64,000 nt of DNA from Acholoe squamosa (Eukaryota; Annelida; Polychaeta; Phyllodocida; Polynoidae), in the NCBI GenBank assembly GCA_949317995.1, contig OX439036.1, forward strand, positions 25,813,854 to 25,877,853, written 5' to 3'. The notes beneath the pieces are model-generated. The model saw only the letters and a program-made list of their open reading frames with translations. It had not been told where the DNA came from and made no database searches. Position 1 is the first letter of the stretch, and the number at the start of each line of letters is the position of its first letter. Below, piece by piece: positions 1 to 64,000 of the stretch. A program made the position numbers and the translations under genes.

Positions 1-2670
1 AATTGCCCCAAAAAGTGGGGGCAGTTTTGTTGCCGCTGGGTGGATGGAGGTGGACTTTTATCTCCTGCTGATAAGATAAGGCAGTGCTTGTACAAACATT
101 CTCACACTGGCTTAATAAAGCCCTTATTATTAAGGAATGTATCATAATGGTGGACACCAAACCTGTCCAGAGTTCATAAGGAGCAGAAGCTGAACACACA
201 CATATGAAGCACAAATCTGTAAGTTGTGTACAGAGGGAGATAAACAACAAAAAGCAAATACATACCTTAATACAACTATTAAAGTTAGTGTGAAAATTTG
301 ACTAATGCCTGGAGCCTAAAGGATGAGAGTGGCTTTGAAAATTTACATGTATTACTTTTTTTTCTATTTTATATGAGACATTTTGTAAATCTGAGAGCAG
401 GTAAGCAGAAAGGATAGCCCATGGAAGGGGCATGAAGAAGGGGATGACTTATCTGAGTTGCTATGGAAACCAGAAGAGGGGATGCACATGGGGGTGGGAA
501 CAGTCACTCTCAGAACTTCAGCTGACTGTGCTCTGGTATGGGGTGTCAATGTGTTAGACCGTGGGCCACCGTAGACCCCCCTGCACCCACCCCCCCCCCC
601 CGGATTTTTTCAGGCATATATTTTCAGGAACCTGACCCTATGAGCTATTGGAATCCGCTTATCTGCACTTTGTTCACGGGTGGCTGTGACTGTGAGGCAC
701 TGCTAAACATCACTATAGTCAAATAAACAAGAAAAATTACTTAGAATCAATGTTTGCTTAATATCTACATAACTATTCCAAAAAAAAAGCATATTATACA
801 ACAGGGATACTGTTAATAGTCAAAGTAATCAGGTGATAATGTACACTTGTCATAAATGATAACGTAAAACCCTGTATAAGTTGCCTAATCCCCCATGCAG
901 GGGCCCAAAGTTCGCCCATATAGTGAAAATACAGCCCAAATTGAGACTTTCAGAATCCTAAACAAAACTCATCTTATACTCATGAAAGTGGTCAAAAGTA
1001 TTCATCTGAGACCTAAAAAGACACTTAGAAGTCATCTAGTTGTGATTATATAGGTATTACCTGCCTTGGTGAAGGGGGTCGGCCTTGGTAATATACTGAT
1101 AAGTCAGGCATTTTTGAGGTTTCTCCTCATTTAAAACCCAGTGTTTCTTCTGCTATAGTACATCAGAATGAGATCAGATTAGGAAATGCAGACCACATTA
1201 GAACCTCTTAGAACCTTCCTTTTTACCTTTGAACCCCCACCCCAGGTGTCTCCCCTTCGCCCCGCTCCCCACCACTTTCCCATGAAACCCCATACAATTG
1301 CAATTGGTGTGATATGATATGCATTGAATACGTTGTATCACCAACACTCTCTTCTCCCAGATATTTTGTACTCATTTGAGTGGCAAATGGTAAAACTTTA
1401 GACAGATTCTCCCCCTCCCCCACTCTTCTACAAAGTCTAAGGTATGTTGGTCAGGGGGGGGGGCAACCTTCTACCTACTTATACCTTCCATTGCTGCACC
1501 AGAGAAAAACTATTATTTGCCTTTTAAGGACTACTGATGGCTGGAGGCAGCACCTAAAACCCCTTGATAAACTATTGCTGCCTCATGGCAGCACCACAGG
1601 GTTGCTTACCTCTTTCGAGATGGCTCCATTTTTGTGAAATGTCCCTAGAATATGGCAGATTGAGGTCCTAGGCCATGTCTTATTGATTCACTGGGTTAGA
1701 CTGATCATAGAGAAACAATCAGTATATACAATGTGTTCCAAGTTGATTGATTTGAAATCTGTATTTCATTTCCTTTCATACAATACCATGATCTCATGCA
1801 TTACAAACAATTATTGATGGTATCCAGGATAATGGCATTATATACTTTAAATGTCATCCTCTTAGTGCATTAATGCACTGGACGTATTCTAACTGGTAGT
1901 CATTAATGCACTAGCTGGCTGGAAAGAGTTAAGGGCAGCATTACATCATGCCTCCTAATATCAGAGTGCTTGTCAGCAAAGTAAAAGATTTTGTTGAAAT
2001 TGTACATTTGATACTCAATAAACATTATTTTAGAGCAGTATATTATGCCCATTCTGCTGCCCCAGGACATAGGGTTGCAGTTAAGGCTCCAATGACTTAT
2101 TTCAAGGGCCAGTAGTTAAAGGGCTAGGTGATATCATTGCTTGAATCATTCATCAATATCTCGTAGACGGGTAGAGCATGGATACAGTAAAGGAGAGAGA
2201 CTGTGTATATGGCCAACCAGCTTATTCAAGCCACACAGGCTGCTATAACAGGCTGGCTTGCTGGCATTCCAGGCTGCAGTCAGCCAATCAGAACAGGTAA
2301 CCTCTTATTCCAGCCTGCCATGTTCCATATTCTACCAATTGTGCCTAGATTTAATCTGGAAACAGAAATGCAACATACCACATGTTTATTGCATCCATAA
2401 TAGCATCGAATCACATTTTTACTAGAATTCAGAAGGACAGTAAATGATGCAGAGTATAGAAACATGGGGAAGAAGCATGTCAATGACTTGGAGAAGCCTC
2501 ACATCATTCCTGTATTGTTGGTTTTACCATATCCAAAGTCAATAGCTTTTATGCTCTCGAATTTGATATAAATTAAATATAAATGTGACACAATCTGAGA
2601 AAAGGGGTCTTAGTGCAGGGTGCAATAAGGCCCCCTTTCCCAGTGCATGTCACAAATATGGAACATGCAA
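1..2670. other. Intergenic, no gene seen
   Basis: No exon, RNA gene or complete mobile element could be supported. There is a C-run near 589-601, a G-run near 1456-1464, and a short repeated GCATTAATGCACT motif near 1867-1911. Open frames here are short and show no family resemblance. Confidence 0.5.
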
Positions 2671-2815
2671 CATTTATCTATCCCATCATGGTCAACATAT
2701 CCAAAGCTACAATAGGCCACAATTTTTTAGTCTCTATGTTGATTTATCTATCCCATCATGGCCAACATATCCAAAGCTACAATTAACCACAACTTTTTTT
2801 GTCTCTATCTTGATT
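2671..2815. repeat. 70-bp tandem duplication (2 units)
   Basis: The stretch CATTTATCTATCCCATCATG at 2671 recurs 70 bases later, at 2741, as GATTTATCTATCCCATCATG, followed in both units by CAACATATCCAAAGCTACAA and a C-A-C-A-A-poly(T)-GTCTCTAT tail. Two units are seen with a few mismatches. It has no coding value. Confidence 0.85.
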
Positions 2816-3137
2816 ATTAAGGAAGTTATGGCAACAATTGCATTTTCTCCAGAATTGTTTGATATCTTTTGAAATCAACCTAAGACATACATTGCAAATA
2901 ACTTTAAAATCTAAAACCCATTTTATCATATTTCAACATACACTAGGAGCCAGTCTAGGCCCAAAGATTAGTATGTTAGCCTGTTGTTAAGTCAATTTAT
3001 CAATTGTGTAAAAAAGATATCATGAGATATTTCAAATAAAATTAAAAATATCCTTGAATATTTAATACATGCAAATTAGATAATCAAAAAATCAAACATT
3101 GAGGTTGAAAGGCAATCAATAAGCTTTGATTTGGTTC

Positions 3138-3412
3138 TTACTGCTGCAGCATGAAGGCCCCAAAAGGTGAACACCCATCACCAAGAAAAAACATTATACA
3201 CCATACACCATTGGAAAGCTCTAAACTCTAAAAACAGTATTTTTGGTGAATTCGATACTAAGAAAAAAAGTTTTTAATAATTTTTAATTCAAATTGTTTT
3301 ACCACAAAAATAATGCCTCTACCTTTGTGTCCTATGATTTAAAATATAAAAGGCATCATAATCATCAATGTGATATCTCAGACTAATTAGGTCAGTAGGT
3401 TAAAGGTCAAGA
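3138..3412 (+). repeat. Left arm of a distant inverted repeat
   Basis: This arm shares, in reverse complement, an ordered series of motifs with 6651-6988: CTGCTGCAGCATG, CCCATCACCAA, AAAACAGTATTTTT, AAGAAAAAAAGT, TTTTTAATTCAAATT and AGGTCAGTAGGT. The outer ends face away from each other, as in long terminal inverted repeats. The broken LINE lies between the arms. No target duplication was recognised. Confidence 0.6.
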
Positions 3413-3719
3413 TGCAAATATCCGTATATACCATATTTGATCTAATAAGTGGCCAGGGCACTAAATTCTTTTTACTTCAGCATCATAACTAAGAGCAACT
3501 TAGTCATGGAACATAGACCAATCAACTTCTTCCAGAGATAAAATATTTGAGTCTAATTATGTCAGTATGTTGACTTTCATATCAGAAATATAGGTCAACT
3601 TATAGGGAATCAGTACCCTATTTTCATGTTAGCCTTTTTTGATAGGATTTATATAAATTGAAAAGAGTGTGCTAGTGAGGTAGTCCTCCTAGAGCAATGC
3701 ACAAGACTTATCTGATGCA

Positions 3720-5265
3720 TTTGATGACATCATCATACTATGGTGTCACTCAGTACGACAGAATATTGCGCGATACAATATTATTATACAAGGTTCTGTT
3801 CTATCAAATATGGAGAATTTCAACTATCTGGGTGTAATTACACAGAAAAAAAAAATGTTCAAAATCTTAGTCTAACAATACCTAGTCAAAAGCATGTGCC
3901 TAAGTGTCCAAGTTTTTCTTAGTCAAATATGACTAACCATTAGTCAAAGTGCCCAACTTGCCTTGGCTTGCCTGATTTTGACTAAGATTCCTCAGTGGTT
4001 TTGACTAAGTATGCAATCTAATAATGGTGAGTGTAAGCTCTGTATAGGATCCATATCCCACAAATAATTATCTCATCATTTAGGAAGCATACATGTAAAA
4101 TGCCTCACATCATTTTCATTAGAGCCCCAGAGTCAATTACTCTGGGTTTCCCACAAAGAAGCAGTTACATCTGTGGATATTTTACTTATCTAGATTCCCA
4201 CAGAAAAGGTGTAATTATCTGTCTACCTAGTTTATTTAACAAATCATTAAACTATTTGACATATTTTGCCAAGCTTGATGTTATATTGAATTGTGAAAGC
4301 CTCAAAATTATACAGCACCTGAAAATCACCATCATTTTGACATCCATCGAATAGTTTATGGTACACAGCCACCAGAAAAATCCTGTTTCAAACCACGCTG
4401 CCACCTTGTGTGTAAAGGCAATACTATGCCAATATAGTTTAGTCAAAGTGACTAAGAGATCTTAGTCAAAGTGACTAAGTGACAGTGACTAAGATAAGTT
4501 AGCTTGCCTGAAACTCCGATCAGATACCTTATTCAAGATTGTGGTTGGAGAGAGAAACTGATTTGGGTAGTCAATGTGACTAAAATAAACTAGAAATTGT
4601 TAGTCACACATTAGTCATATGTACTTACTAAGATTATTTGGGCGTTTTGACTAAGTAAAGTTAGATTGACTAACATGGATTTTTTTCTGTGTATCGATAG
4701 CGACTTAAATTTCAAGGTGCACTGTAAAAAGGTTGAGCCAATGGGTATATCAAAGTTGAAACAGTTGCGTAATATTGTAAAATATTTGAATCATGAAAAT
4801 GCTCTATGTATCTACAAACAAATGGTTTTGCCCATACTAGAATGTTGTAGTTTTGTTCTAGACTCTGGTCCAAAAACCCTGGTAGATCATATAGACATTG
4901 TACAAAACCACTGCCTTAGAGCTTGCATAAGGGTGAAAAATGCCCAGGATGTACACATAAATGACCTCCTAACTAGGTGTAAAGTGGACTAAGTATGAGA
5001 AGGAAAAAAGCACTAGCATGTATAATGTACCGTTATTCACAAGATGACGATAATATTATAATCCCTAGTCATGAGCTAAGAGGGAATGGGAAGAGAAAAT
5101 TGAAAGTAAACAGACCAAAAACAGAATCTTAGAGGGGTAGTCCTCTATATAGAGGCAACCAAACATGGGAAGTGTTGTATGCTGATATACAACTGAAAGC
5201 TACTATGAGTGCTTTTAAATCGTGTCTGAGAGGAGATGTACTTGTGACACTGGGTAGATTGTGAT
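3720..5265 (+). pseudogene. Broken non-LTR retrotransposon reverse transcriptase, interrupted
   Basis: This is the 3' part of a LINE reverse transcriptase. Near 3720-3740 one frame reads FDDIIILW, which fits the catalytic (F/Y)xDD box; 40 codons on, at 3825-3839, comes YLGVI, the usual block after it. The frame is then cut by an 851-bp insertion (3841-4691) and resumes at 4694 with IDSDLNF. The thumb/connection region follows, with a VLPILECCSFV block like the VLPxLxYCS motif of jockey- and CR1-type elements. A frame change near 4990, a TAG near 5131 and a TGA near 5263 complete the decay. There is no intact ORF upstream, so the copy is 5' truncated. It is dead. The clade cannot be told from this much sequence. 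Confidence 0.8.
3841..4691. mobile_element. TA-flanked foldback element full of TAGTCAAAGTGACTAAG motifs
   Basis: The ends are inverted repeats: CACAGAAAAAA...ATGTT on the left and AACATGGATTTTTTTCTGTG on the right, each bounded by TA (3839-3840 and 4692-4693). Removing the element and one TA restores the reverse-transcriptase frame exactly across the gap, which fixes the insertion point. The interior is largely variants of TTAGTCAAA(G/T)TGACTAAG in both orientations near 3870-4010 and 4440-4670. No ORF lies inside, so it is non-autonomous. TA duplication suggests a Tc1/mariner-like transposase, by inference only. Confidence 0.8.
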
Positions 5266-6650
5266 TATTGTAAAGATCTGTATGTTAATAACATAGAAAA
5301 TGTTACGATAAGTTCATGGAAACCACTTAGTACAATAGAAAACTCAACCTATGATTATGACTTCGGTGGTGAATATTTATAACTCATCAGGCGACTGATT
5401 TTGAATATATTGCATTTAAAGGGAGTTCCAGATTTTTTTTTTTGATTTTGGTTACCCCCTCAGTCTCTAATTTCGACAGGTGCAGTAAGGGCTACCACAT
5501 TGAGTTACAATCACACACAGGGCCATACCCACTAAGCTTTGATGGAAGGCCTGGGTAAGCTCCCGGGGGTGAGCTCTACTGCCCTAGTCCCAAATAGACT
5601 AATATAAGGTACACATCATGTCTATGCGCAAAAATGCACTATACTTAGGGCAGATCTATGAATGGGATTCTTACAACCTATACTAGAGGTATATCCTGTG
5701 TTAATTCTGTTTGTATTGGTGGCAATTTATTTAGTGACAGAAGATCAAAGTTGGGCTACTTTAGTATTGTACTGTACCATGTGGTCATAAGGAATCTCAA
5801 AATATTCATATGAATGCAAAGATCATAGTTTCTTCTGTCAACCCATGTAATATCCTCCATATATAACAACATTAGGCCCTTATTTCACCTCAGGATGCAC
5901 CCCATATCTCTGCACTGCACTAAAACACAGAGCACACACTGCAGGGATTGTCACCTGCATCAAAATATAAATAGGATAATGAATGAATTGTAAATAAATC
6001 TTGAAGAATACATTACACCAAACATTAAAGAGTGATACTGTATGTTCCTTATAAGGTATTACACATATTGGTGTTTACAAAGAAACATCCCATAAGGAGC
6101 CATGTGCAGCAAAACGCCTTCTTTTACCCCTTCAAATCTTAATAACCAGTAATGCCTTTTGTTTTAGGCTGTAAAACCCTCAATAATTGCAATCCATGAA
6201 ACCCAAAATGTAGCAACGGTCCCAAGATTATAGCCAGTCATTTGATCCCACAGTCTGGTCATTTCGGATTCGATCTGACTGAGGGTTATCTCACTCCACT
6301 TCACCTCGTAAGACAACCCTTTGTCAGATCCAACCCTCGTAAACCTTTGTCTATTTATTGAAAGATGCACACATACAATGCTGGTTGCTATGATGTTCAA
6401 GACTTTTTTGCATACAATTTTCAAATGCATCAAAATTGATAAATATTTGCAATAAATCACAATATTGAAAGAAAAATCGTGATAATCGCCATAGGAAAAA
6501 GGTTGATGTCAATGACATCCCTACTAGTTGCCAATGCTGCATCAATAAGAATTACCAGTACAGGTTTGCACCCCTAATAGAACTCAGGATAGACCTGTCA
6601 CAAGGTTTAAAGTACATACATATAGTAAGCAGATGACCTATTTTAGGACT
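5266..6650. other. Intergenic, probable LINE 3' debris
   Basis: The region follows the broken reverse transcriptase and may include its 3' UTR. There is a T-run near 5431-5440. No exon, RNA gene or clear element end was recognised. Confidence 0.4.
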
Positions 6651-6988
6651 CTGACCTTTGACCTACTGACCTGATTCATCTCAAATTATGATCCCCATGT
6701 TAAACACATGTTTTTGCACTGATTCATTTATATATAGTTCCATTATTTGATGAAAATGTTGTCAATCCTAGGATTTGACGAATTAATTTGAATTAAAAAT
6801 GATTTAATTACTTTTTTTCTTAAAATTCACATTGTGAAAAATACTGTTTTTGATTCTTTTTTACACCTGGCATATCTGTAATCCTGAGATTCTAAGCTTT
6901 AATTTGGTGTATAGCATGTTTTGTTTTTCTTTGGTGATGGGTACAACCTGAAAAAAGAGCTCGTAGCTCAGCCATGCTGCAGCAGTAT
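6651..6988 (-). repeat. Right arm of the distant inverted repeat
   Basis: This is the reverse-complement partner of 3138-3412, ending in CATGCTGCAGCAGT. The arm is longer than its partner because of indels, so the pair is old. The two arms span about 3.9 kb and enclose the LINE remnant. It could be an old DNA transposon later hit by the LINE, or two independent copies of a dispersed repeat. Confidence 0.6.
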
Positions 6989-8688
6989 CTAGTCTGACCC
7001 TTCTCACTTGATTATTAAGGGAGCAGTGACTAAGCAAGTGATTGCAGGGTGATCATAAGAAAATTGATAGGTTTACGCACATAATACATCCTCACGGTGA
7101 CACCCACCTATAAATCAAGTGAAGACAAGTGATTTTGTATTGCTGATATATACTTGTCTATCAGGGAAAAGGTGTCTCACAAAATCCCCAGGGGAGTGCA
7201 GGGTTCCACTATCCAGCCCATGGACTATAATAATTATGACACAAAGTAGCCGGCCATCACACACAGTAGAAGGCACTGACTTCGGACAAGACCATATACT
7301 TGAAAAGCAACAAGAGAGTCCAATTCATAATATGATAACATAATGAGTGAAAATATAGTATATTACATCTAAGAGTAAAACCAAAAGAGAAAAAAGACTC
7401 ATACAACAAACATTATATATACATGGCCTAACCTGGTGCTACAGTGAACCATTCCGACACACTGGGCTTTCTACTCTACCTTCGTCCACACGTGACCCAA
7501 TACACAGAAGCGTGACTCTGTAGGCGTCTCACCCAGCACTTCACTATGGCTCTTTATGGGATCCAAAGTGGACAAACACACATTACACCACTGACCTCTA
7601 TAGGACCACCTTCATCCCCCCAGGTAAATAATAGCATTTTACAGACAAACAAGAGCAAATATAGTACTCTGTGTCTCACCTTTATTCTCTTATTACATCA
7701 GTCTTCGGCTCAGAATGGTGTGCCTTTCCCTATTACTCTACTTTGTCCTTTAAAGAGGGCTTCAAAGACAGGACTCCTTTTATCTTAAATTTGCCCTCGG
7801 ACCCTGTTCTATAGGCTCAGATGATCCTGAGCCAATAACTTACAAAATGGTGGGGAGTAATCAAACATCCATTTGTGTGATTTTAACTTCAGGCAACTGA
7901 ATATTTACCATTAGATCAGGCGTAAATCAAAAATAGGTTTTAGTGGAAGAATCCGAGTGAAGGCTTATAAATATGGATAGACTCAAACAACAGAAGTCAG
8001 TTCCTTTTGTTCTTGGTGACATTTTATTCCATCATATAGCATGTTTATCAGCGCCACTTGCATTACATGTGTTTTTTTTTATTATAAATAAATAATATCT
8101 AACATGGTACAAATTCTTCCATTGAAACATCATCCCTGGAACAATGATACACATACCATAGTGTAACAATCAATGGGAATATAATACAGTTAAACATGAA
8201 AATAAATGCAAATTTAGATACAAATATATTCTAAACAACTTAACTTATTAACGGGCCCACAAAGGGACCGAGTTGATGACTAAAATATATATTTGCACAT
8301 TGAAACACTCAGTAAAGGGATGTAATCCCTCTACTGTTGTTAAAATAAACAAATATATAATTATGGATAGCACACTGCAGTAGACATTCTTATAGGCACA
8401 AGAGACATTAGGCTACATACATGGTTAAAGAGGGGGTAGCACGGCGAATTTCAACATGGGTACCTGCCAAAAGATCATACACAAACTTGCGGGATCAAGC
8501 TGAAAATTTGCAACTTCCTGATTGGTCAAGGGGTAGTCACGTGACTTGCTAACACGGGTACGTCTTAGCCGTGCTAGCCCCCCATTAACACTTGATGCTA
8601 TACCACATAGCTCTGAGTAAAAGACGAATGTGAAGATTTGCCAAAAATAATGGTTTTTTTTCTTCTTCTTTTTTTCAATAATCATTGA
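6989..8688. other. Intergenic, no gene seen
   Basis: No exon, RNA gene or mobile element could be supported. AT-rich single-copy-looking sequence with short A and T runs. Confidence 0.45.
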
Positions 8689-8986
8689 CAGGGTTCCCAC
8701 CATTTATGGGTCATGGTTTTAACTGACTTTTAACTGACATTTATCGGCTTTTACCTGACCAAATATTGGATAATTCTTGGGGTTCACAAAAAAGTTATCG
8801 GCTCCGAAGCGAGGATGTTCAGGAAATTTAGCAAATTCACATGAAATCTTAACAATCACCCCCTTAAAATAGTCAACATACCATTTTTAACTGACTTTTT
8901 CAAAAAATATCTTCTTAACTGACTTTGAAATAACCTTTAAAGAAAAATAGGTCTAACTGACTTTTAACTGACCAGTGGGAACCCTG
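8689..8986. mobile_element. hAT-like MITE
   Basis: The element runs from CAGGGTTCCCACC to GTGGGAACCCTG, terminal inverted repeats of the CAGGG type common in hAT elements. Subterminal AACTGACTTTTAACTGAC motifs recur at both ends (about 8720-8745 and 8885-8970). Flanks read ATCATTGA on the left and, one base out, ATCAACGA on the right, compatible with a decayed 8-bp duplication. It is 298 bp and has no ORF. Confidence 0.75.
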
Positions 8987-11429
8987 AATCAACGAACCAG
9001 GTGGATTGTAATGGCGTTCTTGATTGGGGAGGAAGGTTGGATAATTGTGGGGTGAGTGACCGCTTTGATATCAAAGACTTCTACTATTATAATGTGAAAT
9101 GTGGTCACGTTGAACTTCCATGGTGATACCAGTGATTTCTGTTCTATTCAAAGGCATGATAGTGCATCAATTTAAGGGCGTTGTCTATGATCATAGTACA
9201 AAGGAAACCAGGCGCTGCACAGATCTGAAATTACAGTCTCCATATACACCAACTTGCCATGTCCTACTAGATAGAAGTAGGTAATGCGTTTATAATTATA
9301 TCACGACTACACTTTCTGCATTGAAATTAAGAGAAGAAAATGACTGAAATCAATGGTGATGGTAATTGCAATGTTAAAAGTGAATTACACAACTAACCTC
9401 CAAGACACAAAGCTTGAAGTTTACACAATTTCCTAAGTATGGTACACGTCATTGCTTGAAACAATGTCAAGTAAATGAGTTGGATTCTTTTATGTATATC
9501 AAGCACATTTTTAATTGTCGTGCGTCCCTGTATTCTGACATGAAACACAAAAAAATACTTCACAAATTTCATCACACGTTGACATAGAACCATTCAACAA
9601 CTAATGACCAATATAAACCCCCCATCATTTATAGACTGTGTAGGCTCTATTATCGCCGAGAGTAACCCTTGACCAATGCCATTCTAGAAAGGTGCAAGAT
9701 TATTAGTGAGCAGACAACCAAAAAGGGCCACTCATGTACCCCTATGTGGATATTCCTTTTGCTTGCCTGCTCAGATTTCAATACATTTTCTTCTATACCA
9801 CTAAAGGGCAAAGAACAGGGGTTATTATATATCCATCCTTTGACGCTTGGTGACAGACCCATTTGTCATTTCCAGCCTTTAATTTCACACAATTAGATGT
9901 GATAATGTGCAATCTAACACTTTAAGATACCCCTTATTTTCACATATGTGAAACACACTTAGACATATACCGCATATATATATATATATGCTGAAACACT
10001 TGAAAGACTGATGGATTTAAGTCATGCAATGCTATATAAACGATCGATCCATGGGGAGCTATGCACCAGCACTGCCCTTTTGATTCAATATTGAATAAGG
10101 CATACGCAAACTAATCCTGTCGTTAAGCATGTGCACAAGGCCTAAAGATCAGGTTGGCACTTGTCCTGTCTGTCCTCGGCTGTCCTTTAGAGGAAATACT
10201 CACGCTACTCCATTTATCACATGAGTTGTACTACTACTAAGCATGGCGAGCAGCTCACACATGAGGTGGACCCTTCTGGGGCTCATCATTAAAGGCATAA
10301 TTAGAAAAGGTAAAAGATGAAGGAACTTTATGGTCACACCAAGTGAAAGGTCCCTGACATGGACAAGAGGGTCTGTTGGAAAATCCCCACTAGGAAGACT
10401 CAAGTAGCGAGCAGGGACTATGTGAACGCAGTAGAGGAATTTGTGGCGCCCATCGCATCCCGGTTCCCAAGGCCAAGAATTTAATTAAAAATTTAACAAG
10501 TCGACTTTCCCATTGAGCATCCTCAGGACTTCATCACAAGCAGGGCAGTAACCACTAGAAATCCTCCACCCAAACAGGTAAACTCATGGCAAGACTTGGC
10601 ACAAGTTATATCTGTAAAGTCTACACATGTGCAGGTAGGCTATGTGTTTGTATGGTTGGAGTTAGAGGAACTAAGACAATGTTGAAACTGTCATTACCTT
10701 TAGGCTGAGGTAAAAGTTGTGGCCCTAATGGAATTCTTGAACTGAGTGATAACAGGACTTAACTCTATTGTTACCCATTACAACGGTAGTTGATCTCGGC
10801 TAGGCTCACAATAGTCTCGTAATATAAAAGACCTTTATCGTAAAATTTGACATACCCACCCTAGTTTGGGGCTTTTCCATGTTTTGGTTTAGATTTTGGA
10901 GTCAGATGACATCTTAACAGGTGGAGTGCTATAAATGTGATTTCCTAAGCGCCAGACGCTTATTATCCCAATACAGTATGTAACCTACGAATTTTACTAA
11001 TCCATTACATGAATGTGTAATCCTATTCTTTGAAAGATTTAAATACCAGATAGATAGATGTCAGTTTAGTAGATCACAGCTATTACCCACTACAGTAGAT
11101 AGGCATCATACAGTACTGTACTAGAGTGTTTGAATATAGTAATGTGATGACATTTAAAATTTAAAAAATATGCTGCATATACCAGTCTCCAAAACCTGGA
11201 AAATTTCGTATTTTCCCCCCTTATCATATTTAACACAGTCCCGAGGAGGGTGTTATAAGAGGGTGCTTATCACGTCCAATACGGTATCCAGTCTTAATGA
11301 CCCATTAATTGAAATCTGTCATGCGAATTACAGTGGCTTTAAGCAGAACGAAGGGGGCAAATCGACAAGTTTCATAGAATACGTCAGACGTTGACTATTG
11401 GCATTTACCTGTAAGTCTATATATACATA
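8987..11429. other. Intergenic, no gene seen
   Basis: No exon or RNA gene could be supported. A short (AT)n run lies at about 9974-9990. Frames near 9393-9896 are open on both strands but resemble nothing known and lack splice context. Confidence 0.45.
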
Positions 11430-11722
11430 CCGTAATCTCCCACGTATAAGACACACCTCGCGTATAAGGCGCACCTAGAGTTCAAGAATAATGTCAAAAA
11501 CATAAAAAAATCATAATTTTGGTTCTACTGAATGTATTTTCAAAATTTAAAAAGCTATGTGTAGCTAGGGCACCCCACATCCCCTTCGACCCCCCGATGT
11601 CAGATTTCCAGTTGTTAGGGGGAGTGTAAGATATCAAAAGAAATCTCTTGGTGTCCCCTTGTGGATCCAAGAAGTACTGAAACCCCTCGTATAAGACGCG
11701 CTTTATACGCGGGAGATTACGG
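11430..11722 (+). mobile_element. CCGTAATCTCCC-type MITE, long subfamily
   Basis: The ends are CCGTAATCTCCCACGTATAA and its reverse complement, flanked by TA on both sides. The 293-bp body carries a TGGTTCTACTGAATG block and a TTGGTGTCCCCTTGTGGATCC block, shared with copies at 13884, 52691-54184 and 63024. There is no ORF. See the TA-duplication evidence at 18618-19372. Confidence 0.9.
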
Positions 11723-12904
11723 TATTTATCTATTTATTTTTATTGGGTGTAGATTCACAAAGGTTTCATTGCCTGAACTGAAATTAATGACACCAAGAGT
11801 CTATATCAATGATATCTAATGGGTAGGCTTACATATGCTTTCTTACGCAACTTTTTCAAGACACTCATTCATGTTTCTTTTTCACCATTTACCAATTGTT
11901 CTGTTCTTAAAGAAACTCCAGGATCTAGGCCTTACTTCTTTTATTCTCACAAATAAAATGCTGAGCACAACTAAATTTACTTTTTGTCTGACCCGCTTGC
12001 CAGCTCCTCGGGTGTTGCCCATGCGTCACCTATTCAGTCAGGTAAGCAGTCAGCGCATTAATTATTTGCATCCAAAATATACACTTGAGCAACTCACCTA
12101 GGCTAGCATATAAACTACTGCCATCTAGCGAATAACTCAGTAACTGCACATCACCTTCTGCAGATCATGAGCAATTAGGGTGCACATTATGGAACCAACT
12201 CAATTATGCAATAACCGCCATTGCTAAGTCGCCAGTTTGTTGTGCTTAATAATAGGTCTTTTTACTGCTTATCATCAGACTTGTGATGTTTAGCACTCAA
12301 TTGCATACGCAGTATTATTCGGCTCATTGTATCACAAAAAAGAACCCTCTCTAAATGGACAAGCATAGCGGCATATCTATCACATCAGGCAGGCCCTATG
12401 GACCCAAGGTCAGCAAGAGTACTCTGACAGGTAAATATATACTCATGATACCAGTACCTAATAAGCGTGCGCTTCATGTAGTTTTATCTCTCAATACGAT
12501 ATACACTAAGCCTAACATACACTCAGGCTTGCAAAAAGGAGGGTCACAAAAACACAGGAACAATCAGTTATACTTGTATTCATATCCCTACTCCAGGCCA
12601 GATTTAGATCTTTGTGCTGCCTCTCAGACTGCAGTGCCTGCCACATGAGAAGTTAACACAAGATATGTGTAGTTTGGCTATGGCCAGTCTGTCCCCATCT
12701 GTGTATTTTCCCGCGGTATATACATGCCATTTCCTAGTGGAGGATAAGAATCGGCCCACACTGGTACCACTTTTGCTTGGCAGGTGGCGGCAGTGGACTG
12801 CTTGTGGTGCCCTCTCACGTCCTGCAAAAGAACAATACCAGTTAATACTCAGGAAAAGGTGGATCATATAAATATGAATGTCTCGTACCATCAAATATAT
12901 CGTC
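11723..12904. other. Intergenic, no gene seen
   Basis: No exon, RNA gene or element could be supported. A 130-codon minus-strand frame starting in this region (12604-12996) has no family resemblance and runs into the mobile element at 12905. Confidence 0.4.
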
Positions 12905-13145
12905 GCCTCAGTGCAACAAGGTTGTATCTGCATTTTTTCAAGTTTTGCAGGAGAGGCAAAAGAAGTGTTTAAACTCCTATAGCACACAGTTGACACAGCC
13001 TTATTACCCTGGGGGCTGTAGGCACAAATATTATAGACAGAGCTTCAATACTTTCATAGTAGGTAGATACGACCCTATTGAATTTAAAACAAAAAGAAAA
13101 CTCAATTTCGTCAAAATGTCAGTTACAACCTTGTTGCACTGAGGC
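12905..13145. mobile_element. Short TIR element, copy 1
   Basis: Near-perfect 25-bp inverted ends: GCCTCAGTGCAACAAGGTTG at 12905 and its complement ending at 13145. The body shares TTTTGCAGGAG-GCAAAAGAAG, TGTAGGCACA and AGGCTTCA-type blocks with copy 2 at 24894-25127. No ORF. The superfamily is not clear because no target duplication is obvious. Confidence 0.8.
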
Positions 13146-13323
13146 AACAATATCAAAATAGTCCAGCTCTTAAATTTTCTGTTTCATTACAATTAAATGT
13201 CTTGTTTATTCTATCTTTCACAAAGAATATTACGATACCAGTAGCTATAGGCAAGGATATGATAGTATACAACAGTACTAAACTGCTCAATATCTCGGAA
13301 CAGATATAGTGGTTCATATAGTA

Positions 13324-13541
13324 CCTCACGTATGAGGTGCACCTCTTAGTATTTATAAGGCATACACTTAGTTCATACCAAATATTTAAGGCGCACTTGA
13401 GGCTTGATTCTGAGTACCTGCTTATCTAATGTAATCCTACCCCACAGCATGACTTTGGGATCATTTTATAAGGTGCACCTAGAGCTTACGCTTGAGTATA
13501 CGCTGCACAGGTACTGATGACTTATACGCGAGGTTGTACGG
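13324..13541. mobile_element. Decayed CCGTAA-family MITE
   Basis: Bounded by TA at 13322-13323 and 13542-13543, with ends CCTCACGTATGAGGTGCACC and CTTATACGCGAGGTTGTACGG (diverged). Internal AAGGCGCACTTGAGG and AAGGTGCACCTAGAG motifs match the family. Too diverged to place in a subfamily. Confidence 0.6.
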
Positions 13542-13883
13542 TATGTGGAGCAGGCGTGTCCTACATCTGTATCGTAACCTTGAAATGGGGTCATTATTGT
13601 GTTATGCAGGATAGGTGGTTCCAAATATAACCTTGGATGCGAGTTATGTTGAAGACTAAAAGTGTGGGCTATCTGTGGTAGAAAGCTGTGACAAATATAT
13701 GCCACCCTGACCATTTATCGATTTGAGAATTTTCTTGAAAAAACCTCAGCGGTTAGAGGCAAAAAGAATAAAATTTAAAAACTTATATTTTACCATTTTG
13801 ATTATATGGTGCTGAAATAGAGCACGACCAAGTGACTTGAGGTACTGGTTAATAAATACATGTACATAAGTATACTGGGAGTA

Positions 13884-14175
13884 CCGTAATCTCCCACGTA
13901 TAAGGCGCAGCCCGCGTATAAGGCGCACCTAGAGTTTTGGAAAATTCTGAAAAAAATGAAAAATTCATCACTTTGGTTCTACTGAATGAATTTTCAAAAT
14001 TCAAAAACCTATGGGTAGCTTAGTCCACCTTGGGCCCTCCTAGGCCCCATTTTGTCCTATTTTGACCAAGAGGGCATGTAAGATATCAAAAGAAAGGTCT
14101 TGGTGTCCCCCTTGTGGATCCAATAAGAACTAAAACCCCCCGTATAAGACGCGCCTTATACGTGGGAGATAACGG
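13884..14175 (+). mobile_element. CCGTAATCTCCC-type MITE, long subfamily
   Basis: A 292-bp TA-flanked copy with ends CCGTAATCTCCCACGTATAA and TTATACGTGGGAGATAACGG. It has the same internal blocks as the copy at 11430 and is close in length, so the subfamily is homogeneous. Confidence 0.9.
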
Positions 14176-14344
14176 TACATGTACATGTATATCAAACGTG
14201 TATGAACCATTCAAGGGCCGCTGATGCAGGAATGCATCATGCCCATACATTGGCTGATGCACCAATGAAGTGCTAGCGGGCATGTGCTATTAAATTGGGG
14301 CATCATGCCGAGCCTCAGGGAGAGTATCAACCCTATAGGGTCGG

Positions 14345-14402
14345 CATGATGCATGACTGCAGCCCTGGTGAGTTACACCAGGGCTGCATGTATGCATCAT
14401 GA
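14345..14402. repeat. Short perfect-stem hairpin
   Basis: CATGATGCATGACTGCAGCC at 14345 continues to GGTG and pairs, after a 6-base loop, with CACCAGGGCTGCATGTATGC and ATCATG. Half of the same sequence recurs near 21952-21980. Confidence 0.8.
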
Positions 14403-14452
14403 CGACCAATTGGCATGTTGCAACACTCTCGCATAGAACTCAATGGTAACTG

Positions 14453-14517
14453 GACACCTCGGAAGCAGAGACACCTCAGAAGCAGACACCTTCGAAGCAG
14501 ACATCCCGGAAGCAAAT
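14453..14517 (-). repeat. CTTCCGAGGTGTC short tandem repeat
   Basis: Four imperfect units of ACACCTCGGAAGCAG (the reverse complement of CTGCTTCCGAGGTGT) lie in a row. Three units in the opposite orientation occur at 20549-20622, so the pair behaves as subterminal repeats of the composite block. Confidence 0.75.
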
Positions 14518-14867
14518 AAGTTTTCTTGTTTTAACATGGGCGGCGGAGCATTTAGAAAAGTGTGGGGGTTGGGCCGCATTCAATCTTATTGTCTCAATAA
14601 AAATAATATACCCTTCTAAAAAGTGTAGGGGTTGAAATATATTCCAACCTACACTTGAATAAGTGTGGGGGTTGCATCCTCCACAGCTCTGCCGCCATGG
14701 CAATTTTAAAACAGATTTTTGCCATTCCATGATTCAACAGCATACAGAGAGTATCACTGTTTTTATGTTTGTTTTTTTTTTTCTTCAGATTCTAAGATAG
14801 TGAGAGCATAGCTCTTGTAAACTGCTGTCCACGATGTTCAATAAATTTACGATGCAGAAAGCAAGTT

Positions 14868-15056
14868 TCATGTGCCTAACTGTGTACTTGGCACCAGTGA
14901 TGGGGTCAATGCGTCCATATGCGTCTGCCTAACTGTGCATTGGTGCAGAGAAATGCAGGTCAGGCCACCACAGCCAATCAAAGACCGGGACCGCAGGGTT
15001 TCAGGGTTTTGCAGCATTCTAGGGCAGACCAGAAGAAGGGGATATAACCCTCCCAT
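14868..15056 (+). repeat. Dispersed repeat with GGGGTCAATGCGTCC
   Basis: The segment containing GGGGTCAATGCGTCCATATG, TGCCTAACTGTGC and TTCTAGGGCAGACCAGA recurs in the same orientation at 20335-20495. No terminal repeats or ORF were recognised. Function unknown. Confidence 0.75.
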
Positions 15057-15219
15057 ACTGTTATAGTCTAAATCCCGGTTACCGATCAAAATGAGCGGTC
15101 AGGACCCAACTATAGCTGTCTGGGCGGGAAAGAAGGGTGGAAGGGGAGGGAGAGACCAGTCAGATTCTATACTCGATTCCCAGATACCCCTATACAAATT
15201 CTTTAAGATTGCTGCGATA

Positions 15220-15910
15220 GAGTGCATCATGCCAATCAGGGCATGATGCACCAATGAATCAATGCCTATTTCTCAGGTGTTAGTCGACAGATTTCAAAGT
15301 GTAATATATTGATTTTAATGTTTTCAAGCATACTGATTTTATTTTTCCACTTTATTTACCAATATTCCTAATGGTGGTTGAGATAGAGTGCATCATGCCT
15401 TGAGTGGCATGATGCACAAATGAATCAATGAGTATTTCTCGGCTGTTTATCAACATATTTCAACATGCAATACATTAATTTCGAGGTTTTCAACCATGCA
15501 GATTGCATTTTTTTAAACTTTTAGATGCATATTCCTGATGGATTCAGAGATAGAGTGCATCATGCCAATCTGGGCATGATGCACCAATGAATCAATGCCT
15601 ATTTCTCAGCTGTTTATTGACAGATTTTAAAGTGTAATACATCCATTTCAAGATTTTCAACTATGCTGATTCCATTTTTTACACTTCTAGTCCCATATAC
15701 CTGATGGTTGCTGAGATAGAGTGCATCATACCAATCTGAATCAGGGCATGATGCACAAATGAATCAATGCCCATTACTCTGTAGTTTATTGGCAGATTTC
15801 AACATGTAATATATCAATTTCAAGGTTTTCCACCTTGCCAATTCCATTTTTTGAACATTCAGATCCATATTCCTGATGGTTCCTGAGATAGAGTGCATCA
15901 TGCCAATCAG
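15220..15910 (+). repeat. 166-bp satellite, four full units plus part of a fifth
   Basis: GAGTGCATCATGCC marks unit starts at 15220, 15386, 15553, 15719 and 15891, a period of 166-172 bp. Each unit also carries GCATGATGCACCAATGAATC, a short palindrome with the start motif, and a TTTCAAGGTTTTCAAC block. The array is broken by the TIR element at 15939 and resumes at 18106. Confidence 0.9.
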
Positions 15911-15938
15911 GAATCAATGTAGGTTTCTCTGCAGCTGG

Positions 15939-18105
15939 GTCACTCTCACTAGATTGGTGCAGGTCTGATATGAGATAGTGAAAAATGATATTTAGGAGTT
16001 CAGTGTAATCCTTTGGCACATGGAAAATATATGTATAGATGGATCTTGTTACACATTCCTTTTTCCTTAAATATATAATTAAATATTATTAACAATGGAG
16101 TCTTTTTGCCATGTGTGGTTTATAGGTGGCTCTTTGGCCACCTAGGAGGCCTACTGATTATATTTTTTTTGCCAATTTTCCTTCAACAAAGGGTTTACTA
16201 TTTTACACCATAGAAAGGGTTATGGTAAGTTCTATAATATTATTTAGAAACATTTGTATTTTATTGACTTATAAAAATTTGATGGGTCTCCTAATTATTT
16301 TTTCTGCCCTTTTTCTGGGACTTTGCCATTTCTAAACTTTGCAGTTTTTGTGTATGTACCTGGGGTCACTTATGTGGGTTTGAGTATTTTTCACATTTTG
16401 CTTAAATCCTATTGTTTGCAAAGATGTACAATACCCTGGGTAAATTTTCAAATATTGTTATAGTCATATTGGTTTACATTCATGCCACAGGTGGTGGTCA
16501 AAGAGCCACCCTAAGTGGTCAAAGAGCCACCCAAATGGCCAAAAAAGGCCCCCAATAGTCTTGAAAGTGTTTCAAAATATTTTCAAACGGTCAGGGTATA
16601 GTTCATAGGCTATATACATCATTATGCATCTAATTTGTATTTGTAATTATTCACGATTATAGTAAAGTCATGGCATTATCTCAGCTGGTCAAAGAGCCGC
16701 CCCAAGTGGTCAAAGAGCCACCTATTGGTTAAATAGCCACCAAAATAGCCTCAAAAATTTTCAAAAGATATTGTTTTAGATGTCAGAATAGAGGGCATGG
16801 GATCTGTACATCATTATACATTCAATTTGCATTTGTAATTACTCATAATTATGGTGAAGTCATGCCATTATCATAGCTGGCCTCAGGTGGTCAAAGAGCC
16901 ACCTAAATGGTCAAATAGGCTCCCAGTAGTCTAAAAGAAAGTCTCAAAATAATTTTTTAAATTAAAATAGAGTGCAAAGGCTGTACATTTCCTTACACAT
17001 CTAATTTGCATTCTCAATCATTTATGATTATTGTAAATTCATGGATTTATATCAGCTGGTCAAATAGCCACCCCAGGTGGTCAAAGAGCCACCCCAGCTG
17101 GTCAAAGAGCCATCCAAATGGCCAAATAGGCCCCATTAATCTTTAAAAACTCTCAAAATGTATTTTTCAAAAGTCAGAATGGTCTGTGTAAGATGTACAC
17201 ATCATTGAATATCGAACTGGTGTTCTTAATAATTCATGATTATAGTAATTTCATGCATTTATATCAGGTGGTCAAAGAGCCACCCAAGTGGTCAAAGAGC
17301 CACCCAAGTGGTCAAAGAGCCACCCAAGTGGTCAAAAAACCACCTCTTCTTTGGACCTTGCTAATTTCCATAATATTTCTCAGTTTCGTATGATTAACCA
17401 ACAGACAGGACCTATCATCATTATCATAATGAACATAAAGGTTATAGTTAAATACCAAGTGTATCAGAAATATAGAGCAAACTGTCCAAGTGGTCAAAGA
17501 GCCACCCATCTAAATGAAGAAGGTAAAACTGGACTTTGGAAGGCCATGGGAAAAAAAATATCACCTCCAACACTAATTAAAAAGATGAGCTTAACTAGCT
17601 GAGTGTCCCCTTTCTTTGGGAAAAATATAGGATAATATGAGAATATTCAAAATCAAGATATTAAAAATGTGAAAAGAAATCAAACAGAGTAAGTGGTCAA
17701 AGAGCCACCCAAGGGCGGCTCTTTGACCATTTGCTATTTGTAGCAAGAAATAAAAAAAGAGAAGACTTAAGAGGTGATAAAAATGTTCAGGGGGTGGGGA
17801 AGAGAGGTATTTGTACATATGTACACATTATTAATACATGATATTACAATAAAAAATAATATTGTGAGATTTCAGTGGCTTGGAGAAGGTTTATTGTGAA
17901 AAAAGGGCATTTTAGGCCTTTCTGACCTTAGGTAACAAAAACATATGACCTGTTTTACAATGAAATTATTTTTGCCATGTAGGTGTAAGCCTATCTGACA
18001 TGGGAAAAATAACAAATGTACAAATATGATACAAATAATTTTACACAAGTCTTCAAAATGAATAACCCCCTATTTTCAGACCTGCACCAATCTGGTGAGA
18101 GTGAC
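15939..18105. mobile_element. TIR-bounded 2.2-kb block made of GGTCAAAGAGCC repeats
   Basis: A 30-bp inverted repeat bounds the block: GTCACTCTCACYAGATTGGT plus GCAGGTCTGA on the left at 15939 and its complement ending at 18105. Satellite DNA lies on both sides, so this is an insertion into the satellite. Inside, about 190-bp units each end in one to four copies of GTGGTCAAAGAGCCACC. No long ORF exists; the longest plus-strand frame (17288-17602) is just the translated repeat. It is a non-autonomous element of unknown superfamily. Confidence 0.7.
16497..17730. repeat. GGTCAAAGAGCC array
   Basis: The motif GTGGTCAAAGAGCCACCC occurs more than a dozen times: near 16497, 16517, 16686, 16707, 16888, 17056, 17077, 17097, 17269 (three units in a row at a 20-bp period, plus a variant), 17491 and 17693. 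It reads almost the same on both strands because GTGG and CCAC bracket it. At 17693-17728 a direct and an inverted copy form a hairpin. An inverted copy also lies near 16122. Spacer sequence between clusters repeats with a period near 190 bp. Confidence 0.85.
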
Positions 18106-18400
18106 ACTGCTGTTTATCAACAGATTTCAAAGTGTAATATATCAATCTCAAGGTTTTCCACCATGCCAATTCCATTTCTCAAACTTATAGATCCATATTC
18201 CTGATGGATTCAGAGATAGAGTGCATCATACCAATCTGGACATGATGCACCAATGAATCAATGCCTATTTCTCAGCTGTTTATTGACAGATTTTAAAGTG
18301 TAATACATTGATTTCAAGATTTTCAACTATGCCGATTCCATTTTTTACTCTTCTAGTCCCATATTCCTGATGGTTGCTGAGATGAATGCATCATGCCAGG
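18106..18400 (+). repeat. 166-bp satellite, continued
   Basis: Satellite sequence resumes directly after the TIR element, with CTGTTTATCAACAGATTTCA, the GAGTGCATCAT mark near 18216 and ATGCACCAATGAATCAATGC near 18244. The last unit runs out near 18400 where the 160-bp repeat begins. Confidence 0.85.
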
Positions 18401-18617
18401 CAAAGCACAAACTATGAAGATAGGGTAAATCGAATGTGCCAAACGCAATGAGACATACTACAAGTCCAAATTATGAAACCCCGCCGAAAAAGTATTGTTT
18501 CGAATTCTGACATGATGCCTACTTTAAGGTCAACTTGAGCAGGTTCCTTTGATCGCATCGGGATGCAGAAACTCTGAAAATAGGGTAAAACGAATGTGCC
18601 GAATGCAATGACATGTA

Positions 18618-19372
18618 CCGTAATCTCCCGCGTATAAGACGCGTCCTCTACGCCAAACAAATGCCTTGTGTGTCTTATAGGATTTCTTCAAGTTGGGGGT
18701 GCGTCTTATACGCGGGGTTTTCCAACATCTCATTTGGGAAAATGCGCCGATGACAGCTTGAACTCATATAGCCAGCAGCGCGGCAGACCGGTCGCTGTAG
18801 ATTTGCTCGGCGGGCAAAACGCCGACCGTGTGCCGATGACAGCTTGAACTCATAGAGCCTGCACCGCGGCAGACCGGTCAGTGTAGATTTGCTCGGCGGG
18901 TTTGACGCCGACCGTGTGCTGATGATAGCTTGAACTCATATAGCCAGCAGCGCGGCAGACCGGGAGGTGTCGACGGGCGCTCGGCGGGTTTGACGCCGAC
19001 CGTGTGCCGATGACAGCTTGAACTCATATAGCCAGCAGCGCGGCAGACCGGTCGCTGTAGATTTGCTCGGCGGGCAAAACGCCGACCGTGTGCCGATGAC
19101 AACTTGAACTCATAGAGCCTGCACCGCGGCAGACCGGGAGGTGTCGACGCGCTCGCTGTGGATAAGGCCCACCATGCGCCGATGGGGGTGGGGGTGGTGG
19201 GGTGCGTCTTATACGCGAACCCCCCCTGCTGAGTTGGGGGGGGCGTCTTGTACGGGTTTTTTTTTACAAATCGATTCAGGGGGGTTGGATGCGTCCTCTA
19301 CGCGAACCAGCCTACCGTGAGTTTGGGGAGCGTCTTCTACACGCACCGCGTCTTCTACGCGGGAGATTACGG
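18618..19372 (+). mobile_element. CCGTAATCTCCC-type MITE carrying an 86-bp tandem array
   Basis: TA-flanked, with ends CCGTAATCTCCCGCGTATAA and its complement; 755 bp. The start has the CTCTACGCCAAACAAATGC block of the short subfamily. Length beyond the normal 230-270 bp comes from the internal tandem array. Neighbouring copies of the interrupted 160-bp repeat show the empty site with a single TA. Confidence 0.95.
18746..19180 (+). repeat. 86-bp GC-rich tandem array, five units
   Basis: Units begin GCCGATGACAGCTTGAACTC at 18746, 18832, 18918, 19006 and 19092. Each contains CGGCAGACCGG and GCTCGGCGGG and ends CGCCGACCGTGT. It is much more GC-rich than the surroundings and confined to the MITE. 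Confidence 0.9.
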
Positions 19373-20134
19373 TACTACAAGTCTGAATTATGAACCCCCA
19401 CCAAAATGAAAAATTGTTTCAAATCTTAACATGATGCCTACTTTAAGATCAACTTTGGCGGGTTCCTTTGATCGCATTAGGATGCACAAAACCATGAAAA
19501 CAGGGTAAATCAAATGTGCCAAACGCAATGAAACGTACTACAAGTCCGAATGATGAACCCCCACTCTTTTTGTGGTGATGACTGGCCAAAAATCTAACCA
19601 TTTTTAGGGAAGAGAGGGTTGAAAAAAGTTTTTTTTGGGAGGGGGTATAGTATGGGGGGGAAGGGGAAACTTGGGGGTGGGGTGTGGGGGAGGGGGAGCA
19701 GAAAACCTCATATAGGAGTTATCCCATTGTGTGACCTATGACTTAAGGGTATCTGGAGCTGGCGATCATCATGGTGACATTTATTTTCAAATGAGGCAAA
19801 TATATCCAAAGTTATTGAGAAATTTGGGCTCTACTGCAATGTTTTGAGGGTATTAATGATAGCATGGGCTTAGATATCTATGTTTTAATGCTATCATATC
19901 ACAAAAAATGCCCATAACTTCCCACCAACTTGTCACATCAACAAAAGAAAACCAGATTTGGATTCCTCTCGACAATCGGCTTTCACTGAGAACGTTATGA
20001 TCAGGATGAGTTTCTAAGCTGAATAACAATCAATACTAGCCATTAGACAACAACAAAAGTGTATTTTCAATGCATTACTGCAAAAATAAAGAAAAAAACG
20101 TCAGCGCTGCAGATGAAAAACGAAAAAATATTGT

Positions 20135-20222
20135 TGGGCCAGGCCGGGGATTGAACTAGGTACCTCTCACGTCGTAGGCGGGGGCTAGGCGAGGGCTCTC
20201 CCGCCTAAGCCACCGGGACAGC
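20135..20222 (-). mobile_element. tRNA-derived SINE head
   Basis: On the minus strand a TGGCTTAGGCGGGAGAG stretch fits an RNA polymerase III A box. CTAGTTCAATCCCCGGCC, about 50 bases on, fits a B box, in the spacing seen in tRNA genes. The acceptor stem does not pair (GTCCCGG against the 3' part), so this is not a working tRNA. A tRNA-derived SINE promoter is the better reading; the rest of the SINE was not delimited. Confidence 0.6.
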
Positions 20223-20334
20223 TTTACGGGAAGCCTCAGTCAGCCCTTCAAGTAGAGGAGGGAGTGGGAGGGGGTGCCGGCAGGGTTTACAAATGCATCC
20301 GGAGACGGATCAGGCCACTCCATCAGCCATTCAA

Positions 20335-20495
20335 AGAAAGGGACGTGGGGTCAATGCGTCCATATGCGTCTGCCTAACTGTGCGTTGGCGCCAAGAAAAG
20401 CGGGTCACGCTACAAGTACAACAGCCAATCACGGGGAGCGGGGAGGGAGGGAGCGTTCTGCAGCTTTCTAGGGCAGACCAGATGAAGGGGATATG
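20335..20495 (+). repeat. Dispersed repeat with GGGGTCAATGCGTCC, second copy
   Basis: This matches 14868-15056 over GGGGTCAATGCGTCCATATG, TGCCTAACTGTGC and TTCTAGGGCAGACCAGA, followed in both by GAAGGGGATAT. The two copies are in the same orientation although other parts of the composite block are inverted. Confidence 0.75.
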
Positions 20496-20548
20496 AGAAG
20501 GGTAAGAGACAGCAGTTTAATTAGAAGAGAGGGATATTATCATGGTTT

Positions 20549-20622
20549 GTCTGCTTCCGAGGTGTCCTAATGCCAGCTAAGGAGATGTCTGCTTCCGAGG
20601 TATCCCTGCTTCCGAGGTGTCT
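20549..20622 (+). repeat. CTTCCGAGGTGTC short tandem repeat, right side
   Basis: Three units of CTGCTTCCGAGGTRTCC occur here in the orientation opposite to 14453-14517. They are followed by TCAACTCAATAGG, mirrored on the left side by AACTCAATGG. Confidence 0.75.
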
Positions 20623-21427
20623 AGAATTCAACTCAATAGGGGCGCATTAATACATCATGACAAGAAATGGGCATATCCCAGTAGTTATAATAGTAGACTA
20701 CCGTTAAAAGGTGATTAGTCTGATACGAATCAAATCTTGGTTATAATAACCACAAGAAGGTAGAAAGGCTGCAGCCTAGATACCGGTACATCTCATTGAC
20801 CCTCCTTTAATAGCCGTCCCCGGCCTCTCTACTCTCTTATTTCTATATTAATATATTTAGAGAATTAACTTTCTTTCTACATCAAAGGTATTGATCATTG
20901 ACTGCTAAAACAAAAGAAATTCATCGATTTGATCATAATCATATGGTAGGTTTGATCAGAGACATTTCCTCTAATTCCTTCGATTGATCTCTGCAGTATA
21001 TTCATAGTTTCATTACCAATCTCCCAAATCCGTGGGCGGATGCTAGCATGACATGGCAGTTTCTGATTCTCAAAAATGAAAGTTCAAAAATATATATATA
21101 TATATATATTAATTGCTTGTAGGGTGGGTGGGAGGGGTGCTGATAATTATCCGCACCGGCTTCATGTTTTCTACCTGGATGCAAAGTAGAGCAATCATAT
21201 ACATAGTTCAAGTTGTCAGTTTCATTTTGTATCTCTGCCATTATACATGTATCCTAATGTGCCCTGACCAGTTTTATAAATCTTGAATGGTTTTATCATA
21301 AATGGGTGACTTTTGTATGGTAAGATAGATAGGAAAGCTTTATACGGACTGGGCAGCTGTCGCATGTAAAAAGTGGCAACAATGGCCGGAAATTGGCGAC
21401 AGATTCTGGGCTTTCCAACGTATAACT

Positions 21428-21765
21428 TAAGGACTGGAACTCTACAGCTGTAACTGTATAACTATAACTATAGAACTATGACTATAGAACTGTAACTATA
21501 GAAATGTAACTATAGGACTGCAACTATAGAGCTGTAACTGTATAACTATAACTATAGAACTATGACTATAGAACTGTAACTATAGAACTATAACTATAGA
21601 ACTGTAACTATAGGACTGCAACTATAGAGCTGTAACTGTAGAACTACAGCTATAGAACTATGACTTAAGAACTGTAACTATAGAGTTGTAACTATAGAAC
21701 TCTAATTGTAGAACTATAACTATAGAAATGGTAGAACTGTAACTTTAGAAATGTAACTAATAGAA
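21428..21765 (+). repeat. 12-bp minisatellite (GAACTATAACTA type)
   Basis: Roughly 28 units of A-ACTGTAACTATAG / A-ACTATAACTATAG, mostly 12 bases with some slips, run from 21428 to 21765. A shorter (TA)n lies just upstream near 21090-21110. No other content. Confidence 0.9.
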
Positions 21766-22022
21766 CATCACGTTGCATGTAAAGGGTTATTTTACGAGAA
21801 AAAAAATTGTCATGGTAAATGTATGATAAAGCTGTCCTTATGTGGTTAATATAATGGCAGTTCTCTCCTTGAAGGGGTAACCACAGCACTGTAATGTCCT
21901 TATTTAGTTTACATTATAGCATAGCCTAATGCTGCCCTTACTGATGCTGACTCACCAGGGCTGCATTCATGCATCATGATAACCAATGGGTATGATGCAT
22001 TGATGCAATAGCGGCTCTTAAA

Positions 22023-23562
22023 GGGTTAAAGAGTTAAAAACTTGTTATATTGCTAGAATTTGACAAAAATGAAAAACTATGATTACATCCTTAGAGTTCC
22101 AGTAGAATTTGAAAAAAAAAAGTTCAACCCTATGGATAATGTCCCTATCCCTAGTACTATATAGAAAATAGAATGGAGGGGGGATAAAGCCTATCTCCTA
22201 CCTCCATGACAGGCGCTGTAAGAATGATAACATGCAAGCATGGTCCTAATATAGCATAGCTACCCCAGCTACCCCTATGGCTTAATGCCATAGCTCTTAA
22301 GAATAATTCATATTAAACAAATTAGGTTTAATATTAGACTTGTTAACTACCTCTTAGACTACACTAAGATGTATAATATTTAGTACGAAAGCTAGAAATA
22401 TAAAGTGCAAGTTTTAGTCAGTATAAGGGCTAGGATTTTGGCTATCTGCCTGTACTTTAGGTTAAAGGCCATGAATGCCTAAGGCCATCGTGACAATAAA
22501 ACTAATCCCTAAGCAGTGACTAGAAAAAAGTGAGTCTCACCAGAATGCACCAAAAACAACCCCTGGAATTTTTGTGATAAATTATTGTTTACATTGGGAT
22601 CTAGGAATGCACCAAATACCCTCCAAAATTTTCCTGGGGAGGGGGGGGGGCATGTCCTAAGACCCCCTACCACTGTTGCTTTGCTCCCTTGCAAATTCAG
22701 TGTGCTTGAAATAACTCCCTATTCACTGTGGATTTCCCTTTATACCGATAAGTACATTGTAGTAGAGGAAGTACTAATTTAGGACAGAGAATCGTTGAAG
22801 CAATGTGTAAGAATGAAACTTTTAACATAGATATACTATTAGAAAGCAGATTGTTTATGGGATTTATATAAACACGATAACTACCCTGGCTGATCGGTAG
22901 ATGTATTCATTTTCGGAAATAGATGAGTATACTTTATGACTCTTTGATTTGAGCACGAATATATCAGTATACCCCTGCATGACATGGCAGTTTCTGATTG
23001 ATGAAAAAATATACAGGGTATACAGGCTAGACTGTTCTAACGCATTTGCTATATGTATATGTATAAATATTATTCATGGAAATAACTAAAGCACATATGT
23101 ATGCGAATGACTACGTGTATAATATAAAAATACATGAAGCCAAGGAAATTAGATGAATGCCTGTGCATTTGCTTGTAGCAGTGAATATCGCAAGCATTAT
23201 AACATGGCAAAGATTTTCAATCGCTTTTTTTTTAACTATAAAATGTGCAAATTATATGTGCGTCATGCTGTGGATGACTATCATAATTTCTAATTTCCCA
23301 TATATTCCTGTTGTGTTATCATGAGATGTTGGTGAGGTGGGGAGAGCAAGGAGGTGACCTATATTGGTGCAGCAGCAGGTCAAGAACACAGCACAAAACA
23401 AACCTGACTGGGAAAAGTGCACCGTCATTGCCTGGTTCACCTACCGTATAGGACCGCCCACCCACCTCTCAACGTCAGTAACTGGCACATAGCATAATCT
23501 ACCGTTCTGCTCAGGCCTTGTGTGTGTCTGGGGGGGGGGGGGGACAAAACACATCTACCGGT

Positions 23563-23564
<2 letters not shown>
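22023..23564. other. Intergenic, no gene seen
   Basis: No exon or element could be supported. There is a G-run at about 22641-22650 and another near 23531-23543 just before the microsatellite. Confidence 0.45.
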
Positions 23565-23627
<63 letters not shown>

Positions 23628-23650
23628 GTATATATATATATATATATATG

Positions 23651-23740
<90 letters not shown>

Positions 23741-23744
23741 TATG

Positions 23745-23830
<86 letters not shown>
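23565..23830. repeat. (TA)n / TATG microsatellite
   Basis: About 265 bases of TA dinucleotides with scattered TATGTATG. Long frames on both strands read only as I-Y or Y-I alternation and are not genes. The MITE at 23831 has its TA target inside the right end of the run. Confidence 0.98.
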
Positions 23831-23832
<2 letters not shown>

Positions 23833-24063
23833 GTAAACTCCCGCATATAAGACGCGTCCTCTACGCCAAACAAAATGCTGGGGAGTCTTATAGCTTTCTC
23901 TCAAGTTGGGGGGGCGTCTTATACGAGGGGTAATTTTTCTGAAGAAATGTACTAATCTTACAAATTTCAGCATTAAAATGTGCGTCTTATACGCGAAAAT
24001 GCATGTGCTGAGTTTGGGGTGCGTCTTATATGCGCAGCGCGTCTTATACACAGGAGTTTACGG
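23831..24063 (+). mobile_element. CCGTAA-type MITE, short subfamily
   Basis: Ends CCGTAAACTCCCGCATATAA and CACAGGAGTTTACGG, TA on both sides. The 233-bp body has the CTCTACGCCAAACAAAATGC and GGGGCGTCTTATACG blocks also seen at 28955, 31705 and (inverted) 61622. Confidence 0.9.
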
Positions 24064-24893
24064 TATATATGTTTTAAAAGTCCTTCTAACGGTACACACT
24101 TTTTTTATTACTGTTCCACATGGACATACCAATTAACAGTGTTTTTGTTATAGGACACATGCTTTGTTCCATCTAAAAAGACATGGTACACATGTACTAT
24201 ACGTTTTCAGCGTCCCTGCTTTAATATACCCCGAATGCTACTGGCTGGGATTAAACTTCTGCCTAATACAAGCTCTGTGAGCTCTTTAGACAGGAGTAGG
24301 AGACCGACAGGAATGTGCCAGTCATGGCCCCAGGGTCAATATCTAACCTGCAAGGAGGGTCAATACTGGTTACTCGGCCGGCAATGACTAAGCAGTTTTG
24401 GGTATTTGTGCTAAAAGTGGAGGTAGAAAAGAGAAACCAGTCTCCCAGGTGAGCATTCCATTAAATTATGGACCACCCCGGGTCATCTCCGTCACGCTTT
24501 GCTCTCCAGATACCTCAGAATCACGATGCATTTTGTGCACCTTATGAGTTTGTGGAATTTTGCGCATTGCCCTTAAACAATAAATTCTGTAATGCGCACG
24601 TGATGATGGCACCTGCCAAATACAATGCAACTGAATTGGTTTTTACTACTGAATGGTACAAAACTGTTCAAAAAACCAAGGCCCGCATGCAACTTTTAGC
24701 ATCCTTTTGAGCTTGAACATTTTTTTCATATTGCTATTGATATTGAGCTATTGATAAAAAAATGTTGATCCAACGTTAAGTGAGGAATCATTCTGATAAA
24801 CAGGTCGACACTTGCTTCTCAAGTAATTCTCCTTACAGTGCTCTACTATGTACATGAATGTATGTGAGTCTCTATTGATAGTATACATGGTCG
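24064..24893. other. Intergenic, no gene seen
   Basis: No exon or element could be supported. A plus-strand frame of 80 codons at 24468-24710 resembles nothing known to me. Confidence 0.45.
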
Positions 24894-25127
24894 ACTTAGT
24901 GAAGGAAGGTTGTAACTGCATTTTTCACGTTTTGCAGGAGGCAAAAGAAGCGTTCCACTTACTATAGCACCAAGTGGATACAGCAATATTGCACTGGGGC
25001 CTGTAGGCACACATATCATAGACAGGGCTTCAGTACTTTCAGATATGGGTCAATACATGTCAAAACAGAAGAAAACTCATTTTCGCCAAAAATTAAATGT
25101 CAGTTACAACCTTTTTGCACTAAGACG
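24894..25127. mobile_element. Short TIR element, copy 2
   Basis: Inverted ends CTTAGTG-AGG-AAGGTTGTAACTG and CAGTTACAACCTTTTTGCAC. The body is similar to 12905-13145 across its length, including TTTTGCAGGAGGCAAAAGAAG split by indels. More diverged at the ends than copy 1. Confidence 0.75.
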
Positions 25128-26260
25128 CTGACATATGCACTTTGTGTACTGGAGGACCATAATTATATTCAACCTCCCCCATTATGTGGTTGCTTATAAA
25201 ACTAACTTGACACGCTTATTGGGGCAATATCATGGTCTGGTTGCAAGTGGATGGGCGACAGGTATATAATTATTCATTTTGGTGCCTACGCAATGCCTCA
25301 ATTCAGTGGAGAGCTTGGAGAGCTCAAGTCAGCCTATACTCTGTGATCACATCATGCATAAAGTACAATATAATATATCAATTACAGTCATAGCATACAT
25401 ATCACAGTGTTATCAGCCACCTTACATATCACAGTGTTATCAGGCACCTGCAGAATGGGGAAGCAATGAACAAAGGGTACAAATCTAAACCACAAACTCC
25501 CTTTAAGCTGGGTGGGTGGGGACTACAGCAAGTGTACTTTGTATTGACACTAAGTATTAGATATGTTAGAAGTGGATGTGTGTTTATGTATTGGTAGAGG
25601 TGAGCTCAATACCCTACACATGAAGGCCAGTGGTGGTGGTGGAGCAGAGTTAAATACCCGGGTTAAATGTCAAGGCTTGTCAATTTGGGAAGCATAAAAT
25701 GGGCAATCTTTAGGTGCAAGAATACATAACTCTGGTTATTACAGACACTGCTACATGTCTGTTTATTTGGCCTGTGAATTTGGGGATCGTAATGCAATGT
25801 TTAGGTGCTAGAATACATAGCCGTGGTTACTACAGACTTTTTTTTTATTCTTTGGGTTAAGGGCCCGCCCACAGTGGAAAAAAAAAAAAAAAAACCAAAA
25901 TAAAAATAAAAGAAGAAAACCAACTTTTTTTTTATTTTCTCAGGTATTCCCGACAATATGTCTGACACTTGACACAGAAAAATAGTATACATTTTTTTGT
26001 ATGTATTTGGTACAAAAATGTTTTCCGTTATCTAACCGCTAAGAGTTGCCACAAACTGACCACTGATAGTTTGTAAATGATCCACATTTTCTGAATTTTC
26101 AATATAAAATTCCTACTACAAATACATCCAAAACTTGAACCAGCAGTAAAAGTAAGGAAAATAGAATTCTACAATTTAGACAGCATATTTCTCGTTCCAT
26201 TTTATTCCCAGCGTCACAGGATAAGGACAACAAGCGGGGATACGCTGATAGATATTAATC
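25128..26260. other. Intergenic, no gene seen
   Basis: No exon or element could be supported. A 22-bp direct repeat with CATATCACAGTGTTATCAG lies at 25398-25443, and a pair of similar GTGCWAGAATACATARC blocks at about 25709 and 25803. A-rich run at 25879-25895. Confidence 0.45.
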
Positions 26261-26778
26261 CTTTGAGGGCCGATAATGCACCAAAGTAGGATCATATTAA
26301 ACCTTCGGGAGTACCCATACCAAGGTTATGGGATATCCAACGTGCGCAGCCATTGCTAGGGCTAGGGACCTGCGAGTTATCACTGATGAGAGCTATCAGA
26401 TGGGTACCAGTTGGCCCAAAGAATTCTACAGTGAATAATAGGAATTATTTCATTGGTTGATGATACATACTGCTAACTGGTTATATAATATGGAGGTAGT
26501 GGGCTTGATCAACAACCAATGAGAAAATTGCCCTCATTCACTGCAGACTTTTAGGGGGCATTTTATGTATATGTACCCAGTCCCCATCATGCTGGTTGTT
26601 ACCAGTGCTTATTTCGCAAGACACCAGATCAAGCAATGGCGTCTCCACTGGATAACCTGGAACCTCGGTGTATCAACGCTGTGTGGTCGGCTTTGTGCAT
26701 GAGTGCAGTCCCGTTGAGTGGACTCGCGTCTATCATGGAACCCAATGGGGACAGACATTAATACATTATCGGCCCTTT
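26261..26778. mobile_element. Putative MITE with GGGCCGATAATG ends
   Basis: CTTTGAGGGCCGATAATGCA at 26261 faces its partial complement ATACATTATCGGCCCTTTGC at 26761. The ends resemble those of the 14211-22022 block (AAGGGCCGCT..ATGCA). The interior has no ORF and no other match in the window. Confidence 0.5.
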
Positions 26779-27821
26779 GCTGGTTAAGTTAAGCGGTACC
26801 TATTAGATCTAGCGCCATAGACCCCCCTACCTCCCTAAGGTCTCCACTTGGAAAACATCCTCATTTGGTCTCCACTCGTTCCCGGCAGACAGTGACTGCA
26901 AACAAACAACCCAACCTCAATGTCGTGGATTTTTTTAATTCTTTTTATCAATTCTTTTGTCAACGTCCAAAGAAGAGTCCACAGCGTTGGGTGGGATTTT
27001 ATGTACAGTAAGAAGCGTCAAGAGAAAGCATGCAAACATGAAATGCCAAGAACCATGTACTGCCTCACCTCATCATGTCAATTATTTTACCACGTTCCCT
27101 TTCCATACGCCCTTAACCCCAATTCCGCCCTTAAACCCCAGACCCCCCCCCCCAGCTAATACTGAATGCCAATCAATATCCATCCACACACAACAGTTTG
27201 AGCCTTGCTCGCCCTGGAGATTGTGTGGTTATGCATAATGTATTAGATGAAGTTGCCACGCATGCACATGTCGGGGTTGGTATCAAAACAGTTAATAGCC
27301 TTATGGGACCTTTCTTCTGTAATAGTATTAAAGCCATTTACTTTACGTAAATATTTCTTTTGCTGCACCCCCACTGTAAGGCTCCCCAACTCAAATCCAT
27401 CCCCATCCCCGAACCCACGTGTCAAATAAGGACTACCGATACTCTCTACATTAACTTGCTCACCTTACACTCAATGTTGGCCTCCCTTAGGGATGGGTCA
27501 TAATTTGAATGCTAGATTTCTTTGTGACAGGATTGAATGTAACAGGGTAATATATAGACATAGATGTAGACTATTTTAATCTAATGGTGCAAATTGGGCA
27601 GAGATTCAATGATTGCTTAATTAGATCTATCATCTTCCATATACTTATTTTTTAGCAAATATTCCTACCCAAACACTTTCTGGATTATTGTTTGGGTGCT
27701 AGGCAATTTTTAGTCTATAAGAATCTGATCTAAGAAACAGGCACAGTGTTAATGAACTTATTTCATCACCCCTATTTTAAAAGTAGAGTAGTATTCCTAC
27801 AATCTATTTAATTTTTTTTTA
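26779..27821. other. Intergenic, no gene seen
   Basis: No exon or element could be supported. C-run near 27144-27153. Frames near 26920-27430 are short and unrecognised. Confidence 0.4.
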
Positions 27822-28243
27822 AAATGTCAACTGTGCCCTTTACTGAACACAAGTGGTCAGATAACATCAGGGACCACTGGACAGACCTTCACTGCAAAAA
27901 CACATATTTCCTGTCGCTGTAGCAATGTCATATACTGTATTAGCTGCAAACGTTGCAAAAAACAGTATGTGGGACAGACCAAACAAACACTAATGAAAAG
28001 GTTCTATCCCCACATAGGCAACATCAAGGGAAAGAAGATGGGCACTGACATGGTGCCCACTTCAACTCTTGTGACCACAAAGGCCTACAGGATGTGGAAG
28101 TCCACATTGTGGATTACATACACCGTAATCCACACTCAGACTATGCAGAAAAACTGCGCAACAAAATTGAGCGGAACTGGATGTTCAAACTTCGGACCCA
28201 GGTACCATATGGCCTGAATCTAATTGATGCACCCAACTTTTAG
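27822..28243 (+). pseudogene. Penelope-like element, GIY-YIG endonuclease remnant
   Basis: Frame from 27822 reads a CxxC pair (CQLC), then NVIYCISCKRCKKQYVGQTK, the IYxIxC...QYVGxT form of the GIY-YIG nuclease fused to Penelope-like reverse transcriptases. KRFYPHIGNI follows. Near 28046-28060 one base is missing: the frame shifts and continues as HFNSCDHKGLQDVEVHIVDY through NKIERNWMFKL and GLNLIDAPNF to a TAG at 28241. That C-terminal block is also typical of the family. The reverse-transcriptase domain is absent upstream, so only the 3' end survives. Such elements nick target DNA and copy themselves into it; this copy is dead. Confidence 0.85.
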
Positions 28244-28954
28244 ATTACAGAAGCAACCCCAGTAACCAACCCTTTAAGAGGGGCCGACCTCTAAGCCTTG
28301 TTAAAAAATTTTGTTTTTACCAGGCCTGCCTCCCGCTATTTTATGAAACATAAAATCACCAGTGAACCTGTAAAATGAATGACTTACAGTCATTCACCAC
28401 AGTGTTTCACTGACCAAATCACCAGCATAGTGTCTTACTGGTTTTGCTTCAGCCATATAGCACAAGTGTTCTCAATGATTCATTTTCAATAAAATATTAA
28501 TTGTGCCAGTCTCCTCATAACTTTCCTATACATCTATATGTATGGGACCCAATTAAATAAAACATTTATTTGGCTAAAACATGACGTCATTTACCTTGTG
28601 TTAACCTCATAAGTCAGCACCTGATGAGATCCAAAGCGATTGAAACCTTGTTTTATCACCTATATATCTAAATCTGATATATCTCCAAAATATATGTTTG
28701 GAGTTCCAACACCTATCCTGGAGAGTGAGCTGCTCACTGGGGTCAGGTCAACCTGAAAGTGAGGCCCTCAGGTCAGGTGATACACTATTTTGTGTACTAC
28801 AATAATTGTATCTATGGAGACCACCACTAGTTACAAGAGGTGGTAGCTTGACAACCGGGTCATTCAAATCAAGGTAGTGCTGAGGTGCGGATGGGCCTAA
28901 TCCCTGTGTCACATAATTATACAATCTATTTAAATAAGATATAGCTGACCACTA
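28244..28954 (+). other. Probable Penelope-like 3' tail, then intergenic
   Basis: The CACCTGATGAGATCCAAAGC / GATTGAAACCTTG motif near 28619-28651 resembles the 3' region of Penelope-like elements as I remember them. An AATAAA lies near 28487. Beyond about 28700 nothing was recognised. Confidence 0.4.
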
Positions 28955-29197
28955 CCGTAATCTCTTGCGTAGAAGGCGCGTCTTCTACGCCAAACAAAAT
29001 GCTGCTGGGTCTTATACGCAGGAGGGACATTGCCTTAAGTTGGGGGTACGCCTTATACGCGGGTTTCTTTTATTATAGAAAAGTACTAATCTTAAAAAAT
29101 TCAACCTTTATGGGTGCGCCTTCTACGTGAAAAGGCCTTCTCTGAGTTGGGGGTGTGCCTTCTACGCCCGTTGCGCCTTCTACGCGGGAGATTACTG
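28955..29197 (+). mobile_element. CCGTAA-type MITE, short subfamily
   Basis: TA-flanked; ends CCGTAATCTCTTGCGTAGAA and TTCTACGCGGGAGATTACTG. The CTACGCCAAACAAAATGCTG block marks the short subfamily. It lies only about 130 bp beyond the KEAP1 stop codon and so is probably within or beside the 3' UTR. Confidence 0.9.
29069..29074 (-). promoter_or_regulatory. Candidate KEAP1 poly(A) signal inside a MITE
   Basis: TTTATT on the plus strand gives AATAAA on the gene's strand, 250 bases past the KEAP1 stop codon. It lies inside the MITE at 28955-29197. Chance occurrence in AT-rich DNA is possible, and no cleavage-site evidence exists here. Confidence 0.3.
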
Positions 29198-29323
29198 TAC
29201 TGGCCATATATAGAGCAGGGAATGGTCACACACAAGCAGAACTCCCTTAGTAACATCTAAGTGAGTTTTAGTGGTCTAACCTGGGCCGTATATTGCAGGG
29301 ATGGTAGGACAAAGTAGGGTAGA

Positions 29324-29463
29324 TTACTTGAGACAAGGTTCCATACTGACGGCTACCCCGTGTCCACTCCGTCCGCAGCTCATGGTTGTTACTTCTTGCC
29401 ATGTGTCTGTTGCTGGATCGTAAGTCTCTACACTCGATAGGAAGTCATTCCCATCATAACCAC
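29324..29463 (-). CDS. KEAP1: KEAP1 coding exon 4: last Kelch blade and stop
   Basis: It follows TTTGTCGTTGCAG. It encodes [41 protein letters not shown] and PCLK, then TAA. The beta-strand closing the propeller and the S602 equivalent are here. The stop comes two residues after the C613-equivalent cysteine. Confidence 0.95.
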
Positions 29464-32400
29464 CTGCAACGACAAATACGATAATCCTATATGATGCACC
29501 TGAGTTCAAACTTTGGTCATTTTAGTCATTTCTATAGCAAAATTCTCACATATAAGACGCACATTTAATTATACAAAGTCCTAAATAATGCATGTGACGT
29601 ACACATAGAAACCACAACTTATACACAAGAATTTACTCTATCTATTCTTGTCGGCTCTCATACAAGGAGGCTGTGAAGCTAACACTTTCTCATTTTTTTA
29701 TGTACCATACATACAAGACACACCTTTCTCACTAAGTCTACATTGTATTTTAGAACCTTGTATCATTTGTTTTTGGTCTATTAGAAGGAAAATCACCATT
29801 TGAATGCCACTCGTTTGAACAGTCTTTAATACCTTTTAGTTTGATTACAGAATGTCTTTGTTCGTAGAAATTACAAGTTCTTACCCAGGGCATAGACTTT
29901 GTTGCTAATGACGGCTACGCTGAGGGCGCTCCTTGGCCGGTTCATGGGTGCAATAAACTCCCATTGGTTGGTCTCTGTGTCATAGCGTTCTACAGATGGA
30001 AGCTGAAACGTGCTGTCATAACCACCCACTGCATACACAAACTGCTCTAACGTGGCCACTCCTACAGAAAAAGGCAGTATCATACTTCAGACAATGATAA
30101 ATATATCATGATTTTAATGTCAAGTAAAGAGCAGGTCTCTTTTAGGGGACAATTTTTCTATTACATTTTGATCATATATTTCATATTTCCAACTTATCGC
30201 TTTAATCCAGTCTTTGAGTATTCCATTCGTCTGGTTTCATCAGATTTTTACCCCACTGGTTTACAGATAATCCAGTGGATGCCAAATACAAAGGGAAATA
30301 AATGTAAGTACATTTCCGGTGGTTACAAAAAATTGGATTTTTTGATCATCAGGACCAGACATATGGAATACTTGACGGCTGTGGATTACCGCCTTTAGAC
30401 AAGTATCTCAGACAACGAGACAAGAGACAGAGAGAGAGAGAGATCTTTGGAGTCTAATCTGTAAGGGTATAAAAGATTTTACCTGCCCCACTCCTGGTCG
30501 TGTGCATAGGTGCTACAAACTGCCACTCATCATTCTCTGGATGATAACATTCTACACTCCTTAATCGGTTAGCTCCATCAAACCCTCCTACAGCATACAA
30601 GAGGCGATTTACGACAGCCACACCTACACCGATACGCCGCGTCTCCATAGATTGTATACACGACCACGTAGCATCAGTTGGGTTGTACCTGGAACAATCA
30701 AAAATTATTAAAAGGATTGTTATTAGCATACATTTCAGGGTACTTAAAACATTATTTTATGGTAGTTAAAACTTAATGAGTAGATCTGCATCTTTGATGC
30801 ATTTATTGACGTTACAATAGACCAATTGCACCACAGTGGTGACTTTTCAGTACTGCACATCTAAAAAAAAATGCTGCTAATAGGTGTCTTTAAATAGTGC
30901 GTGCATACTTCTCTTTATCTTTAGTACTAAATGATATAATTTTGTTATTCACTTTATTTATACAATTACCAGCATGTTTTTAACAGTCTCCTTGCTTAAA
31001 CAATGCAGAATATCACGCATTTTGTCTCTTGTGACGTCATAGGCTGCTTTAGAGAAGACTGCTGCCTGGCCTTTTTACAGCAGCAGAGGTAATGATTACC
31101 GGTAGCTGCCAGAAAAATAGTTTATTCATTAAGACCTCATAGCTGCCTAGTCTGGGAAATCATAAAACCTCGCATATTAGCTGCGAATTCTAGACAATTT
31201 CACACCCTATGTGCAGCCGATGCTCCCTTTTGACCTATAGTAACGCGAAGGTTTTTTGGTGTGTTTTTTTTTGTTGAAAATTAATCACCCCCCCCCCTCA
31301 GAGTGACTGAAAACATTTTGCCCCGTGTCAGAAGGGATAGAAAAAAATACCCCCGTCCTCAAAACCCACCACCTCACCCCCTCCTGTTAAATCATGGTCA
31401 CTCCCTCAGGAGTGATTTCACACATAATGTGTTCTGGCGGGCGGATTCAATGGTCTACATTCTAAAGATCGGGTAGGTTAAGTCTTTTATACGCCTAATA
31501 CTCCTAATGAAGGTTAAGTTTAGGCCATTGGCCTATGTTGTCATTGACTTAGATGTTCTATGTCATTGTCTATGTGCTATGTCATTGCTGCATGAGTTAT
31601 ATACAGTCAATGAATGGGCATTTATGCACTATTGGCCCTTAAAGGGTTAAGGTGATCCTTAAAGAGGCACTGTCACGTTCCTCACTACTCAATATAAGCT
31701 ATTACCGTAATCTCCCGCGTATAAGACGCGTCCTCTACACCAAACAAAATGCTGGGGAGTCTTATAGGATGTACTGAAATTGGGGGTGCGTCTTATACGA
31801 GGGGTAATTTTACTATAGAAATGTACTGAATTTACAAAATTGAGCCTTAAAATGTGCGTCTTATACGCGAAAATGCATTTGCTAAGTTTGGGGTGCGTCT
31901 TATACGCGAAAATGCATTTGCTAAGTTTGGGGTGCGTCTTATACGCGCAGCGCGTCTTCTACGTGGGAGATTACGGTAGTAAGGGTTGTTATAAACAGCA
32001 TAGTGCGGTCTAAATGGACGACATACACAGAGTAGTAGTTAAGCCAAAAGAGAGATGGCCACCCCTGAGGTTAGAGAACACAGGTGTAAATCTGGCTGTT
32101 TGGGGAAGAAGCCAGATATGACGTAATCAGCAGCAGAGGTGAAAAAGCATTGTGGTATATGAGTGCAAGCTGGCAGTACACTAGACATGTCATGGAGTCT
32201 ACCAAATTAGGATATTAGCCAAAATATAGATTTGCATAACTGAGATGTTGATCATCAATAAAGGACTAGTATCACTACACATTTCGGTTGCATTATTTCC
32301 TGTCAATATACTTTCCAAAACTTGCAATTCCATTCTAACAACTAGTACCGAAATCATATAAAAAATCCTTACATGGTAGAAGCCAAGTTGTTAAGTTGCT

Positions 32401-35400
32401 CACATCTTTAGACCCTTTTGTTTTAGATCATCAAGATTTCAGATGAAAGTACAGGTACATCCATGACGATTTCATACCATAAACCATAGCCTATAAAAAT
32501 ATACAAGACGACCCTTACTTTGTATTACTACATACATGTGTATTCCTTGAACTTGTGACAATGTGAACATTTTCGTTTTTAAATAGATTCCTGTACTCCA
32601 TAGTGTAGGTCATGATAGGTACTACGTGTAGTATCTGGGCCTATGTTCAATGGCCATATTTTCTTTTCAATAATCCATGTGACAATGCCACTGTATGCTG
32701 AGTTGAGAGTTCTATGCCTACTTTTCTACTGCCCATAGCCCACTTTACCCCTCTGACGCCAGTAGAATTTCTATGGCTCATTTGGGTGACAGAGACCCAG
32801 AGGACTTCATGTATAGGTTTACTAGTAGAAAGCTAAATGAAGCCAATGCATGCCTTACATAAAAGTCCCATGTGAAACTCCCAGTTGCCACCCTCAATCA
32901 ACCTATAATCCTTCTCACCTTCAGGTGAGTTGTCAATGCCAGTGCAAATACTGATGCCACATGTACATCAAAGGAAAAGTTGTGTGTTAGAGCTTCTACC
33001 CGGCCTTCCTGGTGTCCAGCACAACCCCAGGGTGCGATTATCAAATAACAATGCCAACTGTTACATATTAAGTACAGGTAACACCTAGTTATATGGGATA
33101 ATTTCTCTCTTTTTGTGTAGCAAAAAGTAAACCATTTTCCTTCACTAATTATAAAACCCCTTCCCATACAAAACATGTTATAGCTGGAATACCTTAAAAT
33201 TTTGGCAACCGAAATCGTAATCATTATGGTTGTAACAGGGGTAAAAAAATAACAAGAAATTACGAAAAAATCATAACACTCCGTAGCTATGGATTTAACT
33301 CATGGTTACTTGACATAATCACAGCTTGATTTCCTTTATAAGTGTAAGCTAAGATGCTAACCGCAAACCATGCAGTGGTTTTATCAATTAGACCATATCT
33401 ATAAGGGACCCTAAGTAGGACAGCACAGAGTGCTTTCATTGTTTAATCCAATAAAGATGTTTTAGGCTTTTGAACTCATTGATAACTATCTGATACAATA
33501 ACATCTTGGATATTTTCATTTTTTTCTATATGCATAATTCCCATAAACAATCGTTCCGATTCCTTTTTTTGTGCCTCATTTTTTATCCTGACCCCCCCCC
33601 CCACCCCTGCTTTGCCCCATGCATGCCTAGGGACTCCCTCAACCTTACTGTCGATGACGTCACAACATGGCAGGGTGATAAGAGGCAGGGTACATGGCTC
33701 AGCACCCAACCTACAGTGGACAGTGGGGCTGTGTATGGTGGCCTGTGCTATCATATAGCCGCACAACAATTAATGGTTGACCCTGGGCTATAGAAATCAA
33801 AAGAAATATAGGTAGGGAAAATCTCGTGGCACTGCCTCTTTAAGAGGTTAATGGTTAGCAACTGGAACTAATTCTCCTCGCACCTTTCTTTGTTTGTATA
33901 ATGACTGCTGTAATGTCTGCTGCCTCATGTATCATGTGATAGCTTCCCCAGCTCTATCTGCACATGTTATGGGTGTCTTGCACAATTTATGTCACATTTT
34001 CTCTCTGTACAGTTTGGGGGGTACACAAAATATTCATGCAAATGCAAGTGTGTAATTTTTCTCTATGTTCTATGGTACCATACTCTTATATATGGCACTG
34101 ACTTGAGTCAATGACATAATAACGATACTGTAGTCCTACAATTGTAGACCGAGGTTGAACCTCGGGTCTAATAAATGACCTTTTACATAAGTGAGTATAG
34201 CTCACATAGCCATTATCAGCTGGGGGCCGCCATTAGACCCCAACAGCACTATGACTAACACCTTCAGCCCCCCATTGGTCAATAATACAATAGCCATGTG
34301 CCGTATAGCCACGGTATAACCTAGATTACAGACAGGTGTTGAGGTAGGGGCAACCCCATCTAGATTAGAGGTTAGGTTCAGGCCGATACAATACAATGAT
34401 AACTCATATAGCCAGCACTCGTTCGATGGTCCCTTTTATACCTCACAAGCAGGTCCGATGTAATGTTCATTTGCTTGCACTTCGATTCAGAGCATCTATA
34501 GAACTAGCCAGTTATAGAAAGTGCTGAATGGTATATATTCAACACGCCAATGGTAGAGCAATATACAAAGATAGTATTAACCTACCAGTGGATAGCTTGA
34601 GAAAATACAGCCATTCCATTATTATAACTATTACATGTAGATATATATATTTCAGTTTATCATTTCATCATTCCCTTCTAATTACAAATCTCTGTGAAGG
34701 TGGGTGTAGATTAGACCCTTTGCTGACTATCACAGAATAGCTATACGTCTTTGTGACTATCTAGTGTGTAATACACAAATTTGCACCATCATCGTGGCGC
34801 CTTATTTGGAGATGTGGTCTGGGTCCAGCCTGTGGTATCATAGGCTGGATGGATCATAGGATTATTCATGGATCAAACTTGCAAACTGCCGCCAAGTGCA
34901 TCTAGATGCCTGTCCACAACAGTTATCTTATCTGGCAGAGGTCAAGGTTGATTAACAAAAGGCAGTGTAGAATATATACATTAAGGAGGATCTCTTTATC
35001 TTAATAGTGATATCTTCTACCTTGCTATCGAAAACGCACAGTTCTGTCAGCATGACATGTCTCAGCTACAACTTCACACTTTAAGGACTCCATCTATGCT
35101 GAGTCATAAAAACATGTTTATGTGTGTAATTTGATATGTACATGGTTGACGATCTTATTTCATGTGATTGTGACTCAACATTTTTTGAATCCTCTATAGT
35201 TCACATGCAATAATCCTTGAGAAACACACTCCTTCTTGCTGAAAGGAACAAACTTAAAAATGAATATTGACCTCCTAATCCTTCATTATAGGCTACTATT
35301 GATAAAAGTTTGCCTAATAAGTAATATATTATGTGAACGAACTTGGTTTGGGGCTTCCCTTGCCCACTTAAAAGAGTCTATTTCTACTCTTTCCTATCCC

Positions 35401-38400
35401 CTCAGTGTGTGTAGTGTACATATGCGCCAGCACTGACACATTAGATTTTGTCTGTGAATTTGTGTAATGCAATTCTCTCGCCATGAATACGACCTAAGCT
35501 GTCGAAATGACGTTAAACATTTATTACTCACTCAATCAAACTTGATTTGGTTCCCGACATAAGAGCCATTGTTAGGACCTGTATTGTACTGAATGGGAGG
35601 AAATACAATTTTAGTTTTATCTGTATTTAGTCAAACTGACTACCTACTATCCTTGCAATGGTTATTATCTAACCCTGATGGGTCTTATTTCCGGCACAGA
35701 TTAGAACCTAGGTTCTGTAAATACTAGGATCAGAAGTCTGTGTTTAACACTACATGTTCATTACGTCTATTCCATATGTAGGGAGCGATACAATATGCCT
35801 GTGGCAACATGCCAAACAGCAACACTTCACCGCACCTTTCTAAGCATGTAAGTGTTAGATCTTGATCCATTCATGTAACTAAGTATCTGTACTGATCAAA
35901 TACCGGGGTATTCTACCCAAAGTTTACTACACTATATTGTGACCCCTGAGGAGTGGCTGTTATATTTATCATACCATAGCAACACAATATTACTCCCTCC
36001 TTAGAATTGGTATGTATAGCTCTGAAAATGGCACCAACATTGAACACAGTAATCATCTAATAGGATAAATGCCCGCGGGATATACATGTGCGGTCACTAA
36101 CTTGACTATTGTAGAACCTAGAATAACGTGCATGTACCGTACTGTAACGTACGTATAAGGCGCATCCCGCATATAAGGCGCGCCCCCAACTCAGCAATTT
36201 TTATAAGGCGCACCTGGAGGTCGATTCTTTTAGTTTTCAGTGCCCAGTCTATGAGGCACCCTGAATTTCGAGCTTATTCTATGAGGCTCAGGAGGTCTCA
36301 AAGTCACGAAGAAGATGCGCCTCATGACCAGGAGAATAAGCTGTGGCATATACACGAAACTGTAGCCTACTTCGCCTAATAAAACCTCCAATGAGAGGGG
36401 GTGCACCTTATAGAATGGGGAAATTACATTAAGATAGTAGTAAACTTATGATGAAGACGAAGTTAATGTAACCCTTCCAACAACAACAAACAAAAAAAAG
36501 ACTGTTCAAAAAAAGGTCCTAGGTTCGCCTTATAAGCGTGATGTGCCTTATACGTGAGATATCAGGGCAATGATTGTACAGTATAGGATAGGTCAGTCCA
36601 TACAGTCCTATAGTGAGGGCCAACCCCCCTCTACCCCCCCCCCCCATGAAACTAGGTGACCTTGTGTGATCAGTATTGGGCCCTTTATAGGATAAGGGGG
36701 TTTATGGAGCTATCATGTATCTTCCTGAAAGGGATACCAAAAGAAATAAAGAGACCATCTAAGCCAAAAAATCCTGCTGAATCCAAAAATGTTCGTCTTT
36801 CTTATCAGAATTTGACCAAAAGTATCTGAAAATGATGTTTGATGAGGGAAATACTTTTAAAAATGTACAAAAATTATATTGAAAATGATTGCAAATCTTT
36901 AAATATAGAACACATAAATCAGAGTTAATACCTTAATCCACATACCCAAATGTCTGCCTATCTCTCAGTCAGGCAAGTTCTGGGCTTGTGCATTATTCTG
37001 CCTATCCCACATACAGCATATCAATTGTGTACCTATCACTCATCCTGCCTATCTCTTCAATCTGAAACATTGACAGTTCAATCTGGTTATCTCTTAAAAG
37101 GCCTAACTTATAATGCTTATCCCTCACCTTAGCTTATCTCATTTGTTCCTTCTTTCCTTTAGTCTACCTATCCTCAATCTGCCTCTCATTCATTTTACCT
37201 ATCCCTCATGGTGACTATCCCTCAGACCATCATGTTTAATCTGCGCTGTTTGTCTGCTATATAAGCCTTTATTGTTTAACGGTACATTCCTTACCATGTC
37301 TACTATTTCAATTTTACCTATCCCTGATAATGCCTATCATGTAGCCTACCTATCCCTCATTGTGCCTATCCCCCAACTCTGCACATCCCTCATATTTGAA
37401 TTGCATATCTGTCCCTAGGATGCATGTTTGTTTTTTTTTGTTTTTTTTTTATGTTTGCTCATCTTACAAGGTACTCTGTGCCTATTCCTTAAATTGCTAA
37501 TTGCTCATACTGCCTATCCCTCTTGCTACCCATCCTTACCTATCCCCCATGCACTTTATACAGCTCTCTTACCCATCTCACCTCTCTTACCTACCTATGT
37601 CACAACCAACCTTCATTATGATGACCATTTCTTAGTCACCCTATCACCTAACATACTGGTTACAGTCCACCTTATTCACGCATCTACCTATCATTCATGC
37701 TGCATATCTTTCAGTTTACCTATATAATGATATGAATGGAGGATAGGCATAATGGGGGATAGGTATATTTCACAAGGCATAGACCTGGAGACAGGTGGAA
37801 GAAATTGAACACAAGCTGAGATATGTATAGAGAGAGCGAGTTAGATTGACTGAGCTGACATGGTAAGAAAACCATATGGAGAGCATGAGGGATAGGTATT
37901 CAAAAGGATTGGTAGCAAGGGGGATAGGTAGCATGTGCAATATCTAGTTTGAGGGATAGGCACAGAGAGTACCTTGTAAGATGAGCAAATGCAAAACAAG
38001 AAAACATGGGTGGTAGCGACAGATGGGCAAGTCAAATATGAGGGATATGCAGAGTTGGGGGATAGGTATAATGAAGGATATGTAGGCTTTATGCATTGTT
38101 AAGGATAGGTAGGATCAAAATGATAGACATGATAAGCAATGTAACTGTTAACCATTAGGGCCTAAATAAACAGATGAACAATACAGTTTAAACATGGTGG
38201 TCTTAGGGATAGTCACATGAGGGATAGGTAAAATGAATGATAGGAAGACTGAGGATAGGTATACTATGGGAAACTTGGACCAGAGAAGATTAGCTAAAGT
38301 AAGGAGTAAGCTTTAGTATCTAGGTCTTTTGGGAGATAGCCTTACTTCAAGATACTTTAGATTTAAGAGATAGGCAGTATGAGTGATAGGTAGACTAAGG

Positions 38401-41400
38401 GATAGGCAGTATGTGAAATAGGCAGAGTAATGCACAGTTAGAATACTTGTCAAATTGGGAGATAGGCAGACATTTGGAAATGTGCATTGAGGTACTAACT
38501 CTGGTTTACGTGTGTCTACAAAGACTTCTCATTATTTTTAATATTATTTTTGTACATCTTTAAAATATTTTCTTCATCAAACCTCATTTTCGGGTACTTT
38601 TAGTCAATTTCTGAGAATCATGATAAAAAATTTGGATTCATCAGGATTTTCTGGTCCAGGTGGTTTCTTCTTCCCCTTTAGTATCACCCTGATAAAGGAA
38701 TACCACAGCTCCATAAACCACCTAATCCTCTACAGAAATCAACAATGAAGACACAGGGGCACCTAGTTTCATGGGGGGGGGGTAGAGGGGGGTGGCCTGT
38801 CACACTCTACCCATAGACTATGCTCTCAGTGACCTCTCCTATAGTATAAGCTTCTTGATCAGGGTACAGAACCACGGGGTCTGGGTACACATTTTTATTG
38901 TAACACTTTGGAGGAAGGGCTGAGATGACCTTATAAGTGTACCGTGATTTAAGAACAAGTAGTAGCAACCATATGTTAGTTTACCCGATGTACTTATGTA
39001 CAAGGACACCTTGGAAAGGGGTGAAAAGAGGTACTTTGTTATCTTGAAGATAAGTAAAATCTTGGTAGGCAGCATTGATATTAAAATAGTTAGAGAAAAT
39101 GTTAAAACACTAGTTAAATGATTCAGGATGTACATGAGTTTAGAAAAATACCGGTTTTGGGGTTCAGACCTTTATAAATAATCGCAATAGGGTTAAAGAA
39201 GCTGACTCAAATTCTGTGCAGGTGCACTTTCTTAACGATATACATGTACATGTATGATAAATAGACACAATATAGTAAGCGCGTTTAGTTCAATAGCAAT
39301 ATTCTCTGAAAAGTTGGTATAAACAAAGGAGGCCTTTTATAGTATTCTCATATATACCTACACAATACACATACCGATATATTGTGTTGGACTGTTGGTC
39401 CATTGTATTCTATTTTATTTTGTGCATCTGACTTCATAAGGAAATCAGAACTTAGGTGGCACTTTGCATACTACCGTACATGTAATATATCGCCAATATC
39501 TAACAGCTGGCGCATGACAATGCTTACTGTAAAACCCCGTGTATAAGCCTCATGCACAGATAAGCCGCACCCTGAGTCTGTGGAGATACTATAAGCCGCA
39601 CCAGGGGCTTAAAATTGTCTATAAATCGTACCTTATACGTGGGGTTTTACAGTAGTTTGTTTTATTAACGGTTTTATTTGATCCTGCTTTACATTATCGC
39701 ATTACCAGTAATACACTTCAACCCAGTGGGAACCAGTGATGCGCAAAGCTAGCCACATCAAGCTGTACCAGATCTCAGAAAGTCTTTTATAGCACATTTA
39801 AGACACTATGGACAATATGGATAGTTTATCAAGCCGACTGATATCTAACGTGATGAACACACTGCCCCTATCTCTCCACAATCACTGATACCAGCTGATA
39901 GCGGAATGTCGAGTCATCATGGGGCCATACCTCTTGGAACACCAAGTGTTTGATAGGGCTTCTACTATGTATTTTAACCTGGACTCTAAGCCATGTAATT
40001 GACCTCTTAAACCAATAAGACGCCAAGTTCAATACGTATGGCACTTAAGGCCAATCCATATAGTAGGTATATTACATCAGAGGGGACGGGGGGGGGGGGG
40101 ATTTTTATTGCCTTCCGTAGTAAAAGTGTGACAAGGGGGTGGTTGGGTGATCAAAAAGGTGTGACATACTTCATGGATCAGCCCTTACCAAGTGAAGGTT
40201 ATCTGAGTTAACACCGTCTGATACTGTAGTATCTTGTGTATAAGGCCAACATTAACCCCCCCCCCCCCCGGTTATTATTATGCCCAAAGTATTGAGTATG
40301 GGGAATCTAGTTTGGGCGAGAGTTGGTATAAAATGAACCTTGAGTTATAGGGAATAGTACCTGGGGCCAAATCTTTAACAGTTTAATACTACATAAATCC
40401 AAGGGCTCCTCTACGTCCCTGATAACCCCCCCCCCCCCATATAAAGCGCATTCCATCTTTTGGGAGGTACTACATTTTTAGTATAAGACACACTATTAGA
40501 TGTGGGTATAAGCCGCCACTTATAAGCGAGGTACAATGTAGTTGTACTGTTTGAATGTATCCACTTTGCTGGTAATAAAAAGATAAACCAACGTGACTTT
40601 ACAGAATGAAGCTCTCAAACATTCTACAGTTTATTCTTTATACTAATAAGACGTTAGGCAACGAGTGTTGAAGCAATTGAACTCGCAAGTAACTTGGAAA
40701 GTACAGGTCTGGCCATTTTGGCAGTTAGTGACAGCAATGCAGAACACTTACCAACAATTATATAGAGCTGTAGTAGTTGTTAATATTAAGAAATATCCCA
40801 AACAAAGAAGAAACGTACTCCATACATATTGTACACCTGACATTTTGGATTTTGCCATCAACTGGCTAGGTATGTCGTCCTATCCGTAACAAATTTTCTC
40901 AAATCATTGTTATTAGGCCTGTTTTTGCATGGATCCATCTTTTTCTTGGTAAACTATAATACATTATGATTTCTTTAACATCTGCCATGTTTGTATTAAA
41001 TTGACACGCACTCGCAATGTCGTAAAAGTTTAACCGCTCGGACGGCTTTTGGCAAAAACATTCCAAGATGAATGCAAATCGTTTCAATGACAATTATGCT
41101 ACTAGAATGATTTTATTGTTATGTTTTTAAATAAGAAACAGAAAAATGTACAATATAACCATAGAAGGAAAAATAGCATTATAACACTGCTGGGCAAAGC
41201 CAGAGTGCATTATCCTGTATGCTGCGTTCTGATTAGCTGATAGACCATGCATTATCTGGATAATGCACTCCCAGCACAGGAGGTCAACTTCATCTCACAT
41301 TTAGACTTCACAATTGATATTCATATGTTGTCAGGTGGCTGATGGGTTATTTTTCTGTGTTATAACGGGAATAATGCACTTGGTCATGGCTGCTGTCGTG

Positions 41401-43851
41401 CTCTAGACTGTATGAGACATCTCAATACAGTCTACAGCACTCCCACAGCCATGCCCCGTGCATTATTCCCTAAATATATGATTTTGTCCATCATGTATGA
41501 CATCCGATCCGCCCAGAGCTGACACCCTAAGCTGACACCTCCATAGAAAAGCATTGAGTGCACAAATCGTCTGCACCCATTTTGAGGAGACATATTTTTT
41601 TAAAACCTTAATATCAGAAAGATAAGGACCAGTTAACAGGTAACAATTACACCTCTAGGATCCTGAATATGTACACTATCTCATGACATGTTTCATTTTC
41701 TCTCATATTTTAGCATTTTGATGTTATATGAAATGAATTTTCTTGGGCTCTGAAAATTTTTGGAAGAAAATTCTAAGGTTGGCCTCATTTGGCTCAGGTA
41801 GGTCAAGCGACCGCAAAAAAAAAACACATGTTTTTGGGCCCTTGTATATTGTTGTAGAAGACAATATTTTCGGATTAAGTTCCTACATGTACTAACATGT
41901 ACTGGACTAGTCAGTTTAGTGGCTCTGACTCTAACCTCACGAGGTTGGTACAGTTTATCCCCGGAAGCTTATCTGAAATGATCCCGTTTCACTAGGTCAA
42001 TGCATATCTGTTGTCGATCAGTCATACAATATTAACATGACCACACCAACTATCAGGGCTCGACAAATCCCTGTGCCCAATGCCCGTGACTCAAAAAAAA
42101 TTCACTGGGCACAAACAAATTTTCAAGTTATGCCCAATGGGCACAGCTGTCCAAAAGCTACTAAAGCCATCTTAAAACTATGTGTGTTCCATTTATCTAA
42201 ATATGTAATTTTGAGTATAAAAAGCAAAGGTGTTGGGCACCGACCTTGCCTATTGGGCACAACCTTTTTTTTGCTCTTGTGCCCAGTGGGCAGACAGTCT
42301 CCAAACTGATTTGTCGAGCCCTGACTATGGAATTTAGAATCTAGGAATTCAAGTCCATGGTAGTGCTTTAGTTAGCCCTCTGCTCTCTATGGATGATTGC
42401 GCTATTGGTATGAGTTTATCAATCATTTGTTTACTCATTTTGGTCAAGGCATCTTCAACAGTATTTATATGAATCTGACATATCGAAATCTGAGGTTGGC
42501 ACTGAAGATGCTAACCTGAATGAAATGCTGGTGACCGGTTTAACAAACATCATTAGAGGCTATGAAATTCCACCCACCTTTCTACTGAATTATGATGAGT
42601 TCCACCGTGTGATCCACCAACCGCATATAATAATCCGTCCATAGCAGCAGCTCCAACTCGATTTCTAGGCACTGACATGTTGGCACACCGATGCCATGCA
42701 TTTATAAAGGGATCATAACAGTCTACAGCATGTGAGTCTATATTTCCATCTGGGGAATTATTTCTACCACCAATAATATAGAGTAACCCGTGTATTACAC
42801 AAGCTGCTACCCCACTCCGGGGTAGCGGCAAGTCGGTCAATTTGAGCCATTCTTTTGACTCTGGGTTATAGCATTCTACATTACTGAGTGAGTGTCTCAA
42901 GTAACCGCCAGCAACATAGATAACCGGTGGGGCAATTGGGTTCCGTCTCTTCTCAGGACAGCGCCTATGCAGGGTGAGGTCCTGGAAGATGCGACTCAGG
43001 TAGTCACGACACTGTGGTGTCTTCTGCAGGATATCACAGTGTTTGAGCTGCTCCTGTAGGAAGCAGGGGGTTAGGAAGTGGCAGCGGACGGCAGACAGAA
43101 GATGCTCCAGCTTAGGGCGCCGCGTCTCCTCAACATGGCGGACCCAGAGAAGCACTGCCTGATAAACTTCAGATTCACAGCGTACATTCAGTTCATCACT
43201 CTTTATCACCTGAACAAGCTGGGTAGGTGATAGGTTCATAAACTCCTCTTGCTGGCATACAGCACTGAAATTTTGGTAGACATACTGGCGCGCCTTCTGG
43301 TGCAGGTCGTGGCAGCCATGCACCTGAGCAAAGTCGGCTATACCGATACAGTTCGAAGGGTCGAGTTGGTGTTCGAGAAAGGTGCAACAAGCCTCAATAA
43401 CATGTGACATCTGCAGCATACAGGCAGCAGGCAGAAGGGCGCACACATTCATCTCACTGACATGGATCTCTGATGTGTAGGCAAATTCAATGAGTGTGGC
43501 CAGGACACCAGGCTTGATGCTCAGCAGTGGGATATCACACATCTCACACTCCTTCATGCCAGATGTGCAGAACATAGCTTTAAAATATGGGCTGGCCGCT
43601 GCCAGCACCAGTTTATGCGCACGGTATGTCTCCGTCTCAGCACGTAGATTTACATCACACAACTTCCCGGCATGACGCAGGTTATTCATCACCTCAAACG
43701 CCTCCTTTGGATGCTTCATGATGGTAAAATGCATACTGCCATCCAGTGGTCTGTCAGCATTGACTGGTTTGGGTCGATAGCACCCTGGTGTGCTTGGGGT
43801 CCCCCTAGCGCCACCAGAAGCAGTCCCTGGTGTGGAACCTATATTGCTCAT
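29324..43851 (-). CDS. KEAP1: KEAP1, BTB-BACK-Kelch adaptor of the CUL3 ligase (4 coding exons)
   Basis: KEAP1 holds NRF2 in the cytoplasm, presents it to CUL3/RBX1 for ubiquitination and releases it when its cysteines are modified. Coding exons, in gene order, are 43851-42578, 30688-30483, 30061-29885 and 29463-29324; intron phases 2, 1 and 1 keep one frame of 598 residues (human about 624). BTB spans about 55-162, BACK/IVR 165-295, six Kelch blades 310-598. The first ATG of the open exon, at 43851, has A at -3. By alignment with human KEAP1, pocket residues Y334, S363, R380, N382, R415, H436, R483, S508, Y525, Q530, S555, Y572 and S602 all have identical counterparts. C273, C288, C297 and C613 are kept, but C151 is Asn135 and C226 is Thr. 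The short human tail after MEPC is missing. A closely related KLHL protein is unlikely given [10 protein letters not shown] and the pocket. Confidence 0.95.
29464..29884 (-). other. KEAP1 intron 3 (421 bp)
   Basis: GT-AG intron. It contains remnants like the CCGTAA MITE family (CTCACATATAAGACGCACAT near 29546 and ACATACAAGACACACC near 29710). KEAP1 intron 2 of the close pair, 30062-30482, happens to be 421 bp as well and holds only single-copy-looking sequence and an (AG)n run near 30428-30441. Confidence 0.7.
29885..30061 (-). CDS. KEAP1: KEAP1 coding exon 3: Kelch blade
   Basis: It follows CTTTTTCTGTAG. The 177 nt encode [20 protein letters not shown] (Y525 and Q530 equivalents), the blade [14 protein letters not shown] and [10 protein letters not shown] (S555), ending ALG at CTGG|GTAAGA. 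Phase 1 at both ends, so the exon could be skipped without breaking frame. Confidence 0.95.
30483..30688 (-). CDS. KEAP1: KEAP1 coding exon 2: Kelch blades
   Basis: It begins after TGTTCCAG at 30689 with YNPTDATW, contains [20 protein letters not shown] and DGANRL (the R483 equivalent), and ends TTRSGAG at a GCAG|GTAAAA donor. 206 nt, phase 2 in and phase 1 out. Confidence 0.95.
31180..31405 (-). mobile_element. Truncated GGGAGT-type MITE
   Basis: Only one end is present: CATGGTCACTCCC at 31393-31405. The CTTTTGACCTATAGTAACGCG block near 31228 matches internal blocks of the elements at 47148 and 49191. The opposite end is missing. Confidence 0.7.
31663..33839. mobile_element. TTAA-flanked 2.2-kb element
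   Basis: AGAGGCACTGTCACG at 31663 and CGTGGCACTGCCTCT ending at 33839 are inverted repeats, each directly flanked by TTAA. Perfect TTAA duplication is the mark of piggyBac and Kolobok transposases; ends starting AG rather than CC favour Kolobok, by inference. No transposase ORF was seen, so the copy is non-autonomous or decayed. A CCGTAA MITE (31705-31976) is nested near its left end. Confidence 0.7.
31705..31976 (+). mobile_element. CCGTAA-type MITE, short subfamily, with internal duplication
   Basis: TA-flanked; ends CCGTAATCTCCCGCGTATAA and ACGTGGGAGATTACGG. A 39-bp unit, from GCGTCTTATACGCGAAAATG to CATTTGCTAAGTTTGGGGT, is present twice in tandem near 31856-31935. Confidence 0.95.
35351..35535 (+). 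mobile_element. Retroposon 3' end (SINE-like), copy 1
   Basis: From GGGCTTCCCTTGCCCACTTA to the tail GTCGAAATGACGTTAAACAT, TTATTACTCACTCAATCAA. The same sequence is present inverted at 48149-48323. A short ACTC-type tail after a TTAAACA motif is common in SINEs and LINE 3' ends of marine invertebrates. No A/B boxes were seen, so it may be a 5'-truncated LINE or a SINE body. Confidence 0.7.
36137..36566 (+). mobile_element. Decayed CCGTAA-family MITE
   Basis: Left end CCGTACTGTAACGTACGTAT then AAGGCGC-type blocks; right end GCCTTATACGTGAGATATCA. Many substitutions and an expanded middle. It lies immediately beside the large inverted repeat at 36582. Confidence 0.55.
36582..38843. repeat. 2.26-kb near-spacerless inverted repeat with CCTATCCCTCA motifs
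   Basis: TATAGGATAGGTCAGT at 36582 pairs with the complement of ACTGACCTCTCCTATA-like sequence ending near 38843. Matches continue inward: CCCCCATGAAACTAGGTG with CACCTAGTTTCATGGGGG, GAGTTAATACCTTAAT with its diverged partner, ATGTCTGCCTATCTCTC with GAGATAGGCAGACAT, and GCTCATCTTACAAGGTAC with GTACCTTGTAAGATGAGC. The centre is near 37735, so each arm is about 1.1 kb. The middle of the arms is studded with CCTATCCCTCA (left) and TGAGGGATAGG (right). No ORF. A transcript of the intron would fold into a long imperfect hairpin. Confidence 0.85.
39527..39652. mobile_element. Small TA-flanked MITE (CTGTAAAACCCC ends)
   Basis: 126 bp, TA on both sides, ends CTGTAAAACCCCGTGTATAA and TTATACGTGGGGTTTTACAG. 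Internal ATAAGCCGCACC blocks parallel the ATAAGGCGCACC of the CCGTAA family, so it is a related subfamily. Confidence 0.85.
40224..40538. mobile_element. Decayed MITE related to the CCGTAA family
   Basis: CTGTAGTATCTTGTGTATAA on the left and CTTATAAGCGAGGTACAATG on the right are diverged inverted repeats. Internal ATAAAGCGCATTCC and ATAAGCCGCC blocks fit. C-runs near 40257-40269 and 40427-40438. Confidence 0.5.
41187..41478. repeat. Two adjacent hairpins ending in GTGCATTAT
   Basis: First hairpin: CTGGGCAAAGCCAGAGTGCA.. and GATAATGCACTCCCAG (about 41190-41275). Second: GGGAATAATGCAC..GTCATGGCTG..GTGCT..AGACTGTATGAGA pairing with its complement and ending GTGCATTATTCCC (about 41368-41472). 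The second is almost perfectly paired over 105 bases and may be a MITE. Function unknown. Confidence 0.7.
42054..42323. mobile_element. 5-bp-duplication MITE (CAGGGCTCGACAAATC ends), copy A
   Basis: The ends CAGGGCTCGACAAATC and GATTTGTCGAGCCCTG are perfect inverted repeats, flanked on both sides by ACTAT (42049-42053 and 42324-42328). Internal GTGCCCAATGGGCAC-type motifs repeat. A second copy lies at 57713. No ORF of its own was recognised. Confidence 0.85.
42578..43851 (-). CDS. KEAP1: KEAP1 coding exon 1: BTB, BACK, Kelch blades 1-2
   Basis: This holds 424 codons plus two bases. An N-terminal Gly/Thr/Pro-rich stretch is followed by the BTB (CDVNLRAE...[16 protein letters not shown]), the BACK domain ([40 protein letters not shown]) and the first Kelch repeats to HHNSVER. 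The donor is AAAG|GTGGGT at 42577, splitting the Arg codon before YNP. Open reading continues upstream to about 44007 but without an ATG. Confidence 0.95.
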
Positions 43852-44077
43852 AGTGATGTGTGTTGTTTGCCACCCAGAATGGTGTTTAATAAACAACAGG
43901 TCGTTTCTGATATGAAATGTAGGTGCCGTCAGGTAATGGTGGTATACAATATCTCCATAAAAAGGTCCACAAAGAAATCCCTTGGTTGAGTTGACATCTA
44001 GACACAAACACCTTCCAGAAAACGCATTGTTTCACACATGGCTTGGCTGTAGGGCTACGTAATTTCCTCACAATCAC
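43852..44077 (-). other. KEAP1 5' UTR part of the first coding exon
   Basis: On the gene's strand a TTCTTTTGCAG acceptor ends at 44078, so the exon probably begins at 44077 and a non-coding first exon lies further upstream (higher coordinates), not located. The frame stays open from the ATG up to about 44007 but has no earlier ATG; only a TTG is found there. Confidence 0.55.
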
Positions 44078-44382
44078 CTGCAAAAGAATTGCATAACCAG
44101 TCATTAGATTACACGATGCCCTTTTACATGTATACCTGGCAAGGTTGCTGTCTTAACCTAGACTATTACCGGTATGCATTATCAATAACTGATTTTCACT
44201 GATATATCTACATCTCTAGGCTCTACTCCTACCCCCACCGATTTAGTGAGTCAGTAGTGTCAGAGAGTATTATAAAGTGACCCAGGTTCACATCTAAGTG
44301 AATCACAGTAGATGCCACTCACTGGCCAACAAAAACCAGGAAAACTGGCCAACTAAAACCATGTGACCCCGGCTACGGGTAG

Positions 44383-44730
44383 GCCCCTGTTAGTGTGGGG
44401 TCTCCAAACCTGTCTGCCGCTCCAAGATCACTCCGTACAGGTGTGGGAGAGTTGTAATACCAAATGTTGGGGGAGCACGGGGAGACTTTCCCGCACCCCT
44501 TACCCTTGCTGAATCCTCTTGAAATTCACAAGAAGCATTGATAAAGACCCAGAGCAGCCTTGCTGAAAGAATGGATGCTCTACGATCATTTTAAGATAGG
44601 AAAAATAAACATTTTGCTGAAAATACGAAAATAACATTTCAAAACAAGATGGTGGCCGTCGCATATGCGAGGCTTTACTCTGCGCTGTTATAATTGCTGC
44701 ACTTAAAAAAAATATGACGAATTTAGTTTC
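44383..44730 (+). repeat. Dispersed repeat related to the 46756-49182 foldback
   Basis: Blocks AGTGTGGGGTCTCC, GTCTGCCGCTC, GTACAGGTGTGGGAGAGTTG, TTTTAAGATAGGAAAAAT and AACAAGATGGTGGCC match 47695-48040 in the same order and orientation. The rest of the foldback is missing. 44078-44382 and 44731-45097 hold nothing I recognise. Confidence 0.65.
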
Positions 44731-45097
44731 CATTTTATGAAATGTTGTAGATATTGATATAACCCATCGTTCATGGCCTCAACAATATCCAGCTTTAACT
44801 CTAATTATATCAGCTGGACACTTGTAAACAAAGCAATTTTGCCGAATCAAACCAGTGATAGTAATGGGCAGGCCTGTCAACCTGCAGTTCTTATGTACCA
44901 AAGCACCCTGTCCCATATGACGTGAGGAGGCCCGGGACAGGGTATCTCTGTCTAGCCCCTGTGTGCTGGGTGACCATCCACATTTGAATCAAATTGATTT
45001 AGAAATTAAAAGATTTGGGATTAATAGTGAACCAAATAATCATACTCCAAGCTCTAATAGAACAAAAACAATTAAACTTTAATTTAAAGGGCTATTA

Positions 45098-46594
45098 GGG
45101 AGCGTTCATTATTTATGGCAGGGGGGATGACCAAATGAAGGGGAGGGGTCATTTCTTTTGGAGGTATTCAGAGAGGGGGGGGGGAATTTTTTTCCAACCT
45201 ATTCTTAGAGGGGGGGTCATTTTTTTTAAACCTATTCTTGGGGGGGTCATTTTTTTAAACCCATTCCCGAGGGCCAGGTAGTTTCTTGTTGGGGAGTATT
45301 TGCTAATATGATGCAAATTTTATGACAAAGGAACAAAAATCGTCGCGAATTTTAAACAGGGCTTTTGACAGGGCCGCACAGCGCGTAATACATGCATTTA
45401 AACCTTAAATTGGGCATTTAAATGGTTAGACGTGCGTTAAATGTCACATAGAAATGTTTTTTTCTTTTGGGAAAGGACCTGGGATTCATACTGAGAATGA
45501 CACAGAAATGGCAGCCCCCTTGCTGGAAAGATAGACGTCTGCAGATTTAACCTCTGCAGATTTAACAAATCAATTTAACATTGCCTCTAAGCTTCATGAA
45601 TAGTTGTAATCCTATCAGTATCAGTAAAGTTATTAACAGTAATATGATGATGGCTAGCTTTCCAGTGCTATGCACTCTGTGGCACTTATTAGAATGAATA
45701 TGGTATTAATATCTCACTGTACAGGTACTTGTGTAAAAGTCATCTGCAATGGTCGTTTATAGATAAGGAGCTGTCTTGCTTTTCATTTTCTATTTTTGTC
45801 CCATTGATTCTCAAAATGGCGCAATAGATACTACAAAACTGCACCATTTGTCCCATTGCAAAAAATCCTGTCAAAGGCCCTGTTTAAATATTTGGTTTTC
45901 AGTAATAATTCTAGATATAATTCAGTCCAACATTTTGTTACCAGCTACCTCTATTTCATATCCATTTGATTATGTTATATGATGGGAGTCTTACTCCTTT
46001 GTGTGTCAAACAGTGGTTAGCATGGATAAGATGTTCCCGTACCTGTGTTACCAACTCACATGACCATTCCTTGACCAATCAGGGCATCACAATTTTTCCG
46101 CTGGTTCCCACATATTTGTGAAAGATCTTTTGGCAGGTACCCATATTAAAATTCAACATGATAAGCCCCCTTTAAAACATGGATGAGGCCAGTCACTACC
46201 ACTTTGGTATACAGTTTTCCCTGGGTTGTAACACTGTTCAGCTCTTGAGATTGAAGTATTTGGCCCAATTTGTGACACAATGTTCCTTTATCTTTTGCTC
46301 GCCCTGCTGATTGTTTCAAAAGATGTCATCATGAAAATAAATACTTTCCTTTAAAGGGGTGCTGGGAAGGGTATGGTATGCCACAAACAGCACTTTGTGG
46401 TGCTACACCATACACATCACAAGAGTGAACAGGGCACCAACAAAGTTCTCAGTAGTAAAAAATGTTACATGCTAAAATCAGCGCAACTCGCGATCAGAAT
46501 CTCCAGGTTTAACTCTTGTTTTCACCCCTTGATGAAATCAACCCTGACAAGAATTATGTCTATAACACCCTTCAAATAAATAATGAACGCTCCC
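45098..46594. mobile_element. PIF/Harbinger-like 1.5-kb element
   Basis: GGGAGCGTTCATTATTTAT at 45098 and its complement ATAAATAATGAACGCTCCC ending 46594 are inverted repeats flanked by TTA on both sides. A 3-bp TTA/TAA duplication and GGG ends fit PIF/Harbinger. The left part has GGGGGTCATTTTTTTAAACC direct repeats (about 45210-45270). No transposase ORF was recognised. Confidence 0.75.
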
Positions 46595-47147
46595 TTAGAA
46601 AGGATACTGCCCCTACGCCGTCCGTAGAGCGAATCATCCAAAAGTAGAGCAAATAGTCTAGGGCAAATGCGTAACTAGCACGAATGTGTATGTAGTCTGA
46701 ACAGGCATTAGAGCGAATCGACTATTTCCCCATTGCCATTGGTCTGTCACTGCTAGACCTGCCAACCGGTCCCTAGGCATATGATGTTAGGGACCGGCCT
46801 CTCACCATTATAAAAAGTTTCAGCTCCTGGTTCTGCCCCCCTGCTACAACCGGAAGTTGCAAGTTGTTTGTTTACAAGTGTCTCACCGATATATTTATAA
46901 GTAAAACTGAGCCTTGTAAAGGGCATGAATGATAGCTTTTGTACATTTCTACAATATTTGAAAAAACAGACACTAAATTCACCTTATTAACTTAGATAGA
47001 GCAGAAAGAACTTGGCCGACTGAGGTTTGGGATTTCCGATGGCCGACATCTTTGTTTTTAAAGTACAGCCCACATACGAATTAGTAAATGCCAACTTTCC
47101 CTATCTTAACATAATCGCAGGATGCCCAAACTTTCAACAAGGCTTAA

Positions 47148-47452
47148 GGGAGTGATCATTTTTAACAACACGGGGGGCTGATGGGTTTGCGTGCGGACGC
47201 GCAAAAAAAATTCCGCCACCCCTCTCGACGGGTCATAATTTTTGCGACTCCCCCATCCCCCATCGGGAGGCATAAATCGCATGCGAACGCGCCCTTTTAA
47301 CCTATAGTAACATGCAGGCTTTTTCACTGAAAACAGGTGAAATTATTTTGACCCCCCTAGTCAAGGGGGCAAAAAAATTCTGATCCCCCTGGTCAAGGGG
47401 TTGAAAAAATTCTGACCCCCCTGGGCCCTGTTGTTAAAAAATGATCACTCCC
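47148..47452. mobile_element. GGGAGT-type MITE (PIF/Harbinger-like)
   Basis: Ends GGGAGTGATCATTTTTAACA and TGTTGTTAAAAAATGATCAC then TCCC. Flanked by TAA on the left and TAC on the right, so the 3-bp duplication has one mismatch. Internal AACCTATAGTAACATGC block is shared with 31180 and 49191. Confidence 0.75.
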
Positions 47453-48053
47453 TACTAGGCTAAGCCTAAGGGATGCTGTCTGTATGTACCTACCGATTTG
47501 TAGAATGATTCATTAAGAATTGAGTACAGGAGAGGTGCGCGGAGAGTGCTCCCGCAGGACTGAAAGATTTGCCAATATAACTTATCCCACACCGTACAGA
47601 GATCCTTGAGCGGCAGACGGTGTGGACTCCTCACACTTTGTCTATGACTATGTCACTGCCGACACTGGTCACTGCCACTGCACTTAGTGTGGGGGTTTCT
47701 ACACCGTCTGCCACTCAGAGAGCTCTGTACGGTGTAGGATAGTTATAATAGCAAATGTTTCGGCCCTGCGGGAGGACTTTCCGCACACCTCTCATGCTTT
47801 CAATCCTTAATCAATCCTTCTAAAAATTTAGATATACATACATCCAACCCTCCTGTAGCTTGGGGATCGTACGATTATTTTAAGATAGGAAAAATTGAAA
47901 TTTATTAACCCAGGTCGACTTGTACGTGAGATGTGCTTTGAAAACAAAGATGGCGGCTACTGGAAGTGCAAGGCTTCACTCGGCGGGCTTTAAATGGTTA
48001 TATCTCAATAAATATGGTAAATTTCACTTCCATATTTTGTAAATTGCTAGAGG

Positions 48054-49019
48054 TAGGTACATGAATGAAAGGGCTGCTATGAGCGCGGACCATGTCCTAG
48101 AAAACTGTGACAGGTTTGGGAGGTGTGTGCAGGGATAGGTCTCAGTGAGTGAGTAATAGATGTTTAACGCCATTTCGACAGCTAAGGTCATATTCATGGC
48201 GAGAACGACATTACACAATTTCACAGAGGAATGTGTCAGTGCCCGCGCATATGTGCACCACACACATCCTGAGGGGATAGGAAAGAGGAGATATAGACCC
48301 TTTTAAGTGGGCTAGGGAAGCCCGGGATAGGTCTCAGTGATTAGCTTTAAAATTATAGAAATAGTTGATGAATAAGGTTCCTGATATTTTATCTGCCAAG
48401 AAGACAAGATTTCCTTCGATTTAGTGTTTCAATTTTGTATGAACTCTAATTAGTTAATTAATTACCACCTTAATTAGGTCAATGTTTTAGTAATCTCTCA
48501 TTCATTATATGATAGAACTTAGGAAGTCGAACAAAAACATATAGAACAGCAAGTACATAGTCTTAACCTCATCTCTACCAAATATGAAGGAATTCTATTG
48601 ACGAGCACATAGGTTTCTAGGATCAGCCAACTTAAATATCGGCTAATTTTGATGGTTTTTCTCAACTTTTTATATTCATAAATTCATATCTCTGACCCTA
48701 GTGGTTGTATCAGCTTCATTTAAACTGCATTGTATCCATAAAGTCATTGGCTTTCAGGAAATATATGGTTTGCTATGGTATATCTCTTTTCAAATTATGG
48801 CAATAATGTAGCTAAGGGTCACAGACAATTCCTCTTTGTAGAGTTTAATTTCATGACGAAAATTTGGCCAACCTTGTCTCACAAAAACCTCAATAACTCA
48901 CCCAAAAATAACCTTAAAATTACAATTCAAAAAGCATGTTGCTTCTCACATATGTGCGGAAAAGACTTTGCCAAAAACCAAGAGCTCTCATGTGTTTAAA
49001 ATTTTTAGTCACATACCTA
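48054..49019 (+). mobile_element. TAGGTA element with 7-bp duplication, copy 1 (carries a SINE)
   Basis: TAGGTACATGAATGAAAGGG at 48054 to AAATTTTTAGTCACATACCTA at 49019, flanked by CTAGAGG on both sides (48047-48053 and 49020-49026). It is the 774-bp element of 49510 and 51140 plus a 192-bp insertion. Subterminal sequence is identical or nearly so among the three copies. No ORF longer than chance. Confidence 0.95.
48149..48323 (-). mobile_element. Retroposon 3' end (SINE-like), copy 2
   Basis: Inserted in the element above: 17 bases, GGGATAGGTCTCAGTGA, are duplicated at 48132-48148 and 48324-48340. On the minus strand it reads from GCTTCCCTAGCCCACTTAAA to GTCGAAATGGCGTTAAACAT and CTATTACTCACT. 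The other two copies of the host element show the empty site. Same family as 35351-35535. Confidence 0.9.
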
Positions 49020-49190
49020 CTAGAGGACAAGATGATCTATCTTCAATACCTTCTACAGAACCCAGCTTTATCTCTAAAATATATCGGTGAGACCCTTGTA
49101 AACAAACTACTTGCAACTTCCGGTTGCAGCAGGAGGCAGAACTAGTAGCTGAAAACTCTTATGATGGAGAGGAGGGCAGGTCTAGTCTAA

Positions 49191-49505
49191 GGGAGTGGTC
49201 ATTATTTATCAACAGGGGGGGGTGGTGGGTTTACACGCGGATGCGTGGAAATTTTTTACGCCCCCCCCCTCGACGGCAGTAAAAAAAATTTGCGCCCCCC
49301 CGCGCCTCCGGCGCGGAGAGTTTTCGCGCCCCCTCTTTGATCTATAGTAGCGCGCGGGCTTTTTTGCTAAAAAGAGGGTAAATTTTTTTAGCCCCCCATC
49401 AAGAGGGGTCAAAATTTTTTTAGCCCCCCCCTCGAGAGGGGTCAGAATTTTTACGCCCCCCCCTCAAACCCACCCCCCCCCTGTTGATAATAAATGACCA
49501 CTCCC
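49191..49505. mobile_element. GGGAGT-type MITE (PIF/Harbinger-like)
   Basis: GGGAGTGGTCATTATTTATC at 49191 and its complement ending 49505, TAA on both sides. 315 bp, with G/C runs next to the ends. The next element (49510) has inserted exactly at its right border. Confidence 0.85.
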
Positions 49506-49509
49506 TAAC

Positions 49510-50283
49510 TAGGTATGTGACTAAAAATTTTAAACACATGAGAGCTCTTGGTTTTTGGCACAGTCTTTTCCGCACATATGTGAGAAGCAACATGCTTTTT
49601 GAATTGTAATTTTAAGGTCATTTTTGGGTGAGTTATTGAGGTTTTTGTGAGACAAGGTTGGTCAAATTTTCGTCATGAAATTAAACTCTACAAAGAGGAA
49701 TTGTCTGTGACCTTTAGCTACATTATTGCCATAATTTGAAAAGAGATATATCATAGCAAACCATATATTTCCTGAAAGCCAATGACTTTACGGATACAAT
49801 GCAGTTTAAATGAAGCTGATATGACCACTAGGGTCAGAGATATGAATTTATGAATATAAAAAGTTGAGAAAAACCATCAAAATTAGCTGAAATTTAAGTT
49901 GGCTGATCCTAGAAACCTATGTGCTCGTCGATAGAATTCCTTCATATTTGGTAGAGATGAGGTTAAGACTATGTACTTGCTGTTCTATATGTTTTTGTTC
50001 GACTTCCTAAGTTCTATCATATAATGAATGAGAGATTACTAAAACATTGACCTAATTAAGGTGGTAATTAATTAACTAATTAGAGTTCATACAAAATTGA
50101 AACACTAAATCAAAGGAAATCTTGTCTTCTTGGCAGATAAAATATCAGGAACCTTATTCATCAACTATTTCTATAATTTTAAAGCTAATCACTGAGACCT
50201 ATCCCTGCACACACCTCCCAAACCTGTCACAGTTTTCTAGGACATGGTCCGCGCTCATAGCAGCCCTTTCATTCACGTACCTA
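49510..50283 (-). mobile_element. TAGGTA element with 7-bp duplication, copy 2
   Basis: 774 bp in minus orientation relative to copies 1 and 3, flanked by CCCTAAC at 49503-49509 and 50284-50290. Ends TAGGTATGTGACTAAAAATT and AATGAAAGGGC-type subterminal followed by TACCTA in the read direction. Nearly identical to copy 3 by eye. Confidence 0.95.
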
Positions 50284-51139
50284 CCCTAACTGCACTGGAC
50301 TGAACGTGTGATCACACAGTAAATAGTATTGTAACATGTAGATGTCTGGGATACCAGATACCCCTTGAATCGCTTGATACTTACTTCACAGTAAATATTT
50401 AGATTGTTGAACAGAATATTCAGTAACATACAGAGAAACTTTCCTCAATGGTTTAGTCCACGATTTGAGTTATTCCTCTGTTTATGTCTTAATGTTAACC
50501 TTTCTGGGGCACCTTTCTGTTCGCTGGTCCTACCTCATTCCTTGTGTTGTTAACTTAAGTATGCCGGTGATCAGCTAAAGCAGTGGACCGGAACCAGTAT
50601 GGCGGGCAGGGAGCATATATGCAGTAGATATATGGTGAAGTTGTGGAAGTTCTGAAAGAAATTAAAATATCTAGAGGACTAAATGGGTAACCATTCATTT
50701 TAGATATTAATTATATCGCTTATTTCAGTTATTTGAACTCTTGCTTTTTATCTTCTCGCACCATCCGTCACGTACAATATAAAGTGTTTTTCCACTAATA
50801 AACGCTCCCTGACCTCTCTTTGAACACTTGCATGGCCGCCAAAACACAACTTGTCAAAACAAATAAACCGTTGGGTATTTTCACATTTTCGTTGTCTATA
50901 AGACCAATGTGAGGAGGCTACGGACTTTGATAGCATGAGCATGTGGAATTCGAACATATTCTACGGTAAGTTTTGTAGAAAAAGGTACATGAATCGATTG
51001 GTTTCAAGTGAATCCACATTTAATTTTAACTGACACTGACAGTGTCAGTTAGGGCTTAGGCCGAAATACCTGCCTGCTCACTAGTCACAGATCTGAGACC
51101 CTAATGACACTATGTTTTAGGGTCTCAGAGACCTGTGTA
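50284..51139. other. Intergenic between TAGGTA copies 2 and 3
   Basis: No exon or element could be supported. ACTGACACTGACAGTGTCAG near 51030-51050 is a small palindrome. A minus-strand frame at 50748-50957 is unrecognised; a KEAP1 first exon could lie in this region but cannot be identified. Confidence 0.4.
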
Positions 51140-51913
51140 TAGGTACGTGAATGAAAGGGCTGCTATGAGCGCGGACCATGTCCTAGAAAACTGTGACAGG
51201 TTTGGGAGGTGTGTGCAGGGATAGGTCTCAGTGATTAGCTTTAAAATTATAGAAATAGTTGATGAATAAGGTTCCTGATATTTTATCTGCCAAGAAGACA
51301 AGATTTCCTTTGATTTAGTGTTTCAATTTTGTATGAACTCTAATTAGTTAATTAATTACCACCTTAATTAGGTCAATGTTTTAGTAATCTCTCATTCATT
51401 ATATGATAGAACTTAGGAAGTCGAACAAAAACATATAGAACAGCAAGTACATAGTCTTAACCTCATCTCTACCAAATATGAAGGAATTCTATCGACGAGC
51501 ACATAGGTTTCTAGGATCAGCCAACTTAAATTTCAGCTAATTTTGATGGTTTTTCTCAACTTTTTATATTCATAAATTCATATCTCTGACCCTAGTGGTC
51601 ATATCAGCTTCATTTAAACTGCATTGTATCCGTAAAGTCATTGGCTTTCAGGAAATATATGGTTTGCTATGATATATCTCTTTTCAAATTATGGCAATAA
51701 TGTAGCTAAAGGTCACAGACAATTCCTCTTTGTAGAGTTTAATTTCATGACGAAAATTTGACCAACCTTGTCTCACAAAAACCTCAATAACTCACCCAAA
51801 AATGACCTTAAAATTACAATTCAAAAAGCATGTTGCTTCTCACATATGTGCGGAAAAGACTGTGCCAAAAACCAAGAGCTCTCATGTGTTTAAAATTTTT
51901 AGTCACATACCTA
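51140..51913 (+). mobile_element. TAGGTA element with 7-bp duplication, copy 3
   Basis: 774 bp, flanked by CTGTGTA at 51133-51139 and 51914-51920. Ends TAGGTACGTGAATGAAAGGG and AGTCACATACCTA. Exactly the length of copy 2. Confidence 0.95.
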
Positions 51914-51920
51914 CTGTGTA

Positions 51921-52690
51921 GAAGTACCTGAGATTGACAGTGGTGCTGAGCGGTGACACCGGAAGTGGCACATGCATTGTTTACATGTGCTTGGTTTAAA
52001 CATTTAGAAGTAGATTTGATCAAAATCGTGAAGAACATATCAACTTTAGATGTATTTCTAGAAGTAGAAGTTTTCAAAAGATTGAAGCATATCTTTTTCT
52101 ATTTCATATGTTACATGAGATGAAAGTTCGCCGATTGAATTTCTGAAAATCCAACATGGCCGCCATGTTATTTCTAAAGAAAACAATGCCAGGATTTTTA
52201 AAATCTCATTTTCGGCAGGTAAAACATATCCCATCTTAATGAAATTGATTGTGGTGCAACTTAAGGGTTCAAATTATCCAGAAATGAAAGTTATAGCTAG
52301 ATTGAAGCAGAAATAGAAGCAGGAGAGTGCGCCGAATGTTGAGGCGCATCCAATCTCAAAAACTCAGGCCCCAGTACGCCCAACTCACAACAAGTATGTG
52401 AGTTGGGCGCCGATCCGACTACCTGCTCACAGGCAGGATCCAAGATGTATACAAGTCTATAGTGGCACAAACACATGGCTAGTCTGAACTAACTGCTCAC
52501 TGTATGTTCCTGGAAATTGTCCCTCCTATTCACAAACATGTAGTTTTCATGTACATCTGCTTATATTGACTGAAACATGAGATAGATCTATATCCAATAA
52601 ATCTTGTCCGGCGGGCGCTGACTCTTACCTGACGGGCTACCTGGTGTTTGCTTCCTTTTGAAACAAAGGGCTAACCAACCAAGAATAGTA
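51921..52690. other. Intergenic, no gene seen
   Basis: A hairpin CGCCCAACTCACA..TGTGAGTTGGGCG lies at 52377-52410. Nothing else recognised. Confidence 0.5.
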
Positions 52691-54184
52691 CCGTAATCTC
52701 CCGCGTATAAGGTAGGTACATCACATGAAAATTAAGATAAGGAGTTAGAGCTAAACCCCTGTGTCTTAGTTGTGCGGGAGAGTGCAAGGATTTCAAATCT
52801 TTTGGAATCATGTTGATATCTCAATTCGTTCTCACAATATCGCAGAATTAGTATATAGAAATCTGACATTTTTGTCCTAAGTATTCAGACAATTTGTTGT
52901 GACCTTCTGGATCCCAATAATGGGCCAATTAGCCATAATAAATGAAGAAATGAAAGGGAGGTAAGTTAGTAAAATGTCAATTCAATTGGAATGAACCACA
53001 ATATCAGCATGAAATAAAAAGCTATCTGACCCGGATGTTTACCTGTACGAAATTTTACCTTGACCTAATTTTCCTGTGACCTATATATCTGACCTACATT
53101 AGTTCATGACCTAGATTCTGCTATGATCAAATATATAGGAACAGACGCCGTAAAATATGAAGAAGTAGACATTCTGATAACCTAACCACTGGTATTTGAC
53201 CCTAACATTAACATCTGATGGGTTTCCTATTTACATAGTTTCAGGCCACCCTATATGTTTGACCAACATTAGCTCATGACCTAGATTTTGATGACACAAT
53301 CAAATAATTTTTTCCTGTGTGGTAGCAAGTTCACATGGTCGGGAAATCGTAAAAAATCAGTTAATTGCTCGCAAAGTCGGGGAGCCTGTGAAACAAGTTT
53401 ATCTTATCAAGTATTGTAAGTGTCACACCTGTATGATGTACATGTGTCATGCAGTGACGGTTTTAAAACTGCCAAATCACCATTTCGCCCCTTCACACAG
53501 GAAAATGTGATTTTTCGAATTTCTTTTGCAGTCACCAACTGTACTATTCAGTCCACATGCACAAACTAGACCTTATATGAAACGCCATGAAACATACAAT
53601 TACTTTCTTTTAGTTTCATTCTACTTTTTCATTTTGGACAACTTGATTTAGATGACCTTTTCAGTCATCCACTTCAGAAATCTACAAAAATGTCTAGAAA
53701 TTCACCAATTTCCCCGAAATTTTTTTATATAGGTAAAATAAGCCATGAAATACCAAGATAATTTCTTATATGTGTTCATTTATTCTTTGTTCTGTAAGAA
53801 TATGCCAATTTCAGTGCAGTTTAATTTCCAATGCAGCAATTTGATGGGTCACAAAAAAATTGTCACAAATGATGGACACTCCCAGAGGAGTGGTGCAGGC
53901 ATTGTGTGATGTACCTATATAAGGCGCGTCTTATACGGGGGGTTTTAGTTCTCATTGGATCCACAAGGGGGACACCAAGACCTTTCTTTTGATATCTTAC
54001 ATGCCCCCTTGGTCAAAATGGGGCACAGGAGGGCCCAAGGTGGCCCAAGCTACCCATAGGTTTTTGAATTTTGAAAATTCATTCAGTAGAACCAAAGTTA
54101 TGAATTTTTCATTTTTTTGAGAATTTTCCAAAACTCTAGGTGCGCCTTATACGCGGGCTGCACCTTATAAGCGGGAGATTACGG
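52691..54184 (-). mobile_element. CCGTAA-type MITE, long subfamily, split by another element
   Basis: The MITE ends are at 52691 (CCGTAATCTCCCGCGTATAA) and 54184 (GGGAGATTACGG), TA-flanked. About 282 bp are native; its body, in minus orientation, matches 11430, 13884 and 63024. The 1205-bp element at 52713-53917 sits 22 bases inside the left end. Confidence 0.95.
52713..53917. mobile_element. TAGGTA element with 7-bp duplication, larger relative (1205 bp)
   Basis: Ends TAGGTACATCACATGAAAA and GTGTGATGTACCTA are inverted repeats (TAGGTACATCACA). TATAAGG is duplicated on both sides (52706-52712 and 53918-53924), and removal of the element plus one copy restores the host MITE. The interior is unlike the 774-bp element and has no long ORF; it includes GACCTA-rich repeats near 53060-53290. 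Confidence 0.95.
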
Positions 54185-54748
54185 TATAGTCTTTTTGGCA
54201 CTAGGTGGCTACACCTGGCTTCAAGATGGCCGACAATGATTTGGAGTTAGGGAGGGAGGTTTGAAAATCACCTGGATTATTAATTATCACAAGTATTTCA
54301 AGTGCTTTGTGTATTGTGAATCTTTGGATATACATTGAGGGAAGTGTTGGTGGAAGCATTAGACCTGACAGTAAGTACTTCTGTGAGAAATGGCCACTCT
54401 GCCAGATTGGCTGACCAAACAGACTACAACAGACACACTTGGTCTCTGAGGTTCCCTCAGAGTGTCTACGGAGTAGTGTCAGTGTCACACTTTAGACTCA
54501 GGAGTCAGGCTCAGCCTCAGGAGAGGCGTTCGGGGTACAGTTTTCTGACTAGATCCAGTGTATTGTGGGTGGGGGTTACCCAGCTAACCGGGCCCTGATA
54601 TATTCATTCAGAGGCCCAGCAATTGATGTCCACTGAGTCTGCAGAGGGTTCAGCCTAGTCTTCCCGCGCCCCAGATATCAAGCTACAAAAAGCAAAGCCA
54701 AATGCATGGCATATGACTTTACATTTCAAAACAATACACAAGGAGGTA
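54185..54748. other. Intergenic, no gene seen
   Basis: Nothing firmly recognised. CAAGATGGCCGACAATG near 54221 has a good translation context, but only 12 codons follow before a stop. Confidence 0.4.
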
Positions 54749-55103
54749 GGTCCTAGAGTTAGGATATCAAAGACAACCCCCACTTAAGACTAGGGACCTA
54801 GTTTTCATTGGGGGCTTGGGAAACTACTCTGAAAGTTCCACCACCACAACATCAGTGGCAGTGCCATCGCTCCTTTAGCGATGGTTCCGTCTAGGTGGGG
54901 GTGACCTCGAACGCTAACTACACACCCTCAGCTGGTTCCCTCCACCCCCTTGCCTAGACAGAACCATCGCTTAAGGAGCGTTGGTAAGCAGTAACACTGG
55001 TGTTTTGTTGGTGGAACTTTCAGAGTAGTTTCCCAAGCCCCCAATGAAAACTTGGTCTCTAGTCTTATGTGGGGTTGGTCTTTGATATCTTAACTCTAGG
55101 ACC
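54749..55103. mobile_element. Long-hairpin MITE (GGTCCTAGAGTTA ends)
   Basis: GGTCCTAGAGTTAGGATATC at 54749 and GATATCTTAACTCTAGGACC ending 55103, TA on both sides. The arms pair for about 160 bases each (including GAAAGTTCCACCA and CATCGCTCCTTTAGCGATGG), leaving only a short loop region near 54900-54945. TCGCTCCTTTAGCGATGGTT is repeated just outside, at 55106. Confidence 0.85.
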
Positions 55104-55483
55104 TATCGCTCCTTTAGCGATGGTTCCGTCTACGCTCAGAAATGAAGTGATTTAAGCCATGAGTGGGGGGTTTTGGGAGCATCCCCCAAGAAAATTTTGA
55201 AAATATTGAGACAAATTGGCCGATTTTTGTACTTCAAAAAGTGGTTGAAAGTACTTTGAAGCCTAAAATGCGTGAGAAAAATGCACCTCTGCGTGAGATT
55301 GGTCAAAAATGCATGAGACTCACGCCAAATGCGTGAGAGTTGAGAGGTATGAACTGTAAGTTAACTCAGGGATCAACATTGACCTACATGGGCAGGACCA
55401 ATAGGGGGTGGCCTTACAAACCAGCATTGATCCCTCGGCCATTACCCGAACGCTTCGAGTGTCTTCACAGTCTGCAGTCACTA
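55104..55483. other. Repeat-like flank, no gene
   Basis: Contains spaced AATGCGTGAGA motifs near 55268-55340 (ATGCGTGAGAAAAATGC, CTGCGTGAGATTGG, ATGCGTGAGAGTTG). No ORF and no end motifs. Confidence 0.45.
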
Positions 55484-55742
55484 GACCTCCCAACCGGTCC
55501 CTAGCCTAGGCACATGATGTTACAGAGCTCCCTGAGCGGCATACAGTGTGGAATACCCACACTAGCAGTCACTTGCCAGTCTGGTCCCACTCAGTGGGAC
55601 CGGAGAGGCTCCAAATATAGCGAAGTCAGCCCAATTCGGCTGCCTGCTTCCAATATCTATTATCTGTAGTGTGGGGGTTTCCACACCGTCTGCCGCTCAG
55701 GGAGCTCTGTACATCATATGCCTAGGGACCAGTTGGCAGGTC
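55484..55742. mobile_element. Small MITE with GACCTCCCAACCGG ends
   Basis: GACCTCCCAACCGGTCCCTA at 55484 and its near complement ending GGCAGGTC at 55742, TA-flanked. Central CAGAGCTCCCTGAGCGGC and its complement pair. The ends equal those of the 46756-49182 foldback, so it is an internally deleted relative. Confidence 0.85.
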
Positions 55743-57430
55743 TAAATATATGCCACAGTGATAAACATGTGGTAGAAAAATATTGATTGTGGGGTTTCTA
55801 CTGGGCAGATTTACTGATAGTATCAAATGAAAGTAAAAACATAGCTCTATCTGACTGGTACAATATTGTACTTCTGTCAAACCACCATGTTTGAGTCACA
55901 TGAGCGGCCATGCTCTTAAAGCAGAAATACATGGATGTTGCCCTTTAGAGTAAAAGCTAAATTAAATACAATATTACATCCTTGTAACCAACATTTTGAC
56001 CTACATTTTGACAGGATTTTGATGAATTTTCAGCAATTATTAATCGCAGGGCGTTCTCACAAACTTGTAAACTTTGGATAAATTTTCCTTAAAAAATATT
56101 TCTTAATGAAGCTAACAGAACCTACAGGGCTATTCTACAGCATGTTATTCAACAGAATATTCCCAGTTTGTACAGCTACAGGGCTGCGATTTTCTGCGAT
56201 TTTGAATCTCCTGCATGTGTAATACCAGGAAATTTATGAAAAAAATATTTATAGTTCATATTTTAACTCAAAATAAGAAATACTTATACAGCTAGTAATT
56301 AAATCATACACAGATATGTTAATCTCCTAATATTGAGCTTCAAGAAGGTGTAATTGGTTAGTTAATCGACCTATGCACTCAAAATCCATCAGTAATTATG
56401 TACAGTGGTGTCCAAATCCCACACGCGCAGTGCATGTTTAATGGCCAGTCTTATCTATATATTTGGCCAAGAATATGCGGTGGGGAAATGACAGAAATTT
56501 TTTTTATATTACCAGTATATAAAGTGGCATAGAATCGTTTGTAATAGGGGTATCAACTTGATTTAAAAAGCAATGAATTGCAAATTACAAGCCCTTTTTA
56601 CTTGATTGACTAGACGTCAATCAAGTATTTACATCTATCTAAACCTTACCATATTTTGCAGATACAGTGTCTCCATGAGCATTGCAAAGCTGTTACCTTA
56701 TAGAACAGGGACCCTGTATAAATCTATTGTGCTGACAAGGCATATTAGGAGGGCTACCAGCAGATTATTTACACATGGGAATAGAGTATTGATGTTGTCA
56801 CACCTCGGGGTAATCCTTAACCCTTTAACAGGCCACCTTCATATATATGTACCACCATACAAAGGCCTTATTGCCCCCTAAGGTTGGTATGATGCACTAA
56901 CATTCTGTGTCCCTTGAGGTACTCAAATAGTTCAGCTCTACCCAATCTCAAAATGCCACTACAAGAGTGTTGTTCAGTCCCCACTGCCACTCTTAGCCCC
57001 CCCCCCAAAAAAAAAAAAAAACACAAAAAAACAACAACAACAACAACAAAAAACTTCCAAACTCCCACGCCTGGCCAGGTGCCTCTCTGAAGGGAACCTT
57101 TAAACCTTGCACATATGCATCACTGACTTTTAGCCCTTTAAGAACAGGATCACTTACACACTCTTATTATCTCATTGACTAGACATTAATGTCTAACATT
57201 GCAGCCCTGGTGAGTTATGGCCATAATACATGATAGTCAATCATACTTGTGCCTGTGGCACAGCCTTAGACATTTTATATGTGGTATGACTTGTTGACTT
57301 CAACAGAAGTACATTTTTGGCTGAGTTTGCTACCTAATGAATGGGCGAGAGGCTCCTACTGAATTGGCGACTCGGGCAGTGGCCCAGTAGGGGCCTCTCG
57401 CTAAATATGTGCATCTTGTTCTTATTGTAG
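55743..57430. other. Upstream flank of the dystrotelin-like gene
   Basis: Earlier exons of the gene may lie here or further left but none could be proven. Contains an A-rich/CAA run near 57001-57050 and an AACCCTTTAAC motif near 56819. An open frame at 56662-56809 between AG and GT sites has the wrong phase to join the WW exon. Confidence 0.4.
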
Positions 57431-57491
57431 AAAAGCTTCTTGATGGCTGGGAGAGATCAGAAACACACAATGGACTGCCATATTATATCAG
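57431..57491 (+). CDS. Dystrotelin-like exon a: WW domain, first half
   Basis: After TTCTTATTGTAG it reads LLDGWERSE and GLPYYIS, the first Trp and the Tyr-Tyr core strand of a WW domain, to CAG|GTAAAG. Phase 1 in and phase 2 out. It joins the next exon through a split Ser codon to give a canonical WW. Confidence 0.88.
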
Positions 57492-60400
57492 GTAAAGTAA
57501 GCTTATATCGTAATGTACCCACTATGCAATTAGCGCGCCTCCCCCCGCCCCCCCCCCCCCCCACTAAGAACTGAATCTGCAAAAAAAAATCGGATACCCA
57601 TGTGGAATGACGCATCGTGATGAGTATTTGGATTCCCCATATTTAGTTTTGACCCCCCCCCCCCCCCGTGTGAAGGTTTATTGGGTTTTGCCACCCCCCA
57701 CCAAAAGGTTCTCAGGGCTTGACAAATCAGTTTGGAGACTGTGTGCCCACTAGGCACAAGGGCAAAAAAAGTTGTGCCCAATAGGCAAGATCGGTGCCCA
57801 ACACCTTTGCTTTCTATACTAAAAATTACATATTTAGATAAATGGAACACATATAGTTTTAAGATGGCTTTAGTAGCACAATCTGAAAATTTTGTTGTGC
57901 CCAGTGTTTTTTTTATTGAGTCACAGGCATTGGGCACAGTGATTTGTCGAGCCCTCAGTTCTTTTTCAAAATGACCCTCCCCCCCTCTATATCTAACAAG
58001 CCCCCCCCCTCCCCCCACCTGGCAATAAATAACTCGGCCCTAATACCTAGCCTAGGTACCGTACTACTACTAGTACAATGTAATAGGGCCTACACAGTGT
58101 CAGCGGTGATTTATATCAGTATCACCAACATTTTAGGGTCTACCCCTGAATCGGTGTGGGGTTGGGTCGTGATAACTTTGATCATAGGGCCTATTGTTGG
58201 GGAGGTAAGAAATAAATGTGCTGGTCTGCAAAAAAAATCCAGCCCCCCCCCCACCTAGCAATAAATGACTCATTCTTTAGCCTCTTTTGGAAAGTACGAT
58301 CAGAATATTGATTGGCTGCGATATCACTTGATTTAGCAACTAAATAAGTCACATGACCAACAGTGGCGATCGAGACATGTTACGTAAAGCCTGCAAAAGA
58401 ACTTTTACAATGATTAAATTGTAAGGCTGTTATTTCAAACTTTGACTCACCTTACGGTATCACACTTATTATTCACAGAGTTAATCACTGATTCACCTCA
58501 ATATTGTATCGATCACCATTCTAGAAACGGCCTTACATGTATGTCATGATTCCATTCTTACCATCCTTGAACGCCCATGTGTTTTGTTTTTTTTTCATAT
58601 TTCAGTCATAACACACAACGCACTCAATGGGACCATCCTATTCTTACCAAGACGTTTGAAGAATTGGGTAAGTTGAGACAGTTTGTACCAAAAAGGATTG
58701 AAGGTCTATCTTTACCAGTAGGAACAATAAAAAAGAAAATGTGCATAGATGCACTTTTCACAGCTCCATAGTTGCAAATTAATCTTTATGAAAATTTGAG
58801 TATGTTCCTATATTATGTTAAGTAGAATGCTAACCCCCCCCCCCCATTCAAATCAGTTCATGTGCCACCCACCTTATTTTCAGTCGACATGAACAGCATT
58901 CGTTATGCAGCTTACCGTACTGCCATGAAGCTGAGATTCATTCAGAAGCGGCTGGGGTGTAAGTATATCTATCATGTGAACATCTTTATTCCATTTTAAC
59001 TACTAGCACATGAGCAAGAAATTATTGATGTAGTCTTTCCTGAAGAAAAATCCCAGCTGTATAAGTTATAATAACAACAATGTATATGAGAACTGACAAT
59101 GTGTACTGTATCATAAGGGTTTGCCACGTTTTGATATTAGCTGAATATTCTACCCCTGTAGAGTGCATACTGCTAATGGTATGTTGTCTAACCAGTCTTG
59201 ATTTCTCAGTTGATCAGGTTTCTATACATGCTTTGCAAACGGTACTGGAGAGACGTGGGCTAGCTGGTGGTGTGGATACTGTGGTGGACTGTGTCGATCT
59301 ATATGGCATTCTAATCGACATCTTTCAAGTCGCCCGAAGCACTGCACAGAATCTGACAATTGAGCAACAGGCAGAAGTATCGCTGAACTTACTTCTAAAC
59401 CTATATGATGTGTATGTGGTATCTTGCTATGTAGCCCATTAGCCTTTGTGTACCTACTGCATTTAAAATACCATAGTGCCTTGTCTAGAAAAAAATTCAA
59501 ATAGCATCACTCTGATTCTAAGCAATGTGATTCAATGTATTTTCAAAATTCAAAGCCCTATCACAGTGGGTTTCGCCCGCGTTCCTATACTACTTTAGAA
59601 GTTGGCGGAGGATTTGGAAAGATTTTAGCACATCCCCTCACCTCACCTGTGTAAAATGAGTATAAGCCGCGCCTTGAACACAAACTTCTATGATACCTCT
59701 TTTTGTCTTAAATAAATTCTAACCTTGATAAGGTATTGTAAAATGTACAACTTAACATGATTTTCATGTTGATGTTTTTTCTCTGTAGGAACCGTACTGG
59801 CTGCGTTCGTCTCGTTTCTGTCAAAGTAGGAATCGCTACCATCTGTTCAGCACGACTGTCTGAAAAGTATCGTTGTAAGTATGATGTAATTGTAATAATT
59901 GACGTCTGTAATACATTATAGATGGAAAGAAGGTTAAAACCTGATTCTGAATCATATTGAGCAGAAAATGACTTTCTCGAAACTGAAGAATGAAATTTAC
60001 CAGTCAGAATCACTGGGTGTTTTTGCCAGAGTATGGCAAGCATATCACCATCAGAACCACAATTTTTGAGCTAGCAGGAGAGTAGGTCAGTTTTAAAAAA
60101 AAAATCTTATTTGATAACTTATAATTTTGCTGTATCGTTCTCTTTCTAGACTTCTTCCACCAGTTTGCTGATCATACAAATCATCTCACTCGAAAATCGG
60201 TGGCATGTCTCCTCCATGACCTTATTCAGGCAAGTATAACATTTTTTTTTTTGCTATAATCTTCGCGCTCAGGTTATCATTATCAAAGTTTTGCTAAATA
60301 TTCTAGATATAGCTACAGTTGATTTATAAACTCTTCCGTGTGAAACCAGGATTTTTGGAAGTAAAGAACCCATGAGATTTAAAAAGATTCTTGAATGTCA

Positions 60401-63400
60401 TGAGTGACATGATTAACGTAAGACTGCTTTAAAACAGTTATTCTGATTATTTTCAGATCCCGGAGGTAATGAATGAAAGTCAGCCATTTGGAGGACTCAA
60501 TGTCTCTGCTGCCGTTGAGAGTTGTTTCTCTATGGTAAGTACCAAGTACCATAGTACCTTGCGTATAAGGCGCACCCTGGCACTACCTTTGCAGTACTAC
60601 TGTTCTATAATAAGTATACCAGTCCAAACGAAAAAATCCCTCACAAAGCATTCGGTCCTGCAGATTTCATCATTCTGCCGGCCCATTATTATTGACAAGA
60701 AAGAAAGATATGAAAACCACAAAAATGTAGCCTAAGGTCCCATGCTTACAGCCAGACATTCAGTCCTGCAGTTCGCAAATTTCTGCTTGCCCGGCAGCAA
60801 TTTTGCCAGCAAAAGCCGGTGTCCCACGATTTTTCGTATTTACTGATATACCCCGCCTATTAGATGCACCCACTCTTTTGGGAGATTCCATAAGACACAG
60901 TTCAGGGTGTACCTTATATGCGGGCTGGCATTGTTTGCAGGAACCGTGGTTTGATCCTACCAAGTTTAAAAAAAAAAAAACACAAAAATAAACAAACTTA
61001 CCAGATATAGTATGAAACAGATATTGATCATTTCAGTATTTTAGATGTTATCACATTATCTGGCTGAATTCATGTTCATAAAAAAAACACTCAAAATTCT
61101 AGGTGTGGGGCTCTATGGGTGCAACAGAGGACGTGTTCTTGTCATGGTTACTAAGGGAACCACAAACACTGGTCTGGCTGCCCACAATGCACCGTCTGGC
61201 AGCCGCCGAGTCAGGTAAGTCTTTTTTGGTGTGTGTAAATTCTTTTATTTACTCTGGTACATGTATTTATAATGTTGGTAGGGTAGAGTCCCTTGTTTTA
61301 AGGCACGATATGTTTAACTATTTAGAAAAGAAATATAGATGAATAATGATGATAACAAAAAACATTTTTACCTTTTCAGTGAAGCACGAGTCAAAATGTA
61401 ACGTATGTAAGGCCTATCCCATCGTGGGTTTCCGTTACAAGTGCCTTAAGTGCTTCAACTATGACATGTGCCAGCAGTGTTTCTTTACGGGCCGACTCTC
61501 CAAAAGTCATAAGTTTAAGCACCCTACCCAGGAATACTGTGTCACAGTAAGTACCTGTACTTACCCAATTTAATTCTAGTATACTAAGGCCACTCCAAAA
61601 AGAAGTTGTTTCTCATCACTACCGTAATCTCTCGCGTATAAGGCGCACCCCCAACTCAGGGAGGTCTGTTTCACGTATAAGGCGCACCTCTGAGGGCAGA
61701 TTTTTGTCAGTTTAGTACTGTTCTATAGTAAAAAATACCCCCCCCCTATAAGGCGCACCCCAAACTCAAGGCAATTTACCTCCCACGTATAAGAACCAGC
61801 AGCATTTTGTTTGGCCTATAAGACGCACCTTATACACGGGAGATTACAGTAAGCAATGAAAAAAGTGACGAGGGAGGATTTTATTTAATTATTTATTTTT
61901 TGGAACAGCAGCAGATAAAGATCAAAACCTATGCGTCGCAGTTGTCTGTGGGTAAGAAAAAATGCCCTTTAAAAGTCAAGTTATTATTAACATTTAAAAA
62001 GTGTGGAAATGGTCACTATTCATAGCTAGCTGCATTGCTGGGCCCTAAGCTGTAATTTGATACCAAACTTGACTATCTTTGTCCATTTTTCAATGTATTT
62101 TCATCAGAAAGTTCTAACCAAGAAAAAAAAAACACTTAAATGACGATTTTTCTGACGAGGGCGGTGATGAGAAACAAGTTTTTTTTCGAGTTGCCTAACC
62201 CGTGGTGTGAAGCCATATAATAACAAGTGTACTGCAAGATCAGTATAACCAGGCATTTCTATTTCGCATAAGATCTATGCATTTCATAAATTGCAGTTGA
62301 TAACCAGTAAATCTTAGTTGAATGGCTCTATTTCTGACGTGTCTATTTTCTTTCATGTACAATCAAAGCAGAAGCATATATGCGTATTATGGTATTAATA
62401 AAAGGATTACCCTGATGCTTTAATAAATAATTATGAACGTGATGTGTGTATGTATTTTTGAAGTATCATTTATCAATTCTACTTCTAGACAACATCCAAG
62501 GAAGACACAAAAGCCTTCATGAAAACTCTGAGGAATAACCTGAGTAAGAAACATAGGAACAAACAAAAACTGCGTTATCTACCTATATACGGGTCAGAGG
62601 AAGCACGAGGCTTAGACGAACGGTAAGTAAACCCTTTAGAGTCACAAGCATTTACCGTAAAATCCAGCGTATATAGCCGAGGGTTATAGACCATCTTAGA
62701 TCCAATTGAAAGGGACAGGGGTTATGTTATAACAGCACGGGGGGATGCCTACACTTACCCATTGATTAGAATAACGTGTTCAGTAAGATAGAGTGGCGTT
62801 TCTACCACAAACCAACGACCACCAGCGTTAAGTAAACTTTGGTAAATAAATAAACTCATTGTGTGCATATATGCGAGGTTTTATGGTCGTGGGAAATGCA
62901 CAATTGTATAATGAATAGATTATGGACTCACCATGTGTCTAATCCCAAATATTTCATAAAAAATGTCATACTGTCATTTTCTCAATATGTTAAACCTTGT
63001 ATATGTAGGTTATAAATAATATACCGTAATCTCCCGCGTATAAGGCGCATCCCGCGTATAAGGCGCACCCAGAGTTTGAGAATATGGTCAAAAAAATAAA
63101 AAATTCATAATTTTTGTTCTAATGAATGGATTTTCAAAATTCAAAAAGCTATGTGTAGTTTTGACCCCCGTGACCCTCCTGGACCCCAAATGCAGCAGAT
63201 GAACTTATATGGGAGTGTAATATATCAAAAGAAAGGTCTTGGTGTCCCCCTTGTGGATCCAATGAGAACTAAAACCCCCCGTATAAGACGCGCCTTATAC
63301 GCGGGAGATTACGGTATACATAATTGATCCAAAAAGTCGATAGGATATTACATGTATATTCAAAACACAATATTAAGATTGACTACTACGATCTATTGAC

Positions 63401-63936
63401 CCTTGCGATGTTCCCGATTCCTGTAGTGGCCAGGAGGACGTGCCCCCACCAGACATGCACTCTATGATAACCAACAAGGCCAACAAGCTGTCCTCCCAGG
63501 CCCAGCTCTCAAGGCACACATCAGATGTACAGACCAAACAACCCAGAATAAAGGAGGATGAACATCTCACACAAAATCATCTGGTAATAAAGGAATTCTT
63601 TCTGTCCCTTTTTATCTTTGGTAACCATATTGCTTAAGTCAGTAGTTTTAACATCATTGGATTGATGGTAAATGGGGGGGGGCAAAAGAAAGAATCTGAC
63701 TCTGAGGAGGAGGGCCGGAAAAATTTTGATAATGTGTCGCCACAATACACCAGTAACATGAGATGCGCGTAGAATTAATCATGCTAGTAATACCATAGTA
63801 AGATGTCCCTCTGTAGAAAATAAGTGTTCTATGGTGATTTTTAGACTGTTGATCGAGTGGACGCATTACACCAGCTTGAAGATAATCAACGTAAAGAACT
63901 AGAAAGTGTGATTGGACATTTAGAAAATGAAAACAG
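57431..63936 (+). CDS. Dystrotelin-like dystrophin-superfamily protein, 12 exons, partial at both ends
   Basis: Dystrophin-family proteins link membrane glycoprotein complexes to the cytoskeleton; the WW, EF-hand and ZZ block binds dystroglycan in dystrophin. The role of dystrotelin is poorly known. Exons 57431-57491, 58606-58667, 58884-58958, 59210-59411, 59789-59874, 60150-60229, 60457-60534, 61103-61214, 61380-61546, 62489-62622, 63427-63583 and 63845-63936 join in phase into about 435 residues. Order: complete WW, two EF-hand-like regions, ZZ finger with all C/H ligands, a linker, then a leucine-rich coiled coil that runs off the window. CLKC in the ZZ, FLSW before it and TLRNNL after it match dystrotelin as I remember it. 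The WW and the DEHL coiled-coil block match dystrophin. True dystrophin lacks the CxxC of the ZZ. A start codon was not found. Confidence 0.9.
57713..57957. mobile_element. 5-bp-duplication MITE, copy B (in the first visible intron)
   Basis: CAGGGCTTGACAAATCA at 57713 and GATTTGTCGAGCCCTCA ending 57957, flanked by GTTCT on both sides (57708-57712 and 57958-57962). Same family as 42054-42323 but inverted. C-runs near 57541-57562, 57653-57667 and 57978-58017 surround it. The rest of intron 57492-58605 holds nothing recognised. Confidence 0.85.
58606..58667 (+). CDS. Dystrotelin-like exon b: WW domain, second half
   Basis: After TTTCATATTTCAG it reads [11 protein letters not shown], the second Trp and WDHP end found in dystrophin, then ILTKTFEEL to TTGG|GTAAGT. 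62 nt. Confidence 0.93.
58884..58958 (+). CDS. Dystrotelin-like exon c: start of EF-hand region 1
   Basis: [20 protein letters not shown] and QKRLG follow a TTATTTTCAG acceptor; the [12 protein letters not shown] helix is a hallmark of the superfamily. Phase 1 both ends, donor GGGGT|GTAAGT. Confidence 0.95.
59210..59411 (+). CDS. Dystrotelin-like exon d: EF-hand region 1
   Basis: After TGATTTCTCAG it encodes [20 protein letters not shown], a [12 protein letters not shown] helix and [10 protein letters not shown], matching the LNWLLNVYD of dystrophin. Donor GATGT|GTATGT, phase 2. Confidence 0.93.
59789..59874 (+). CDS. Dystrotelin-like exon e: EF-hand region 2
   Basis: [20 protein letters not shown] and ARLSEKYR after TTTTCTCTGTAG; matches the GRTGRIRVLSFKTGIISLC stretch of dystrophin. 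Donor CGTT|GTAAGT, phase 1. Confidence 0.95.
60150..60229 (+). CDS. Dystrotelin-like exon f, followed by a GC donor
   Basis: [20 protein letters not shown] and LLHDLIQ after CTCTTTCTAG. The exon must end at ATTCAG to stay in frame with IPEV of the next exon; the intron then starts GCAAGT, the standard form of a GC-AG intron. Confidence 0.92.
60457..60534 (+). CDS. Dystrotelin-like exon g: end of EF-hand region 2
   Basis: [20 protein letters not shown] and ESCFSM; compare IPxxxGExxxFGGSNIEPSV in dystrophin. Acceptor GATTATTTTCAG, donor ATG|GTAAGT, phase 0 at both ends. Confidence 0.95.
60549..60932. mobile_element. Decayed CCGTAA-family MITE (intron)
   Basis: CCATAGTACCTTGCGTATAA then GGCGCACC on the left, and GTACCTTATATGCGGGCTGG on the right. 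Strongly diverged. Confidence 0.5.
61103..61214 (+). CDS. Dystrotelin-like exon h: linker to the ZZ finger
   Basis: [20 protein letters not shown] and [17 protein letters not shown]. The VWLPxxHRxAAAE block is near-invariant in the family; FLSW is the dystrotelin form (dystrophin FLDW). Donor TCAG|GTAAGT, phase 1. Confidence 0.95.
61380..61546 (+). CDS. Dystrotelin-like exon i: ZZ zinc finger
   Basis: [40 protein letters not shown], then SKSHKFKHP. Cysteines in CNVC, CLKC and CQQC plus one more (KC) and His in SKSH and KHP give two zinc sites in the ZZ pattern. Dystrophin replaces the middle CxxC by SLKH. Confidence 0.96.
61622..61849 (-). mobile_element. CCGTAA-type MITE, short subfamily (intron)
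   Basis: TA-flanked; ends CCGTAATCTCTCGCGTATAA and ACACGGGAGATTACAG. The CAGCATTTTGTTTGGC block near 61799 places it in the short subfamily in minus orientation. Confidence 0.92.
62489..62622 (+). CDS. Dystrotelin-like exon j: post-ZZ linker
   Basis: [20 protein letters not shown] then a basic [14 protein letters not shown] and an acidic [10 protein letters not shown]. TTSxED also occurs in dystrophin; TLRNNL in dystrotelin. Donor ACG|GTAAGT, phase 2. Confidence 0.93.
62655..62886. mobile_element. Diverged CCGTAA-family MITE (intron)
   Basis: TA-bounded left end CCGTAAAATCCAGCGTATAT and right end ATATATGCGAGGTTTTATGG. The interior has no match to the other subfamilies. Confidence 0.6.
63024..63314 (+). 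mobile_element. CCGTAATCTCCC-type MITE, long subfamily (intron)
   Basis: 291 bp, TA-flanked, ends CCGTAATCTCCCGCGTATAA and its perfect complement. Contains the TTCAAAATTCAAAAAGCTAT and GGTCTTGGTGTCCCCCTTGT blocks. Lies about 110 bp before the exon at 63427. Confidence 0.95.
63427..63583 (+). CDS. Dystrotelin-like exon k: before the coiled coil
   Basis: After [32 protein letters not shown], then polar residues rich in Ser/Gln and [11 protein letters not shown]. The DEHL motif starts the first coiled-coil helix in dystrophin and dystrobrevin. Donor CTG|GTAATA, phase 0. Confidence 0.88.
63845..63936 (+). CDS. Dystrotelin-like exon l: coiled coil
   Basis: [20 protein letters not shown] and [11 protein letters not shown], a heptad-like helix resembling the ERGELERILADLEEENR segment of dystrophin. 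Acceptor GATTTTTAG, donor ACAG|GTGAGG, phase 2. The gene continues beyond 64000. Confidence 0.9.
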
Positions 63937-64000
63937 GTGAGGTTTATTTTGATGTGTTATTCTTGGTGATTGACATTGACTATATATTTTGTAAATTTCC

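Follow-up and report, generated by a model that had tools for sequence, protein, structure and literature searches.

Two families of elements, 774 and 1205 bp long, share TAGGTA ends and a 7-bp target duplication; both are real and have recently spread through the host genome. Together with three further kinds that end in TAGGCA, they are, with a probability of about 85%, non-autonomous (MITE-like) DNA transposons that move by cut-and-paste within a single transposition system. As non-autonomous DNA transposons they are of an already known kind, and they read as recently active.

The duplication length mirrors the geometry of the transposase and aids the classification of DNA transposons. It is uncommon to find a large, recently active set whose duplication is strictly 7 bp, and such a set is good material for identifying the enzyme that moves it. 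A new enzyme would add a transposase group; a hAT or P enzyme would widen the known ends of its group.

Results

Insertions in the window

Sequence inspection of the 64-kb window, which is the whole stretch of DNA analysed, finds four insertions that all start with TAGGTA and finish with TACCTA (Table 1). The end consensus TAGGTA(C/T)(A/G)T is valid in 4/4, and the 7-bp direct repeats abutting the insertions are all perfect and all different. The initial annotation had claimed four such insertions, and it is confirmed in coordinates, ends and repeats.

Its view that three of them are one 774-bp element, one enlarged by a SINE, also holds. The two intact copies are complementary at 100%, and the third reaches 966 bp through an insert of 192 bp, with a SINE-like unit, after element position 95. 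The 1205-bp insertion, as had been proposed, is a relative: it shares the ends and the length of the duplication, and its interior is unrelated.

Table 1. Elements, duplications and relatives in the window (positions without a locus label) and in the loci read
Feature	Position	Strand	Evidence or remark
774-bp family copy enlarged by SINE-like insert, 966 bp	48054..49019	+	sequence inspection
CTAGAGG 7-bp target duplication, left and right	48047..48053, 49020..49026	.	flanks of 966-bp copy
192-bp insertion: SINE-like unit and second copy of its ~17-bp duplication	48149..48340	+	inside 966-bp copy
774-bp family, intact copy	49510..50283	-	ends and complementarity
CCCTAAC 7-bp duplication, left and right	49503..49509, 50284..50290	.	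flanks of 49510..50283 copy
774-bp family, intact copy	51140..51913	+	ends and complementarity
CTGTGTA 7-bp duplication, left and right	51133..51139, 51914..51920	.	flanks of 51140..51913 copy
1205-bp family copy with shared ends and an interior unrelated to the 774-bp family; ORFs listed reach 63 aa	52713..53917	+	
TATAAGG 7-bp duplication, left and right	52706..52712, 53918..53924	.	flanks of 1205-bp copy
957-bp TAGGCA element	L021:5666-6622		duplication CTAGGCA; one full copy
888-bp TAGGCA element	L024:2893-4561, less nested 774-bp copy and one 7-mer		duplication GTGCAGG; one full copy
864-bp TAGGCA element	L050:369-1232		duplication GTGAAGG; one full copy
786-bp relative of 774-bp family	L021:2263-3048		duplication 6/7
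784-bp relative of 774-bp family, ~30% diverged	L018:4704-5487		duplication degraded
Older, shorter relative	L018:5787-6238, last base approximate		

As a control in the window, all inverted 6-mer ends were taken, with pairs 50-5000 bp apart and 7-mers of more than two letters. TAGGTA has four distinct 7-bp duplications, and the next best 6-mer has two. The 95 TAGGTA pairs of the window give two duplications of 4 bp, four of 7 bp and none of 5, 6 or 8-11 bp. Among 634 TAGG(T/C)A pairs in the window and 28 loci, these loci being chosen for holding the elements, 0.04 exact 7-mers are expected by chance against 35 exact rows, in which the window 1205-bp copy is entered twice.

Copies in the host genome

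The genome-wide search that the initial annotation had proposed covered 1,481,437,319 bases in 63 contigs. It gave 940 first-look candidates for the 774-bp element and 506 for the 1205-bp element, and the best 40 of each were scored. Identity to the query is 99-100% in the best 40 of the 940, and 94-97% in the 39 other main rows among the best 40 of the 506. The copies read are mostly from these best 40 of either search and favour young intact ones.

The initial annotation had staked its family on the duplication recurring outside the window. Among the copies with flanks read, mostly the best-scoring ones, the 7-bp duplication is perfect in 38/42 for the 774-bp element and in 17/18 for the 1205-bp element. 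The former 42 comprise the 40 scored copies, an additional one in L009 and the window copy that the SINE-like unit interrupts; by set, perfect duplications are 3/3 in the window, 20/21 in L009-L028 and 15/18 in L029-L046. For the 1205-bp element they are 8/8 in L047-L054, with the window copy included, and 9/10 in L055-L074.

The four 774-bp exceptions vary in kind. The duplication is absent from L028 and also from L032, where the right end is altered and the flanks read CACTCAG. The L034 copy has the repeat, offset at one end by additional bases; the L044 copy has it with one mismatch. The 1205-bp copy without a perfect duplication is that of L071/L072.

Divergence of the 774-bp copies from their consensus averages 0.74% and reaches 2.07% (n = 41, the diverged L018 relative and the SINE-interrupted copy being left out), and the pairwise difference is 1.39%. 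The 1205-bp copies differ by 0.6-2.0% (n = 8). Because the copies read are mostly the best-scoring ones, these figures describe the youngest burst and not the whole family. Since the copies read are young, a working transposase may exist or may have existed recently.

Nested copies provide a natural empty site. In L027, a 774-bp copy (3705-4478) is nested within a 1205-bp copy, and CCTGTGT stands on both sides in the interrupted element and once at the equivalent place of the uninterrupted window element. Another 774-bp copy is nested in the 888-bp TAGGCA element of L024, with GTAGATG on both sides, and the two together span 1669 bp. A diverged relative of this 888-bp host element, in L026, holds the region without the 774-bp insertion.

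Further element kinds and relatives

Three more elements, of 957, 888 and 864 bp, have unrelated interiors, TAGGCA ends and perfect 7-bp duplications. Since TAGGTA and TAGGCA elements are both found with 7-bp duplications, the common end is TAGG(T/C)A. Three of the five element kinds are each known from a single full copy. The loci also hold diverged or shorter relatives (Table 1); these relatives are of differing age, and therefore the transposition system seems to have been active over a long time.

Ends, targets and coding content

The inverted ends are short, with 6 perfect bases and then scattered matches in the 774-bp element and 13 bases in the 1205-bp element. When the outer 300 bp of the two ends are compared, no inverted match reaches 9 bp in the 774-bp element; the 1205-bp element shows its inverted end and, deeper inside, a match of 11 bases.

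The 58 sites pooled from the 774-bp, the 1205-bp and the three other elements are 56 different 7-mers, and the average target on both strands is CYWWWRG. C at position 1 or G at position 7 takes 61/116 positions (p = 7e-15 versus an assumed 20%), and G at position 2 is found at 3% only. T at position 2 or A at position 6 is not enriched (39/116, p = 0.42). Pairing inside single target sites is weak at positions 2/6 (p = 0.045) and not significant at the five other position pairs tested; the palindrome-like pattern is therefore a property of the average site only.

The longest ORF of the 1205-bp element has 63 aa. Those of at least 60 aa in the 774- and 888-bp elements, as read in L024, have 74 and 62 aa, and the 957-bp element in L021 has no ORF of at least 140 aa. 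Because these four elements are without a long open frame, they are read as non-autonomous and need a transposase from elsewhere. Among the ORFs of at least 140 aa in the window and 20 loci, none resembles a transposase as judged by eye.

A profile search of the genome with PF21787 (P-type) gave 20 matches from 26 first-look candidates, some of them within open frames that reach 511 aa. Two of the matches adjoin on C1, which leaves about 19 places. Four of the 20 matches were read in 8 kb each. Within these stretches no TAGG..CCTA pair spaced by 1 kb or more is flanked by a 7-bp duplication, and nothing convincing was seen in any other inverted ends; ends may lie farther out. An autonomous element or a transposase for the TAGG(T/C)A system was found neither in the window and the loci read nor at these four P-type matches.

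Discussion

The elements have the inverted ends, direct target duplications, dispersed copies and empty site of MITE-like transposons, and no transposase lies inside the 774-, 1205-, 888- and 957-bp elements. In the mechanism that we propose, an unseen autonomous element would make the transposase, which would recognise the short imperfect TAGG(T/C)A ends and a family-specific subterminal sequence. Both ends would be joined to a target cut with a 7-bp stagger, at an average preference of CYWWWRG, and gap repair would produce the 7-bp duplication.

We infer a cut-and-paste chemistry and mobilisation in trans. That one transposase group would serve all the elements is suggested by their six end bases and the length of their duplication. 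This transposase is probably not new and would belong to one of the DDE/D groups already known to make long duplications (hAT, P, MuDR, Dada, KDZ, IS3EU etc.). Elimination and base rates make hAT our first guess and P the second; an IS3EU-like or new group stands behind them.

hAT is a common class in animals, its ends often start with T/C-A-G, and G is conserved at the fifth base. T at position 2 and A at position 6 are usual in hAT and P targets alike, and their lack of enrichment here speaks against hAT membership and, more generally, against the main reading. It is tentatively conceivable, at somewhat less than even odds, that the elements are non-autonomous hAT members and the animal equivalent of 'hAT7', the variant with 7-bp duplications; the frequency in animals and the T/C-A-G starts agree with it, but the fifth-base G is missing from TAGGTA and TAGGCA. 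Among the superfamilies compared, hAT has the widest reported spread of duplication lengths, which are usually 8, also 5 and 6, and 7 bp in rust fungi (PMC12730594). The duplication observed here agrees in length with that of hAT7, duplication length being the only feature compared; the hAT7 families in that report are fungal.

That a P-type transposase moves the elements, as for Galileo, is rather unlikely. The 7-bp duplication fits the 7-8 bp of the P superfamily, and the P-type matches with their open frames show that such sequences occur in this genome. Galileo of Drosophila is reported with 7-bp duplications in D. buzzatii (PMC2775673) and with 7 or 8 bp and a palindromic target in D. willistoni (PMC4168063); it resembles the present elements also in having a palindrome-like average target and many non-coding copies. 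However, its repeats are very long and its target GTAGTAC/GTATTAC is unlike CYWWWRG. Outside Galileo, P-type repeats have a stated length of 30-50 bp (PMC3688188) against the 6 to 13 perfect bases here. The first-look candidates of P type are also few, and the four of 20 matches read show no TAGG ends with a 7-bp duplication within their 8 kb.

The initial annotation had raised an 'undescribed non-autonomous family or superfamily'. What stands of this is that the insertions are real and non-autonomous, and that the four elements inspected for coding content have no long open frame. It is improbable that the combination of TAGG(T/C)A ends and an invariant 7-bp duplication defines a new cut-and-paste superfamily, or a deeply separate new branch within one, represented in this genome by at least five non-autonomous kinds of different ages. 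Five element kinds with different interiors do carry the combination, as do relatives of different age, and it was not met in open-access literature text, searched mostly by terms other than the end letters. Absence from such text is a weak argument, and the known superfamilies vary internally in ends and duplication length. The TAGGTA string occurs once in the text of the Tm1 paper (PMC3169594).

More improbable still is that the elements are of IS3EU type with a duplication that has changed in length. The rust-fungus IS3EU ends TAYGG..CCRTA are near TAGG..CCTA (PMC12730594), but those elements are described with 6-bp duplications and repeats of more than 30 bp, and the present ones have a 7-bp duplication and between 6 and 13 perfect bases. 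Styx has coding sequence in common with IS3EU, and its paper (PMC10853768) likewise searched for it with 6-bp duplications. The rust-fungus IS3EU signature of 6-bp duplication, TAYGG ends and long repeats does not fit these elements.

Three other known systems do not fit either. Dada makes 6-7 bp duplications, but it is reported to insert in multicopy small-RNA genes and, in its U6 and U1 groups, to be without terminal inverted repeats (PMC3706591), whereas the elements here have terminal inverted repeats and diverse targets. No tRNA or Rfam match is found in the window, and its four sites give no sign of a Dada-type insertion in a small-RNA gene. Kyakuja (KDZ) has 7-bp duplications, but with CA..TG ends and no inverted repeats (PMC12730594). 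Mutator-like Tm1 is unfit by its reported duplications of 8-10 bp, mostly 9 (PMC3169594).

The SINE-like insert that enlarges the 966-bp copy is flanked by a duplication of ~17 bp. Further copies of it are at 35351-35531 of the window and in loci L023 and L025.

P-type transposase matches, an open frame, and repeats in the window and other loci

In four loci of the genome-wide P-type transposase matches (L075-L078), the matches lie in open frames of 400-511 aa, and the 8 kb read for each shows no convincing terminal repeats. These matches are possibly domesticated genes.

In the window, the 774-bp copy starting at 49510 has landed at the right edge of a repeat unit (49190-49509), whose ends are inverted and GGGAGTGGTCATTATTTATCAACAGGGGGG-like and whose interior is C/G-rich and tandemly repeated. 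Inverted ends resembling those of this unit are found also at 1805-3670 of L018, a locus around another copy of the 774-bp element.

The SINE-like unit interrupting the first 774-bp copy has a second window copy at 35351-35531 (85% identical), and further copies occur in two other such loci, L025 (95% identical) and L023 (77-98% identical). Judged by eye, a 492-aa open frame of the window reads like a BTB/Kelch protein.

Open frame and tandem arrays in the window and in L010, a locus around a 774-bp element copy
Feature	Size	Sequence	Positions	Strand
Open frame	492 aa	Window	42553-44031	-
Tandem array	~166-bp unit	Window	15209-15916	
Tandem array	86/174-bp units (approximate)	Window	18746-19149	
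Tandem array	~373-bp unit	L010	62-2665
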